This document shows, in pieces, positions 1 to 57,799 of a stretch of 57,799 bases of DNA. The position numbers and the translations under genes were made by a program. Source of the DNA: Catenulispora pinistramenti. GTDB lineage: Bacteria > Actinomycetota > Actinomycetes > Streptomycetales > Catenulisporaceae. The DNA is taken from NCBI RefSeq assembly GCF_018274385.1, contig NZ_JAAFYZ010000045.1, positions 1 through 57,799 on the forward strand. Reading direction: 5' to 3'. A model generated the notes under the pieces. The model was not told the origin of the DNA and did no database searches. It saw nothing but the letters and a program-made list of their open reading frames with translations. Position 1 is the stretch's first letter. Each line of letters starts with the position of its first letter.

Positions 1-76
1 GCCCAACCGCACCCGGCCCACAAACCCCAGCCCCCAGCAAACTCCACCCGCCAACAGATCCCGCCCGCCGACCGAC

Positions 77-184
77 ACGTCGCGAACCACGTCGCGAACC
101 ACGTCGCGAACCACGTCGCGAACCACGTCGCGAACCACGTCGCGAACCACGTCGCGAACCACGTCGCGAACCACATCGCGGACT
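77..184. repeat. 12-bp tandem repeat, eight perfect copies plus one degenerate
   Basis: The unit ACGTCGCGAACC is repeated eight times without change from 77 to 172, followed by a ninth copy (173-184) with four changes. The array lies about 60 bp past the 3' end of rfbC. The unit contains the palindrome TCGCGA. There are no spacers, so it is not a CRISPR array. The period of 12 keeps any reading frame open, but no start or codon pattern supports coding. It could be a variable-number tandem repeat or a cluster of binding sites. The rest of 1-244 shows no gene. Confidence 0.9.
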
Positions 185-244
185 CCCGCCCGAGCAAAGC
201 GCGAACTCCCAGGCAAACGTTGCCCGACACGGCACTAACTGCGG

Positions 245-847
245 CTAACGCTGCTGCCGCAGGCTCTCCGTGTACGCCACGCAGGTCGCGTAGTCCGGCA
301 GCAGGCCGCTGTCCCGGGCCTCGGACAGCGAGGGTGACTTCGTGTCCCGCTCCGACAGCTGCGGTACCTCGACCTGCCAGTCGATGCCGAGCTCCGCGTC
401 CAGCGGGTACACCCCGTGTTCGTGGCCGGGGCTGTACGTCGCCGAGCACAGGTACGTCAGGGTCGCGTCGTCGGTGAGGGCCGCGAAGCCGTGGCCCAGG
501 CCCTCGGCGATGTAGACGGCCTTGCGGGTGTCCTCGTCGAGGCGGACGCCCTGCCACTGGCCGAAGGTCGGGGAGCCGACGCGGATGTCGGCGATCACGT
601 CCAGGACCGCGCCGCGGGTGCAGGTGACGTACTTCGCCTGGCTCGGGGGGACGTCGGCGAAGTGGATGCCGCGGACCACGCCGGCCGCCGACACCGACAG
701 GTTGCCCTGCCTCAGGTCCAGGGGGTGGCCGACGGCTTCGGCGAGCTGGTCGAAGCGGTACCACTCGGTGAACAGGCCGCGGGGGTCGCCGTGGAGCTGC
801 GGGGTGATCTCCCAGGCGCCGGCGATCGACAGGGGGGCGATGTCCAT
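245..847 (-). CDS. rfbC: dTDP-4-dehydrorhamnose 3,5-epimerase
   Basis: A 200-residue RmlC-family cupin, close to the usual length of about 180-200. It converts dTDP-4-keto-6-deoxy-glucose to dTDP-4-keto-L-rhamnose in the cytoplasm, step 3 of the dTDP-rhamnose pathway. Family landmarks seen: DPRG near residues 21-24, the active-site motif RGIHF with the general-base His62, Lys72 in the QAKYV segment, and YIAEGLGHGF in the cupin core. The ATG at 847 was chosen because the family N-terminus begins just there; the frame stays open upstream into the rfbA region without similarity. A GAGGG sits about 13 bases upstream. It lies 110 bp downstream of rfbA on the same strand. Confidence 0.95.
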   Translation of the reverse strand: MDIAPLSIAGAWEITPQLHGDPRGLFTEWYRFDQLAEAVGHPLDLRQGNLSVSAAGVVRGIHFADVPPSQAKYVTCTRGAVLDVIADIRVGSPTFGQWQGVRLDEDTRKAVYIAEGLGHGFAALTDDATLTYLCSATYSPGHEHGVYPLDAELGIDWQVEVPQLSERDTKSPSLSEARDSGLLPDYATCVAYTESLRQQR

Positions 848-957
848 GCGGGGTGGGCCCTCGTTTCCGGTAGGAGGTCGGTCAGGCGAGGTCGGCGCGG
901 GTGCCGGTGAAGGTCCGCGCCGAGGAAATGATGCGTGCTGGTCAGGATGCGTGCGGG

Positions 958-1827
958 TCAGATCGCGGGGTCGAGCAGGTGTTGCAGATACTCGCCGTAG
1001 CCGCTCTTGCACAGCGGCTCGGCCAGCGCCGCCAGCTGCCGGTCGTCGATGAAGCCGGAGCGCCACGCCACTTCCTCGACGCAGCCGACCTTGTACCCCT
1101 GTCGTTGTTCTATGACGCGCACGTATTCGGCGGCCTGGACGAGGGAGTCGAAGGTGCCGGTGTCGAGCCAGGCGGTGCCCCGCTCCAGGACCTGCACCTG
1201 CAACTGCCCGCGGTTCAGGTACTCGACGTTGACGCCGGTGATCTCCAGCTCGCCGCGGGCGCTGGGCTTGAGGTGTTTCGCTATCTCCACGACCTGGTTG
1301 TCGTAGAAGTACAGACCCGGGATGGCGAAGCGGGACTTGGGCTTGTCCGGCTTCTCCTCGATCGAGACGGCGTGGCCGGTCTCGTCGAACTCCACCACGC
1401 CGTACTCGCGCGGGTTGGCCACCTGGTAGGCGAAGACCACGCCGCCGGCCGGCTCGGTGAGGGTGCGCAGCTGCCGGCCCAGGCCCACGCCGTGGAAGAT
1501 GTTGTCGCCGAGCACCAGGGCGACTGAGTCGCCGTCGATGAACTCCTCGCCGAGGATGAAGGCCTGGGCCAGGCCGTCGGGGCGTTCCTGGGCGACGTAG
1601 CTCAGGTCCAGGCCCCACTGCGAGCCGTCGCCGAGCAGCCGCTGGAACTGCGCCTGGTCCTCGGGGGTGGTGATCACCAGGATCTCGTAGATGCCGGCCA
1701 TCACCAGCGTGGAGAGCGGGTAGTAGATCATCGGCTTGTCGAAGACCGGCATGAGCTGTTTGGACACGCCTTTGGTGATCGGCCACAGCCGTGAGCCGGT
1801 CCCGCCGGCCAGGATGATCCCACGCAT
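958..1827 (-). CDS. rfbA: glucose-1-phosphate thymidylyltransferase
   Basis: A 289-residue RmlA, the standard length. It makes dTDP-glucose from dTTP and glucose-1-phosphate, the first step to dTDP-rhamnose. The nucleotidyltransferase signature is intact: [13 protein letters not shown] near the N-terminus, then the [16 protein letters not shown] segment, and later GDNIFHG. The start is the ATG at 1827, where homology begins; the longer frame to 1950 would run into the rfbB promoter. There is no Shine-Dalgarno sequence, and a TAGAGT hexamer lies 7 bases before the ATG, so the mRNA is probably leaderless. It is divergent from rfbB with only 88 bp between the two starts. Confidence 0.96.
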
Positions 1828-1834
1828 GCTGGCT

Positions 1835-1840
1835 ACTCTA
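1835..1840 (-). promoter_or_regulatory. -10 element of leaderless rfbA promoter
   Basis: On the minus strand TAGAGT (fits TAnnnT) ends 7 bases before the rfbA ATG, so a start of transcription at or next to the A of ATG is expected. No convincing -35 hexamer is visible. It is inferred from position only. Confidence 0.5.
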
Positions 1841-1902
1841 ACGGCGCTTCCTCTGGTCGCCGGTTCGGTCAGCCGCGGGAAGTGGGATCGAGGAACGGCC
1901 GG

Positions 1903-1908
1903 TAGCAT
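1903..1908 (+). promoter_or_regulatory. -10 element of leaderless rfbB promoter
   Basis: TAGCAT ends 7 bases before the GTG of rfbB at 1916, the same arrangement as on the other strand for rfbA. No Shine-Dalgarno sequence can fit in the 7 bases. A leaderless transcript beginning at the GTG is the simplest reading. Confidence 0.5.
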
Positions 1909-1915
1909 CGCGCAG

Positions 1916-2980
1916 GTGAGGATTCTTGTCACCGGCGGTGCCGGGTTCATCGGCTCTGAGTATGTCCGCCAGCTCCTGGCCCGGCCCGGCTCCGCCGATT
2001 CGGTGACCGTGCTGGACGCGCTGACCTATTCGGGGGTCGAGGCCAACCTCGAGCCCGTACGCGACGATCCACGCTTCGCTTTCCGGCGCGGCGACATCCG
2101 GGACGCCGAGGTCGTCGACGCCGTGATGGCCGGGCACGACGCCGTCGTGCACTTCGCCGCCGAGTCGCACGTGGACCGCTCGATCCTCGGCGCCGGCCCG
2201 TTCGTGACCACCAACGTGGTCGGCACCCAGGTGTTGCTGGACGCCGCGCGCAAGCACAACGTCGGCCGGTTCGTGCACGTCTCCACCGACGAGGTCTACG
2301 GCTCCATCGAGGAGGGCTCCTGGACCGAGGAGTGGCCGCTGGCGCCGAACTCCGCGTACTCGGCCTCCAAGGCCGGTTCGGACCTGCTGGTGCTCTCCTA
2401 CCACCGCACGCACAAGATGGACGTGGTCGTCACCCGCTGCTCCAACAACTACGGGCACTACCAGTTCCCGGAGAAGATGATCCCGCTGTCGGTGACCAAC
2501 CTGATCGACGGCGGCACCGTCGCGCTCTACGGCGACGGCGCCAACATCCGCGACTGGCTGCACGTCTCCGACCACTGCCGCGGCATCGACCTGGCGCTGC
2601 GCCAGGGCCGGGCCGGCGAGGTCTACAACATCGGCGGCGGCACCGAGCTGAGCAACAAGGACCTGGTGCAGCTGATGCTGGACGCCACCGGCAAGGACTG
2701 GTCCTCGGTGCGCACGGTCGAGGACCGCAAGGGCCACGACCGGCGCTACTCGCTGTCCATCGACAAGATCCGGGCCGAGCTCGGCTACGAGCCGCGGGTG
2801 GGCTTCGACGAGGGCATCGCGCAGACCATCGACTGGTACAAGAACAACCGTGCGTGGTGGGAGCCGCTGAAGGCGAAGGCGGCTTTGGAGAGCGCCGGGC
2901 AGGACGCGGCTGCGAACCCGGCGGCGAACGCCGCGTCGGGGTCGGCGTCGGCCTCCGCGTCGGGGAGCGCGGCCCGGTGA
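1916..2980 (+). CDS. rfbB: dTDP-glucose 4,6-dehydratase
   Basis: A 354-residue RmlB of the extended SDR family. It converts dTDP-glucose to dTDP-4-keto-6-deoxyglucose with bound NAD. The Rossmann motif GGAGFIG is at residues 7-13, the catalytic triplet STDEVYG at 123-129 (Asp125, Glu126), and YSASK at 148-152 (Tyr148, Lys152). The body ends near residue 320; the last ~30 residues are an Ala/Ser-rich tail unlike the family. The GTG at 1916 is chosen because residue 1 starts directly at the first beta strand. The stop overlaps the start of rfbD (GTGA), so the two are translationally coupled. Confidence 0.96.
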
Positions 2981-3882
2981 GCCGCCCGATCGTCATCGTG
3001 CCCGGGCGTGAGGCGCCGCGGCGCTGGCTGGTGACCGGCGCCGGCGGCCAGCTCGGCGCGGACCTGGTGGCCCTGCTGAAGGCCGACCCGGCCGCGCGGG
3101 TGACCGCGCTGACCCGGGCCGAGCTGGACGTCACCGACGCCGCCGCGGTGACCGCCGCGGTCGCCGGCCACGACATCGTGGTGAACGCCGCGGCCTGGAC
3201 CGACGTCGACGGCGCCGAGACCCACGAGGCCCAGGCCACCGCGATCAACGGCGGCGGCGTCAGCAGCCTGGCCTCGGCCTGCGCGGCCGGCGGGGCCCGG
3301 TTCCTCACCGTCTCGACCGACTACGTCTTCGACGGCAAGGGCACCGCCCCCTACGCCGAATACGCGCCGACCGACCCGATCAACGCCTACGGCCGCTCCA
3401 AGCTGGTCGGCGAGCAGGCCGTGCTCGCGGTGCTGCCGGAGACCGGCTACGTGGTCCGGACCGCCTGGCTCTACGGCGCGCACGGCGCGAACTTCGTGCG
3501 CACCATGCTGCGGCTGGCCGGCGAGCGGGAGACCCTGGACGTGGTCGACGACCAGGTCGGGCAGCCGACCTGGACCGGCGCGCTGGCCGGGCAGCTGATC
3601 GCGCTGGGGCTGGCGTCGGGGGCCCCGGCCGGGATCTACCACGGCACCGCCTCCGGCCAGACGACCTGGTTCGGGCTGGCCCGCGCGGTGTTCGAGGAGG
3701 CCGGGCTGGACCCCGAACGGGTGCGGCCGACCACCTCGGAGAAGTACGTGCGGCCCGCCGAGCGCCCGAAGTACAGCGTGCTCGGGCACGACCGCTGGGC
3801 CGAGGCCGGGATCCCGGAGATGGGGGACTGGCGCGCGATGCTGACCGCCAGCGGGGTGGCCGCCGCAGGTCAGCTCGGCTGA
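2977..3882 (+). CDS. rfbD: dTDP-4-dehydrorhamnose reductase
   Basis: A 301-residue RmlD, the last step to dTDP-L-rhamnose, reducing the 4-keto group with NAD(P)H. It has GAGGQLG at residues 21-27, STDYVFDG at 113-120 and the YGRSK catalytic pair at 138-142 (Tyr138, Lys142). The GTG at 2977 overlaps the rfbB stop by four bases (GTGA), a coupled start. The first ~15 residues before the Rossmann strand are an extra segment; the next in-frame start would cut into the fold. With rfbA, rfbB and rfbC close by, the dTDP-rhamnose pathway is complete. Confidence 0.95.
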   Translation: MSRPIVIVPGREAPRRWLVTGAGGQLGADLVALLKADPAARVTALTRAELDVTDAAAVTAAVAGHDIVVNAAAWTDVDGAETHEAQATAINGGGVSSLASACAAGGARFLTVSTDYVFDGKGTAPYAEYAPTDPINAYGRSKLVGEQAVLAVLPETGYVVRTAWLYGAHGANFVRTMLRLAGERETLDVVDDQVGQPTWTGALAGQLIALGLASGAPAGIYHGTASGQTTWFGLARAVFEEAGLDPERVRPTTSEKYVRPAERPKYSVLGHDRWAEAGIPEMGDWRAMLTASGVAAAGQLG

Positions 3883-3942
3883 GGCCGCGTCCGCCGGCCC
3901 GGCCCCGGCCCGATCCTGGCCCGATCCTGGCCCGATCCCCGT

Positions 3943-3958
3943 TCGTCCATTTGGACGA
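3943..3958. promoter_or_regulatory. 16-bp palindrome upstream of HdeD-like gene
   Basis: Arms TCGTCCA and TGGACGA with a 2-bp centre form a perfect inverted repeat 63 bp before the next start codon. It is preceded (about 3906-3940) by an 11-bp direct repeat CGATCCTGGCC present in two and a half copies. It could be an operator or part of the end of the rfbD transcript; nothing decides between them. Confidence 0.4.
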
Positions 3959-4021
3959 CTTCGGGCCGGGCCGGGGCCGACAAAAGGCATCACCGGTCGG
4001 ATTGTCGGACATAACGACCCC

Positions 4022-4798
4022 ATGACCGACATGTATGACGGTGACGACCGCGGAACCGGCAGGGCCGAGGAAATGCGCGACGGCGGGACCGCCTACCGCG
4101 AGGGTTTCCGCGACCGCGAGGGCATGCGTGACGGCGAGGGCATGCGTGAGCGCGCGTCCGATCGCGGATTCGGCGGGGCTGACCGCGGCGACCGCGTCGA
4201 GGCCGAGAACCCGCTCCGGATCCTCGGGCAGGCCGCGTGGCAGGCGCTGATGGTGCTGGGGCTGGCGGCGATCGCCATCGGCGTGTGCGCGGTGGTCTGG
4301 CCCGGCCGCACACTGCTGGTCCTCGGCGTGCTGTTCGGGATCTACCTGCTGATCAGCGGGGTCATGGAGATCATCGCGGCGTTCGGCGACCACATCAGTC
4401 CCGGGATGCGGGTCCTGAACGTGATCGTCGGCGCGGTGTCCATCCTGCTGGGCCTGTTCTGCTTCCGGAACTCGCTGCACAACTCGGTGCTGCTGCTCAG
4501 CCTGTGGATCGGCATCGGGTTCCTGATGTGGGGCATCGCGACCATCGCGACCAGCGCCTCGGCGCCGCCCGGAGTGCTCGGCCGGGGCTGGGGCATGTTC
4601 GCCGGCTTCATGACGATGCTCGGCGGGATCATCATCATCTCCTGGCCCATCGGCTCCATCTTCACCCTGGCCATCTTCACCGGGATCTGGCTGATCGCGA
4701 TCGGGCTGGTCGAGGTGATCCACGCGTTCACGCTGCGCGGGAAGGTGCGGCAGACGACCGAGCCCAGGTCCGGGTCGGGCAGACACGCGACCGTCTGA
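4022..4798 (+). CDS. HdeD-like (DUF308) membrane protein
   Basis: A 258-residue protein with a charged N-terminal tail (about residues 1-62, rich in Arg/Asp/Glu with repeated RDREGMRDGEGM-type units) followed by a compact block of about six membrane helices in the pattern of the HdeD/DUF308 family. That family is linked to acid resistance in enterobacteria; in actinobacteria the role is unknown. The ATG at 4022 has no clear Shine-Dalgarno sequence. It ends 15 bp before the convergent glycosyltransferase gene. It is not obviously part of the polysaccharide pathway. Confidence 0.8.
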   Translation: MTDMYDGDDRGTGRAEEMRDGGTAYREGFRDREGMRDGEGMRERASDRGFGGADRGDRVEAENPLRILGQAAWQALMVLGLAAIAIGVCAVVWPGRTLLVLGVLFGIYLLISGVMEIIAAFGDHISPGMRVLNVIVGAVSILLGLFCFRNSLHNSVLLLSLWIGIGFLMWGIATIATSASAPPGVLGRGWGMFAGFMTMLGGIIIISWPIGSIFTLAIFTGIWLIAIGLVEVIHAFTLRGKVRQTTEPRSGSGRHATV

Positions 4799-4813
4799 GC
4801 GGGCGGGCGCGCG

Positions 4814-5710
4814 TCAGCGCCGCACCGCCGGATGCTCGGCCCCCGCTGGGAGATAGCGGGGGTCGACGCGTTCCCGGAAGCCGTCGCGGAACCCGCGCAG
4901 CAGGGCCGGCACGTGGGTCCGGCGGCGCGGCTCGAACAGCAGCGTGTTGGTGAGGCGCTCGCCGAGGAAGACGAGGCTGGAGGCCAGGGCCCTGGGTCGG
5001 CTGGCGAAGTGGCCGCGGTGCAGGATCGAGACGTTGCGGCCGATCCAGTACAGGCGCCAGGCGGGGTAGTGGCTGTAGTGGACGGTGCGGCCGAACTTGG
5101 TGTGCACCTCGCAGGCGCCGATCTCGTGCGGCAGCCGCAGCCGCCAGTCGATGACGATGCGCCAGCCCGCCCGCCGCACGTCCAGGCAGAAGGCGACGTC
5201 CACCCAGTCCAGGAACATGTCCTCGTTGAACGTCACCTTCGCCAGCACCTCGCGCCGCACCAGCATCCCGGAGGTGATGACCGCCTCCTCGTCGGAAACG
5301 CCGTCGGTGCGCCGTGCGTCGGAACAGTAATAACGCTGGTGCTTCGGGTCCCAGGGGCTCGGCGCCGCGATCCCGACCGCCGCGTCGTCGAGGTCGGCGA
5401 CCAGGCCCGGGACGATCTCCGGCGGCAGCTCGGAGTCCTGGTCGAGGAACAGGACGGCCTCGATGTCCGCCGGCAGCTCGCGCACCGCGATGTTCAGCGC
5501 GGCGCCCAGGCCCACGTTGCGGCCGTGCGCGATCACCGTGACCTGCGGCCCGGCCAGCGCGGGAGCCGAGGAAACCGGGTCGGAGCCGTCGGCGCCGGCC
5601 GGGGTGTTGTCCACCACGATGACCGAAGCACAGCTGCGCAGCGCCGCCTCGACGGCCGCGGCGAGGCGTTCGTCGGGGTGGTAGGCGGTGAAGACGGCGG
5701 CGACGCGCAT
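4814..5710 (-). CDS. GT2 rhamnosyltransferase-like glycosyltransferase (paralog 1)
   Basis: A 298-residue GT-A glycosyltransferase of the RfbF/rhamnosyltransferase type. It opens with FTAYHPDERL and VVDNTP (Asp34), has the metal-binding FLDQDS (Asp90, Asp92), then ITSGMLVRREVL and the acceptor-side DWVDVAFCLDVRRAG. The C-terminus ends in RVDPRYLPAGAE. Two close paralogs in this window (9790-10692 and 12570-13487) share all these motifs. Together with the adjacent dTDP-rhamnose genes, transfer of rhamnose to a lipid-linked glycan is the likely role. The start ATG at 5710 has AAAGGTGGG about 8 bases upstream. It is divergent from the flippase gene. Confidence 0.85.
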   Translation of the reverse strand: MRVAAVFTAYHPDERLAAAVEAALRSCASVIVVDNTPAGADGSDPVSSAPALAGPQVTVIAHGRNVGLGAALNIAVRELPADIEAVLFLDQDSELPPEIVPGLVADLDDAAVGIAAPSPWDPKHQRYYCSDARRTDGVSDEEAVITSGMLVRREVLAKVTFNEDMFLDWVDVAFCLDVRRAGWRIVIDWRLRLPHEIGACEVHTKFGRTVHYSHYPAWRLYWIGRNVSILHRGHFASRPRALASSLVFLGERLTNTLLFEPRRRTHVPALLRGFRDGFRERVDPRYLPAGAEHPAVRR

Positions 5711-5773
5711 GGCGGGAAACCCACCTTTCAGTGACGGAATCTACAAGCGTATATTGTGTCGATTGGCATCGAC

Positions 5774-5779
5774 TACCAT
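5774..5779 (+). promoter_or_regulatory. -10-like hexamer before flippase start
   Basis: TACCAT is followed by 8 bases and the GTG at 5788. This is the same geometry as at rfbA and rfbB and supports 5788 over the longer frame that starts at 5731, inside the ribosome-binding region of the divergent gene. A TATATT at 5750-5755 is an alternative -10. Confidence 0.4.
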
Positions 5780-5787
5780 CGAATCTT

Positions 5788-7437
5788 GTGTCCCCTCACA
5801 GTGCCGAGCGTCCGCGCGTAGTGCGCTCCGTTCTGAGCCGCTTGACCACGCCCGGCCCGCTGCTGGCGATCGGGCTGGGGGCGACGACGGTCGCCGGGTC
5901 GCTGTGGATCGCGACATTCAACCACTCGCTGAGCAACCAGTCCGCGACGGTCCTGCTCTCCTTCTACTTCCTGGTCGGGACGATCGGCACCGGGGTGCTG
6001 GCGGGCCTGGAACAGGAGATGACGCGTACCGTGGCGCGGGCGCACGCGGTGGGCCACCCGGTCGGCGCGGCGGTGCGACGCCAGCTGCGGCAGGCCGCCG
6101 GGCTCGCGGCCGTCACGGTCGTGGTGCTGGCCGCCGCCTCGCCCCTGCTGCTCTCGCACTGGCTGGGCCACAGTTGGCTGATGGGGCTGGCGCTGCTGGC
6201 GGGGCTGGCCTCGACGTGGGCGGCGTTCCTGGTGCGCGGGGTGCTGGCCGGCTGCCAGGACTTCCGGTTCTACAGTCTGACGCTGGTCGTGCAGGGTGTG
6301 GCGACGATCGTGCCGAGCTCGCTGCTGGCGCTGGCGTGGTCCGGCCACATGGTCGGCTACGCCTTCGTCTTCGCTCTCGCGCCGCTGGTCTCGGCGATCA
6401 GCGGGCTGGCTTCGCCGACGGCGCGGCGGTCTTGGCGGGCTACCGGCGGTGCGGCCGGCGCGGCCGGTGCGGCCGGCGCGGGTGCCGTCCCGCAGCCGGA
6501 ACCGCGCGAGGCGGCCGAAGCGGCCGAAGCGGCCGAAGCGGCCGGGCTTGCTGAACCGGCCGAGCAAGGCGGGCCGATTGCGCCGGCCGAGTCGACCGCG
6601 GGGACGCTCTTCGCCGAAGAAGTCGTCGCCGCCGGCGATGGCGCCGAGGCCATGCCGACCCCGGCGGCGCCGGAAGCCGCCGACGAACCCGGCGGCAGCC
6701 CCCGCGAGAAGCTGGTCCTCCTCACCCTCGCCACCCTCGTCAGCCAGCTGCTGATCAACGCGGTCCCGCTGATCATCGACCACCGGCTGAAGGCCGACGT
6801 GGCCAAGTCCCTCGGCTCGTCGATGGGTATGTCCCGGCTGGCCCTGCTGTGCCTGTTCCCACTCCAGGCTCCCCTGCTGCCGCTGCTCGCCGCCGCCGCG
6901 GCCCGTCACGATTTCCGTGAGGTGCGCCGCAAGGTCGGGTTCCTGGTGGCGGCCTGCCTCGGCGCCGGGGCCCTCGGGGTGGTCGCCGTGGCCGTGGCCG
7001 GGCCGTGGCTGCTGCGGACCTATTTCGGTTCCAGCTACCGGCTGTCGGAGATCTTCCTCTCAGCCCTCGCGCTGAGCACCGCGTTCCTCATGACCGCCTT
7101 CGTCCTGCAGTCCGCGCAGGTCGCGCTGAACCGGCACCGGGTGGTCTTCGCCTCGTGGCTGGCCGGGCTGGCCGTGATGGCCTTGGTCTTCGTGCTGCCG
7201 CTGGCTCCGCTCACGGCCGCGGCGTGGGCCGGGATCCTCGGGCCGCTCGTCGTGACGGTGATCGCGGCCGCCGATGTGATGTTGGTGACGCGGCCGGTGC
7301 CGAGCGTGACCACCCCCGCCGCCGACTCCTCCGGCGGGGTTCCGGCCCCGGTCCAGGCGCCGGTCGGGGACGGGCCGGCGGTCGTCACGGAGACCGGCGC
7401 CACCGTCGCGCCGGTCGCGGAAGGAGTGCGCCGATGA
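5788..7437 (+). CDS. Wzx-like polysaccharide flippase (MATE/PST type)
   Basis: A 549-residue polytopic membrane protein with two halves of about six helices each, typical of lipid-linked oligosaccharide flippases. Seen early: TTVAGSLWIATFNHSLS, then FYFLVGTIGTGVLAGLEQEM, which matches its paralog at 17148-18575 (NLIGQGVFAGLELE). Between the halves (about residues 215-300) is a long low-complexity, Ala/Glu/Pro-rich cytoplasmic loop with EAAEAAEAAEAAG. The tail after the last helix is also Pro/Val rich. It would move undecaprenyl-linked repeat units outward. The stop overlaps the start of a small coupled gene. The start is argued from the -10-like hexamer and absence of a Shine-Dalgarno sequence. 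Confidence 0.8.
   Translation: MSPHSAERPRVVRSVLSRLTTPGPLLAIGLGATTVAGSLWIATFNHSLSNQSATVLLSFYFLVGTIGTGVLAGLEQEMTRTVARAHAVGHPVGAAVRRQLRQAAGLAAVTVVVLAAASPLLLSHWLGHSWLMGLALLAGLASTWAAFLVRGVLAGCQDFRFYSLTLVVQGVATIVPSSLLALAWSGHMVGYAFVFALAPLVSAISGLASPTARRSWRATGGAAGAAGAAGAGAVPQPEPREAAEAAEAAEAAGLAEPAEQGGPIAPAESTAGTLFAEEVVAAGDGAEAMPTPAAPEAADEPGGSPREKLVLLTLATLVSQLLINAVPLIIDHRLKADVAKSLGSSMGMSRLALLCLFPLQAPLLPLLAAAAARHDFREVRRKVGFLVAACLGAGALGVVAVAVAGPWLLRTYFGSSYRLSEIFLSALALSTAFLMTAFVLQSAQVALNRHRVVFASWLAGLAVMALVFVLPLAPLTAAAWAGILGPLVVTVIAAADVMLVTRPVPSVTTPAADSSGGVPAPVQAPVGDGPAVVTETGATVAPVAEGVRR
7421..7426 (+). promoter_or_regulatory. strong ribosome-binding site for small coupled gene
   Basis: AAGGAG, 7 bases before the ATG at 7434 and inside the end of the flippase gene. 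It is one of the better Shine-Dalgarno sequences in the window and is the main argument that the 56-codon frame behind it is translated. Confidence 0.6.
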
Positions 7438-7604
7438 GCGCTATGCCCTGGCGGGATGGCCCGGAGCGCCGCGATCCCGGAATGGAACCAGATAGACTGC
7501 CCGGGTTCACCCATCGGGATCAGCCGACTACCGACGCGCCGGGGCGCGGCTTTGCGCGCCAGCACTCCGGGACGCGCCATCACTCCGGGAGTGGATCCGC
7601 ATGA
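7434..7604 (+). CDS. small translationally coupled protein, unknown
   Basis: A 56-residue frame that begins with ATGA overlapping the flippase stop and ends with ATGA overlapping the start of the DUF2304 gene. AAGGAG stands 7 bases before its ATG. The product is hydrophilic, rich in Arg, Asp, Pro, Gly and His, starts MSAMPWRDGPERRD and ends with HSGTRHHSGSGSA. No membrane segment, signal peptide or known motif was seen. The exact overlaps at both ends and the ribosome site support translation. It may serve only to carry ribosomes from the flippase to the next gene. A TAGACT at 7493-7498 could instead be part of an internal promoter. Confidence 0.55.
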   Translation: MSAMPWRDGPERRDPGMEPDRLPGFTHRDQPTTDAPGRGFARQHSGTRHHSGSGSA

Positions 7605-8065
7605 AACTGGCCATAATGACCGGTGTCGTGGCGCTCCTGCTGCTGGCACTGATCTTCGAGCTCCTGCGCCGCCGTCAGCTGCGGGAGAAGTACGCCGTGC
7701 TGTGGCTGGTCGTCGGGCTCGTCACGCTGCCGCTGGGCTTCATCCCCTGGAGCCTGGACAACGTCTCCAGCTGGCTGGGCGTGGCCAGCGGCGCCAGCCT
7801 GGTGCTGTTCCTCGCCGTCGTCTTCCTGCTGATCGTGTGCATCCACCTGAGCTGGGAGGCTTCCCGGCTGGAGGACGAGACCCGGTCGCTGGCCGAGGAG
7901 GTCGCGCTGATCCGGGCCGAGCTGCGCGAGGTGAACGACCGGCACGGTGAGCTGGAGGCCGAGGTCGAGCAGGTCCGCGCGGCGCAGGCGAACGGCACCG
8001 CCAACGGCCACGCCGTCGGGATCGTGACCCAGCGGGACGGGAAGGCGGTCGTCGGTGACCGCTGA
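7601..8065 (+). CDS. DUF2304 membrane protein (copy 1)
   Basis: A 154-residue protein with an N-terminal helix (residues 4-22), two further membrane helices (about 35-52 and 62-84) and a C-terminal coiled-coil-like stretch (SRLEDETRSLAEEVALIRAE). This is the DUF2304 architecture. Such proteins are commonly found beside DPM-like GT2 enzymes and are thought to anchor or assist them. The overlap with the next gene (GTG at 8055, ten bases before this stop) fits that. A second GT2/DUF2304 pair is present at 32612-33757. Confidence 0.8.
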   Translation: MKLAIMTGVVALLLLALIFELLRRRQLREKYAVLWLVVGLVTLPLGFIPWSLDNVSSWLGVASGASLVLFLAVVFLLIVCIHLSWEASRLEDETRSLAEEVALIRAELREVNDRHGELEAEVEQVRAAQANGTANGHAVGIVTQRDGKAVVGDR

Positions 8066-8756
8066 CAAGCGCGTTCTCATCATCATCCCGGCCTGGAACG
8101 AGGCCGACTCGATAGCGGACGTCATCTCCGAGGTCCGCGGCGAGCTCCCGGCCTACGACGTCCTGGTGGTCAACGACGGCTCCACCGACGCCACCGAGCG
8201 CGTGGCCCTGGCCTGCGGCGCCCGCGTCGTCTCGCTGCCCTACAACCTCGGCGTCGGCGGCGCCATGCGCCTGGGCTACCGCTACGCCGACGAGAACGAC
8301 TACGACGTGGCGATCCAGCTCGACGCCGACGGCCAGCACGACCCCCGCTACGTCCCCAAGCTCATCGACGGCCTGAACGACGCCCACCTGGTCCTCGGCG
8401 CCCGCTTCGCCGGCGAGGGCGACTACCGGGTGCGCGGCCCGCGCTGGTGGGCCATGACCCTGCTGTCCCGGGTGATGTCCCGGATGGCCAAGACCAAGCT
8501 GGACGACACCACCTCGGGCTTCCGGGCCTGCGACCGCGAGATCATCCGGCTGTTCGCGCAGTGGTATCCGGTCGAGTACCTGGGCGACACCGTGGAGACC
8601 CTGGTCCGGGTGATCCGGCTCGGGCACCCGGTCGGCCAGGTCCCGGTGGCGATGCGCCCGCGGGCCGGCGGCGTGCCCAGCAACTCGCCGGTCAAGGCCG
8701 CGGTCTACCTCGGCCGGGCGCTGATCACGCTGCTGCTGGCCGTCAACCGCCGATGA
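8055..8756 (+). CDS. DPM-like GT2 glycosyltransferase
   Basis: A 233-residue cytoplasmic GT-A enzyme related to dolichyl-phosphate mannosyltransferase. Key features: IIPAWNEADSI, VVNDGSTDAT (Asp41), and LDADGQHDPRY with the metal-binding Asp90/Asp92, then GARFAGEGDYRVRG and TSGFRACDREII. There is no membrane domain of its own, so the overlapping DUF2304 protein may supply it. The start is GTG at 8055 within the upstream gene. It probably transfers a sugar to a polyprenyl phosphate; the sugar cannot be told from sequence. The stop overlaps the next start (ATGA). Confidence 0.85.
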   Translation: MTADKRVLIIIPAWNEADSIADVISEVRGELPAYDVLVVNDGSTDATERVALACGARVVSLPYNLGVGGAMRLGYRYADENDYDVAIQLDADGQHDPRYVPKLIDGLNDAHLVLGARFAGEGDYRVRGPRWWAMTLLSRVMSRMAKTKLDDTTSGFRACDREIIRLFAQWYPVEYLGDTVETLVRVIRLGHPVGQVPVAMRPRAGGVPSNSPVKAAVYLGRALITLLLAVNRR

Positions 8757-9748
8757 CCGACCCGCTGCCACCCACCGAACCCCGGACGACGAGGCCGACA
8801 GAGTCACCCATGACCACCACCATCGACATCATGCTGCCGTACTACGGCGACGTGGCCCTGATGCAGACCGCGGTGCGCAGCGTCCTGGCGCAGTCCGATC
8901 CGGACTGGCGCCTGACCGTCGTCGACGACGGACAGGAACCCGGCGTCCCGGAGTGGTTCGCGGCCCTGGCCGACCCGCGCGTCCGCTACCAGCGCAACGA
9001 GCGCAACCTCGGCGTCACCGGCAACTTCAACAAGTGCCTGGACCTGGTCGAGGCCGACTACATGGTGATGATGGGCACCGACGACGTCATGCTGCCCAAC
9101 TACGTCGCCGAGATCCGCCGCATCGCCGCCGAACACCCCGGCGTCGGCATCATCCAGCCCGGCGTCCAGGTCATCGACGGCGCCGGCCAGGTCGTGAACA
9201 CCATCGCCGACCAGGCCAAGGCCCGCATCTACCTGCCGCGCTTCAGCGGCACGGTGCTGATGGGCGGCGAGGAACTGGCCGCCAGCCTGCTGCGCGGCTG
9301 CTGGTTCTACTTCCCGTCGCTGTGCTGGCGCTCCGCGGCCATCAAGAAGGCGGCGTTCCGCCCCGACCTGGACATCATCCAGGACCTGGCGATCGTCATC
9401 GACCTGATCGAGGCCGGCGAGACCATGGCGCTGTCCGGCGAGCTGGCCTTCCACTACCGGCGCCACGAGGCCAGCGTCAGCTCGGTCGAGGCCATGGCCG
9501 GCAAGCGCTTCGCCGAGGCCCGCCGCTACTTCGTCGGCGCCGCCGCGCAGATGGACGCGCTGGGCTGGCCCAAGGCGGCCAAGGCGGCGCGGCGTTACAC
9601 GGCGTCCCGCCTGCACGCGGTGACGCTGTTCCCGTCCGCGCTCAAGGCCCGCTCGGTACCCGGCATGAAGAACCTGGCGCGCCACGCCTTCCTGCCCGCG
9701 CCGCGGGCGGGGCGGGCAGGGCGGACGCCGAGCGAGTCGAAGCGGTGA
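8753..9748 (+). CDS. GT2 glycosyltransferase (second type, paralog 1)
   Basis: A 331-residue GT-A enzyme: DIMLPYYGDVALMQTAVRSV, VVDDG, ERNLGVTGNFNKCLDL and MGTDDVMLP carrying the DD motif, then a C-terminal region with FHYRRHEASVSS. It is paralogous to the enzyme at 18771-19670 (FLVPYYG, NEQNLGNNANTYRC, PGADDLVNP, FRYRRHGTSHSS). The ATG at 8753 overlaps the previous stop and would be coupled; an internal ATG at 8810, just before the conserved start, is an equal possibility and would give 312 residues. It would act in the cytoplasm on the growing lipid-linked glycan. The donor is unknown. Confidence 0.8.
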   Translation: MTDPLPPTEPRTTRPTESPMTTTIDIMLPYYGDVALMQTAVRSVLAQSDPDWRLTVVDDGQEPGVPEWFAALADPRVRYQRNERNLGVTGNFNKCLDLVEADYMVMMGTDDVMLPNYVAEIRRIAAEHPGVGIIQPGVQVIDGAGQVVNTIADQAKARIYLPRFSGTVLMGGEELAASLLRGCWFYFPSLCWRSAAIKKAAFRPDLDIIQDLAIVIDLIEAGETMALSGELAFHYRRHEASVSSVEAMAGKRFAEARRYFVGAAAQMDALGWPKAAKAARRYTASRLHAVTLFPSALKARSVPGMKNLARHAFLPAPRAGRAGRTPSESKR

Positions 9749-9789
9749 CCGGTGCCGACGGCAGGCACCGGCAGTCTGAGGGGACACCA

Positions 9790-10692
9790 GTGAGGATCGC
9801 CGCGGTCGTGACCGCCTACCATCCCGACGAACGGCTGCTGGCCGTGGTCGACTCCGTCCACGAATCCTGCGCTGAGATCGTGGTCGTGGACAACACGCCT
9901 GAGGGCGCGGCGTCCGTGGCGGACAAGATCGAGGACACTGACGTGATCACCGTCCTGCGCTCCGGTGTGAACCGGGGGCTGGCGCACGCGCTGAACCTCG
10001 GCGTCTCGCGGCTGTCGGCGGGAGTCGAAGCGGTCATCTTCCTCGATCAGGACTCTGTCTTGGCACCCGATGTGGTGCCGCGCCTGGCCGAGCACTTCCA
10101 GGACCGCGGCATCGGCGTCGCGACACCGGCGCCCTGGGACCCGGTCCACGAACGCTTCTACGAGACCTTCTCCGGCCGCCACGAGGACGTCGCCGATCGG
10201 GCCATCTCCATCACGTCCGGGATGCTGATCCGTCGCGATCTGCTGGCGCGCGTCGGCGAGTTCCGCGAGGGGTTCTTCGTCGACTACGCGGATCTGGAGT
10301 ACTCGCTGCGTGTCCGCCGGACCGGCGCGCGCATCATCCAGGACAAGCGGCTGAGGCTCCCGCACTCGATCGGGGAGCGCCGCACCCACAGCTTCTTCGG
10401 GATGCGCATTCCGGTCACGCACAAGGCTGCCTGGCGGGACTACTGGCAGCTCCGGAACGGGCTGATCACGGTGCGGGAGCAGGGACGGTTCTCGCCGGCG
10501 TGGGCGGTGACCGCGGTGCTGTATCTGGGACGTGCCGCGGTGCACGCGGTGCTGTTCGAGGACGACCGGCGCGCGCATGCCGGAGCGGTGCTGCGCGGAG
10601 TGCGCGACGGGGTGACGCAGAAGTACAGCTTGCGTTATCTGCCTGAGGGCGCGGAGCTGACGGTCGACACGGAGCAGGGCCGGCGGGCTTAG
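9790..10692 (+). CDS. GT2 rhamnosyltransferase-like glycosyltransferase (paralog 2)
   Basis: A 300-residue member of the same group as 4814-5710: VTAYHPDERLL, VVDNTPEG, FLDQDSV with Asp86/Asp88, ITSGMLIRRDLL, FFVDYADLEYSLRVRR and a C-terminal LRYLPEGAE. The GTG at 9790 has GAGGGG about 6 bases upstream. It closes the plus-strand run that starts with the flippase. It is convergent with the following membrane gene, with four bases between the stops. Role as a rhamnosyltransferase is inferred from family and location. Confidence 0.85.
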   Translation: MRIAAVVTAYHPDERLLAVVDSVHESCAEIVVVDNTPEGAASVADKIEDTDVITVLRSGVNRGLAHALNLGVSRLSAGVEAVIFLDQDSVLAPDVVPRLAEHFQDRGIGVATPAPWDPVHERFYETFSGRHEDVADRAISITSGMLIRRDLLARVGEFREGFFVDYADLEYSLRVRRTGARIIQDKRLRLPHSIGERRTHSFFGMRIPVTHKAAWRDYWQLRNGLITVREQGRFSPAWAVTAVLYLGRAAVHAVLFEDDRRAHAGAVLRGVRDGVTQKYSLRYLPEGAELTVDTEQGRRA

Positions 10693-10696
10693 CAGG

Positions 10697-12466
10697 CTAC
10701 GACGAACACGTCTGAGTCTCGGTCACCCGCCACACATAGAGCCGGGAATCCCCTACCACTCCATACGTCTTGTACTGCTCCTCCGAAACCAGCTCCCAGC
10801 CCAGCCCGGGGTGCGACGAAGGCGTGACCACGTAGCAGATGAAGTGGTCCGGCAGATACCGCAGCCCCCCGAACACATCGAGCCCCACCGAGCGGTCCGG
10901 GTGGTCGGTCATCGCGGCAGGGGAGTGGTAGCCGTCCCAGACCAGCCCGGCATCGACGTGCTGGGCATCCGCCGCGCCGCTGGCGACGATGCGCGTCGCG
11001 GTGTTCCACACGGCCTTGTCGTAGGTGAAGGCGTTGGCCGTCAGCGTCGCGCCGGTGACCGTCACCATCCCGGCGGCCAGCGCGACCGGCACGATCCGTT
11101 TCGGCGCCCAGACAGACCCGAGCGCCGACGTCGAGTCCGGGCCCGCGACCGACGCGGGTCCGGAGACCACCCCGGTGCCGCGCCCCGACATCAGGAGCGC
11201 CAGCGCGGGGATCGCCATCGGGATCAGGTACCGGTCGTAGATGTCGCGTCCCTGGCCGACCTCCATCAGCGTGCCGAGGACGGTGGCCGTGGCGAACAGC
11301 GTCATCTCGGGTCGGATGCCGAGCGTCCAGCCGTCCGTCCGCACGCGCTCCACGACCGAGCCGACCAGCAGCGCCGCCGCGATGCAGGCCACCCAGGCCA
11401 GGACCATCCACCAGCCGCTGCCGAGCAGCATCGGCCGTCCGGGGGAGCTGGCCGACGCGTAGGCGCCGACGTGGGTCACGTAGTTCCCGAGGAACGCGCC
11501 TTTGTCCCAGCCCACCAGCGCTGTGGCGACGAGCGTCACGCCGGCCGCGCCCCGGCCGCGCCATGACCACCCGCGCGGCCGTACCACGGCGAACACCACG
11601 GGACTCACGGTGAGGGCGACGATCAGCAGGCCCTGGATCATCTCGGTCGACACCAGCTCGGCCGTCACGTGGCGGACGGTGAAGTCCGGCGCGCTGCCAC
11701 CGGGCACCTTGCGGCGCCACAGCTCGAACACGCCCAGCAGGGCCAGCACCAGCGTTCCCACGCCGAGGACCACCGGGATCCGGAACACCGGCCCGCGCTC
11801 GGCCCGGTACCGGGCCCGGAACAGCGCGACGATCAGCACCGCTCCCGGCGCCGCGATGACCTGCTCGCGCACCGTCGCGCCCCACAGGCCGACCGCGCAG
11901 GCCCCGGCCAGCCAGGGCAGCGACACGCGGTCCAGCGCCCGCCGGCCCAGAGCCAGCGTCCCGGCGATCGCCGCGAAGGCCGGGATGTCGGTCATGAACG
12001 ACGTCGACAGCAGCGCGAAGCCCGGCCACAGCGCCACGACCAGCGTGCCCAGCGCGGCCCGCCGCCGGCCGTCCGGGCCCAGGACCCCGAGCAGCGCGTC
12101 GTAGCACGCCAGCAGGCCGACCACCGCGATCCCGGCGATGAACACCGACTGCGCGGCCAGCGAGGCCCCGACCGGCCAGGCCAACACCACCAGGCCGGCC
12201 AGGCCCATCATGTTCCAGTTGTACATACGCACATGGCCGGTATGGACGAAGTCCTGCGCTGAGCGGCCGAAAGCCCAGGTGTCATTGTGCGGGATACCCA
12301 GATTGCCGCTCAGGGCCGCGTAGGCGAGCGGGATGAAGACGCCCAGCAGCAGCGCCGCACCCAGGTACGGCAGCCACCCTCCGGGGCCGTGCGCGGTCCG
12401 GACGTCGCCGTCGCCGCCCTCGAAAGGGACAGCTGCGCGGGTATCCTGCGCGACGCCTGTCGCCAA
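10697..12466 (-). CDS. polytopic membrane protein, GT-C-like
   Basis: A 589-residue protein with about ten or more membrane helices and a periplasmic-type C-terminal region. After the first helix it carries GIPHNDTWAFGRSAQDFVHTGH, resembling the first extracytoplasmic loop of GT-C glycosyltransferases (acidic residue after the first helix), and near the middle GQGRDIYDRYLIPMAIPALAL, also typical. It would use a polyprenyl-phosphate sugar outside the membrane; substrate unknown. The start is uncertain: only a TTG at 12466 gives a full first segment, with GAGGAAA about 14 bases before it. Confidence 0.6.
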   Translation of the reverse strand: MATGVAQDTRAAVPFEGGDGDVRTAHGPGGWLPYLGAALLLGVFIPLAYAALSGNLGIPHNDTWAFGRSAQDFVHTGHVRMYNWNMMGLAGLVVLAWPVGASLAAQSVFIAGIAVVGLLACYDALLGVLGPDGRRRAALGTLVVALWPGFALLSTSFMTDIPAFAAIAGTLALGRRALDRVSLPWLAGACAVGLWGATVREQVIAAPGAVLIVALFRARYRAERGPVFRIPVVLGVGTLVLALLGVFELWRRKVPGGSAPDFTVRHVTAELVSTEMIQGLLIVALTVSPVVFAVVRPRGWSWRGRGAAGVTLVATALVGWDKGAFLGNYVTHVGAYASASSPGRPMLLGSGWWMVLAWVACIAAALLVGSVVERVRTDGWTLGIRPEMTLFATATVLGTLMEVGQGRDIYDRYLIPMAIPALALLMSGRGTGVVSGPASVAGPDSTSALGSVWAPKRIVPVALAAGMVTVTGATLTANAFTYDKAVWNTATRIVASGAADAQHVDAGLVWDGYHSPAAMTDHPDRSVGLDVFGGLRYLPDHFICYVVTPSSHPGLGWELVSEEQYKTYGVVGDSRLYVWRVTETQTCSS

Positions 12467-12557
12467 GGCTGCCGCCCCCGTTTCCTCACCTTGGGTACAC
12501 CTGGATCTCGACCGTCTGAGGCTACCCCAGGCACCCAGGCCGCTGCCGCCGGTCCAC

Positions 12558-12563
12558 TACGAT
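12558..12563 (+). promoter_or_regulatory. -10-like hexamer before GT2 paralog 3
   Basis: TACGAT is followed by 6 bases and the ATG at 12570, again the leaderless geometry. No Shine-Dalgarno sequence is present. No clear -35. Confidence 0.4.
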
Positions 12564-12569
12564 GAAACG

Positions 12570-13487
12570 ATGCCGACGATCGCCGCGGTCGCCACCGCCT
12601 TCCACCCCGACGAACGCCTGACGGCGGTCGTGGAGGCGGCGCTGAAGAGCTGCGAACGGGTGGTGGTCGTTGACAACACCCCCGGCGACGGCCCGTTCCT
12701 CACCGACACCCTGCGCGACCGCGACGGGGTGACGGTGCTGCGGGACGGCGGCAACCGGGGCCTGGCGGGAGCGCTCAACAGCGGCGTGGAGGAACTGCTC
12801 GCCGGGAGCGATACCGACGCTGCGCAGCCGGATCTGCTCCTGTTCCTGGACCAGGACTCGGTCCTCGGCGAGGACATGGTGCTCGCCCTGGCCCGGCACC
12901 TGACCACCGACGCCACGATCGGCATCGCGGCCCCAGCCGCATGGGACGAACAACAGGGGCGCTACTACGAACCGGGCACCGAGAACGGCCCAGACCTCGC
13001 CGACCGCGACACAGTCATCACCTCAGGCATGCTGGTCCGCCGCGAAGTCCTCACCAAGGTGGGCCCGTTCCGCACCGAGTTCTTCGTCGACCACGTCGAC
13101 AACGACTTCTGCCTCCGCACCCGCGCCGCGGGCTACCGCATCCTGCGCGACAAGCGCCAGAAACTGGCCCACAGCCTCGGCCAGCGCAACCAGCACAAGC
13201 TGCCCGGCGTCGCGTCGGTGTCGTCATCGCGACACCCGACGTGGCGGCTGTATTGGATCGCCCGGAACGGCACGGTCCTGATGCGCGAGCACCGCAAGGA
13301 CGCCCCGGCCTGGACCCGGAACACGGCGGCGTATCTGGTCTGGTGGTTCGCGCTGCGGACGGCGATCGAGGCACCGCGCGGTGCGCGGGCGCTGGCGATG
13401 ATGCGGGGATTTCGGGATGGGGCGCGGGGGAGGGTGGACCGGCGGTATTTGCCGCCGGGGGCTGTGCTTTCGAACCAGCGCGACTAG
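12570..13487 (+). CDS. GT2 rhamnosyltransferase-like glycosyltransferase (paralog 3)
   Basis: A 305-residue third copy of the RfbF-type enzyme: VATAFHPDERLTAVVEAALKS, VVDNTPGD, FLDQDSVLG (Asp94/Asp96), ITSGMLVRREVL, FFVDHVDNDFCLRTRAAG and RVDRRYLPPGA. It is most like paralog 1, with which it shares the VEAALKSC/VEAALRSC and MLVRREVL segments. It is divergently oriented to the GT-C-like gene upstream and convergent with the DUF2142 gene. The last codons are duplicated just after the stop (see the 20-bp repeat). Rhamnose transfer is inferred. Confidence 0.85.
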   Translation: MPTIAAVATAFHPDERLTAVVEAALKSCERVVVVDNTPGDGPFLTDTLRDRDGVTVLRDGGNRGLAGALNSGVEELLAGSDTDAAQPDLLLFLDQDSVLGEDMVLALARHLTTDATIGIAAPAAWDEQQGRYYEPGTENGPDLADRDTVITSGMLVRREVLTKVGPFRTEFFVDHVDNDFCLRTRAAGYRILRDKRQKLAHSLGQRNQHKLPGVASVSSSRHPTWRLYWIARNGTVLMREHRKDAPAWTRNTAAYLVWWFALRTAIEAPRGARALAMMRGFRDGARGRVDRRYLPPGAVLSNQRD

Positions 13488-13507
13488 TTTCGAACCAGCG
13501 CAATCTA
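13468..13507. repeat. 20-bp tandem duplication over the stop codon
   Basis: TTTCGAACCAGCGC occurs at 13468-13481 and again at 13488-13501, period 20, each followed within 6 bases by CTAG. The first copy holds the last codons and stop of GT2 paralog 3. It looks like a local slippage duplication. The remainder of 13508-13571 has no gene. Confidence 0.75.
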
Positions 13508-13571
13508 GTACTGAAGGCCGTAAAAGGCCCTAAAGCTCACAACCCAACTGCGGCTCGGAAACAGCCTGCTC

Positions 13572-15344
13572 CTACAACGGCGTCCCGGAGGCAACCGCCG
13601 CCGCCCCACGGTCCTCGTCGGTCGTCTCCTCGCCGACGACTGAGGCCGATCGAGTCGATCCATGGGTGCCTTCAGCCACAACAGCCGCGCCATCGCGCAA
13701 CGCCTGGGCCGCCAGCATCGCCACCGTCGCTCCCGCAGCCGCATCGGCTGCGATCGGCGCGACCTCAGCGACCCCATCGCCTGTACCGGCGCCCGTACCG
13801 GCGTCCGCTCCCGGATAAGGCGCCCAACTCTTCAACACCACCAAAGCCGCCAACCCGGCCCCCACCAGGTACAGCACCACCACCCCGACGATCGTCCCCG
13901 GCGGTGTCCAAGCCGTCCCCCACGACACCAGGGACCCACTCGACCCGGCCGCGTACCGCCGCAGCGTCGTGTAGAACATCAGCAACCCGAGCACCAGCGT
14001 CACGCCCGTCACCGCCACCGGCAGTCGCGGTACCGCGCGCTTGAGCCAATCGCCCCGCGGCTCGCGCTTCGCCAGTATCGCCGCCGCCAACAGCGGCAGT
14101 CCCGCGGCGACCGCGAGCAAGTACCGCCCCTGCCAGATGTACCCGAGGCTGGCGGCCTGCCTGCCCTGGGCCAGCACCGGGATGGCGATCACCGAGAACG
14201 TGAGCAGCGCCAGCGCCGCCACGTCGCGCCGCTTGCCGACCAGCGCCGCCGCCGCCATCAGCACCAGCACCGGCACGAACCACAGCTCGGCCAGGTGGAA
14301 CGGGGGCTGCACGTCCAGCCAGCCGAAGTAGCCCACCATCTGCCGGAGGTAGACGACGCTCTGGCCGAAGGTGTGCTTGGCCGCGACCGCGAACGTCAGG
14401 CTCGGGTGGGTGGTGGCGCCGCCGGTGCCCAGGACGTTGAACTTGGCGGTCCAGGCGATGGAGCCGAGCGCCACCACGCCGACCGCGCCGGTCCAGAGCC
14501 AGACCGCGGGGCGGCGGATCACGTCGCGCAGGGCGCCGCTCTGGGCGGCCAGGGCCGCGCAGACGACGATGACCACGGCCCAGGCCGGGCCGAGCTGCCG
14601 GACGCACAGCAGCGCCATCGTGGCGATGCCGGCCCGGGCGAGCAGGCGCGGGACCAGCTCCGGCTGCGGGTCCGTCAGCAGGCTCAGGACCGCGGTCCAC
14701 AGCAGGATGGCGGAGGTCGCCTCCAGGGAGTTCGGGTTCACCGAGCCGTTGAGGAACAGCACCATCGGGGTGGCGGCGGCCAGGACGGCGGCCATCGGGT
14801 AGCGGCGCTTGCGGCTCCACTGGAAGGCCGTGACCATGGCGCTGGCCAGCATCGCGGAGCTCAGGGCGGCGGAGACCATGCGCATGCCGTACATGCCCAG
14901 CGGGCCGTTCGACAGCAGGCTCGGCCAGCCGACGGCCAGGTAGTAGACCGGGTTGTTGGAGCCGGCGGTGCTGCCGGCCAGGGCGGTGCCGGGCTGCGCG
15001 GACAGGCTGCGGGCGCAGGAGGCGGGCACGTGGGCGTTGTTGAAGTAGCACTCGTGCAGGTTGGTCAGGAACGAGTACGCGGTCGGCAGCCGGTAGCCGG
15101 TCATCGGCACGTGGTTGGTGACCGTGCCGTTGTGGGTGATGACCGTGATCGGGGTGCCGTGCAGTTGGCCGCGGACCGTGGCCGCGGCCTTGACCATGTG
15201 CCAGGGCTCGTCCGGCACCGAGGTCAGGGGGGAGGCCAGGGCCCACGCCGCGGAGAGGATGAAGAACGCCAGGAACGCGGTGAGCCAGACGCGACGCGGG
15301 GTCCAGGTGCTGGGCGCCAGGCCCGCAACCAACCAATGCCGCAT
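13572..15344 (-). CDS. DUF2142 membrane protein (copy 1)
   Basis: A 590-residue polytopic protein of the DUF2142 family, whose members occur in glycan loci and have a GT-C-like build. After the first helix (about 20-42) comes SVPDEPWHMVKAAATVRGQL, the family signature, then a long external loop with Cys/Asn residues and NNPVYYLAVGWPSLL, followed by about ten helices and a Val/Ala-rich tail. The ATG at 15344 is preceded by GAAGGAG at good spacing. A second DUF2142 gene lies directly upstream on the same strand and a flippase before that, so the three may form one transcript. Activity is unknown. Confidence 0.75.
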   Translation of the reverse strand: MRHWLVAGLAPSTWTPRRVWLTAFLAFFILSAAWALASPLTSVPDEPWHMVKAAATVRGQLHGTPITVITHNGTVTNHVPMTGYRLPTAYSFLTNLHECYFNNAHVPASCARSLSAQPGTALAGSTAGSNNPVYYLAVGWPSLLSNGPLGMYGMRMVSAALSSAMLASAMVTAFQWSRKRRYPMAAVLAAATPMVLFLNGSVNPNSLEATSAILLWTAVLSLLTDPQPELVPRLLARAGIATMALLCVRQLGPAWAVVIVVCAALAAQSGALRDVIRRPAVWLWTGAVGVVALGSIAWTAKFNVLGTGGATTHPSLTFAVAAKHTFGQSVVYLRQMVGYFGWLDVQPPFHLAELWFVPVLVLMAAAALVGKRRDVAALALLTFSVIAIPVLAQGRQAASLGYIWQGRYLLAVAAGLPLLAAAILAKREPRGDWLKRAVPRLPVAVTGVTLVLGLLMFYTTLRRYAAGSSGSLVSWGTAWTPPGTIVGVVVLYLVGAGLAALVVLKSWAPYPGADAGTGAGTGDGVAEVAPIAADAAAGATVAMLAAQALRDGAAVVAEGTHGSTRSASVVGEETTDEDRGAAAVASGTPL

Positions 15345-15455
15345 CCGTCGTACTCCTTCGTCCGTGTTCCGCCCCGCAACGAAACCGGCCGCTCCCCCGC
15401 TGGCCTTGGGCGTCCATCCATGCTAGCCATCCGTCCAGGGAACGGACGTCGGCGC

Positions 15456-17057
15456 TTAGGAAATCCTTATGTACCGTTCACGGATTGTGACCGTTTCGAT
15501 GTCCGATATCGGCCTGGAGCGCGCCGCCCGCAGTACGAGGGTGAGCAACACCACGATTCCGGCGATCCCGAGCAGCACCGCCGGGACCCCGGATCCGGGC
15601 GGCGTCCACTTGCCGGAGAACGGGTTCACCGACGAGGTCTGGCCGAACAGGAAGACCAGGTTCGGGTGCAGGCTGTCGAAGGCGTGCTGGAACCGGATCA
15701 TCGTGATCCACAGCGCCACGCCCTGGGTCGGGATCAGGATCCACGCCGCCCAGCGCATCACCCGCGCCTGCCGGCCGACCGACACCAGGCCCCGCTCGCC
15801 GATCACGAACCCGGCCAGGATCGGCGCGCCGACCAGCAGCGGGAGCGCGTAGCGGCCCTGGGAGAACCACCAGCCGCCGGCCGCGGCCTGCAGGTCGGCG
15901 GCGACCAGGAACAGGTACCCGCCGGCCACGATCGCGGCCAGCTGCAGCAGTGCCCGCCCGCCGCCCCGGCGCGCGGCCGTGATCAGCAGCGCCCCGACCG
16001 CGGCGAACCAGGCCAGGGTCAGCGGCAGCGGGATGGCGACGTCGCCGAACGACGTCAGCCCGACCATGCCGTTGGTGTACATCGGGACCCGGTGTGTCAG
16101 CTCCTTTATGACCAGCTTCACACCCTGCGGGATCCCGTTGGCCTTCTGCCCGGCGGCCGGGATGCCACCCTGCGTGGACAGCATTATCCAGGCCGCGCCG
16201 AACACCACCGCGATCGCCACCACGGCCGCCCAGACCAGGACCGAGCGCCTTCGGGCCAGCTCGCGCAGCCGGTCCTTGCCGGCCCCGAACGCGACCACCG
16301 CCAACGCGGCCAGCAGCCAGCCGATGCCCAGCTCCCGCAGCACCGCCAGGGTGCCGGCGGAGACGCCGAACAGCGCGAGCGTCCACTTCGAGTCGTCGCG
16401 GGCCAGCAGGATCGCGATCAGCGAGGTCCACACCGCGACCGCGGCCGCGATCTCCGGCCCGGCGGGGTTCACCGCACCGGTCAGGTTCACCGCGACCGGT
16501 GTCATGGCCAGCAGCACCCCGCCGAGCACCAGCGGCCCGCGGCCGCGCGCCAGCCGGACCGCGACCGCCACCGCGCCGCCGAGCAGCGCGCTGGTCAGCA
16601 GACACGTCAGCAGCCGGGCGGCGATCACCCCGGAGTAGTTCGGGAAGAGCTTGATCGGCCAGCCGGTGACCGCGTAGTAGATCGGGTTGTAGTTGTCCGC
16701 GCCGCTGGTGGTGACCACCATGCGGTGTTCGTCGCCGGGCGCGGGGGAGGACACGCAGGCCGCGGTCATGTTGAGCTTCCAGCGCATGCAGGACTGCGCG
16801 TCCGGATCCGCGATCCCGTTCGGCACCAGGCTCTTGGGCACCGTGACGGTGGCGTCGGCCCGGGCCGCGATCTGCCCGTCCAGCACTCCGTAGGCCCGTA
16901 CGACGTGACGGAACTCATCCGCCGAACCGTCGTACGGCATCGCGAGCGACCAGGCCGAGCCCAGCAGGAAGAAGCCGACGAACGCCAACAGGAACGCCTT
17001 CGTCCCGGTCGAGCGCGGCTTCAGGCGCAGGACGGCACGGGACGGGGCGGCTGGCAT
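15456..17057 (-). CDS. DUF2142 membrane protein (copy 2)
   Basis: A 533-residue paralog of the previous gene with the same layout: first helix, then DGSADEFRHVVRAYGVLDGQI, an external loop with two or three Cys, and DNYNPIYYAVTGWPIKLFP matching NNPVYYLAVGWPSLL of copy 1, then about ten membrane helices. Start ATG 17057. There is a 111-bp gap to the downstream copy and 90 bp to the flippase gene upstream. As for copy 1, an external polyprenyl-sugar-dependent glycosyl transfer is possible but not shown. Confidence 0.75.
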   Translation of the reverse strand: MPAAPSRAVLRLKPRSTGTKAFLLAFVGFFLLGSAWSLAMPYDGSADEFRHVVRAYGVLDGQIAARADATVTVPKSLVPNGIADPDAQSCMRWKLNMTAACVSSPAPGDEHRMVVTTSGADNYNPIYYAVTGWPIKLFPNYSGVIAARLLTCLLTSALLGGAVAVAVRLARGRGPLVLGGVLLAMTPVAVNLTGAVNPAGPEIAAAVAVWTSLIAILLARDDSKWTLALFGVSAGTLAVLRELGIGWLLAALAVVAFGAGKDRLRELARRRSVLVWAAVVAIAVVFGAAWIMLSTQGGIPAAGQKANGIPQGVKLVIKELTHRVPMYTNGMVGLTSFGDVAIPLPLTLAWFAAVGALLITAARRGGGRALLQLAAIVAGGYLFLVAADLQAAAGGWWFSQGRYALPLLVGAPILAGFVIGERGLVSVGRQARVMRWAAWILIPTQGVALWITMIRFQHAFDSLHPNLVFLFGQTSSVNPFSGKWTPPGSGVPAVLLGIAGIVVLLTLVLRAARSRPISDIETVTIRERYIRIS

Positions 17058-17147
17058 CCCGTCAGTTTAGGGCCGTTCATCGTACGGATCGACCCACTCG
17101 GCGCGATACCGCCCCGTCGGCCGCGTCACACCATCGGGTGAGAGGAG

Positions 17148-18575
17148 TCACACACTGCTCGCGGCCTGCGGCTCGGCGGCCGGCATCCCGGGCCCGGCCG
17201 GACCGCCGTCGGCCGGCGTGAACCGCACATCCCCGGCCCGCAGTCCCCGCAGGCTGAACGCCATCGCCAGCACCACACCGGCCGGACCGACCAAGGACGC
17301 CATGACGGCCGCCGAGACCGGGTCGCCCGGCCACACCACGGCCACGACCATCGCGACCGCGCCGACCGCCCAGGCGATCGGCACGTGCCGCTGCCGGCCC
17401 AGCCCGATCAGCGTCGGCTGCAGGACGCCGACCGCCATCAGGCCCGCGGTCCCGATCGCCATCAGCACCAGCGAGAGCGCGGAGATCCCGGTCGCGTTGA
17501 AGAAGTTCTTGAGCACCCACGGGCCCATCACCCCGAGCCCGGCCCCGGCCAGCGCGCCCAGGCCCAGCATGCCGATCGAGCCGGTGCGCACCGTGGTCCG
17601 CACCGCGCGCATGTCGCCGATCGCGCCGGCCGCCGTCAGCCGCGGCAGCAGCAGCGCCGTCACCGGCCCGACCAGCAGCAGCGGGATCCGGGACAGGGTG
17701 GCGGCCTGGACGAAGGCCGTCGCGGTGGCCGGGTGGGCGCCGAGCCGCGAGCTCGCGCCGAGCGCCGGCAGGTTCGCGACCAGCTGGGTCAGCAGCGCCG
17801 CGCTGACCAGGAACAGCAATCCGGTGGACAGCCACGACCGGAGCCCCGACCCGTGGGTGTCGACGGCCGGCTCGCGTGCGTCGACGGCCGGCTCGGAGGT
17901 GCCCGGCGTGCTCGGCGCGGCGGGCGCTGGCGTCCGGGCTCCGGCGCGCTGCACGGCCAACCGCGGCCGCAGCCAGAAGTACCAGCCGATCCCGGCGGAG
18001 AAGAACAGCCCGCATGAGTACACCGCGCAGTAGACGACGGCCGACCCGATGCCGAGCACTGCGATCGCCAGGAACGGCACGATGCGTGACATCCCCTCGG
18101 CCACCAGTGTCGCCGAGTAGCCGACGAACAACTGCTGCCCGCCTAGCAGACCGCGTACAAGGTATGACAGGGAGTAGCTGAACGTCCCGATCACCACCGT
18201 GGGGATCAGCACCCACTCCTTGCGCAGCGGCCCGGCCACCAGGATCGGCGAGGCCACCAGCACGAACAGGCAGCACACGGCGAACAGCGCGGCGGTGTGC
18301 CGGACCGCGCGCCGCATCACCGGGACGATGTCGTCGCCGACCGCGACCGCGCGGCTCAGCGAGCGGCTGGTCTCCAGCTCCAGCCCGGCGAAGACGCCCT
18401 GGCCGATCAGGTTGACCAGCACGTACATCGAGGCCATGGCGGCCGCCGCGGGCTTGTCCTTGATGCCGCCGGCCAGGATCAGGAACAGGTAGCCGCCGAT
18501 CGCGACCAGGAGCACCGAGGCCGTCATCATCGCCGAGGGGGTCTTGGCGAAGCGGCGTATCGCGGACAGTGTCAT
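17148..18575 (-). CDS. Wzx-like flippase (second copy)
   Basis: A 475-residue polytopic protein, similar in plan to the flippase at 5788: RFAKTPSAMMTASVLLVAIGGYLF, VLVNLIGQGVFAGLELETSRS, then LVRGLLGGQQLFVGYSATLVAEG, a hydrophilic central loop (about residues 205-250, with the repeat EPAVDAREPAVDTHG) and six more helices. Start ATG 18575, where homology begins; the same frame remains open for another 400 codons only because it runs antisense through the next gene. Likely exports a lipid-linked glycan. Two flippases in one locus suggest two glycans or two steps. Confidence 0.8.
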   Translation of the reverse strand: MTLSAIRRFAKTPSAMMTASVLLVAIGGYLFLILAGGIKDKPAAAAMASMYVLVNLIGQGVFAGLELETSRSLSRAVAVGDDIVPVMRRAVRHTAALFAVCCLFVLVASPILVAGPLRKEWVLIPTVVIGTFSYSLSYLVRGLLGGQQLFVGYSATLVAEGMSRIVPFLAIAVLGIGSAVVYCAVYSCGLFFSAGIGWYFWLRPRLAVQRAGARTPAPAAPSTPGTSEPAVDAREPAVDTHGSGLRSWLSTGLLFLVSAALLTQLVANLPALGASSRLGAHPATATAFVQAATLSRIPLLLVGPVTALLLPRLTAAGAIGDMRAVRTTVRTGSIGMLGLGALAGAGLGVMGPWVLKNFFNATGISALSLVLMAIGTAGLMAVGVLQPTLIGLGRQRHVPIAWAVGAVAMVVAVVWPGDPVSAAVMASLVGPAGVVLAMAFSLRGLRAGDVRFTPADGGPAGPGMPAAEPQAASSV

Positions 18576-18770
18576 CGGGGAATCACCGGGGGCGTCAGGT
18601 GGTGCGGATCGCGAGGGGGACCCGTCGATACTGCCAGATCCGCGGGAATCGTGAGGGCGGCACGGCGTTCCCGGGGTTGGGTAGCATGTTGGCTCGCCTG
18701 TGTCGACCGTCATCGCCGGTGTGCGGCGGGCGGGTTCGTCGGGTACGGGATGTCGAGAAGGTTGGGGGCC

Positions 18771-19670
18771 ATGGCCGGTCGTGACGCTGCGGTGATCGAG
18801 TTCCTGGTCCCCTACTACGGAAGCCCGGAATACCTGCACCAGACGATCGCCAGCATCAGGGCCTTGGAAGACACCGACTGGCGGCTGACGATCGTCGAGG
18901 ACGCCTTCCCCGACGGCCCGGCCGTCGAGAGCACCGTCCTGGCCCTGGGCGACGACCGCATCCGATACCTGCGCAACGAGCAGAACCTCGGCAACAACGC
19001 GAACACCTACCGTTGCATCGAGCTCGCGCGGGGTGACTGGTTCGCGATGCCCGGCGCCGACGACCTGGTGAACCCGAACTACGGCCGGGCCGTGGCCGAC
19101 CTGATCCGCCGGCACCCGGACGCGGCGATGGTCCAGCCCGCGGTCGAGGTGATCGACGAAGACGGCCAGCCGCACTTCCCGCTCCCGGACAAGATCAAGC
19201 GGCTGACCCGCCCCGGCCACGACGAGGTGGTCCTCCAGGGCGACACCGGCGCGGCGAGCCTGCTGCGCAGCAACTGGCTCTACACCCCGGCCTCCTGCTA
19301 CCGGCGCGATCACCTCCAGCAGGTGCACTACCGCGCGGACATCGACGCCGCCCACGACCTGGCGTTCATAGTGGACGTCCTGATGGCCGGCGGCGAGATC
19401 GCGGTCGGCACCGAAGTAGCCTTCCGCTACCGCCGGCACGGCACCAGCCACTCCAGCTCCTTCGCCCGCAGCGGCCGCCGCTTCGAGCAGGAGCGCAAGT
19501 ACTTCGAGGACATCCAGATCGAACTGGCCGCCCTGGGCTGGAAGGCCTCCGAGCGCGCCGCCCGCCGCCGACTGCTCTCGCGCCTGAACGCACTGAGCCA
19601 GCTGCCCGGCGCGGCACTGGCGCGGGACGGCGGGGCGGCCAAGGCGATGCTGCGGCACGGGGTGCGGTAG
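18771..19670 (+). CDS. GT2 glycosyltransferase (second type, paralog 2)
   Basis: A 299-residue GT-A enzyme paralogous to 8753-9748: EFLVPYYGSPEYLHQTI, DTDWRLTIVEDAFPDGP, NEQNLGNNANTYRC, MPGADDLVNPNYG (Asp97/Asp98) and FRYRRHGTSHSSSFARSGRRF. The ATG at 18771 was chosen; AAGG lies about 9 bases before it. An ATG at 18750 is in frame. It is divergent from the flippase with a 195-bp region between, which contains TAGCAT at 18692-18697, a possible -10. Cytoplasmic; donor unknown. Confidence 0.8.
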   Translation: MAGRDAAVIEFLVPYYGSPEYLHQTIASIRALEDTDWRLTIVEDAFPDGPAVESTVLALGDDRIRYLRNEQNLGNNANTYRCIELARGDWFAMPGADDLVNPNYGRAVADLIRRHPDAAMVQPAVEVIDEDGQPHFPLPDKIKRLTRPGHDEVVLQGDTGAASLLRSNWLYTPASCYRRDHLQQVHYRADIDAAHDLAFIVDVLMAGGEIAVGTEVAFRYRRHGTSHSSSFARSGRRFEQERKYFEDIQIELAALGWKASERAARRRLLSRLNALSQLPGAALARDGGAAKAMLRHGVR

Positions 19671-19871
19671 CGCGTCGCGGCTTGTTGTGTGACCAGTCGC
19701 GCGGTGCCGGGCGGCGCGGGCCAGCCCTGAGAGTGGCTCGGTCGCGTGACGAAAGAGTCGTCGTAGATCGGGCCGCATGCCCGGTGGGTGCCCAGCTTTT
19801 CAAGGTCGTTGCCGATAGCGGTGCCAAACGTCTTCGTGCTCTGCCGCGCTTCGCGCGAACACGGCGGACAA

Positions 19872-19914
19872 CGTTTCGCCCCGCGAACCTCGGCGAGGTT
19901 CGCGGGGCGAAACG
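19872..19914. terminator. bidirectional terminator hairpin
   Basis: A perfect 20-bp inverted repeat, CGTTTCGCCCCGCGAACCTC and its complement, with a 3-base loop (GGC). It lies between two convergent genes, the GT2 ending at 19670 and the CHAP gene ending at 19950, so it can stop both. The rest of 19671-19949 shows no gene. Confidence 0.85.
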
Positions 19915-19949
19915 GGGTTGTGCGTATCAGTGCGTTACCGCTCTATCGG

Positions 19950-22900
19950 TCACAGGTGGACCGAGCTGCTGATGCCGGCGCTCAGGGCCGATATCCCGGT
20001 GTTGGTGTCGAGCAAGATCCAGCCGACGCCGGGCGTGCCCGGGTACTGCCAGACCGAGCCGTCGTTGTGCATCTCGTAGAGAGCGCCGTCCGCGCCGGCC
20101 TGGATGCCCGTGGTGTTCGGGTTGTTGTCCAGCTGGGTCCAGCTGTTCGGGGCGCCGTTGTAGGACCAGACGGTGCCGTCCTTGTGGGTCTGGAAGAGCT
20201 GTCCGTTGCCGCCCACCTTGATGTCGGTGATGTTGGCGTCGGCGTCGATCTGGGTCCAGCTGTTGGACGTGCTGTTGTACGACCACAGCGAGCCGTCGTT
20301 GTGCAGTTGGTACAGGTTGTTGCCGCCGGCGGCGATCTCGACGGTGTTCGGGTTGTTGTCCAGCCTGGTCCAGCTGTTCGGGGCGCCGTTGTAGACCCAG
20401 ATGGTGCCGTCCTTGTGCAGCTGGTAGACGTTGTTGGCGACGACCGCGCCGACGGTACCGGGGTCGGTGTCGATCTTGGTCCAGTTGTTCGGGGTGCCGT
20501 TGTAGGCCCAGAGCGTGCCTTCGTCTGCGTGCAGCTCGAACATCCCGGCGCTGCCGGCGAGGATCTGCGAGGTGTTGGTGTTCTTGTCGGTCTGAGTCCA
20601 GCCGGCCAGCGGAATGCCGCCATAGGCGTCCGTGGATCCGTCATTGTGCAGCTGGTAGAGCCCGGTCGCCGACGACGCGATCTGAGTCGTCGTGGGGTTG
20701 TCGTCCACCTTGATCCAGCCGACGCCGGGCGTGCCCGGGTACTGCCAGAGGGTGCCGTCGGTGTGCAGCTCGTACAGCGGCTTGGTCCTCCAGCTCGCCG
20801 AGCTGGATTCGCCGCCGTTCACCATGCTGGTGCCGGAGTCGTTGTCGATCATGGTCCAGCTGGTGCCGGTGCCCGTGTACTGCCAGAGCGAGCCGTCGTT
20901 GTGGGTCTGGTAGAGCATGCCGTCCGCGCCGGTCTGGATGCCGGCGGTGTTCAGGTTGCTGTCCAGCGGCGTCCATACGGTGCCGGAGCCGGTGTACGAC
21001 CAGACCGACCCGTCGTAGTGGGTCTGGTACACCTGTCCGTTCCCGGCCACCTTGATGTCGGCGATGTCGGTGTTGCTATCGATCAGCGTCCAGCTGTTAG
21101 GCGTGCCGTTATACGACCACAGCGTGCCGTCGCGGTGCAGCTGGTACAGGTTGTTGCCGCCGGCGGCGATCTCGACGGTCATGCTGTTGTCGTCCAGCGG
21201 TGCCCAGGTGGTGCCGGAGCCGGTGTACGACCAGATCGAGCCGTCGTTGTGCAGCTGATAGGCGGTGTTGCCGATTGCGAGCGCCACTGTGCTGGCGTTG
21301 GTGTCCAGCGGGGTCCAGCTGGTGCCGGAACCGGTGTACGACCAGACTGAGCCGTCGTTGTGCATCTGGAACAGTCCGGCGCCGCCGGCGGCGATCTGCG
21401 TCGTGCTGGTGTTGTTGTCGATAGGCGTCCAGGTGCCGGGAGTGCCGGTGTACTGCCAGACCGTGCTGTTGTTCGCGTGGAACTGGTAGATCTTGGAAGC
21501 CGACGCGACCACCTGGGTGGTGTCCGTGTTGGTGTCGATCTTCGCCCAGCCGGTCATCGGTGTGCCCGTGTACTGCCACAGCGTGCCGTCCGGGTGGCGC
21601 TGTACCAGCATGCCGTTCCAGACCGAGATGCTGAGCGGGCTGGAGGTGCCCGACCTGGCTCCGGAGGCGTTGAAGGCCACAGCCGTCAGCGAGTGGGTGC
21701 CGTCGGGGATCGTGGTGGTGTCGATGTTTTGGGGGAACGCTCCGCCTGCCGTCGAGGTGCCGACTGCGTGCCCGTCCACGTCGTACTCCACCTTGGTGGT
21801 GTTGGCGCTCAGTCCGCTCGCGGTGAGGGTCACCGAACCGGTGAGGGCCCCGGCCGGGGCGATGACGGTCGGTGTCGCGGGGACGTTGCTGATGGTGATG
21901 CTGACGGCGGGGCCGTCGACCTCGTTGCCGTTGTAGTTCGCGCCGATGAACGCCTGATAGCTGCCGTCAGGGATGGTGAGGGCGGGGCTGTCGGAGGCGC
22001 CGGTGGTGTCGAACTGGTACCTGAAGGTGGGCCCGCCCTGGATTGCCGGATGGGGGACGATGTCCGCCCCGCCCCCGGCGGGCCGCAGGTGTAGGTAGTA
22101 CTCCGTAGGGGCAGGGGACGCGCTTCCGGTGACGGTCACGGTTCCGGAGATGGGACTGGTGGTGGACAAGCCGGATGGAGCAGACACCGTTGGTCGGATG
22201 TCGGAAGTGGTGTCGTGCATCCAGTGCACGTCGCCGCTGCCGCCGAGGACGTTTTCGACCATGCCGTTGCTTACGGGGATGCCGTCCCACTCGCCGGGCG
22301 TGGAGGCGACTTCGTTCCAGTTCTCGTGGACCATGTCGATGGTGCCATTGCCGTTGGCGTCGACGTGACTGGCTATGACGATGCCGGTGTGGCCGGCACC
22401 GCTGTTGTAGTAAGCGATCACATCGCCGGGCTGGGGGGCGGTGTGATCGGACAACGAGTTGCCGCGCAGTACGAAGCGCCCGGGGTGGATCTGGTTGAGG
22501 GCGGCGGTGAGGTTGTCGGCCTGGTCCTTGCCGTCGCCGCCGTCGTTGCCGGTCAGGCCCCAGCGCTGGATCGCGTAGCGCATCGGGAGTTCGGCGCACT
22601 CCCATTCATTGCTACCCCAGCCGGTCGTGCGGTCGTTGCCGTTGCTGTAACCGCACACCTGCAGGCCGTCGATCTTCTCGTTGAGCAGGCTGTAGTAGCC
22701 GCCGTCGCAGGTACCGCCGCCGTGGTTCCAATAGCTGGACGGAGGTGGGGGCAGCGTCCCCCCGAAGGAGATGACCGGGTCTCCTGAAGCTGCGGCGGTG
22801 ACGGCCTTGGTGGCGGCGTGCGGATTGGAGCCGGCATTGGCGGCGGCGACATCGACAGTGGTCGGCGCGGCCAGATTCGAGGCGGTCAGCGTGATGTCCG

Positions 22901-23447
22901 TGCCGAACCCGGCCGGGACGTCGGGCTCGGCGTGTTCAGCGCGTACGATCCAGATCCGCTGGCCGGCCTCGACGATCCACTGCACCGTCTGGATCTTCGA
23001 GGTGCCGTCGGTCTCGTGCCGGACTTGTCCGGTCACCGTCTGCCCGAACAACGTCGCGACCGGGCCGGGGGTCGAAGGGCCCTCGACCGAACGCCAGGCG
23101 GCGGCACCGCCGGCCGCCGCGACCGGGAAGTCGGACTTCGGCAACTGCTCGCCGAAGGGTACCGCCGTGACCGAGAAGAACCGGAATGGCCCGGCGGCCT
23201 CAGCCGAGGCGCTTTGCACCGGGTCCCCGGGCTTGGGGGCGAACGACGCACCGGTCGGCATATCAGGGTTGGTTACCGTGAGTGCGACGCCATCGACGCT
23301 CATGGCGTGCTGTGAGGGCACAGTACTGACGCTGGCCACAGGGGCGACGGCATCCGCGGCGTGCACAGCGGGCATCGCGCACATCGGGGCGGCGACCAGG
23401 GCTCCGGCGACGACCATGGCGGACAGGCTTCGGCGAATAAGGGGCAT
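19950..23447 (-). CDS. secreted CHAP-domain protein with two seven-repeat propeller blocks
   Basis: A 1165-residue exported protein. Residues 1-30 are a Sec signal peptide (RR, hydrophobic core, AVHA/ADA cleavage site). A CHAP amidase/peptidase-like domain spans about 240-415: Cys284 in WECAELPMRYAIQRWG, His353 in GHTGIVIAS, Glu375/Asn376 in VHENWNE. Two Ig-like domains follow (about 417-520 and 525-610). Residues 612-1165 are 14 repeats of 37-47 residues with the consensus LYQLHxDGSxWxYxGtxxxWtxiDxNxxT, tachylectin/tectonin-like. Repeats 1-7 match 8-14 one by one, so two seven-bladed propellers are likely. The ATG at 23447 has AGGAGAT 8 bases before it. It may cleave cell-wall or other peptides while the propellers bind glycans; target unknown. 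Confidence 0.85.
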   Translation of the reverse strand: MPLIRRSLSAMVVAGALVAAPMCAMPAVHAADAVAPVASVSTVPSQHAMSVDGVALTVTNPDMPTGASFAPKPGDPVQSASAEAAGPFRFFSVTAVPFGEQLPKSDFPVAAAGGAAAWRSVEGPSTPGPVATLFGQTVTGQVRHETDGTSKIQTVQWIVEAGQRIWIVRAEHAEPDVPAGFGTDITLTASNLAAPTTVDVAAANAGSNPHAATKAVTAAASGDPVISFGGTLPPPPSSYWNHGGGTCDGGYYSLLNEKIDGLQVCGYSNGNDRTTGWGSNEWECAELPMRYAIQRWGLTGNDGGDGKDQADNLTAALNQIHPGRFVLRGNSLSDHTAPQPGDVIAYYNSGAGHTGIVIASHVDANGNGTIDMVHENWNEVASTPGEWDGIPVSNGMVENVLGGSGDVHWMHDTTSDIRPTVSAPSGLSTTSPISGTVTVTGSASPAPTEYYLHLRPAGGGADIVPHPAIQGGPTFRYQFDTTGASDSPALTIPDGSYQAFIGANYNGNEVDGPAVSITISNVPATPTVIAPAGALTGSVTLTASGLSANTTKVEYDVDGHAVGTSTAGGAFPQNIDTTTIPDGTHSLTAVAFNASGARSGTSSPLSISVWNGMLVQRHPDGTLWQYTGTPMTGWAKIDTNTDTTQVVASASKIYQFHANNSTVWQYTGTPGTWTPIDNNTSTTQIAAGGAGLFQMHNDGSVWSYTGSGTSWTPLDTNASTVALAIGNTAYQLHNDGSIWSYTGSGTTWAPLDDNSMTVEIAAGGNNLYQLHRDGTLWSYNGTPNSWTLIDSNTDIADIKVAGNGQVYQTHYDGSVWSYTGSGTVWTPLDSNLNTAGIQTGADGMLYQTHNDGSLWQYTGTGTSWTMIDNDSGTSMVNGGESSSASWRTKPLYELHTDGTLWQYPGTPGVGWIKVDDNPTTTQIASSATGLYQLHNDGSTDAYGGIPLAGWTQTDKNTNTSQILAGSAGMFELHADEGTLWAYNGTPNNWTKIDTDPGTVGAVVANNVYQLHKDGTIWVYNGAPNSWTRLDNNPNTVEIAAGGNNLYQLHNDGSLWSYNSTSNSWTQIDADANITDIKVGGNGQLFQTHKDGTVWSYNGAPNSWTQLDNNPNTTGIQAGADGALYEMHNDGSVWQYPGTPGVGWILLDTNTGISALSAGISSSVHL
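19953..20780 (-). repeat. propeller block 2 (repeats 8-14)
   Basis: Encodes residues 890-1165, seven repeats. At DNA level repeats 11 and 13 share a segment of about 50 bases (20343-20392 and 20112-20161) with only two or so differences, which indicates recent copying or gene conversion within the block. Confidence 0.8.
20781..21614 (-). repeat. propeller block 1 (repeats 1-7)
   Basis: Encodes residues 612-889, seven repeats, two residues longer overall than block 2. Repeat 5 carries DNA nearly identical to repeat 12 (around 21138-21180 and 20308-20341). Register with block 2 is kept throughout: for example GQVYQTHYDGSVWSY in repeat 6 and GQLFQTHKDGTVWSY in repeat 13. Confidence 0.8.
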
Positions 23448-23880
23448 GAAGGATCTCCTAAGAAGGCGGCTGACGAGACAGGGGATGCGATAGCGGACGG
23501 CGAGCAGCTGGCATTGCCCAGCCGGCTCATGACGTGTGCGATGCGGGTTCGGCTGTTGCGACGACGTCGAAGCTTCGTGACGTCGAGCCCAGGGGTATGG
23601 CACAGGGCAGCTCAGAGTGGGCGCGCATCCAACCGTTCGCGGGCCCGTACAAAGCGGTGTCGTGTGTTCCCGGTAGTGCGGCCTACAGTCCGGCCGGCCG
23701 ATGCGGGCGCGAACTCGATCGCGCGGCGCGGCATCGTCACCGGTGTCGGCAAGCCTGGAGTTACCGCGAAGTAGCTAAAATTCATTGAGGTGGCCGTCCT
23801 GTTCGGACATTGACATGTTGTAGGCTGTCGGCCCGATCGGCGTACGGCGGAATTGATTTCACAGATGTTTTCGGTAGCGG
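23448..23880. other. intergenic region upstream of the CHAP gene
   Basis: 433 bp without a convincing gene. It holds a palindrome at 23562-23585 and, at 23773-23790, a short AT-rich stretch on the minus strand (AATTTTAGCTA) that could be a promoter. A 57-codon minus-strand frame starting at 23785 has no ribosome site and was not called. GC content is lower than in the flanks. Confidence 0.5.
23562..23585. promoter_or_regulatory. 24-bp interrupted palindrome, possible operator
   Basis: Arms CGACGTC and GACGTCG flank the central palindrome GAAGCTTC plus GT. It lies 115 bp before the CHAP-protein start. Size and symmetry fit a dimeric regulator site; the regulator encoded at 24618 is a candidate, by proximity only. 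Confidence 0.4.
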
Positions 23881-24171
23881 CTATGGGGTGGTTTCCTCGC
23901 GATCGGCAGCGGCGTAGGAGACGGTCCATTCGGGAATGAGCGCGAGAATGTTCTGGACTGGTGTGCTTCCGGTGTCCGGGGGGTCGGTCGGGCCGACTCC
24001 GGCGAGGTAGACGGCCAGGTCGATGCGGCGTGCCCGGGCTTTGGCGTGGAGGTGCTGAATGCCGAGGCCGGGGTTGGCCCGAGCCCAGATCCGGTCTTCC
24101 AGCTGTTCGGCGTCGGTTTGTCCGGGACTGGGTCGACTCGGGCTGGTCAACGCCAGGTAGAGCAGGTACAT
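23881..24171 (-). CDS. 96-residue protein paired with secreted peptide, unknown
   Basis: A 96-residue protein beginning MYLLYLALTSPSRPSPGQTD, then AEQLEDRIWARANPGLGIQH and KARARRIDLAVYLAGVG, ending in an acidic tail. It looks cytoplasmic: the first hydrophobic stretch is too short for a signal peptide with cleavage site, and the DxxVYL segment could be a beta strand. No known family was recognised. Its ATG is 6 bases after the stop of the peptide gene, so the two are one transcript and probably coupled. Possible roles are peptide processing, export or immunity, none shown. Confidence 0.65.
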   Translation of the reverse strand: MYLLYLALTSPSRPSPGQTDAEQLEDRIWARANPGLGIQHLHAKARARRIDLAVYLAGVGPTDPPDTGSTPVQNILALIPEWTVSYAAADREETTP

Positions 24172-24177
24172 GGCTGG

Positions 24178-24348
24178 TCAGTCCCAGCCGAAGCCGTTGG
24201 CGGACGTCGGGGTGATGGCGGTGGCCGAGGCGATGGCCGGCGGGGTGGTGTCCCAGCCGAATCCGGCTTTTGACGCCGTCGACGCCGAGGCGGTCACGCC
24301 AGAGATCGCGACGAGGCCGGCGACGATGAGGAAACCGAATTTCGACAT
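24178..24348 (-). CDS. secreted small peptide precursor with duplicated GFGWD motif
   Basis: A 56-residue frame, too short for usual gene calling. It starts MSKFGFLIVAGLVAIS with a charged N-terminus and a hydrophobic core, followed by an Ala/Ser-rich VTASAS-type signal peptidase region near residue 20-25. The mature part would be about 30 residues and contains GFGWD twice: AGFGWDTTP in the middle and NGFGWD as the very C-terminus. No Cys is present. The 96-residue partner follows after 6 bases, and a TrmB/LuxR-type regulator is divergent 270 bp away. This looks like a secreted signal or effector peptide. The ribosome site is weak (GCGGG). Confidence 0.7.
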   Translation of the reverse strand: MSKFGFLIVAGLVAISGVTASASTASKAGFGWDTTPPAIASATAITPTSANGFGWD

Positions 24349-24617
24349 GGTGGTACCCGCATTCGTGTGTCATGGATTTCGGGATTCCTCACCGGATTCT
24401 TTATGTCTTTCGCTCCGGTGCTTCCCGCTGCACTTTGAATTCTGCCGGGCTGCCTGCCGCAGCGGAATACTGTGCGGGTGGCTCGAACACGCCCGGCGTA
24501 CTCACGCCACCCCGGCGCCGCGACCGCTTTAGGACATTGCGGAGGTCAACAGCGCCCTGCCATCCTGTGCTCCGAACGTGTGAGCGATCAGGGGTGGGGC
24601 GGCTCTCAAGGGTGGGG
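24349..24617. promoter_or_regulatory. divergent promoter region, peptide operon and regulator
   Basis: 269 bp between divergent starts. An interrupted inverted repeat CACCGG-N19-CCGGTG lies at 24390-24420, about 40 bp before the peptide start, and is a candidate operator. The middle is AT-richer than the rest (TTCTTTATGTCTTTC). No gene seen. Confidence 0.45.
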
Positions 24618-25607
24618 ATGATGGTTCTTGGTGTGCTTGGCCTGTCGTCGCAGGCCGAGGCTGTTTACGCGGCGATGCTCGCCGATCCGGGCGCAGAGCT
24701 CGAAAAGGTGATCAGCGCCGCCGGTTTGGACGAACGCAGTGTCCGGGCCGGTCTGGACGAGCTGGCGGAGTTTGCGTTCGTGCGCCCCTCGCGGGACATG
24801 CCCGGCACCTTCCGCGTGGTCAGCCCTGAAGTCGCCCTGGACGCGATGGTGCGCCGCCAGGAAGCCGAACTGGCACGCCAGGCGCAGGAATTGGCCGCGA
24901 ACAAGGTGGCCGCGGCGGCAGCGGTCGCCGAATACGGCCGCTCGGCATCCGCGGCCACCCAGGCGGGCGGTGAACGCCTCATCGGGCTGGACGCGGTCGC
25001 GGCCAAGTTGGAGTTGCTGGCGAAGGAAGCCCGCGAGGAATGCCTGTCGGTGATGCCCGGGGGCGCCCAGTCCGCCGCCAGCCTGAACGCGTCACGCCCG
25101 CTGGACGCCGCGGCGCTGGAGCGTGGCGTGGATGTTCAGACGCTGTACCAGGAAAGCGTCCGCAACGATGCCGCGACCTTCGCCTACGCCCAGTGGCTGA
25201 CCAGCCAGGGCGGCCAGGTGTGTACCGCGCCGCTGCTGCCCCCGCGCATGGCCATCGTGGACCGCCACACCGTGCTGGTCCCGATCGACCCGGCCGATAC
25301 CAAAGCCGGCGCCCTCTGCACCAGCGAGCCGGCTATCGTCGCCTCCCTGATCGCCGTCTACAGGCAGGCCTGGGCCACAGCTGTCCCGCTCGGCGCCGAC
25401 CGTACCCCCGGCACCGACGGTCTGTCCCGGGTCGAACACGACCTGCTGCTGCTCCTTGCCCAAGGCCTGACTGACGATGCCGCGGCCAAACGCCTGGGCC
25501 TCGGGCTGCGCACCGTCAGCCGACAGATGACCGGCCTGATGGAACGCCTCGGTGCCACCAGCCGGTTCGAAGCAGGACTGAAAGCCGCCCAGCGCGGCTG
25601 GCTGTAG
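24618..25607 (+). CDS. TrmB-like/LuxR-type transcriptional regulator
   Basis: A 329-residue regulator. Residues about 1-75 form a TrmB-type winged helix (LGLSSQAEAVYAAMLADPG, LDELAEFAFVRPS), followed by an Ala-rich helix (about 80-120), a PLD-like sensor region with AREECLSVMPGG and MAIVDRHTVLVPID, and a C-terminal LuxR helix-turn-helix (about 268-329: LSRVEHDLLLLLAQGLTDDAAAKRLGLG, then RTVSRQMTGLMERLGATSRF). There is no receiver domain, so a ligand rather than phosphorylation may be sensed. The ATG at 24618 has AAGGG close upstream; ATG 24621 is possible. It is divergent from the peptide operon and probably controls it. Confidence 0.85.
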   Translation: MMVLGVLGLSSQAEAVYAAMLADPGAELEKVISAAGLDERSVRAGLDELAEFAFVRPSRDMPGTFRVVSPEVALDAMVRRQEAELARQAQELAANKVAAAAAVAEYGRSASAATQAGGERLIGLDAVAAKLELLAKEAREECLSVMPGGAQSAASLNASRPLDAAALERGVDVQTLYQESVRNDAATFAYAQWLTSQGGQVCTAPLLPPRMAIVDRHTVLVPIDPADTKAGALCTSEPAIVASLIAVYRQAWATAVPLGADRTPGTDGLSRVEHDLLLLLAQGLTDDAAAKRLGLGLRTVSRQMTGLMERLGATSRFEAGLKAAQRGWL

Positions 25608-25743
25608 CGAAAGGGCTGTCGGCCAGCAGTGAAGCAGCGCTTGACAGGCTCCTTACAGCGCGGTTCATCGTTGTTCCGTCAGTAGCTCAGTGCGCCGAGT
25701 CCTGTCGTTCAGCTGCGGACCGAGCCAGCCGCACAACGGGAAA

Positions 25744-25781
25744 GCCCGGCTACCAACGGCTTCTGTCGCTGGTAACCGGGC
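25744..25781. terminator. bidirectional terminator hairpin
   Basis: GCCCGGCTACCA and TGGTAACCGGGC pair over 12 positions with one mismatch and a 14-base loop, between the convergent regulator gene and the AftA-like gene. No other feature is seen in 25608-25804. Confidence 0.7.
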
Positions 25782-25804
25782 CTCGGCGCTGAGCCCGTCG
25801 GCGG

Positions 25805-27544
25805 CTACTTACCGTTGACCTTCGTGATCCCCTGCACCAGGTTCGCGGGGGAGTCGTGGTGCGCGTGCCAGGCCAGCTGGCCCTCGGAACCGTCGTTCTT
25901 CGGCATGATCTTGTCGGTCGCGGCCGAGGCGGACATGCCGGTGAACAGTGTGAGGGCGAAGGCCAGGCCGACCATGCCGGTCTGGAACGGCACGGGCCGG
26001 CGGACGGTGCGGCGCCCTGCTGCCGGGCGCTCGGCGTCGTTCTCCGGGCTCGGCGTGGTCTCGTCGGCCTCCGACTCCTGCAGCCCCTCCGCGTCGGTCG
26101 GTGTCGCTGCCAGCGCGGTCTGCGCCAGCGCCGTCTGCGCCCGCACGGTCGCCGTCAGTTTCTGGTGCTGCGTCACGAATTCCTGCACCCGCTCGCCGAT
26201 CAGCTTCACGGCGAACACCGCGAGGATCAGGAAGCAGTACAGCGAGAAGGTCGTGGTCCGCGGCCAGTACCGGACCAGCTGGTCGCGGTACTCGTGCGAG
26301 GCCAGGTAGAAGCGCATCACCCAGCCGCCGGTCAGCAGGCCGGCGGTGAGCAGCACCGGGGTGCGGCGCATGCCCAGCCAGATCGCGACCCCGGTCAGGA
26401 TCAGGATCAGCACACCGAAGACGCCGACGCCGCCGAGCTCGCCGGTCGGCGGCCAGGTGCCGTTCCGGATGGTGTTGCCGGGCATGTCGGTGAGGTAGAC
26501 GAAGGTGTAGGCGGGGTCCTGGCTGGTCCCGAAGAAGAAGTACGGGTCCGGCGCCTCGTGCAGCAGGCCGTCGATCAGGTGGTAGGAGGGGATCAGGAAT
26601 CCGACCACTGTGGTGCCCAGCAGGGTGGCGCCGTGACGCCATCCGGTGCGCCAGGGGAACAGCACCGCGGCGCCCAGGGCGACGCCGAAGGCGGCCCAGT
26701 AGAAGGGCCCGGAGAACAGGATGAAGATCTCGCCGACCAGCAGGCCCCACGCCAGTCCGGCGATCGCCAGGTGTACCAGGCCCTTGCTCGGGCTGGTCTG
26801 TAGATAGCGCATGAAGGCGATGACGATCGGGATGATGATGGCCAGCACCAGCGGCTCGTAGGCCTTGTACGGCTCGGCCAGCGTCGGCACGTAGACCAGG
26901 GCCAGCACGCACGCCCACGGCCGGGAGACGACGAAGCGCCACGCCAGGTACGCCGCCGGGCCGAGGATCGCGGTGGTGAGGATCTCGGTGTACTTCAGGC
27001 CGACGAAGACGTTGTCGTGGTTGAGCTTCGCGACGAACCAGACGATGCGCGGGTACAGCGGCGGGTAGCCGGGGTGCGTCATCTCGCCGTGCTGGAGCAT
27101 GATCGCCCAGCGCTCCATGTCGCCGGCGTCGCCCGCGGTGCCGTTCAGCGGCAGGTTCGCGCCGCGCAGCGCGAGCGTCACGCCGGCCGCCAGGAAGCCG
27201 GAGGTGAACCCGGGCAGGGCGGCGAAGGCGGTGCGCGAGGCCAGCACCCGGTACTTCTCCGAGCGCCGGGCCAGCAACAGGAACACGACGCAGGCCAGGG
27301 CCGGGAGCAGGAACCGGAACTGGAGCGCGGCCAGTCCGCTGACCTGGCTGACCCGGTCCAGCGGGGCGAAGACCTTGATGGTCTTGGTGGAGATCAGCAT
27401 CCACGCGGCCGCCGCGAGGGCGACCGCCGCCTCGTACAGCGGCCAGCGTGCGGTGCGCAGGGCCCGGGACCAGAGGTCGTTCGGCACTCGGATCCGGTTC
27501 ACGCTGCGCGGACCCGCCTCGGGTTCCGCGGCGGTAGTGGTCAC
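25805..27544 (-). CDS. AftA-like arabinofuranosyltransferase
   Basis: A 579-residue polytopic protein with about eleven helices and a short external C-terminal domain (ATDKIMPKNDGSEGQLAWHA). The first large external loop contains LNGTAGDAGDMERWAIML and HPGYPPLYPRIVWFVAKL, and later LAEPYKAYEPLVLAII, a pattern known from AftA (GT85), which adds the first arabinose from decaprenyl-phospho-arabinose to galactan. A charged linker (residues about 455-505) separates the helices from the final one. GTG 27544 is chosen for AAGGAA 6 bases upstream. UbiA and AftB-like genes in the window support an arabinan role. Whether the acceptor is galactan here is unknown. Confidence 0.6.
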   Translation of the reverse strand: MTTTAAEPEAGPRSVNRIRVPNDLWSRALRTARWPLYEAAVALAAAAWMLISTKTIKVFAPLDRVSQVSGLAALQFRFLLPALACVVFLLLARRSEKYRVLASRTAFAALPGFTSGFLAAGVTLALRGANLPLNGTAGDAGDMERWAIMLQHGEMTHPGYPPLYPRIVWFVAKLNHDNVFVGLKYTEILTTAILGPAAYLAWRFVVSRPWACVLALVYVPTLAEPYKAYEPLVLAIIIPIVIAFMRYLQTSPSKGLVHLAIAGLAWGLLVGEIFILFSGPFYWAAFGVALGAAVLFPWRTGWRHGATLLGTTVVGFLIPSYHLIDGLLHEAPDPYFFFGTSQDPAYTFVYLTDMPGNTIRNGTWPPTGELGGVGVFGVLILILTGVAIWLGMRRTPVLLTAGLLTGGWVMRFYLASHEYRDQLVRYWPRTTTFSLYCFLILAVFAVKLIGERVQEFVTQHQKLTATVRAQTALAQTALAATPTDAEGLQESEADETTPSPENDAERPAAGRRTVRRPVPFQTGMVGLAFALTLFTGMSASAATDKIMPKNDGSEGQLAWHAHHDSPANLVQGITKVNGK

Positions 27545-27591
27545 GGCGTGTTCCTTCGATAGCTGTCTGGTTCGGACCCGGCGGCCCGGGC

Positions 27592-27617
27592 GCGGGGAGG
27601 CGGCAACCGCCCCCCGC
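27592..27617 (-). terminator. GC-rich hairpin between two membrane-glycosyltransferase genes
   Basis: GCGGGGAGGCGG, loop CAA, and CCGCCCCCCGC form an 11-bp stem with a one-base bulge, about 30 bases after the stop of the fusion gene. No T-run follows, so it may attenuate rather than stop transcription. Confidence 0.4.
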
Positions 27618-27645
27618 ACCGTCGAACAGGCTTCGCGGGGCGGGA

Positions 27646-28398
27646 CTACTTCTTGCCGACCAGGCGCTTGAGCCGATACTTCGTGCCCCACACCGTGGTC
27701 CGCCAAAGCGCCTCGGCCACTATGTTGCCGCTCATCTTCGACGCCCCGAGTTCGCGCTCGACGAAGGTGATCGGCACCTCGACCACCTTCAGGCCGGACC
27801 GCACCGTGCGCCAGGCCAGGTCGACCTGGAAGGTGTAGCCGGCGCTGGCGACGGAGGCGAGGTCTATCTTCTCCAGCGTCTCGCGGCGGAACAGGCGGTA
27901 GCCGCCGGTGGCGTCGGCCAGCCGCATGCCGGTGACCAGCCGGACCCAGGTGTTGCCGCCCTTGGACAGGATCTCGCGGCGCTTGGGCCAGCCGACGGTC
28001 TTGCCGCCGGGGACGTAGCGCGAGCCCAGCACCAGGTCAGCGTCCTGCTCCACCAGCGCCTTCAGCAGCGCCGGGAAGTCCTCGGGCCGGTGCGAGCCGT
28101 CGGCGTCCATCTCGCAGATGACGTCGTAGTCGTGCTCGATGCCCCAGGCGAAGCCGGCGAGGTAGGCCTTGCCCAGGCCCTCCTTGCCGGCCCGGTGCAT
28201 GACCTTGACCCGCTCGTCTTTGTCGGCGAGCTTGTCGGCCAGCTTGCCGGTGCCGTCCGGGGAGTTGTCGTCGGCGACGAGCACGTGCACGTCCGGGTTC
28301 GCCGCGTGGACGCGGGAGACGATCTTCTCCAGGTTCTCCGACTCGTTGTACGTCGGGATGATCACCAGGACGCTCAGGGCCTTGGCGGCGGATTCCAC
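27646..28398 (-). CDS. nested in-frame start: stand-alone polyprenyl-phosphate mannose synthase
   Basis: Same frame and stop as the fusion gene. A GTG at 28398 stands exactly before the conserved GT2 domain ([19 protein letters not shown]) and has AAGGAG 10 bases upstream, as if a separate gene had lost the stop of its neighbour. The 250-residue product has the length of free DPM synthases. It would make polyprenyl-phosphate mannose from GDP-mannose for the GT-C enzymes of this locus. Whether it is made separately cannot be seen. Confidence 0.45.
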
Positions 28399-30129
28399 GT
28401 CGGTTTCGCTCCTTCTGGTCTGGTCGGGGACGGTCCCGACGGTGCCCACGCCGGCCGCTTCGGGGCGCAGGCGGGCGGTGGCCACAGCAGTCACCACGGC
28501 CAGCACCGAGGCGAAGATCGAGAGGTTGAGGTGCTTGGAGGTGTCGATGCCGTCGAAGTAGGCCGCCGCGCCGAACTGCATCAGGGCGATGGCCGACAGC
28601 ATCAGGGTCATCCACGCGAAGGCCTTGCGCTCACCGGCGGCCCGGTCCCGCCGCCGGGCCAGGCGCCGGATCGCGACCCAGATCGGGATGATCCACAGCA
28701 GCAGCAACGGGATCAGGCCCAGGCCGCGGAACAGTCCCAGGATGCTGGTCACCGGGGTGAACCGCTTGTCGACGGTGTTGGGGTGCATGTTGTCGGCGTT
28801 GGGGTGGCTGGGGAAGTTGGCGTAGTTGGACAGCGGGTTGGCCTGGGCCGAGTGCTTGCCGCCGCACAGACCGGTGTAGGTGGGGCGCACGTAGAAGAAC
28901 GAGTTCGCGACGTCGTTGGCGACGCGGACCATGCGGTCCGGGTGGGTCAGCATGAACTTCCAGGTGTTGCCCGTCCCCAGAGCCTCCTGCAGCGCCGGGT
29001 CGTTCGCGTGGTCGCGGGCGACGAACTTGTCGCCCTTGGTGGCCGGGTCGTAGGTGCCGGTGTCCATCACGCTGGGCGAGTAGGGGGCGCACCAGGCGGG
29101 CTTGCCGACCTGGCTGCTGTAGTAGAACGGCACGCCCATCGCGGCCATGTCGGCCTTCGGGTTCGGGCTGATGTACAGCAGCTCGTTGAACAGGAAGTCG
29201 GCCTTGGTCTGCAGGGTGAAGTGCGGGTCCTGCTTGGGGGTCAGCGCACTGCCGGACAGGGCCAGGACGACCGCGAGGGCAGCCGGGATCACCCGGCTGC
29301 CGATCCGGCCCTTCAGCGGGCCCACGGTGACCGGGAAGGCGAGTAGCGCCACCGCCAGCACGATCATCGGCGCGTCCTGGGCCTTGGAGGTGACCAGGAA
29401 CATCAAGCCGAAGGCGGTCAGGACCAGCCCGGCCCATCGGGAGCGGCCCGGGCGGAACAACAGCAGGGCGGCCGGCAGCAGGTAGAGCACGCCGATGACG
29501 GCCGAGATCTCGCTGAGCGGGGACGCGGCGAAGTCGATGAAGCTGGCGTCGGCGACGATCACCAACAGAGCCCCGCACACCAGGTAGCGGGCCAGGCGCG
29601 AGGTGCGCATCACGGCGAACAGCAGGCCGATCGCGATCCCGATGAACACGCAGCCCACGGCGCCGAGCACGCGCAGGTCCAGCGCCGAGGGCCCGAGGTT
29701 GTTCCGCAGCCCCAACGCCTTGGTGAGGTAGTGCGCGATGTTCATCAGGATCAGCTGGCTGGAGTTGTACGCCGGCTGCGGCAGGTCGATGTTCGTGGCG
29801 TTCTTGGTGCCGACGCCGTACGGGGTCTGCGAGCAGCTCCAGCCCTGCTTGATCACGTACTGGAAGTTGACCCAGGCGCGCATCTGGCCGGAGTTGCCCG
29901 TGGTGTACAAGCCCAGATGGCACAGCAGGCGGCTGCCGTCATAGTTGTCCGCCACGCCGACCGGCGTCGGGAACATCAGCCGGGCGAACAGCAGGACGGC
30001 CGCACCGAACGCGACCGACACTGGTTCCAACAGGCGCCGGAAAGGGTACGCCGCTATTCGGCGGGGACTGGCGGCGGACGAGGTGACGACCTCGGCCGAA
30101 TCGCCCTTCTCCTGGCTCGCTGTTGACAC
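27646..30129 (-). CDS. fusion of polytopic membrane domain and polyprenyl-phosphate mannose synthase
   Basis: An 827-residue protein. Residues about 25-550 are a polytopic membrane part with roughly ten helices and a long external loop rich in Cys and Asn ([20 protein letters not shown]), GT-C-like but not assigned. Residues 578-827 are a complete DPM-type GT2: [41 protein letters not shown] with the DAD motif, [17 protein letters not shown] and [10 protein letters not shown]. The mycobacterial Ppm1 also fuses a membrane domain to this synthase, but with an N-acyltransferase. The GTG at 30129 has AAAGAGG upstream. An internal start with its own ribosome site may give the synthase alone. Confidence 0.8.
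28409..28414 (-). promoter_or_regulatory. internal ribosome-binding site in the fusion gene
   Basis: AAGGAG on the minus strand within the linker between the membrane and GT2 domains, 10 bases before an in-frame GTG. It would be an unlikely match inside a linker if it had no function, but chance cannot be excluded. Confidence 0.45.
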
Positions 30130-30354
30130 GGGAACCTCTTTGTGGCGTGCGCTGAAACGAAGCTGACTGGTGCCTTGACGTGTCGCGCGATGGGCCGTGA
30201 CGAGCCGGGCGCGACAGTAGAGATTACCCGGTGGATCCCCGGGCGAGTGTGTCGGTCTGGGCAAGCTGTGACAGAATCAAGGCCTTGCCGCCCTCGGTGA
30301 CGTGCGGATCACGCGCGGTGACCGGATGATGCGGCCGACGGCTCATCGGACTGC

Positions 30355-31659
30355 TCATCGGGTCGATTCCGGGGCCGGGGCGGAGGCCGGCGTCTGGTGC
30401 GGGATCAGCAGCCGGCGACGGCCGCCGGTCCCGGGACCCGGCGGGGCACCGGCGTCCGCGCGCCGCATCGCCTCCAGGGACTTCTTGACGCCCTTGCTCA
30501 GCCAGCGCTGGGCGGGCTTCTCGACGAACCGCTGGACCAGGTAGCACAGCGCCAGGATGAACACGAGGGCCAGGATGAGCGTCGGCCAGAACGACAGGTG
30601 CTCGTGCAGGTAGGCGATCAGCGTGAAGCCGATGTCCTGGTGCAGCAGGTACAGCGGGTAGGTCAGGGCCCCGAGGGTGACCAGCGGCTTCCACCGGACC
30701 CAGTCCAGCTTGTGCAGCGAGACCAGGGTCATCAGCGCGAAGAAGCCCACGAGCGCGACGAACATCGGCCAACGCGGGTAGTCCCAGCCGATCTCCGGGA
30801 ACGAGGCCGGGTCCGGCGTCAGGCTCGACTGCGCGATCAGGAACGACACTCCGACGATCGCCCACAGCAGCATCGTCGGCCCGAACCGCCACATCAGGAA
30901 GAACGCGACGCCGGCGATGAAGTACGGCGCGTACTGCGGCTGGACGATCTGGTTCAGCGTGCCGTTCCCGGTGATCTGGGTGAACATCGCGACGAAGACC
31001 CACAGCCAGCAGAAGTACACGACCCGGCGGTAGGTGACGCCGAAGAAGACGACGATCGCGAACAGCAGGTAGAACCGCAGCTCCGCGGCCAGCGTCCAGT
31101 ACACCGGGTCGATGTCGTGGACGTTGTAGAAGCTCTGCGTCATGGTCAGGTTCATCAGCACGTCGTGGAACGACCCGGGCCAGCTGTGCACCCCCAGCCG
31201 GGGAAAGGCCAGCAGCACCGCGATCGAGCCGAGGACGGAGAACCAGTAGGCCGGGTAGAGCCGCGAGATCCGGGAGGCGCCGAACTCGCCGACGGTGCGG
31301 CCCCAGCTGCTCATGCAGATCACGAAGCCGCTGATCAGGAAGAACAGCTGGACCCCGAGATCGCCGTAGACCGAGATCTTGACCAGTAGGAACGGCGCTA
31401 TGTGCTTCGGCTGCGCCATGCCCCACGCGTACACCCAGTGATTGCCCACGTACACCGCGCCGATGGCGACCCAGTGCCGCAGCACCACCAGCAGCGCCGC
31501 GATGAAGCGTATGAGGTCCAGCGCGTACAGCCGCTGTGGGCGGTTCGCGACCGGGCTCGGCGCGGCGGCCGGCTCGGGCGCCTCGCCCGGCTCCGTCCCT
31601 CCGGTCGCCGTCGCCTCGGCTGCCGCCCCCACCTCGGACTCCTTCATCACATCGCTCAC
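30355..31659 (-). CDS. acyltransferase family 3 membrane protein (copy 1)
   Basis: A 434-residue protein with an Ala/Pro/Glu-rich N-terminal tail (to about residue 40) and ten helices of the acyltransferase-3 family, which O-acylates surface glycans with acyl groups moved across the membrane. The family signature LDLIRFIAALLVVLRHWVA carries the conserved Arg and His, and LFFLISGFVICMSS and SRISRLYPAYW are typical. The GTG at 31659 overlaps the galE stop (GTGA). An ATG at 31647 is an alternative. It ends a four-gene coupled operon (GT2, DUF2304, galE, this gene). The gap 30130-30354 to the fusion gene shows no feature. Confidence 0.85.
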   Translation of the reverse strand: MSDVMKESEVGAAAEATATGGTEPGEAPEPAAAPSPVANRPQRLYALDLIRFIAALLVVLRHWVAIGAVYVGNHWVYAWGMAQPKHIAPFLLVKISVYGDLGVQLFFLISGFVICMSSWGRTVGEFGASRISRLYPAYWFSVLGSIAVLLAFPRLGVHSWPGSFHDVLMNLTMTQSFYNVHDIDPVYWTLAAELRFYLLFAIVVFFGVTYRRVVYFCWLWVFVAMFTQITGNGTLNQIVQPQYAPYFIAGVAFFLMWRFGPTMLLWAIVGVSFLIAQSSLTPDPASFPEIGWDYPRWPMFVALVGFFALMTLVSLHKLDWVRWKPLVTLGALTYPLYLLHQDIGFTLIAYLHEHLSFWPTLILALVFILALCYLVQRFVEKPAQRWLSKGVKKSLEAMRRADAGAPPGPGTGGRRRLLIPHQTPASAPAPESTR

Positions 31660-32615
31660 CGGCGCCACCCGGCCCAGGCGGACTCCACCATCTCCCGCAC
31701 GCCCAAGTGCGCGGTCCACCCGAGCTCGGTGCGGATCCGGTCGGCGGCGGCCACGGAGCGGGCCACGTCGCCGGGTCGGCGGGCCTCGACGGCCCCGGTC
31801 AGGTCCGGTCGGCCGACGACGTCGCCGACCATCTGGATGATCTCGCGCACTGATACGCCCACACCGCGGCCGGCGTTGACGGTGAGCGCGGTCCGCGGAT
31901 CGGCGGTCAGCCGGCGGACCGCGGCGGAGTGGGCCTCGGCGAGGTCCGCGACGTGGATGTAGTCGCGGACGCCGGTGCCGTCCGGGGTCGGGTAGTCGTC
32001 GCCGAAGATGCGCGGGGGCAGGCCGGCGTCGATCCGCTCGAAGATGAGCGGGATCAGGTTGGCCGCGCCCCGGTCGGCCAGCTCCGGGCTCGCCGTGCCC
32101 GCCACGTTGAAGTAGCGGATGTTGACGTAGGCCAGGGGCTGCGCGACGGCCGCCGCGGCGATCAGCTGCTCGCCGACCAGCTTCGTCAGGCCGTAGGGGC
32201 TCACCGGTTCACACGGCGTGTCCTCGGTGACGAACTCGACGTCCGGCATGCCGTAGGCGGAGGCGCTGGAGGAGAACACCAGGGACCGCACGCCGTGCTC
32301 GCCCATCGCGGCCAGCAGTATCCGCAGGCCCTCGACGTTCTCGTGGAAGTAGTGCAGCGGTTTGGCGACGGACTCGCCGACCTGCTTCTTGCCGGCCAGG
32401 TGCACCACACCGGTGACGCCGTGGTCGAGCAGCGCCCGGTCCAGTGCGGCCCGGTCCAGGACCGTGCCCAGCACTATCGGCACGCCGTCCGGCACGCGTT
32501 CCTTGAAACCGGTCGACAGGTCGTCGAGCACCACCACGTCGTGGCCGTCGGCGAGCAGGGCCCGCACCACGTGCGCGCCGATGTACCCGGCGCCGCCGGT
32601 CACGAGCCAGCTCAT
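31656..32615 (-). CDS. galE: UDP-glucose 4-epimerase
   Basis: A 319-residue extended SDR: VTGGAGYIGAHV with the NAD motif at residues 7-13, FSSSASAYG, and YGLTK at 141-145 (Tyr141, Lys145), then IRYFNVAGT and GVRDYIHVADLAEAH, as in GalE. It interconverts UDP-glucose and UDP-galactose; related specificities (UDP-GlcNAc, UDP-xylose/arabinose) cannot be excluded. The start overlaps the DUF2304 stop (ATGA) and its stop overlaps the acyltransferase start. UDP-galactose could serve galactan synthesis. Confidence 0.88.
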   Translation of the reverse strand: MSWLVTGGAGYIGAHVVRALLADGHDVVVLDDLSTGFKERVPDGVPIVLGTVLDRAALDRALLDHGVTGVVHLAGKKQVGESVAKPLHYFHENVEGLRILLAAMGEHGVRSLVFSSSASAYGMPDVEFVTEDTPCEPVSPYGLTKLVGEQLIAAAAVAQPLAYVNIRYFNVAGTASPELADRGAANLIPLIFERIDAGLPPRIFGDDYPTPDGTGVRDYIHVADLAEAHSAAVRRLTADPRTALTVNAGRGVGVSVREIIQMVGDVVGRPDLTGAVEARRPGDVARSVAAADRIRTELGWTAHLGVREMVESAWAGWRR

Positions 32616-33064
32616 CGGCTGGATCCGCCCGACAGCGAGGTCTCCGGTTCCGGCGTGTCCTCACGGGCCGCCTGGGCCGGGAACGCCGGAGGCTGGGCCG
32701 TGGCGTGCGCCTGGCCGCTCGGGGCCCGGTTCGCGGTCGGTGCCTGGGCGTCGCGCAGCGCGATCGCCCGAGCCAGGTCGGTGAACCGGCGCTCCAGGTT
32801 GCGGAAGCGCAGGAAGGTGTTCACCGCGAAGAACGCGAACGCCGCGACCAGCATGTACAGCAGCAGGTCCGCGCCGCGGCCGACCCCGACCTTGTGCGCC
32901 AGCCAGGTGGTGTCGTTGGGCCGCAGCACCGCGTCCAGGCTCAGGAACAGGAAGATGACGAACCCGATGCGCTTGAACGCCTGCGTCCGTACCGAGTGCG
33001 AGCTGCGGATGAAGAACACGAACAGCACGACCGCGGTCGCGATGAGGATGATCTGGATCACCAT
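32612..33064 (-). CDS. DUF2304 membrane protein (copy 2)
   Basis: A 150-residue protein with three predicted helices (about 2-19, 34-50, 66-84) and a helical, then Pro/Ala-rich tail. Same build as copy 1 at 7601-8065. It starts 6 bases after the GT2 stop and overlaps galE by four bases. Likely membrane partner of the adjacent GT2. In this locus the order is GT2 then DUF2304, the reverse of copy 1. Confidence 0.78.
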   Translation of the reverse strand: MVIQIILIATAVVLFVFFIRSSHSVRTQAFKRIGFVIFLFLSLDAVLRPNDTTWLAHKVGVGRGADLLLYMLVAAFAFFAVNTFLRFRNLERRFTDLARAIALRDAQAPTANRAPSGQAHATAQPPAFPAQAAREDTPEPETSLSGGSSR

Positions 33065-33070
33065 GACGGC

Positions 33071-33757
33071 TCACGCCCCCCGCTGCCGGACCGACAGGTC
33101 GAACAGTATGTTGACGCCGTTGATCAGGGACTGACCCTTGGACCGGGAGTATTCGGTGTACAGGATCGTCACCGGGACCTCGCGGACCTTGAGCCCGGAG
33201 CCGGCCAGGAAACCGACGATCTCCGAGGCGTGCGCCATGCCGTTCATGGTGATCTTCAGCCGGGACGCGGCCTCGCGGTTGAGCACCCGCAGCCCGTTGT
33301 GCGCGTCGCTGAGTTTGAGCTTGCGCGCGGTCGGGCTCAGCAGCACCACGGTCCGCAGCACGATCCGCTTGAGCAGCGGGATCTGTTCGTTCTGCTCCAG
33401 GAACCGCGAGCCCAGGACCACGTCGGCCTCGCCGGAGCGGGCCACCGCGAGCATCGTCTCGGCGTCCTCCACCCGGTGCTGGCCGTCGGCGTCGAAGGTG
33501 ACCAGGTGGCGCATACCGGGCTGGGCCAGCGCGTAGGCGATGCCGGTCTGCAGCGCCGCGCCCTGCCCGAGGTTCACCGGGTGCCGGACCAGGTGCGCGC
33601 CGGTCTCGGCGATCCGGGCCGCGGAGTCGTCGCGGCTGCCGTCGTCGACGCACACGATGTTCGGGAACGTCTCGCGCGTGTGCTCGACGACGTCGCTGAT
33701 GACTGCGCCTTCGTTGTAGACCGGGATCACGATCCACACATCGTCGTAGTCGGTCAT
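33071..33757 (-). CDS. DPM-like GT2 glycosyltransferase
   Basis: A 228-residue enzyme with WIVIPVYNEGAVISDVV, CVDDGSRDDS, FDADGQHRVED (Asp89/Asp91), GSRFLEQNEQIP and AHNGLRVLNREAA. The ATG at 33757 has an exceptionally good ribosome site, AAGGAGGAGG, about 9 bases upstream. It is the first gene of the run down to 30355. No membrane segment of its own. Probably loads a sugar on a polyprenyl phosphate; it is distinct from the copy at 8055 (about the same length but different motifs around the active site). Confidence 0.85.
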   Translation of the reverse strand: MTDYDDVWIVIPVYNEGAVISDVVEHTRETFPNIVCVDDGSRDDSAARIAETGAHLVRHPVNLGQGAALQTGIAYALAQPGMRHLVTFDADGQHRVEDAETMLAVARSGEADVVLGSRFLEQNEQIPLLKRIVLRTVVLLSPTARKLKLSDAHNGLRVLNREAASRLKITMNGMAHASEIVGFLAGSGLKVREVPVTILYTEYSRSKGQSLINGVNILFDLSVRQRGA

Positions 33758-34071
33758 CGTCGTGCACCTCCTCCTTGGCCTGTACCGTCTCTAAGCCCGG
33801 ACGCCGGTCAGGGCGAATCCGGTTGCCCGCCGGGGCGGAGGCGGGGGGTGGGGGTCCGCCGTCACCCGGGCCGGGACGAGGCGACAACGGCTCATGGTAC
33901 TTAACAAATGCCGTCGCTTGGCGCCGCTTCGCGGATTGACGGGCGGCGTCGAGTTTTCCTGAGAGGCCGGAAAGTCCGCCTTGCGGATCATCGTGCCGTT
34001 CTCCGTGGCGTCCGGGAGGTGGGTATTGATCAGCCCACCGCCCGGGAGCGTCCGACTGCCTCGACTGTCGC
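33758..34071. other. intergenic region upstream of the GT2/DUF2304/galE operon
   Basis: 314 bp without a supported gene. It must hold the promoter of the minus-strand operon; an AT-rich patch at 33898-33908 (GTACTTAACAA on the plus strand) is the only likely spot. A G-rich stretch lies at 33833-33852. No terminator for the upstream acyltransferase gene is evident. Confidence 0.5.
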
Positions 34072-35385
34072 CTACCGTGCCAGCTCTGTGGCGTTCTCCT
34101 GAGCCACAGCTTCCTCTCCGTCCCGGGGACCGGCGATCTCCGTCGGCAATGCGGGCGCCGGCTGCGCTTCGTCGACTGGACCACCTGGTGCCGGCTGCGG
34201 ACGAGGAATACGGCGCGGGCCGAGTATCCGCATCATCGGCGTTTCCACGAACCGGTACAGCAGCCAAGCCAGGAAAATAGAAACGCCGAGGAAGAATACG
34301 ACGACGAGTAGTCCCTTGCCGGCGCCCCACCCGTGGCCGTTGTCGCGGTGCAGCCACCGCAGCGTGTTCTCGATGAAGGCGACATGGACCATGTAGAAGG
34401 CGAAAGATATCTCGCCGAGCCACACCAGGGGGCGCCAGCGCCATGGTGACCACGCCCCGGTGATGTCCGCCTGCGCGGCGCCCGCGATGAACAGGGCGAA
34501 GGCCAGTGGAAGGTCCGCGGACCACCAGTCCGGCGGGATCGACAGAGGGAACCACGGGATGCCGCGAGTGCCGCCGTAGATGGCGATGATGACTGCCGTC
34601 CCGACCCACAGACCCGGGCCGCGCCACTGGCGGCGCACGACGAGCTCGCCGATGACCACGCCGAGCCAGAACTCCAGGCTCCGCACAGGCGGGAACTGGT
34701 AGTTGAGCCACCCGGACCACGGGTCGTTGTAGTGCCCGGACCACAGATAGGCGATGTGGATGCCTGCGTACAGGGCACCCGCGGCTAGGTACAAAGACCA
34801 CACCGGCATCCGGCGGACCAGCGGGAGCACCAACGGGAAGCAGAGGTAGAAGAAGGCTTCACAGCCCAGAGACCAGCTCACGCTGTTGATGCTGTAGGGA
34901 ATGCCGTTGTAGTTGATCCAGGGGTGGATCAGGAAGAGGTTGCTGAAGGCCGCTTCCCCCGTCACCTGATCGCCCCATGCGAACATCAGTGCTATGACGA
35001 TCGCCCATGTGACCACATGGTTCGGGTAGATCTTGGCGATGCGGCGCCGCCAGAACCGGACCGCGGTGTCGCCGCTCCTGGCCGACCAGACCAGGACGAA
35101 CCCACTGAGTACGAAGAAAAAGGACACGCCTGTTTGGCCGTAGCCGAATATGTAGTCCCAGTCGTGGTGCACCCGGACGTTCTTGATCACGTTGAGGGTG
35201 CCTATGTGGTACCCGAAGACCAGGAACGCCGCCAGCCAGCGCATGCCGGTCAGCGAGGGCAGCTTGGTGGCCGTCTTGTTCTTCGGCGGCGCGGCGGACG
35301 CCGGGGTTGGGGCTGCGGAGGATGCGAGACCCGGAACGGCTGAATCGGTCGCGACCGTGTAGGACGGCGGCGGCGAGGCGGGCAT
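34072..35385 (-). CDS. acyltransferase family 3 membrane protein (copy 2)
   Basis: A 437-residue polytopic protein of the same superfamily as copy 1: PSLTGMRWLAAFLVFGYHIGT with the conserved Arg and His, FFFVLSGFVLVWSARSG, RRRIAKIYPNH, then about nine helices and a hydrophilic Pro/Glu-rich C-terminal tail (from about residue 390). The ATG at 35385 has AGGGGGAC directly upstream. Likely O-acylation of an exported glycan. Not close in sequence to copy 1. No partner gene overlaps it. Confidence 0.83.
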   Translation of the reverse strand: MPASPPPSYTVATDSAVPGLASSAAPTPASAAPPKNKTATKLPSLTGMRWLAAFLVFGYHIGTLNVIKNVRVHHDWDYIFGYGQTGVSFFFVLSGFVLVWSARSGDTAVRFWRRRIAKIYPNHVVTWAIVIALMFAWGDQVTGEAAFSNLFLIHPWINYNGIPYSINSVSWSLGCEAFFYLCFPLVLPLVRRMPVWSLYLAAGALYAGIHIAYLWSGHYNDPWSGWLNYQFPPVRSLEFWLGVVIGELVVRRQWRGPGLWVGTAVIIAIYGGTRGIPWFPLSIPPDWWSADLPLAFALFIAGAAQADITGAWSPWRWRPLVWLGEISFAFYMVHVAFIENTLRWLHRDNGHGWGAGKGLLVVVFFLGVSIFLAWLLYRFVETPMMRILGPRRIPRPQPAPGGPVDEAQPAPALPTEIAGPRDGEEAVAQENATELAR

Positions 35386-35433
35386 GGTCCCCCTGAACGA
35401 TACGGTCGGTTGCTGATGGTGATTCGGGGCCGG

Positions 35434-35766
35434 TCAGGGCTGGATGCGGCGGTTCGCCATCTCTAAAGCGGCGGTTGCCACCGGTGTGGAGTAGTCCGAG
35501 TCATTAGACGGTGACTGCGTCGGGTCCCAGAGGCCGGCGCCCCTCTGCTCAAGGGGAGCGAATGTCCAGCCCTCGTTGAGCACCGTCCGCTCCGAGAGGG
35601 CCGAGTGCCGGAACCGGTCGTTCGCACCGCGCTCCGCACACGACGCGCGGTGCTCATCGGCGGCGAGGATCGTGTTCAAGCAGCCGGTTACTGCCACCGA
35701 AAGCGTTGGCGTTTCGACGCCCATGCCCCGGTTCGCTGCGTTCGCCATGGGTGCGAACCCCCTCAT
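35434..35766 (-). pseudogene. hypothetical 110-codon frame, possible gene remnant
   Basis: A frame starting MRGFAPMANAANRGMG and ending ALEMANRRIQP, not recognised. It has no ribosome site, lower GC at third positions than its neighbours and no clear fold or signal. Other frames just upstream (to about 35980) carry short stretches that look like secreted-protein starts, so this may be the rest of a decayed gene. It could also be non-coding. The stretch 35767-36016 holds nothing else. Confidence 0.3.
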
Positions 35767-36016
35767 TCGCCGAGCGTGCCAGCTTGCTCATGGTCTCGTG
35801 GACTGCGGATTCCGGATCCGAGCGAGCAGCGAGACCCCTGGTAGCGACTTCACCGGAAGGCATCGCTCGGCGGCGATCGTCGCCGACGATATCACGCTGG
35901 CCACAGGCGCTACGGCGTCTGAGCCACCTCTGACAGAGCTCGTACGGTGCCGGCCGCCGCCGGTCATGGCAGGATGTTCCATCTGGTCGATTACTGCCGT
36001 CAGGTGTGTCGAAGGC

Positions 36017-37051
36017 TTAGATCGTCCCGTTCTCCACCGCTGTGACGATCCACGGGATGACCTCGTCGAGCATGTCCTCCAGCGAGGTGCCGGCCTCGAA
36101 TCCCAGGACTCGCTCGGCCTTCTCGGTCGAGGGCACCCGGCGCTGCACGTCGTACTCGAACGGGTCGTCGGAGACCAGGGTCAGCGGGACGCCCGGGCCC
36201 TTGATCTTGTGCCAGATCGCCTCGGCGAGCTGGCGCACCGAGTGCCCGGCCGGGGTGGACAGGTTGAAGTCGTCGTTCAGCGCGTCCGGGTGCGCCATCG
36301 CGGTCACGATGCCGCGCGCCAGGTCGCCGCCGTAGGTGTAGTGCCGCACCTGCTCGCCGGTGCCCAGGATGTGCAGCGGGTCCTGGCCCTTGACGATCTT
36401 CTGCACCAGGTCCGGCACCACGTGGCTCATCGCCAGCTTGACGTTGCCGGACAGGATCTCCTCATCGCCCAGCGCCCGGGACTCGCCGATGCCCACGCAG
36501 TTGAACGGCCGGACGATCGTGTACGGCAGCTTGTACTGATCCCACGCCGCGCGCGCGAAGTACTCCACGGCCAGCTTCTGGAAACCGTAGGAGGACAGCG
36601 GCGGCGGCACCTGGCGCTCCGAGCCCTCCACCGACGGCCACACCTCGGTGGACTCGAAGACCATCGAGGAGGACATGTACGTGACCTTCTTCAGCCGGCC
36701 CGCACCGCCGTCGTGCGCCTTGATCGCGGCATCGCAGGACGAGGCGATGATCCGCTCGTTGCTGGCCAGCAGGTCGTAGGCGTAGGTGTGGAAGTAGGAG
36801 ATGCCGCCGATCAGGGCCGCGCCGGCGATGAAGTGGTCGCAGTCGCCGAGCAGGTCGACCATCAGGTCGGTGTCCCGGACGTCGCCCTCGTGGAACTGGT
36901 AGTCCGGGTGGTCGTCGTAGGACTTCACGATCTTGCCGTACTTGGAGTAGTTGTCGATGCCGACGACCGTGTAGCCGCGCGAGAGCAGTTCCTCCACGAC
37001 ATAGCCGCCGATGAAGCCGGCCGAGCCGGAGACGAGGACTTTCTCAGACAT
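36017..37051 (-). CDS. NAD-dependent sugar epimerase/dehydratase (extended SDR)
   Basis: A 344-residue nucleotide-sugar enzyme: VLVSGSAGFIGGYVVEELLS (NAD motif at residues 9-15), YMSSSMVFEST, YGFQK at 155-159 (Tyr155, Lys159), VRPFNCVGIGE and HYTYGGDLARGI. The family changes UDP- or GDP-sugars at C4 or C5; the exact one is not clear. The ATG at 37051 has AGGAAG 9 bases upstream and overlaps the GT2 stop by 8 bases. Being in one transcript with a UDP-sugar dehydrogenase, it may act on a UDP-uronate. Confidence 0.82.
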   Translation of the reverse strand: MSEKVLVSGSAGFIGGYVVEELLSRGYTVVGIDNYSKYGKIVKSYDDHPDYQFHEGDVRDTDLMVDLLGDCDHFIAGAALIGGISYFHTYAYDLLASNERIIASSCDAAIKAHDGGAGRLKKVTYMSSSMVFESTEVWPSVEGSERQVPPPLSSYGFQKLAVEYFARAAWDQYKLPYTIVRPFNCVGIGESRALGDEEILSGNVKLAMSHVVPDLVQKIVKGQDPLHILGTGEQVRHYTYGGDLARGIVTAMAHPDALNDDFNLSTPAGHSVRQLAEAIWHKIKGPGVPLTLVSDDPFEYDVQRRVPSTEKAERVLGFEAGTSLEDMLDEVIPWIVTAVENGTI

Positions 37052-37955
37052 GGGTATCGCTTCCTGTGTTTCTGCGCAGCGCGGTCGGCGCGGTTCGGTC
37101 ATCTTTTCGAGGCTCGGCTCGGGAGTCGGCGCGGGCTCCGGCGGGAGTCTCCGTGCGGGCGTCCGCGTGGACGTCGGTGTCGACGTCGGGGGCGGCCGGT
37201 TGCGGCTCGCTCTTGGCCCGCAGCTGCTCCAAGGTCAGCGGCGGCCCGAAGGCGAAGCGGTACCAGCGCAGGTACTTCGGCAGCCACTTGCGCAGCTGGA
37301 AGTTGGAGTCGCCCTGGGTGCGGTCCAGCCAGATGGTCGGGATCTCGGCGACCGGGCGGCGCAGCCGGCGGGCCTTGGCGGCCAGCTCGATCCCGATCTC
37401 GAAGCCGTCGCGGGAGTCGATGCCGACCTCCCGGACGAACTCGGTGGAGTAGGCCTTGAAGGAGTTGGTCGCGTCCCGGGTGCCGACCCGGGCGAACCAG
37501 GCCAGCGTGCGCCCGGCGGTCTGCGACATCAGGCCCTTGAACAGCGGTCCGCCGACCTGCTGGCCGCCGGCCATGTAGCGGGAGGCCGCGGCCACCGCCA
37601 CACCCCGCTCGACCAGCCGGGCCAGCTCGTCGATCTGCCGCGGGTCGTCGCAGCCGTCGGCCATGGTGACCACCGCGGCCGGGCTGGCCGCGTGGTCGAT
37701 GCCGAACCGGATGGCGTTGGCCGGGCCCCGGCCGTAGGTGTTGACCAGGGCTTTGAGTCGGGGCTCGGTGACCGCGTACTTCTCTATCACCGGCACCGTG
37801 CTGTCCTCGGGGGTGTCCACCACGACCAGCACCTCGCACGGCAGCGAGACCGACTCGAAGATCCGGTCCAGGACCGGGAGCACGTGCTCGCCCTCGTTGT
37901 ACGCCGGGATGATGACCGAGACCTTGGGCCTGGTCGCGTCGACGGGTGCCGTCAT
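37044..37955 (-). CDS. GT2 glycosyltransferase, variant active site
   Basis: A 303-residue enzyme: VSVIIPAYNEGEHVLPVLDRI, VVVDTPEDST, NTYGRGPANAIRFGID, and MADGCDDPRQID in the place of the usual DADGQHDP, then SRYMAGGQQVGG, DATNSFKAYS and IPTIWLDRTQGDSNFQLRKW. The changed metal site (ADGCDD) is seen in some polyprenyl-phosphate-glucose type enzymes. The C-terminal ~55 residues are hydrophilic, Ala/Arg/Asp rich and probably disordered. ATG 37955 overlaps the dehydrogenase stop (ATGA). Confidence 0.82.
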   Translation of the reverse strand: MTAPVDATRPKVSVIIPAYNEGEHVLPVLDRIFESVSLPCEVLVVVDTPEDSTVPVIEKYAVTEPRLKALVNTYGRGPANAIRFGIDHAASPAAVVTMADGCDDPRQIDELARLVERGVAVAAASRYMAGGQQVGGPLFKGLMSQTAGRTLAWFARVGTRDATNSFKAYSTEFVREVGIDSRDGFEIGIELAAKARRLRRPVAEIPTIWLDRTQGDSNFQLRKWLPKYLRWYRFAFGPPLTLEQLRAKSEPQPAAPDVDTDVHADARTETPAGARADSRAEPRKDDRTAPTALRRNTGSDTHV

Positions 37956-39163
37956 ACCCGGACCCCGTCGCCGAAGACGTTCCAGATATCGGCCACCGGC
38001 ACCGGCGCCTTCAGCCCCCGGTACTGCTCGTGGGGCGCGCCGACGATCAGCAGGTCCGCCTTCTCCAGCACCTCCTCCAGGCTCACCAGCGAGGGGTCGG
38101 TGGTGACCAGGGGGTCGGTGCACAGCACCTCGGCGGCCTTGAACTTCAGGATCCGCTTGAGCTTGTAGGACAGCGAGGAGCGGGTGTCGTCCGAGCCGCC
38201 CTTGAACGCCATCCCGAGGATCCCGACCGTCATGTTCTTCAGGTCGTACTGGGAGTCCAGCCGGTCCACCACGTACAGCGGCAGGCCCTCGTTGGTGGTC
38301 ATCGCCGCGTAGCCGAGGGTGAAGTTGTTGTTGTGGAACGCGGCCAGCTGCATGGCGTCCTTGAACAGGCACGGCCCGGCGGCGAACCCGGCCCCGGGCA
38401 TGTCGTCGGCGCGCGGGTAGTCCTGCGTCAGCCCGGCCCGGATCCGCTCGAAGTCCAGGCCGCGGTCGTTGGCCATCATGTAGAACTGGTTCACCGCGGC
38501 GAACTTGATGTAGCGCCAGGTGTTGGTGAACAGCTTGGCCAGCTCGGCCTCTTCCGGGCTCAGGTGCACGATCTTCTCGGTGAGCCGGCGGAACAGCGCC
38601 TCCGCACGCTGCTGCGCCTGCTCCGTGCGGCCGGAGACGATCTGCGGCAGCTCGAACAGCTCGGTCATGGCCTTGCCCTCGGCGATCCGCTCGGGGCAGA
38701 AGGCCACGTCGACGTCCACACCCAGCCGCGCGATCATCCGCTCGACCAGCTCGGTGACCCCCGGGTACACCGTCGAGCGCAGTATCAACAGCTGGCCGTC
38801 CCGGAAGTGCGGCGCGCAGGTCTCCAGCGCCCGCGGGATCGCGGTCTGGTCCGGGTTCAGGTGCTCGTCCACCGGGGTGCCGATGACCACGATGACGTGC
38901 TCGCACCGGGCCACCACCGCCGGGTCGGTCGAGGCGGTCAGCCGGCCGGCGGCCACCACGCGCTCGATGACCGGGGCCGCCCCTGGTTCGTCGAACGGCA
39001 GCCGTGCGGAGTTCACCGCCTCGACCGCCTCAGCGCTGACGTCGTAGACGGTGACCGTGGCCCCGCGATCGGCGAGCGCGATGGCCAGTGGCAGGCCGAC
39101 ATGGCCGCCTCCGCCGATCACCACGACATCGTGATCGAACGGGCTGTTCGCCTCAAACGGCAT
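37952..39163 (-). CDS. UDP-glucose/UDP-N-acetylmannosamine 6-dehydrogenase family
   Basis: A 403-residue two-step NAD dehydrogenase that makes a UDP-uronate. Seen: VVVIGGGGHVGLPLAIALAD (residues 13-32), LRSTVYPGVTE, FCPERIAEGKA, LFTNTWRYIKFA with Asn214, and GAGFAAGPCLFKDA with catalytic Cys265, then GMAFKGGSDDTRSS. The FCPERIAEGKA and GPCLFKD forms are closer to the WecC/WbpA group than to glucose dehydrogenase. Start ATG 39163 with GGTGGGG upstream; a GTG at 39169 is possible. It leads a coupled run with the GT2 and epimerase genes. Confidence 0.88.
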   Translation of the reverse strand: MPFEANSPFDHDVVVIGGGGHVGLPLAIALADRGATVTVYDVSAEAVEAVNSARLPFDEPGAAPVIERVVAAGRLTASTDPAVVARCEHVIVVIGTPVDEHLNPDQTAIPRALETCAPHFRDGQLLILRSTVYPGVTELVERMIARLGVDVDVAFCPERIAEGKAMTELFELPQIVSGRTEQAQQRAEALFRRLTEKIVHLSPEEAELAKLFTNTWRYIKFAAVNQFYMMANDRGLDFERIRAGLTQDYPRADDMPGAGFAAGPCLFKDAMQLAAFHNNNFTLGYAAMTTNEGLPLYVVDRLDSQYDLKNMTVGILGMAFKGGSDDTRSSLSYKLKRILKFKAAEVLCTDPLVTTDPSLVSLEEVLEKADLLIVGAPHEQYRGLKAPVPVADIWNVFGDGVRV

Positions 39164-39332
39164 GAACACCCCACCATTCCTGTTTTCTATTCCGGCTTCC
39201 GCACTTTATAACGAGGGACGCGGTCGACGGGCTCCGATGCGACACCGTTACGCAGGTCTTGGGCACACGCCGCCGGAGCGGACCCGCGGATGGCCGCCCC
39301 CGGCGGCCGTCCCACCGGGGGCGGACCGGCCT
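39164..39332. other. intergenic region, promoter side of dehydrogenase operon
   Basis: Contains an AT-rich stretch (about 39180-39210, minus strand TTATAAAGT and AATAGAAAA) suited to a promoter for the minus-strand operon. A GC-rich dyad (GGCCGCCCCCGGCGGCC, 39291-39307) is near the MITE-like element. No gene. Confidence 0.45.
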
Positions 39333-39528
39333 CTAGATGATTGATTCCTGGGGGTTCCGGCTAGCAGGACCGCCAGCTGACAAGCGAACTTGCGAAACGG
39401 CTCAGCAGCAAGCATGGGCGACCCGGACGGCCTCCCTCAGCCTGGTTGGCTTCGGGTGGCCGGCCGGGGCGGCCAGGCGCCGCTGATCAGTCGTTTCGCG
39501 CCGGTACCCCCAGGAATCGATCATCTAG
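39333..39528. mobile_element. 196-bp MITE-like element with 29-bp terminal inverted repeats
   Basis: 39333-39361 and 39500-39528 are inverted copies of each other with 2 mismatches in 29. Each end reads CTAG then ATGATYGATTCCTGGGGG. CTAG on both sides could be a 4-bp target duplication of the YTAR type used by IS5-group elements. The 138-bp centre has no gene but contains a further shorter inverted match (GCGAAACG/CGTTTCGC). The right end supplies the stop codon TAG of the AftB-like gene. Alternatively it is only a long terminator hairpin. Confidence 0.55.
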
Positions 39529-41303
39529 TGCGCCGCCGGGCAGAACTGTTTGACGGCGGCGGCCGGGTCGTCGGGCAGGCGCATGCTGTTACGGGACAGG
39601 GAGCCGGTCAGGTTGTCGAAGAAGCGCCCCGCGGTCATCGGTTGCCGGACCGAGTCCAGCAGGTCCTTGATTCCCCCGCACTTCAGAGCCTGCCGGGCCG
39701 CGGCGATCATTTGCGGGGTCGCGTCCGGGTCGTAGGGCAGCGCGTCGACCGCCGCCGGGTCGCCGTAGTCGGCGAGCACCCAGGCCAGCGGCAGCATCTT
39801 CTCGTGGCCGGCCCGGACCCGGTCGGCCATCTCCAGGTGGCCGCTGAGCGGGCTGGTGAGCCCGTAGACGTCGATCACGTCGCCGTCGTCGAGCGGCAGC
39901 ACCGTGGCCACCATCCCCATGTTCTCGGCGAACATCGCGATCCGGCCCGGCTTGTCGGCGGCCAGCGCGACCGTCATCAGACCCTTCGGGGTGCTGAAGA
40001 CCAGCTCGCGGCGGCCGGAGGCCAGGGCCTTGGAGACCGCCTTCTGCCAGTCGGTGCCCTTCACCCGCTTGGCGCCGCTGAGCGGATGCGGGTCGTGGAA
40101 GGCCGCGACCTCGTAGCTGCGCTCGTTGACCACGCCGTAGGCGCCGGCGTTGGTGTTCTCGTACGGCGTGCGGCCCTTCACGGCGCTGCCGGCCGCCCAC
40201 ACCGCCACCGCGGCCGCCAGCACCCCGCCGACCCTGGTCAGCGGCAGCAGCATGACCGGGCACAGCGCGACGAAGGTGGCCGGCAGCATCATCCGGGCGT
40301 GCATGTAGTCGCCGCCGACGTGCACGACGTAGACCACCATGATCGCCGCGGCGGCCAGCGGGGCGGCCACCAGGACCACGGTCCGGCGGTCGTACCCCTG
40401 CTTGCCGAACATGTAGCCCACGGCCAGGGTCAGCAACAGCATCGGCAGCCACAGCGCGTAGGTGGAGAGGTAGTCGTTCAGGTAGGTCGCGCCGCGGCCC
40501 CAGTCCGAGTTGGCGGCCTCCTTGGCCAGCCCCGGCATGGGGACCAGGATCCCGTAGTAGCCGGCGCGGAACACCTCGTACACCGCCGGCACCGCGGCGG
40601 TCGCGGCCACGGCCAGCAGCGCGTCCTTGCGGCGCGGCCGGGCCAGCAGCCAGGTGGCCACCAGGAAGACCGCCGTCACGATCGCGAAGTCCGGCCGGAC
40701 GAGCTCGCCGAGGCCGAACAGCGCGGTGGTGGCGAACAGCCGCCGGCGCCGGACGTCCGGGCCGAGTCCGACCAGCGCGGTCCACGACGCCCCGAGCCAG
40801 AAGAACCCGAGCCCGGTCTCCAGCCCGGAAGTGCCGAAGTCCCAGAAGGCGTCGACCCCGACGATCACCAGGACGCCGGCCGGGACCAGGATCGGGCCGG
40901 TGGCGCGGCCCTGGTGGAAACGGGCCGCGCCGGCCGCGGCCAGTCCGACGCCGAGCACCGCGAACACGCCGCCGGCCAGGGTCGCCGCGTGCTCCAGACC
41001 GATCGGCAGCAGGCCCAGGACCACCAGGCACCAGCCCCACAGGACGCTGGTGTTCACCTCGTCCCGCTCGAACGGCGTGAAGTTCGGGCCGTGCCCGGCC
41101 AGCGTCTCGTGGGCCTGCCGGACGGCTATCAGGCCGTCGTCGCTCATCCAGCGCCGTTGGTAGACCAGCGCGGCGAAGACCAGGGTCGGGACGACGACCG
41201 AGGCGATCGCTATCGCTCCGCGTGTACCGGTGTTCCCGAGCCGGGAACGCAGGGCGCCGAGAGTGGACGACGACTCCGGCGTCTCGAGAACCGCGCTAGT
41301 CAT
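39525..41303 (-). CDS. AftB-like terminal arabinofuranosyltransferase
   Basis: A 592-residue GT-C protein with about ten helices and a C-terminal external domain (from about residue 380). Signatures of the AftB/ZomB family: QRRWMSDDGLIAVRQAHETL after the first helix (Asp55/Asp56), VGVDAFWDFGTSGLETGLGF and HVGGDYMHARMMLPATFVAL. AftB transfers terminal beta-1,2-arabinofuranose from decaprenyl-phospho-arabinose outside the membrane. ATG 41303, with GAAGGG about 10 bases upstream. The stop TAG is in the CTAG at the edge of the MITE-like element. Fits with the UbiA gene immediately upstream. Confidence 0.75.
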   Translation of the reverse strand: MTSAVLETPESSSTLGALRSRLGNTGTRGAIAIASVVVPTLVFAALVYQRRWMSDDGLIAVRQAHETLAGHGPNFTPFERDEVNTSVLWGWCLVVLGLLPIGLEHAATLAGGVFAVLGVGLAAAGAARFHQGRATGPILVPAGVLVIVGVDAFWDFGTSGLETGLGFFWLGASWTALVGLGPDVRRRRLFATTALFGLGELVRPDFAIVTAVFLVATWLLARPRRKDALLAVAATAAVPAVYEVFRAGYYGILVPMPGLAKEAANSDWGRGATYLNDYLSTYALWLPMLLLTLAVGYMFGKQGYDRRTVVLVAAPLAAAAIMVVYVVHVGGDYMHARMMLPATFVALCPVMLLPLTRVGGVLAAAVAVWAAGSAVKGRTPYENTNAGAYGVVNERSYEVAAFHDPHPLSGAKRVKGTDWQKAVSKALASGRRELVFSTPKGLMTVALAADKPGRIAMFAENMGMVATVLPLDDGDVIDVYGLTSPLSGHLEMADRVRAGHEKMLPLAWVLADYGDPAAVDALPYDPDATPQMIAAARQALKCGGIKDLLDSVRQPMTAGRFFDNLTGSLSRNSMRLPDDPAAAVKQFCPAAH

Positions 41304-41469
41304 GCCAGCCGTGCCCTTCTGGTGTTGTCGAACGCCGGTGCACGCGGCGGCCGCCGAAGGGCAGTGTGCCTTCGACGGCCAGTCCGGCTCTGGGCGGACG
41401 ATGAGGTTGTCGTCGTGCACTGTTGCTATGTGGGGCGGCAGTAAGAATGTGACGCTGTCGACGCCGCGT

Positions 41470-42645
41470 TCAGTGGCTGCCGATCAGGAGCACGCCGGTG
41501 GCGAAGACGACGAGCCACACGACGCTGATCGCCATGATGACACGGTCCTTCAGGACGACGTCCTCCGGCTCCCCGGCCTTGCCGCTGTCGACGAACATCG
41601 AGTAGCGCAGGAAGATGAAGACCCAGGGGATGACCGAGATCTCCAGCCACGGCTTGGCCGACTTGTGGTGCGGGGCGCTGGAGGCGAGCTGGAAGGCCCA
41701 CATCGAGTAGGTGATCATGGCGACCGTGGCGGCGGCCTGCCAGACGAACCGCAGGTACGTCTGCGAGTACTCCTTCAGCGACTTGCGGGAGGCGGCGGCC
41801 TCCTCGCCCATCAGCACCATCTCGGAGTAGCGCTTACCGGCCACCATGAACAGCGAACCGAACCCGGTCGTCAGCAGGAACCACTGCGACAGCTCCAGGT
41901 TCGCCGCCACCCCGCCGACGATGGCCCGCAGCAGGAAGCCCGAGGCCACCATCGCCAGGTCCAACACCGGCACGTGCTTGAACCACAGTGAGTACACGAT
42001 GTGCAACGCCATGTACACGGCGACCACGAACACCGTGGTCCAGTTGGCCAGCGCGGCCACGCCCAGACCGAGCAGACCGGACACCACGCCGGCGACCAGG
42101 GCCACCGGAATCGGTATCCAGCCGGCGGCGATCGGGCGGAAACGCTTCTTGGGGTGACGACGGTCGGACTCCACGTCCATCACGTCGTTCACGTAGTAGA
42201 TACAGGAGGCGGCGAAGCAGAACGCGACGAAGGCGATCGCGGAGGTGCGCAGCACGTCGGCGTGGCCGAGCTTGGCCGCCGACAGCGGCGCGGCCAGCAC
42301 CAGCACGTTCTTGACCCACTGCCGCGGCCGCGCGCCCAGTACCAGCGCGATCGGCAGGGCGGGGCGCTTGCGCAGGTCGGGCGGGAAGCCGGCGGGGTTC
42401 TCCGGCTCGGTCTCAGCTCGCGGGCCGGGCACCTTGGCGGTCTCGTCAGGTATTTCTACGGCGGGCTCGCTGTTTGCGGGCCGGAAGGTAGACGGAAGAC
42501 TCACCTGGGTCAAGGTACCGGAATCGCCACCTCGGTGTTTGGGCGTATGAGGTTTCGCGAAGGCGTATGCGGCGAGGGCGCTTTGCGGGATCTGCTGTAC
42601 GGCTTCGGTGTCGCCGCCAGTCGAATGCGTTGAACGCTGCGCCAC
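41470..42645 (-). CDS. decaprenyl-phosphate phosphoribosyltransferase (UbiA family)
   Basis: A 391-residue protein: a hydrophilic extension of about 95 residues, then a UbiA-type membrane enzyme with about nine helices. ARPRQWVKNVLVLAAPLSA and NDVMDVESDRRHPKKRFRP (Asn153, Asp154, Asp157, Asp161; NDxxDxxxD) are characteristic of the Rv3806c-type enzyme that joins decaprenyl phosphate with PRPP to give the precursor of decaprenyl-phospho-arabinose. The GTG at 42645 has no ribosome site but a TATCGT 9 bases upstream. An in-frame GTG at residue 48 would shorten the unusual N-terminus. The DprE1/DprE2 epimerase genes are not in the window. Confidence 0.85.
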   Translation of the reverse strand: MAQRSTHSTGGDTEAVQQIPQSALAAYAFAKPHTPKHRGGDSGTLTQVSLPSTFRPANSEPAVEIPDETAKVPGPRAETEPENPAGFPPDLRKRPALPIALVLGARPRQWVKNVLVLAAPLSAAKLGHADVLRTSAIAFVAFCFAASCIYYVNDVMDVESDRRHPKKRFRPIAAGWIPIPVALVAGVVSGLLGLGVAALANWTTVFVVAVYMALHIVYSLWFKHVPVLDLAMVASGFLLRAIVGGVAANLELSQWFLLTTGFGSLFMVAGKRYSEMVLMGEEAAASRKSLKEYSQTYLRFVWQAAATVAMITYSMWAFQLASSAPHHKSAKPWLEISVIPWVFIFLRYSMFVDSGKAGEPEDVVLKDRVIMAISVVWLVVFATGVLLIGSH

Positions 42646-42654
42646 CTCGTGCTG

Positions 42655-42660
42655 ACGATA
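42655..42660 (-). promoter_or_regulatory. -10-like hexamer before UbiA gene
   Basis: TATCGT on the minus strand, 9 bases before the GTG at 42645. It fits the leaderless pattern less exactly than at rfbA/rfbB. The region 42661-42842 is the divergent promoter zone shared with the next gene. Confidence 0.3.
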
Positions 42661-42842
42661 AGCGACTGATGTCGGTGGACTCGTGGAGTTCTGTGCGGAC
42701 GGCGTGCGCGGGCCGACCGGAAAATTCTCACGAATGGTTCCCGGCTTGCTACCATGCGGCGACTTTGATGTTTCTGGCCCCCGGACGTGTCACCGGTTCC
42801 GTACCGGACCGTGCGGGCGCGGGTGGGTGAGGGGCTTTCAGA

Positions 42843-44078
42843 ATGGTGACCGGCGTTGAGATCGGCTCTGACGAGGCCCATCAGGGATCAGCCGACCCTG
42901 ATACCACCGCCGGCGGCGGGTACGCCCGATGGCGGGGTCGCCTGAAAGCGGAGACGAAGGCGGCGCTGTACGGGCCGATCGCCGTGTACGTGGCGGCGCA
43001 CGCCGTAGTCGTCGGGCTCTTCGCCTGGAGCATCGCCCACCAGGGCGGGCGGTTCTGGTTCGCATTGAGTTCGTGGGACGCGGACTGGTATGCGAGGGTC
43101 GCCGCCCACGGCTACGAGCATCAACTTCAATACAGCCCCGACGGCCGCATCGAGCAGATGCGCATCGCGTTCTTTCCGTTGCTGCCCGCGCTGGAACGGC
43201 TGATTGCCCGGCCGACCGGCATGGACCCGCATCACGCGGGCATCCTGGTGATCTGGCTGTCCTCGGTGGCCGCCGCCGTCGGGATCCACGCGGTGCTCAA
43301 GGGTTATCTGGGGCACCGGGCCGCGCTGGTCGCGGTGGCGCTCTGGGCCGCGGCCCCGCCGTCGATCTACGAGTCGATGGGTTACTCGGAGTCACTGTTC
43401 ACCGCTGCGTCGGCGTGGGCCGTGTGGGCACTGCTGCGCCGCCGGTGGATCACTGCTGCCGCCTTCACCGTCGCTGCGGGGCTCTGCCGGTCCACCGCGG
43501 TGACCCTGATCGGCCTGGTGTGCCTGCTGGCACTGATCGAAGCGGTCCGAGGCCGGAACTGGCGGGCCATGGTCGCGGTCGTCCTGGCCCCCATGGGGTT
43601 CATCGGGTACATGGTGTACCTCGGCATTCGGACCGGCCATTTCGACGCCTGGTTCCGGGCCGAGAAGGCTCCCTACTGGGAGAGCAGCTTCGACTTCGGC
43701 AAGTCGACGTGGGATTCGCTGCGTGGGCTCGCGGGCTTCGACGGCGCCGACCGCGGGGAGTTCCTCGCCACGGCTCTGGTCGGGGCTGTGGTCGTCTTCG
43801 GTATCGTGGCGTTGTATTTCGTGGTGCGCGATCGCCGGTTGCCCTGGGAACTCGTCGCGTGGACTGTCATCAGTGTTCTGTTCAGCCTGCTGACCGGGGG
43901 CGGTTTCTCCTCCAAGGCGCGTTTCCTGTTGCCCTACTTCGTCCTGTGGGCGCCGTTCGCCACCTGGTTTGCCAGGTCTCGCACGTCATCGGTGGTCCTG
44001 GGGGTGGCGGTGATCGCACTGGTGGGAGGCTGGTATGGCGCGTACTTCCTCGGGCCCGCGAACCACATGTCGCCATGA
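42843..44078 (+). CDS. PIG-V-like GT-C mannosyltransferase
   Basis: A 411-residue polytopic protein. After the first helix comes SSWDADWYARVAAHGYEHQ, the WDxxWY form known from PIG-V-type mannosyltransferases, then MRIAFFPLLPALERLI and IYESMGYSESLFTAASAWAV and FSSKARFLLPYF. About ten helices. ATG 42843 has GAGGGG 10 bases upstream. It would use polyprenyl-phosphate mannose, perhaps the product of the synthase at 27646-28398. The acceptor is unknown. Confidence 0.72.
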   Translation: MVTGVEIGSDEAHQGSADPDTTAGGGYARWRGRLKAETKAALYGPIAVYVAAHAVVVGLFAWSIAHQGGRFWFALSSWDADWYARVAAHGYEHQLQYSPDGRIEQMRIAFFPLLPALERLIARPTGMDPHHAGILVIWLSSVAAAVGIHAVLKGYLGHRAALVAVALWAAAPPSIYESMGYSESLFTAASAWAVWALLRRRWITAAAFTVAAGLCRSTAVTLIGLVCLLALIEAVRGRNWRAMVAVVLAPMGFIGYMVYLGIRTGHFDAWFRAEKAPYWESSFDFGKSTWDSLRGLAGFDGADRGEFLATALVGAVVVFGIVALYFVVRDRRLPWELVAWTVISVLFSLLTGGGFSSKARFLLPYFVLWAPFATWFARSRTSSVVLGVAVIALVGGWYGAYFLGPANHMSP

Positions 44079-44109
44079 GTGCTGCCGCGGGTAACGAGGA
44101 GGGGACACT

Positions 44110-44304
44110 ATGACGTCGGCCGTCACGGTCATCGACGACGCCGAGGACAGGGGTGACGAGCCGGGGGCGGCATCCGTGAACGGCTCGAACCTCGCCGTCT
44201 CTACGGTGCCGGTGTCGATCTGGTCTCCAGGCGCCGTCACTGGTTCGGCGTCGGCGCGATCGTTGCCGTCGTGGGGTTCCTTCTCGCCTGGTGCTCGCTG
44301 CTGA
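44110..44304 (+). pseudogene. N-terminal frame of the DUF2079 gene, shifted
   Basis: A 64-codon frame with the best ribosome site nearby (GAGGAGGGG, about 5 bases before ATG 44110). It begins MTSAVTVIDDAEDRGDEPGA and then drifts into Ser/Pro-rich sequence. The DUF2079 body continues in the -1 frame, where coding sequence including RRRHWFGVGAIVAVVGFLL starts before the first available start codon. A G5 run at 44163-44167 is one possible place for a lost or gained base. Confidence 0.5.
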
Positions 44305-45614
44305 CTTTCTGGCACTACTCCGAGTACGGCTGGGACTCCGAGATCTTCGACCAGGCGATCCGGAACTACGCCCACTTCCACCTGCCGCGGGTCCCCGTCC
44401 TGGGGACCAAATCGCCGACCGACCCGGGCTATCTGCAGCTCAGGGACCACTTCAGCCCGATCCTGGCGTTGTTGGCGCCCCTGTACTGGTTCCGCGACTC
44501 CCCGACGAACCTCTACATAGCCCAGGCGTTCCTTTTCATGGCGGCCGTGCCGGCGGTCTGGCTTTTCACTCGCCGCAAGCTCGGTGTGCTCCCGGCGTAC
44601 TGTGTGTCCCTCGCGTTCGCCCTCGCCTGGCCGTTCCAGGTCGCGGCCGACTTCGAGTTTCACGAGGTCGCCTTCGCAGTGCCGCTCACGGCCTGGATGA
44701 TCGAGCGCTTCGACGCCGGACGCGTTCGATGGGGCTTCGCCGCCGCGGGGGCTCTCCTGCTGGTCAAGGAAGACCAGGGTTTCGTCGTCGCTATGTACGG
44801 CTTGGTCATGGTGCTGCGTGGGAGTCGCCGGCTGGGCGCGAAACTGATCGCCATGGGCGTGGGCGCGCTGGCTGTGTTGAACGTCTTTATTCTCGCGCCG
44901 CTGAACAGCACGCCGGGGCGACAGTGGATGTGGACGCCGCTGGGCAAGACCGCGGGACCGGCGGCGAAGTTCGTCGTCAGCCATCCCATCACTACGCTCG
45001 GCGACTTCCTGGACCCGGCGCATGCGAAGACGCAGACGCTGGTACTCCTTTTTCTGCCGGTACTCTTCCTGGCCTTCAGGTCGACGCTGGTCTTGCTGGC
45101 ACTGCCCTTGATCGGTGAGCGCTTCCTTTCTGACCAGCCGAACTACTGGGGCCTGTCGTACCACTACAACGCCTTCCTGGTGCCGATCCTGTTTCTGGCC
45201 GCGGTGGAAGGCGCGCAGCGGCTGCCCCGGCCGAGGTTCAGCGTCCCGGTCTGGGCGGTCTGCTGCTTGGCGGTGACGTTGGCGCTGCTGCCGCGTTTCG
45301 ATTTGTGGCAGCTGAAGGACTCCAGCTTCCGGGTGGCGGACCTCCCGCAGAACAGCGCCATCTCACAGGCGCTGAAGGTGATACCAGACGGTGCGGTGGT
45401 CGACGCGTATCCGCCTTACGGCATCCGCCTCACGCACCGTGCCAAGGTCGTCACCGCGGGGAGCGCCGGTCGCTACTTGCCAGCCTGGATCATAGAGCGG
45501 GACTCTCCCGGCTTCGTGGCGCAGAACGAGAAGCTCGGGTACAAGATCCGTTACCGCAATGCCGGGATAGTCGTGCTCCAACAGGTTGCCGGCACGCCGA
45601 CAACACGCCCGTGA
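44271..45614 (+). CDS. DUF2079 membrane protein, N-terminus apparently frameshifted
   Basis: A 447-residue frame from a GTG at 44271 that has no ribosome site and cuts into the first membrane helix. Body features of DUF2079, a GT-C-like family: HYSEYGWDSEIFDQAIRNYA, LQLRDHFSPILALLAPLYW, DFEFHEVAFAVPLTAWM, LLLVKEDQGFVVAMYGL and SYHYNAFLVPILFLAAVEG. About nine helices and a short external C-terminal domain. The true start is probably 44110 in another frame. Either a sequencing error, a mutation or a programmed shift is involved. Function unknown, probably an external sugar transfer. Confidence 0.7.
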   Translation: MGFLLAWCSLLTFWHYSEYGWDSEIFDQAIRNYAHFHLPRVPVLGTKSPTDPGYLQLRDHFSPILALLAPLYWFRDSPTNLYIAQAFLFMAAVPAVWLFTRRKLGVLPAYCVSLAFALAWPFQVAADFEFHEVAFAVPLTAWMIERFDAGRVRWGFAAAGALLLVKEDQGFVVAMYGLVMVLRGSRRLGAKLIAMGVGALAVLNVFILAPLNSTPGRQWMWTPLGKTAGPAAKFVVSHPITTLGDFLDPAHAKTQTLVLLFLPVLFLAFRSTLVLLALPLIGERFLSDQPNYWGLSYHYNAFLVPILFLAAVEGAQRLPRPRFSVPVWAVCCLAVTLALLPRFDLWQLKDSSFRVADLPQNSAISQALKVIPDGAVVDAYPPYGIRLTHRAKVVTAGSAGRYLPAWIIERDSPGFVAQNEKLGYKIRYRNAGIVVLQQVAGTPTTRP

Positions 45615-45727
45615 CAGTCCTCAAACCTGTCCCACCTTTGAATATTCCGTGCGATTCAATGTCATGCCGTAATGGCGGCTAGGATCCCGAGAGTTCCTTC
45701 CCATCGTCCGTAGCCCGAGAGGACGCG

Positions 45728-47815
45728 ATGAGCGACATAGCCGTGAAGCGGCCGGATCCAGGATCCGCCGAGCTTCCAGAAGGCGCCGCCGTCGACAACG
45801 AGGTGCCCACGCTCGTCTACCGGGCCATCACCCTGCTCGGCGCCGCCGGTGTCTTCTGGGCGGTATTCCAGATCTTTCCGTTCCAGTCCTCGGCCCCGTA
45901 CACCGGCATCTATGTCGCGCTCGGCTGCATCGCGGCGCTCGGCGTCGCGATCACCGCGATGGCGGCCAAGGACGTGCGGACCCTGAACCGGGCCAACCAC
46001 ATCCTGGTGGCCACGGCGGCGTTGGGCATCATCTGCTACGCGGTCGGCATCATCTTGTCGGGTATCTCCTACGGCACGGACGAGGAGATCTTCGTCCAAC
46101 ACTCGGCGCACTTGCTGGGCCAGGGCGTGAACCCGTACGGCGCCGACCTGACACCGGCGTTCCACCGGTACGCGATGTCGAGCCAGTTCTACACGAAGCT
46201 GCTGGACGGCACCTACACCCACGGCCTGGACTACCCGGCCGTCCCGGTCCTGCTGACCTGGGCCGCCAACGGCATCTTCCACGACTACCACACGGTCGCC
46301 TTCGTCTGCTCCGGCGCGCTCGTCGCCTCGCTGCTGGTCGCCTACAAGCTGCTCCCGCGCGACTACCGCGCGGTGGCCACCATCGTGTGCGTCGGCTACC
46401 CGATCCTGATGGACCACGCCCGCGGCGGCGTCGTCGGCATCATCATGTTGCCGTTCCTGATGATCGCGGTCGCCGGCTGGGAGCGCATCGGCCGCGGCGG
46501 CCGGCTGGACCGGCGCGCGGTCATCGCCGCCCTGTGCTTCGGCGTGGCCCTGTCGGTGCAACAGCTGTCCTGGATGATGGCGCCGTTCTTCGTCACCGCG
46601 ATCTTCCTGACCCGCTGGCCCGAGGTCGGCGCCAAGGTGGCGTTCCGGGTGACGGCGCTGTGGGCGGTGATCGCGGCCGGCACGATGCTGGTCATCAACA
46701 GCCCGTTCATCATCTGGAACCCGGGCTCGTGGATCTCCGGGGTGACCGAACCGCTGCGGCAGAAGGCGATCGCCGAGGGCGAGGGCATGGTCGACATCCC
46801 GATCAGCCTGCACTTCGGTACGGGCAACTTGAACCTGTACTCGGAGGGCGGCGCCGCTGTCTTCGCCGGGCTCTTCGTGCTGTTCGTGCTCTACTTCGAC
46901 CGGCTGCGCCCGGCGTGGATCGTGGTCCCGGCCATGGCGCTGGTGTTCCAGGCCCGGCCGCTCATCGAGTACTTCGCCATCCCGGCGCTGGCCTGGGCGG
47001 TCATGCTGCTCACCGCCGACCGCGACCAGGAGCTGTCGCCGCGTCCGTGGCCGCTGCTGGCGGCCCGGCGGCGTATCGGGATCGGCGTGGTGGCGATGTT
47101 GCCGGCGGTCGGCCTGTGGACGCTGGGCCTGGCCACCCCGCAGCCGCTGGACATGAAGATCACCGGCGTGGTCACCGACGGCGCGCTGAACCAGATCGAC
47201 CAGATGACGGTGCACGTCACCAACAAGACCGGCAGCGCGATGGCTCCACACTTCATGATCACCAACGGCTATTCCACCTCGTTCTGGAACGTGGTCTCCG
47301 GGGCGGCGAAGGTGCCGGGCCACCAGTCGTCCGACTACGTGATCTCCACGCCCGGCCCGGCGTCGAGCCCGGGCACGAACGGCGACTTCACGCTGGCCGC
47401 GGTCTCGGACGTCCCGGCCTCGGTGAGCTACGCGCCGAAGATGGTCGCGGCCCAGTACAACACCGGCTTCCTCGACGACCTGGGCCGCCAGTACGCCGCC
47501 GGGGACACCGCGGAGGTGGACGTCCAGCTGCGCGACCGGCACGGCCGGGTGGCCAAGGCGGCCCACGTGCAGGTGGTGCTGAACCAGGTGGTGTTCACCG
47601 ACTCCGGCATCAGGGGCAGCAACCTGAGCGTCAACGGCGGTACCGCCGGCCAGCCGGCGACGGCTCTGACCGACTCCCTGGGCGTCGCGCACTTCACGAT
47701 CAAGAAGGGCAACAGCGACCCGACCGGTTTGGTCCACCTCCAGGCCTGGATCAAGCAGTCCGGCTCGATCCCGACCTACGGTTACAGCCCGTTCCTGACC
47801 CAACAGTGGCCGTGA
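45728..47815 (+). CDS. GT-C-like membrane protein with Ig-like C-terminal domain
   Basis: A 695-residue protein. Residues about 30-475 hold some twelve membrane helices; the early external loop has YGTDEEIFVQHSAHLLGQGVN followed by PYGADL, and later GLDYPAVPVLLTWAANG, typical of GT-C or GT87-like enzymes. Residues about 480-695 are external beta-rich domains; the last part (DTAEVDVQLRDRHGRVAKAA, then DSLGVAHFTIKKGNS) resembles invasin-type Ig-like repeats. ATG 45728, GAGAGGA just upstream. The Ig-like domain may hold the acceptor glycan or cell wall. Not assigned further. Confidence 0.65.
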   Translation: MSDIAVKRPDPGSAELPEGAAVDNEVPTLVYRAITLLGAAGVFWAVFQIFPFQSSAPYTGIYVALGCIAALGVAITAMAAKDVRTLNRANHILVATAALGIICYAVGIILSGISYGTDEEIFVQHSAHLLGQGVNPYGADLTPAFHRYAMSSQFYTKLLDGTYTHGLDYPAVPVLLTWAANGIFHDYHTVAFVCSGALVASLLVAYKLLPRDYRAVATIVCVGYPILMDHARGGVVGIIMLPFLMIAVAGWERIGRGGRLDRRAVIAALCFGVALSVQQLSWMMAPFFVTAIFLTRWPEVGAKVAFRVTALWAVIAAGTMLVINSPFIIWNPGSWISGVTEPLRQKAIAEGEGMVDIPISLHFGTGNLNLYSEGGAAVFAGLFVLFVLYFDRLRPAWIVVPAMALVFQARPLIEYFAIPALAWAVMLLTADRDQELSPRPWPLLAARRRIGIGVVAMLPAVGLWTLGLATPQPLDMKITGVVTDGALNQIDQMTVHVTNKTGSAMAPHFMITNGYSTSFWNVVSGAAKVPGHQSSDYVISTPGPASSPGTNGDFTLAAVSDVPASVSYAPKMVAAQYNTGFLDDLGRQYAAGDTAEVDVQLRDRHGRVAKAAHVQVVLNQVVFTDSGIRGSNLSVNGGTAGQPATALTDSLGVAHFTIKKGNSDPTGLVHLQAWIKQSGSIPTYGYSPFLTQQWP

Positions 47816-47825
47816 TCTGCTGAAA

Positions 47826-47874
47826 CCGGGGTGGGATGGTCACGGAGCGCGCTCTGGTGACAATCCCGCCCCGG
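47826..47874. terminator. long hairpin between membrane gene and ABC ATPase gene
   Basis: 47826-47843 pairs with 47857-47874 over 18 positions with one mismatch and one G-T pair. The 13-base loop contains the palindrome GAGCGCGCTC. No T-run follows. It may terminate the upstream transcript or act in the leader of the ATPase gene. Confidence 0.55.
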
Positions 47875-47974
47875 CCGGGGTACCGTCACATCCACGGCCC
47901 GGGCGAAACCGCCCCGGGCACCTTTCCAACTCGGATCGTCCGGCACGTTCCTGCCGGTTGAAAGGGAGTGCACC

Positions 47975-49069
<1,095 letters not shown>

Positions 49070-49106
49070 ATATTACGAATTCCGGGCCTGGCCCCGGGGA
49101 GCGCGC

Positions 49107-49150
49107 TGCGCGGATACCATGCCTTGGAACCAAGGCGAGGTATCCGCGCA
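49107..49150. terminator. two-tier hairpin after the ABC ATPase gene
   Basis: TGCGCGGATACC and GGTATCCGCGCA form a perfect 12-bp stem; inside, after a 2-base internal loop, GCCTTGG and CCAAGGC form a second stem. TCAG and four T follow. Located 38 bases after the ATPase stop. Confidence 0.7.
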
Positions 49151-49230
49151 TCAGTTTTAACGGGGGCGTTTCAACGGGGGGCAGGAGGCGGGCCTGTACC
49201 CCGTCACGCCGACAGAGCGGAGTGGACTGG

Positions 49231-51234
49231 ATGAGTGCGGACACCGTTGTCAACGCGGCCGAGACCACGGCGCCGCGCGAGCAACGAAGCCCGCGCAAGC
49301 CGTTCGAGCAACTGGTCGCCGAGCTGATGCAGCGCGACTTCCTCGGCGTACGGGTCGGCGTCCTGCTGCTGATCCTGCCGGTCTTCATCTGCTCGATCGC
49401 CATGCAGATCACCAGCCGGCAGCTGTGGAACCACCCGCCGGACAGCCGCTACTACCTGCCGATGATGGCCAGGGACATGGGCCACTCCTGGCCCGACTCG
49501 ATCCAGATGAACCAGAACATCTCCCCGGGCTGGCATCTGTCCGGCTGGTACTTCGCGGACAACGACCCGACCTGGCAGATGGTCCGGACCCGGCTGCTGT
49601 ACCCGGTGCTGTCCATCCCGTTCGTCTGGATGTGGGGCCTGTCCGGCGGCTCGCTGATGGTCCCGGTGCTCGGCGACATCCTGTTCTTCTGGGTCACCGC
49701 GCGCGTCCTGCAGCGGCTGTACGGCCCCGGCGTCGCGGCGATCGTGGTGATCCTGTTCACCCTCACCCAGCCGATCTTCGGGTTCAGCTGGGCCGGTACC
49801 GACACGCTGGCGATGGGGCTGGCCGCGGTGATCGTGGCCAACCTGCCGATCGAGCGCCGGATCGGCAAGGCGAACCTGGTCTGGCTGGGCGCGGCCTCGA
49901 TCTTCATCGCGCTGACCCGCCAGGTCGGGGTGCTGGCCCCGGCGATGGCCGGGGCGGGCTGGCTGTGGCTGCTGATCCGGGAACGGAACTGGCGCAACCG
50001 CTGGCTGGGATCGCTGATCGTCACCGCGGCCACCACGGTGGTGATCGAGGCGGTGTCGATGATGGTGACCACGGCCAGCGCGGCCAGCGTCATCAGCCAC
50101 GGCGAGACCACCTATCCGGGCATCGCCCACGAGTTCGTGCACTACCTGAAGCTCGTGACCCAGGAAGCCATGACCTACATGTGGCACAACGACCGGGTGC
50201 TGCTGGGCATCCTGGTCACCGCCGGGGTGGGCATGGTGGTCCGGTTCAAGTCCGACGCCGCGGCGGTCTTCTTCGGGGCCGCGGCCGCGACCTACGTCAT
50301 CACCGCGGGCATCGGCTTCTCGCAGTACATGCGCTACGAGATGGTGATGTTCCCGGCCGCCGCGGTGGCGGCGGGGGCGATGGTGCAGCTGCTTATGGGC
50401 GAACACCTGCCTTTCAAGGCGCGGGCATTGGCGGGGGCGGCGGAGTCGAGCCAGGCCACCACTGTCGCCGCCGAGGCTGCGGATTCTGACTCCGGGTCCG
50501 ATTCCGGGTCCGATTCCGGGTCCGACGCCGCATCCGCTTCCGTTCCCGTCTCCGTTTCCGTGCCCTCGGTGCCGAGGCAACGGTTCTCGCCCGCGGCTGC
50601 TCTGGGCCGCACGATGCCCGGCCGCTACCTGGGCTTCGACCAGCCCCGTCCGGACCGCTGGAAGCCGCAGCTGGTCTTCAACGCCGCGGTGCTCGCGGTG
50701 GTCCTGGGCGTCTCGCTGCCGGGCTCCTGGGGCTCGACGCCCACCGCCCCGCCCTCGCCGGCGGTGGCCGCCGCCCAGGGCGGGACGCCCTACGCGTCCA
50801 CGCCGCTGGCGAAGCCGGGCGCGGAGGTGACCCTGAAGGCCGCGTTCGACCAGGCCTCCGGTCTGACCAAGGACAGCGACCTGCTGCAGTACGCCTTCGA
50901 CTGGGTCCACACCCTGCGTTACCGCCCGACGGCCGCGGACCAGCCGGGGTGGAGCACGCGGGACAAGGACGGCACGACGGTCATCCACATCAACTCCCTG
51001 GAGCTGGACCGTCCCGGCCAGGAGGCGTTCGGCCGGGCCATCTCGCTGGACCGGACGGTGCGCTCGGACTCCGTCAAGATCGTGCAGCGACAGGTCACTG
51101 AGTGGGGCGAGGACGTCACGTTCACGGTCCTGGACGACACCGGCGCGGTGCACCAGGGCACCGCGACCACGCTCTACCCGATCTGGGACAAGAAGGATCC
51201 GGGCGTCGTGACCTCGCTGGTCTTCGACAACTGA
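49231..51234 (+). CDS. polytopic membrane protein, GT-C-like, with Ser/Asp linker
   Basis: A 667-residue protein with about ten helices in residues 40-390. The first external loop has NHPPDSRYYLPMMARDMGHSW; a later TRQVGVLAPAMAGAGWLW and a MRYEMVMFP segment also fit GT-C-like enzymes. A low-complexity linker with three SDSG units precedes one more helix (about 475-495) and a 170-residue external domain. The ATG at 49231 is chosen for GGAG 8 bases upstream; a GTG at 49222 is in frame. Followed by a strong terminator. Function not assigned. Confidence 0.65.
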   Translation: MSADTVVNAAETTAPREQRSPRKPFEQLVAELMQRDFLGVRVGVLLLILPVFICSIAMQITSRQLWNHPPDSRYYLPMMARDMGHSWPDSIQMNQNISPGWHLSGWYFADNDPTWQMVRTRLLYPVLSIPFVWMWGLSGGSLMVPVLGDILFFWVTARVLQRLYGPGVAAIVVILFTLTQPIFGFSWAGTDTLAMGLAAVIVANLPIERRIGKANLVWLGAASIFIALTRQVGVLAPAMAGAGWLWLLIRERNWRNRWLGSLIVTAATTVVIEAVSMMVTTASAASVISHGETTYPGIAHEFVHYLKLVTQEAMTYMWHNDRVLLGILVTAGVGMVVRFKSDAAAVFFGAAAATYVITAGIGFSQYMRYEMVMFPAAAVAAGAMVQLLMGEHLPFKARALAGAAESSQATTVAAEAADSDSGSDSGSDSGSDAASASVPVSVSVPSVPRQRFSPAAALGRTMPGRYLGFDQPRPDRWKPQLVFNAAVLAVVLGVSLPGSWGSTPTAPPSPAVAAAQGGTPYASTPLAKPGAEVTLKAAFDQASGLTKDSDLLQYAFDWVHTLRYRPTAADQPGWSTRDKDGTTVIHINSLELDRPGQEAFGRAISLDRTVRSDSVKIVQRQVTEWGEDVTFTVLDDTGAVHQGTATTLYPIWDKKDPGVVTSLVFDN

Positions 51235-51261
51235 TCGGCTGACACCGGCCTCATCGGCCCC

Positions 51262-51301
51262 ACCGGGTCCGGCACGCTTCGGCGCGCCGGACCCGGTTTT
51301 T
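51262..51301 (+). terminator. intrinsic terminator
   Basis: ACCGGGTCCGGC and GCCGGACCCGGT form a perfect 12-bp stem with a 12-base loop, immediately followed by TTTTT. It lies 27 bases after the stop of the preceding gene. It marks the end of the glycan locus. Confidence 0.88.
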
Positions 51302-51416
51302 GGTATCGAAAGCGTCTCGCTGGCAACGCGGCAAGGCCTCCAAATCCTTCTCTGTATGACAGCGCGTTACAGGGACGCCCCGGCGAAGGGGCGCACGGGA
51401 AACATGGGGCCGGCAC

Positions 51417-53675
51417 ATGATCGGACGCCGTCGGGTGATGGGCTACGGGATCGCGGGGACGCTTGGCGCGATCGGGGTCGGGGTCGGGGTCGGCAGCGGG
51501 TTGGTGGCGCGGTCGGTGGCGAGGTCGGTCCGTCCGGATACTGGTCGGGTGGACGCCTCACCGAGCCGGGTTTCCGAGCCCGCCCCCGCGCCGCCCTTCG
51601 ACACCGCGCCGGCGCGCGGCGTTCTGGAACGGCTGTTGGCCGGGCACGCTGATCAGATCGAGCTGCTGGCCGTCCGCGCGGCTGACGACGTCGAGCGCTA
51701 CCGCATCCGCACCTCGGTGCTCGCCGCTGTCACGGTGGAAGGGACGAGCATCGCCGCGCTCCTGGCCGGTGTCGGCTGGTACCTCAAATACGTAGCGGAC
51801 GTCACGGTCTCCTTGCCGGGTGACTCGCTGGGGCGACTGCCGGCGGTGCTGCCGACGCCGCGGGCGCCGATCGCCGGAGCCGCGGCGGTGAAGCACCGAT
51901 TCGCTCTGAACGACACCGAGAACGGCTACGCCGGGGCCTATCGGAGTTGGGCCGAGTGGGAACGCACCTTGGACGTGCTGGCCCTGCACGGCTTCACCGA
52001 AGTGCTGATCCCGGCCGGGCAGGACGAGGTCTATCGGCGGGTGTTCGCAGAGTTCGGATACCGGCCCGACGAGCTCGACGCGTGGATCCCGGCGGCGTCC
52101 TATCAGCCGTGGTGGCTGCTGGGGAACCTGCAAGGCTTCGACGCGCCGGAGGATCCCGCGGTGCGGCAGGCGGGCGTCACAGTGGTGCAGCAGGCCGCCG
52201 ACCGCCTGCGCGAGCTCGGGCTGACGCCGGTGCTGCCCGGCTACCTCGGCGAGGTCCCTCCTGGTTTCGCGCGACGAAACGCCGGAGCCCGGGTCCTCGG
52301 GCAGGGCATCTGGAACGGCTATCAGCGTCCTGACTGGCTCGATCCCCGCGATCCGCACTTCGCCCGGATCGCCGAGTCCTTCTATCGGCACCAGGCCGAT
52401 CTGTACGGCCGCGGCACCGCCTACAAGATGGATCTCCTGCACGAGGGCGGCAACAGCGGCGGCGTGCCGATGGGGGACGCCGCGGTGGCGGTGATGACCG
52501 CCCTGCAGACCGCCCGGCCCGGCGCCACGTGGGTGATGCTGGGCTGGGACGGCAACCCGCGCCGGGACGTCCTGGACGCGCTGCGGAACTGCGCTCCGGC
52601 GGTCTGCGCGCGCAGCGAGGTCCTGATCATCGACGGCTGCTCGGACCGGTTCGCCGCCTTCGACCGCGAGGCCGACTGGGACGGCACCGCCTATGCCTTC
52701 GGCACCATCCCCAACTTCGGCGGCCGCTCGCTGCTCGGCGCCAACGCGGCGACGTGGAGCGACCGCTACTCCAAAGCCCTGGCCGCCAACGGAACCGCCC
52801 TGTCCGGCATCGCCTGGCTCCCCGAAGCCTCCAGCCACGACCCGGCCGCCTTCGAACTCTTCGCCGAACTCGCCTGGCGCCCCGACCCCTTCGACCTGTC
52901 GGACTGGTTCGCCCACTACGCCGCCCGCCGCTACGGCACCGTGGACGCGGCCGCCACCCAGGCCTGGCAGACCTTCGCACAGACCGCGTACTCCCTCCCA
53001 CCGGGCACCTACAGCCAAGCCCAGGACAGCCTGTTCACCGCCTGGCCGGACCTGTCGGCGACCTCGGCCGTGGCCGGCGGCCCGGAAATGCGCTACGACG
53101 CCACGAGCTTCCAGTCGGCCGTCGGCATGCTCCTGCAAGCCGACCCGGCACTACGCACCATCGACGCCTACCGCTACGACATCGTCGACTTCACACGCCA
53201 GGCCCTGGCCAACCACGCCCGCGTCCTGCTGCCGAAGATCAAGGCGGCCTACACCGGCCACGACCTCCCCGGCTTCCACACCCTCACCGGCCGCTGGCTG
53301 AACGCGATGACGCTGCTGGACACCCTGCTCGCCACCGACGAGCGCTTCCTACTCGGCACCTGGCTCCGCTCCGGCGGCCACGACGCCCGCGCCCTGATCA
53401 CCACGTGGGGCGGCCGCACCCCCGCCGCGTCCCTGCACGACTACGGCGGCCGAGAGCTGTCAGGGCTGATCGCGGACGTCTACGTGCCACGCTGGCACCG
53501 GCACTTCGCGGCGCTGGAGCCGGTGGTCGCCGGGACGGCGAAGACGTGGGCGCAGACGGATTGGTTCGCCATGGATGACGCTTGGGCGCGGAGCGGGAAG
53601 GCTTATCCGGTGACGGCGGTGGGCGATCCGTTTGCGGTCGCGAACGATGTCATGGCGTTCCTCGCCGCCTTCTGA
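51417..53675 (+). CDS. alpha-N-acetylglucosaminidase, GH89 family
   Basis: A 752-residue exported enzyme. The N-terminus MIGRRRVMGYGIAGTLGAIG has an RRR and hydrophobic run like a Tat or Sec signal. GH89 layout: N-terminal domain with GVGWYLKYVADVTVSLPGD (about 119-136), then the catalytic barrel with RFALNDTENGYAGAYRSWAE and WERTLDVLALHGF. Glu343 (DLLHEGGN) and Glu470 (IAWLPEASSHDP) are likely the two catalytic acids, spaced as in human NAGLU. It removes terminal alpha-GlcNAc from glycans. Lies after a terminator, so is independent of the glycan genes. Confidence 0.88.
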   Translation: MIGRRRVMGYGIAGTLGAIGVGVGVGSGLVARSVARSVRPDTGRVDASPSRVSEPAPAPPFDTAPARGVLERLLAGHADQIELLAVRAADDVERYRIRTSVLAAVTVEGTSIAALLAGVGWYLKYVADVTVSLPGDSLGRLPAVLPTPRAPIAGAAAVKHRFALNDTENGYAGAYRSWAEWERTLDVLALHGFTEVLIPAGQDEVYRRVFAEFGYRPDELDAWIPAASYQPWWLLGNLQGFDAPEDPAVRQAGVTVVQQAADRLRELGLTPVLPGYLGEVPPGFARRNAGARVLGQGIWNGYQRPDWLDPRDPHFARIAESFYRHQADLYGRGTAYKMDLLHEGGNSGGVPMGDAAVAVMTALQTARPGATWVMLGWDGNPRRDVLDALRNCAPAVCARSEVLIIDGCSDRFAAFDREADWDGTAYAFGTIPNFGGRSLLGANAATWSDRYSKALAANGTALSGIAWLPEASSHDPAAFELFAELAWRPDPFDLSDWFAHYAARRYGTVDAAATQAWQTFAQTAYSLPPGTYSQAQDSLFTAWPDLSATSAVAGGPEMRYDATSFQSAVGMLLQADPALRTIDAYRYDIVDFTRQALANHARVLLPKIKAAYTGHDLPGFHTLTGRWLNAMTLLDTLLATDERFLLGTWLRSGGHDARALITTWGGRTPAASLHDYGGRELSGLIADVYVPRWHRHFAALEPVVAGTAKTWAQTDWFAMDDAWARSGKAYPVTAVGDPFAVANDVMAFLAAF

Positions 53676-53820
53676 CCTGCGCTAAACCCCGCTGAACAGC
53701 AGCGCAGATGGCTATTGACGACCCATCAGATTCGGCATACGGTCCGTTCGGACCAGCGGACCGCGCGTTTGTACCGGCAAACGCGGGCCGGCGGACGCAG
53801 CCGAACGTGGAGGCGTGAGG

Positions 53821-54963
53821 ATGAAGCTCGACCTGCTGTACGAGATCGACGTGCCCAAGCCCTGGGCCAAGCCGCACCCCTACGGCCAGCGGGAGGCCGA
53901 GCAGCGGGCGTACCGCGAGGCCTTGGAGCAGATCAAGCTCGGCGACAAGCTCGGCTTCTCCACCACCTGGCACGTGGAGCACCACTTCCGGGAGGGGCGG
54001 TCGCACTCGCCGGCGCCGGAGGTCATCATCGGGGCGCTTTCGCAGTGCACGGAACAGATCCGGCTCGGGTTCGGTGTCACGTTGATGCCGCACGCGTTCA
54101 CGCCGCCGATGCGGGTGGCCGAGAAGGTCGCCACCGCGGACATCCTGTCCGGGGGGCGGGTCGAGTGGGGGACCGGGCGGTCCACGCCGATGGAGCAGAC
54201 CGCGTTCGGGGTGGACCGTGAGGCCTCGCGGGCGCAGTGGGAGGAGGCGATCCAGGCCGTCGTCGGGATGTGGGAGGAGGAGTACTTCGAGTTCCACGGC
54301 AAGTACCTCGACTTCCCGCGGCGGATGGTGACGCCCAAGCCGGTGCAGGATCCGCACCCGCCGTGCTGGATGGCCGCCACGTCCGAGGGGTCGTCGGCGG
54401 TGGCCGGGGAGAAGGGCCTGGGGCTGCTGTCGTTCTCGATCCTGCAGCCGATCCACAAGATGGCCGAGCACATCCGGCTGTACCGGGCCGCGGCCGCGGC
54501 GCCGAAGCCGATCACCCGGGTCACCACCAACCGGGTGGCCGCCTACACCCTCGTGCACTGCGAGGAGTCGATGGCCAAGTGCGAGGAGTCGGGGATCTGG
54601 GACTCGGTCTGGTGGTGGTACAAGAACATCGCCGAGTTCACCGCCGAGTGGGAGCTGCCGCACCTGTCACAGCAGGAGCGGGACAAGGTGTTCCCGTACC
54701 TGATGCAGCAGGCGGACGGGAACTTCGACCCGAAGTCGTTCAGCGACCACGACATGATCGTCGTCGGCGACCCGGAGCAGTGCTACGCCAAGATGCTCAA
54801 GTACGCGGAGCTCGGCGTGGACCAGCTGATCTGCTACGTCCAGTTCGGCTACCTGCCGCACGAGTCGGTCATGAAGACCATCGAGCTGCTGGGCAAGGAA
54901 GTGCTGCCGGCGCTGGCCAAGGAAGGCGTCGACGCCACCATCAAGCCGGCTCCGGCCTCCTGA
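53821..54963 (+). CDS. LLM-class flavin-dependent oxidoreductase
   Basis: A 380-residue luciferase-like monooxygenase. Seen: FSTTWHVEHHFREGRSHSPAPE, LGFGVTLMPHAFTPPMRVAEK, DILSGGRVEWGTGRSTPMEQ and a typical VVGDPEQCYAKMLKYAELGVD segment near the C-terminus. It would use reduced flavin to oxidise an unknown substrate. The ATG at 53821 has GGAGG with 7-base spacing; a GTG at 53815 in the same frame was rejected for that reason. The 145 bp after the GH89 gene show no other feature. Followed by the SDR gene after 25 bp. Confidence 0.87.
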   Translation: MKLDLLYEIDVPKPWAKPHPYGQREAEQRAYREALEQIKLGDKLGFSTTWHVEHHFREGRSHSPAPEVIIGALSQCTEQIRLGFGVTLMPHAFTPPMRVAEKVATADILSGGRVEWGTGRSTPMEQTAFGVDREASRAQWEEAIQAVVGMWEEEYFEFHGKYLDFPRRMVTPKPVQDPHPPCWMAATSEGSSAVAGEKGLGLLSFSILQPIHKMAEHIRLYRAAAAAPKPITRVTTNRVAAYTLVHCEESMAKCEESGIWDSVWWWYKNIAEFTAEWELPHLSQQERDKVFPYLMQQADGNFDPKSFSDHDMIVVGDPEQCYAKMLKYAELGVDQLICYVQFGYLPHESVMKTIELLGKEVLPALAKEGVDATIKPAPAS

Positions 54964-54988
54964 CCCGCGGGCGAGAGGGCTGATTCCC

Positions 54989-55792
54989 ATGACCCGTACC
55001 GATGACAGCGAAGTCCCCGACTACCGCTCCCGGCTCAGCCTGGACGGCAAGAACTTCATCGTGCTCGGCGCCGGGCAGGGCATCGGACGGCAGGCCGCGC
55101 ACGCGCTGGCCGCGGTCGGTGCCAAGGTGTTCTGTGTCGATCTGGACGCCGGGCTGGCCGACGACATCGCCAAGGAGGTCGGCGGTGTCCCGTGGGCCGG
55201 CGACGCGATCGAGCAGGCCTCGGCCGAGCGCCTGTATCAGGACGCGGACAGCGCGCTGGGCCGCATCGACGGCATTGTGGACATCATCGGCATGGCGAAG
55301 TACGCCGGGCTGCTGGAGAGCGACCAGGACAGCTGGGAGTGGCACCACGGCATCGTGCTCCAGCACGCGGTCAATGCGATCCGCTTCGGCGCCCCGCGCA
55401 TGATCGCCACCGGCGGCGGGGTGCTGACGGTCGTCGCCTCTGTTTCCGGGATGCAGTCCGCGCCCTCACACGGCGCGTACGGCGCGTACAAGGCGGCCCT
55501 GATGTCGCTGGTGCGAACGGCAGCCGTCGAGCTGGGACCCAAGGGGTTGCGGGTGAACGCCGTGGCCCCGGGCCTGGTCATGACACCGCGGGTGGCCGGA
55601 TACCTTAGCGCGGCGGAGAAGGAACGCGGCGCTCGTAACGCTCCGCTGCGCCGATCTGCGTTTCCGTCGGACATCGCGGAAGTCATCTTGTTCTTGTGCA
55701 CAGGCTTGTCGTCGTATATCACTGGGCAAACGATCGTCGTTGACGGCGGAGTCTCGGCCAAGTTCGGATACTCCTTGCCCGGAGAGGATTGA
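54989..55792 (+). CDS. short-chain dehydrogenase/reductase
   Basis: A 267-residue classical SDR: FIVLGAGQGIGRQAAH (GAGQGIG, residues 27-33), FCVDLD for the coenzyme ribose, ASVSGMQSAPSHGAYGAYKAA with catalytic Ser, Tyr164 and Lys168, and VNAVAPGLVMTPR, then ITGQTIVVDGG. An Asp after the second strand (VDLD) suggests NAD. GAGAGGG before the ATG. Coupled in position with the LLM oxidoreductase; together they may oxidise a common substrate. The substrate is unknown. Confidence 0.88.
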   Translation: MTRTDDSEVPDYRSRLSLDGKNFIVLGAGQGIGRQAAHALAAVGAKVFCVDLDAGLADDIAKEVGGVPWAGDAIEQASAERLYQDADSALGRIDGIVDIIGMAKYAGLLESDQDSWEWHHGIVLQHAVNAIRFGAPRMIATGGGVLTVVASVSGMQSAPSHGAYGAYKAALMSLVRTAAVELGPKGLRVNAVAPGLVMTPRVAGYLSAAEKERGARNAPLRRSAFPSDIAEVILFLCTGLSSYITGQTIVVDGGVSAKFGYSLPGED

Positions 55793-55801
55793 TACTCATC
55801 G

Positions 55802-56878
55802 ATGACGGCTCACAACGGCGTGGGTGACAGCGCGCATACCGAAATGTCCAACGCCGACCGGAGCCAGCGCGGGGGCACCTCCCGGCACGCGTCCGTGGAG
55901 CCCTATCTGACCGGTTGCGCCTGGCCGCCGGGCCAGGGCGCGGTCTATCCACGCGCCGACCCGCGCGACTTCTCCCGGCTGCCGATCGACACCTGGGGGA
56001 CCGCCACGGTCCCGGTCGGCGTGCGGCTGGAGTTCTCCGGGGCGGCGCGGGCGGTGCAGATCGCCTACCGGACCAAGACCGCGGACCTCGGGTACCGCGG
56101 CGACGGGGCGGGCACGTTCTTCGCCGCCTACCAGGGCGAGAAGTTCATCTCCTACGCCGACGCGATGCTCGGCGACGGGATGGCCGTGCTCGACCTGGCC
56201 GAGGCCGACGAGTCGCTGCCGGTCACGGTCTACCTGCCCGAGGGCATGAAGCCGGAGATCGTCTCGCTGCGCGCCACGCAAGGGGAACTGCTCCCGGCGC
56301 CCAAGCAGCCGCGCTGGATCTGTTACGGCGACTCGATCGCCGAGGGCTGGTCCGCCTCCGAACCCGCGCTGTCCTGGCCGGCCATCGCCGGCCGGGTGCA
56401 CGGGCTGGACGTGGTCAACCTCGGCTACGCCGGTGCGGCCCGCGGTGAGATCGTCTCGGCCGAGCAGATCGCGGCACTGGATCCGCCGGCGGTCATCTCC
56501 GTCAACCACGGCACGAACTGCTGGACCCGGATCCCGCACAGCGCCACCATGATGATGGCCGGGATGGACGCGTTCCTGCGGGTGGTGCGCGAGGGGCACC
56601 CGGGTGTGCCGATCGTGGTCTGCTCGCCGGTGCTGCGGCCGGATGCCGAGGAGACCCGGAACAAGCTGGGCGCGACGCTGGAGGATCTGCGCGAGGCGAT
56701 CGAGGACGTGGTCGTCAGCCGCCGCGAGCGCGGTGACCGCGACCTGTACCTGGTCCGCGGCGGCGGCGTGCTGCGCGCCGAACACCTCGCCGACGGCATC
56801 CACCCCGGCGACGAAGGACACCGGATCATGGCGCGGGCGTTCGGGGACCCCATCGCCGAGCGCGTGACGAGAGAGTAA
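55802..56878 (+). CDS. SGNH/GDSL hydrolase with N-terminal beta domain
   Basis: A 358-residue protein with an N-terminal beta-rich domain (about 60-165) and a C-terminal SGNH hydrolase: WICYGDSIAEGWSA (Ser178), NLGYAGAARGE, NHGTN (Asn239) and DGIHPGDEGH (Asp331, His334). Carbohydrate esterases of this two-domain kind remove acetyl groups from sugars, so it may deacetylate a glycan. No signal peptide is clear, so it may act in the cytoplasm. ATG 55802, 9 bases after the SDR stop; a further in-frame ATG is 15 codons on. Confidence 0.83.
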   Translation: MTAHNGVGDSAHTEMSNADRSQRGGTSRHASVEPYLTGCAWPPGQGAVYPRADPRDFSRLPIDTWGTATVPVGVRLEFSGAARAVQIAYRTKTADLGYRGDGAGTFFAAYQGEKFISYADAMLGDGMAVLDLAEADESLPVTVYLPEGMKPEIVSLRATQGELLPAPKQPRWICYGDSIAEGWSASEPALSWPAIAGRVHGLDVVNLGYAGAARGEIVSAEQIAALDPPAVISVNHGTNCWTRIPHSATMMMAGMDAFLRVVREGHPGVPIVVCSPVLRPDAEETRNKLGATLEDLREAIEDVVVSRRERGDRDLYLVRGGGVLRAEHLADGIHPGDEGHRIMARAFGDPIAERVTRE

Positions 56879-56892
56879 GAGGACGGGAGACC

Positions 56893-57799
56893 ATGGCACG
56901 TCCGGCCCCGGCCGTGGACCGCACGGTGGCGGTGCTGAACCTACTCGCCGCCCACCCCGACACGGCCTTCTCCCTGTCGGAGATGTGCCGCCGGCTGGAC
57001 ATCAACAAGGCCACCGCCCACGCGATGCTGACGGCCCTGGCCGACTCCGGCTTCCTGCTGCGCAACCCGCGCGACAAGTCGTACACCCTGGGCCCGGCCC
57101 TGATCGCCCTGGGCTCGGCCGCCGCCGCCCGCCGCCTGGAACTCGTGGAGTTCGCCCGCGCACCCATGCAGGCCCTGGCCGCCGCCACCGGCCTGCAGTG
57201 CGTGGTGTCCTCGGCGATGGGCGAGGAGATCGTCTTCCTGGCGGTGGCCGGCGAGGTGGTCCCCTTCGGCCCGCACGTCCGCGTCGGCCAACGGATACCG
57301 CTCGCACCGCCGATCGGCACGGTGTTCATGGCCTGGTCCCTACCCGACGAGGTGGACACCTGGCTGCACCGCGCCGCCGGCAGCCCACTGACGGAGCCGG
57401 AGCTGGAGCGCTTCCGCAACGGAGTACGCGCGGTGCGGCGGCGAGGCTACTCGGTAGGGCTGGAGCCGGACGTGCTCGGGGTACGCCTCGGGCAGTCGCT
57501 GGACGACCACGAGGCAGTACCGCCACTGCTCGCGGAGCTGTCGCACACCTCGTACCTGATGGACGACTTCGGCGGCAGCACCCACCGCATCGGGCACCTG
57601 GCAGCACCGGTCTTCGGGCCGGACGAACGGGTGGCGATGGTACTGACGCTGTACGGCTTCCAGAAGCAGCTCAGCGGCACGGACATCGACGGCCTGGCCG
57701 CGCGACTGACCGGGACCACGCGGGAGATCACGTTCGCGGTGCGGGGGCCCCCGATGTTCTTCCGGTACCGGATCCAGGACTCGGGGTTGATCGGCTCGC
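56893..57799 (+). CDS. IclR-family transcriptional regulator, cut by window end
   Basis: 302 codons are visible and no stop is reached. The N-terminal winged helix (about residues 8-62) contains VDRTVAVLNLLAAHPDTAF, SLSEMCRRLDINKATAHAML and SGFLLRNPRDKSYTLGPALI. The IclR effector-binding domain follows (EEIVFLAVAGEV, RVGQRIPLAPPIGTVFMAW, and RRRGYSVGLE). ATG 56893 has GGGAGA close upstream, and the gene begins 15 bases after the SGNH stop, so it is the last known gene of the catabolic run and probably regulates it. Confidence 0.9.
   Translation, partial: MARPAPAVDRTVAVLNLLAAHPDTAFSLSEMCRRLDINKATAHAMLTALADSGFLLRNPRDKSYTLGPALIALGSAAAARRLELVEFARAPMQALAAATGLQCVVSSAMGEEIVFLAVAGEVVPFGPHVRVGQRIPLAPPIGTVFMAWSLPDEVDTWLHRAAGSPLTEPELERFRNGVRAVRRRGYSVGLEPDVLGVRLGQSLDDHEAVPPLLAELSHTSYLMDDFGGSTHRIGHLAAPVFGPDERVAMVLTLYGFQKQLSGTDIDGLAARLTGTTREITFAVRGPPMFFRYRIQDSGLIGS

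Follow-up and report, generated by a model that had tools for sequence, protein, structure and literature searches.

Repetition of whole propellers within one chain is already known from LRP-type receptors. The propeller units of the animal receptors LRP5/6, which have YWTD blades and EGF spacers, arose by unit duplication. Among lectins, Tectonin 2 has six blades, and the PLL/PHL proteins of Photorhabdus are free lectins and are not known as hydrolase tails. Tectonin members are described as binders of sugars with O-alkylated hydroxy groups in PMC5238581, and for PHL as many as seven fucose sites in each monomer are reported in PMC6797808. In WRAP (Npun_R6612), 14 near-identical WD40 blades fold as two seven-bladed rings (PMC6805158). 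Work on the origin of propellers stresses growth by single blades; PMC9218822 mentions, for a set of highly repetitive propellers, one two-blade case, the sole one seen by its authors. Neither whole-ring copying in the ring family described below nor a propeller tail on a CHAP protein was found among the literature matches listed, which were judged by titles and abstract openings and covered few subscription journals.

Gene layout and predicted fold of the tail

The window (the whole stretch of DNA that was analysed, 57,799 nucleotides) is one entire contig (C390) of the 11.46-Mb draft genome of Catenulispora pinistramenti (G000). Gene P0001 (19950..23447, minus strand; ATG at 23447, stop at 19952-19950) encodes a protein of 1165 residues with, in order, a signal peptide, an N-terminal region, a CHAP domain, two Ig-like domains and 14 repeats. 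The probable signal peptide (residues 1-31; 23355..23447, minus strand), identified by eye from the sequence, ends in PAVHA and is followed by AD. The CHAP domain lies at residues 277-376 (22320..22619, minus strand). It matches PF05257 with 30.6 bits against a cut-off of 26 in a Pfam scan of residues 1-611; when the whole protein is scanned against Pfam and NCBIfam, nothing exceeds a cut-off and CHAP is unlisted. The C, H and N columns (C284, H353 and N376) are invariant in all eight aligned sequences, the window's included, and would supply the catalytic Cys, His and polar third residue expected of a CHAP enzyme. Phage CHAP endolysins have a known glutamate, which is not conserved in the aligned CHAP sequences. 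The trypsin family is absent from the Pfam lists of the window protein. We infer that the gene product is a CHAP-type cysteine hydrolase that is secreted and probably acts on peptidoglycan as an amidase or endopeptidase. No match was found in the phage records searched, and a phylum-wide search with the CHAP part (E-value: 1e-15; 396 genomes) returned the gene itself alone.

A probable first Ig-like domain (approximately residues 418-520, minus strand) was recognized by eye in an alignment with the Catenulispora pinisilvae relative discussed below. The second (residues 522-589; 21681..21884, minus strand) resembles Pfam Big_7 (E-value: 0.0011; 20.1 bits, under the cut-off of 24.1). According to Pfam, the surrounding genes encode GT2 glycosyltransferases, DUF2142 membrane proteins and a LuxR/TrmB-like regulator; these neighbours fit work of the window protein at the cell surface and prove nothing. 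A small frame at 24178-24348 (minus strand) encodes a 56-residue peptide with a signal-like start and two GFGWD copies, and adjoins the divergent LuxR/TrmB-like regulator gene (24372-25607, plus strand). Elsewhere in the window, a 12-bp unit is repeated in tandem at 76-180 (8.8 copies, 98% matches).

The repeat region extends from residue 612 to the C-terminal end. As the earlier note had it, there are 14 repeats (37-46 residues, approximately 39 on average), although the two blocks measure 277 residues each in our delimitation rather than 278 and 276. The structure prediction that the note had proposed for residues 612-1165 was made with AlphaFold2 and 15 relatives (pLDDT: 87.5; pTM: 0.67) and gave two rings of 28 strands, four in each of the 14 repeats, with one short extra strand ending each ring. 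The window tail is thus predicted to form two seven-bladed rings, each with seven four-stranded blades. Ring 1 comprises repeats 1-7 (20784..21614, minus strand; repeat starts at 21614, 21494, 21380, 21269, 21155, 21038 and 20921), with model strands between positions 3 and 267 of the 554 residues. Ring 2 comprises repeats 8-14 (19953..20783, minus strand; repeat starts at 20783, 20666, 20549, 20435, 20321, 20204 and 20087), with model strands between positions 280 and 545. The extra strand after ring 1 (residues 883-885; 20793..20801, minus strand; DSSP 272-274 of the model) is of low confidence and falls in a stretch with pLDDT below 50. Ring 2 is probably closed by residues 1161-1164 (SSVH; 19956..19967, minus strand; DSSP 550-553 of the model), and the single ring of C. 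pinisilvae has a similar C-terminal end (SSGATRSAHL). A model of the full-length protein (mean pLDDT: 59.8) is poor over the N-terminal 611 residues and supports the rings only.

Among the matches listed by Foldseek are the two-ring entries LRP6, 1nr0 ('Two Seven-Bladed Beta-Propeller Domains') and 4nsx. The query-normalised TM-scores of the 50 matches listed are 0.28-0.40, and these low values are taken to reflect a different orientation of ring to ring. VIA-align superposes a single ring, mainly ring 2, on RCC1-like domains and PLL/PHL lectins with Z-scores of approximately 20-22 over approximately 255 residues. These single-ring rows concern mainly model residues 225-548; ring 1 is covered by two-ring matches alone, with large rmsd, and families absent from this list are not counted as excluded. 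The ring region alone matches the KIB1-4 propeller family of Pfam with 25.5 bits, under the cut-off of 27.4, and a search of PDB sequences with the single window protein gave a best E-value of 0.23. VCBS propellers carry a DxDxDG motif in loop AB, and tachylectin-like propellers likewise lack it according to PMC8023676; no DxDxDG was seen by eye in the 554 residues of the repeat region.

Ring relatives and exchanged tails

Ring relatives were collected with a profile of five aligned rings in one scan of genome contigs, which gave 24 loci in Acidobacteria, Verrucomicrobiota, Pseudomonadota, Bacillota, Actinomycetota and Ktedonospora. Repeats were counted with a profile made from window and C. 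pinisilvae repeats, after removal of matches shorter than 15 residues and of one stray upstream match in each of L048, L049, L050, L054 and L055. Eight loci have 14 repeats (L042-L044, L047-L050 and L052, with L048-L050 close relatives of one another), and nine have 7 (L045, as a partial repeat, six and a partial repeat; L046, L051, L053, L056 and L058-L061). The Cupriavidus loci L054 and L055 have 12 repeats and a partial one each, their repeats being identical as printed. The other five comprise L057 with 6 repeats and L063 with 5, L062 with 6 matches and one gap of twice the usual length, L064, whose repeats lie in two frames, and L065, which has no frame with three repeats. Repeat numbers therefore cluster at 7 and 14, with exceptions. 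Ring 1 lacks the first strand in all eight complete doubles and finishes with an extra YQLH-type strand ahead of ring 2, which is the pattern that a closed ring predicts. These counts, the predicted rings and a relative of the same architecture with exactly seven repeats support the two tandem seven-bladed propellers of the earlier note. The Cupriavidus homologues (L054 and L055; plasmid NZ_CP016951.1) end inside ring 2, which has five repeats and a partial one; the Lysobacteraceae proteins have seven there. An Azospirillum plasmid protein has 7 repeats. A class-wide search with the tail (E-value: 1e-15; 394 genomes) gave, besides the gene itself, one relative (E-value: 3.4e-30) near a contig end.

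Residues 1-611 are matched at an E-value of 1e-20 in six of the 391 genomes of the order, the window's own included, and a further match is found on a plasmid of Streptomyces camelliae (71.5% identity over residues 46-523). C. pinisilvae NH11 (G008) encodes a 948-residue protein that is homologous over the whole length and shares the architecture of the window protein, but with a single ring of seven repeats of the window type. A gene on contig 4 of G007 (L074) is 78% identical to the N-terminal part of the window protein, and its tail has seven alternating, tachylectin-like repeats of approximately 40 residues; it contains one in-frame TAG in its N-terminal half. The tails of G264 and S. camelliae have seven repeats of approximately 48 residues, that of G011 seven of approximately 53, that of G001 seven of 52-55 and that on contig 1 of G007 seven of approximately 47. 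The protein on contig 9 of G007 has the Ig part alone in common and carries seven repeats of approximately 53 residues. All of these counts come from one motif per tail, written after the tail had been read, together with the quotient of tail length and best lag (6.7 to 7.2). Among the scaffold tails compared, that of the window is alone in being doubled.

In BLASTP comparisons among nine tails, the window's joins that of C. pinisilvae (E-value: 1e-45) and, distantly, that on contig 4 of G007 (1e-17), while the tails of G264, S. camelliae, G011 and contig 9 are joined at 1e-74 or better. Between these two groups, the G001 tail and that on contig 1 of G007, matches are weak, the best having an E-value of 3e-5 in a database of nine sequences. 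The DNA similarity between the window and contig 4 of G007 (84%) stops near residue 532, before the second Ig-like domain, except for one 83-bp piece. In three proteins on Streptomyces plasmids (L039-L041), two sets of related alternating repeats precede C-terminal domains; two of these proteins are annotated as nucleases, and one of the three genes adjoins an SMI1/KNR4 gene. They resemble polymorphic toxins whose N-terminal parts are propellers.

Register and origin of the two rings

The repeats of ring 1 (40, 38, 37, 38, 39, 39 and 46 residues) and ring 2 (39, 39, 38, 38, 39, 39 and 45 residues) differ by at most one residue in every n/n+7 pair. Among the 5040 possible assignments of ring 2 repeats to ring 1 repeats, n/n+7 scores highest (summed BLOSUM score 865; mean of all assignments 665). 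Mean identity is 53.6% in this register and 36.5-41% in the six other rotations; it is 37-42% at all offsets other than 7, neighbouring blades being approximately 42% identical. Overall, the rings are 55% identical in protein. The strongest signal comes from the middle pairs 4/11 (61%), 5/12 (72%) and 6/13 (64%). In register, the DNA of the two halves aligns over 789 bp with 74.0% identity, and longer off-register alignments have 66-67%; after codon alignment the identity is 71.6% in register against 62.0%, which ranks 2 of 5040.

That repeat n matches n+7 in every case, as the earlier note had claimed, is true of the set as a whole but not of each pair. Pairs 2/9 and 3/10 are weak. Across the rings, repeat 2 prefers 11 and repeat 11 prefers 5; repeat 3 scores higher with 13 (106) and 11 (105) than with 10 (103), and repeat 10 ties between 3 and 5. 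A tree of the repeats (39 columns), in which n was expected to pair with n+7, likewise supports 5/12 (93/90) but none of the other six pairs, and it groups 8 with 14 (96/96), which have WQYPGTPGVGW in common.

The register is also uneven within the blade. Strands A and B (lettered as in tachylectin-2) are 58% identical in register against 39%, rank 1 of 5040, whereas strands C-D do not favour it (rank 551 of 5040) and show a slight excess of similarity among blades of the same ring (58 of 1716 label splits are as extreme). Other borders give ranks of 1 for A+B and 1036 for C-D of 5040; because the blade was divided by eye after inspection of the alignment, these figures are descriptive. We read the behaviour of the outer blade halves as exchange or parallel change within each ring after a copy of the whole ring. 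Silent sites (codons for the same residue) do not favour the register either, with 108 of 137 identical in register and 440 of 594 otherwise (rank 1281 of 5040). The duplication must therefore be old, and with one of seven n/n+7 pairs recovered in the tree, the copy appears both old and partly overwritten. Chance or low complexity as the source of the register is ruled out by its rank of 1 among 5040 permutations, an assembly duplication by the 45% difference between the rings in protein, and a recent duplication by the silent sites.

The eight complete double-ring relatives, all from other phyla, give ranks of 364 to 4948 of 5040 for the same register, so none of them has a memory of n/n+7. 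Their inner blade halves have no register (406-4890 of 5040), and their outer halves reach 88 of 5040 in one case (L042). Blades of the same ring resemble one another more than they do those of the other ring in L043, L044, L047 and L052, a pattern expected of growth blade by blade or of later homogenisation; within-ring and cross-ring identities are equal or almost equal in L042 and the three Lysobacteraceae loci. A tree of 28 rings joins the window rings as sisters (100/99, the bootstrap not being fully settled). With the window rings as sisters and the other complete doubles without register, one ancient double ring common to all relatives is unsupported.

Together, the top rank of the register, the sister rings and the lack of register in the eight other doubles favour duplication of a complete propeller rather than of single blades, as the earlier note had proposed; we give two rings by whole-ring duplication a probability of about 75%. 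The register could instead reflect position in the ring and not descent, if blades were amplified singly and equivalent positions then converged under structural demands. The silent sites lack register, as such convergence would have it, the first and last blades stand in special contexts, and when the window rings are compared with nine single rings, two of the 18 results incline towards this register (C. pinisilvae and Roseomonas against ring 1, at 101 and 67 of 5040, or 1-2%). However, the other 16 comparisons rank 968 of 5040 or worse, the signal is strongest in the middle pairs, the eight other doubles are subject to the same positional demands and none has the register, and each window ring is the other's closest in the tree, all of which makes positional convergence improbable.

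It is similarly improbable that two separate but related single-ring genes were joined, tail beside tail. Because tails are exchanged as whole modules on the CHAP scaffold, the addition of a second one is possible, and the rings do differ by 45%. Against this origin, the two rings pair as sisters in the tree, apart from all 26 others, and the genome itself offers as its sole further tail match a distant one of the alternating type (32% identity; E-value: 2e-7).

If whole-ring duplication is accepted for the window, the copied unit differs among related blades: probably a single blade in several relatives with double rings, two in some tails and seven in the window. The ring family thus allows the size of the copied unit to be compared among related blade types. 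An alternation of period two (ABABABA) is seen in L074 (on contig 4 of G007; identities at offsets 1 and 2 of 0.41 and 0.73), L077 (on contig C135 of G001; 0.64 and 0.86) and ring 2 of L043 (0.67 and 0.79), which suggests that blades were copied in twos in these seven-bladed rings. In the Azospirillum ring L037, offsets 4 and 6 are highest (0.71 each) and blades 2-3 resemble 6-7 by eye; here the unit was perhaps four blades.

Function of the tail and comparison with known systems

For the window protein we infer secretion, hydrolysis, sugar binding and targeting; the repeats, their register, the predicted rings, the CHAP domain with its C, H and N residues, the single-ring relative and the exchanged tails are computational results. 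In the mechanism that we propose, the C-terminal lectin-like tail would aim the secreted CHAP hydrolase at its substrate. A complete seven-bladed propeller would have been duplicated within the gene; afterwards the rings would have diverged to 55% identity, their outer blade halves losing the trace of the copy. Such a pair of rings would provide two, possibly different, sets of putative glycan pockets, and with them greater avidity or breadth.

A lectin function of the tail is reasonably likely. PF19193 (Tectonin) is matched at an E-value of 0.01 or better by 11 of the 16 members of the ring alignment (best E-value: 3.9e-25), and two of the eight relatives scanned reach its cut-off of 30 bits; in the window protein itself it is absent at E-values of 1 and 0.01. 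A five-ring profile searched against PDB sequences finds Tectonin 2 (5.6e-11) behind the chains of the designed propellers Cake8-10 (3e-17 to 8e-15). Rings of this family are elsewhere joined to the hydrolase domains M10, S8, M12 and M19. With the Tectonin 2 match, the Tectonin members and the other hydrolases, the tail is best read as the lectin-like targeting part of a secreted CHAP hydrolase. The tail could alternatively be a scaffold for protein-protein docking or cell-surface anchoring, and no lectin, with the CHAP domain acting on the cell's own wall. The best single-ring fold matches are RCC1-like (Z-score: 22.5), tied with lectins, and the adjacent glycosyltransferase and DUF2142 genes suggest work on the own envelope, but in sequence the ring family is near Tectonin (11 of 16 members, and Tectonin 2 in the PDB), and we consider docking or anchoring possible but doubtful.

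The small group of secreted CHAP proteins with a wholly exchanged binding tail is a candidate targeting system against other bacteria. As a tentative extension, which we would not ourselves bet on, the CHAP-Ig scaffold of Catenulisporaceae and Streptomycetaceae might launch interchangeable seven-bladed lectin tails comparable to the umbrella-toxin lectins. Such tails might renew themselves by copying units of one or two blades or of an entire ring, and in the window the whole-ring copy might have given a wall-cutting enzyme directed against competing bacteria twice as many sugar pockets.

Among known systems, the ring family has the repeat sequence type of Tectonin (PF19193; Tectonin 2, PDB 5fsb) in common, but the window rings have seven blades and PF19193 has no match in the window protein itself. 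The PLL/PHL lectins of Photorhabdus likewise form a seven-bladed ring (Z-score: 20-22 over approximately 255 residues), but they are 14-19% identical to the window ring and are not among the matches listed in the PDB sequence searches. The constant part of the UmbA umbrella-toxin lectins of Streptomyces is trypsin-like and lacks a full catalytic triad in S. coelicolor, according to PMC11062931, whereas that of the window protein is CHAP and Ig, with C, H and N conserved and no trypsin-like domain. As in the window, whole propellers are repeated in one chain in LRP5/6-type units, and an LRP6 two-ring fragment tops the Foldseek list (9-11% identity in the LRP6 rows), but these units are unrelated in sequence to the window rings. 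WRAP resembles the window tail in having 14 blades in two seven-bladed rings, which in the window are predicted. In WRAP single blades were recently amplified, whereas in the window a whole ring appears to have been copied, with identities of approximately 42% between neighbouring blades and 54% at offset 7.
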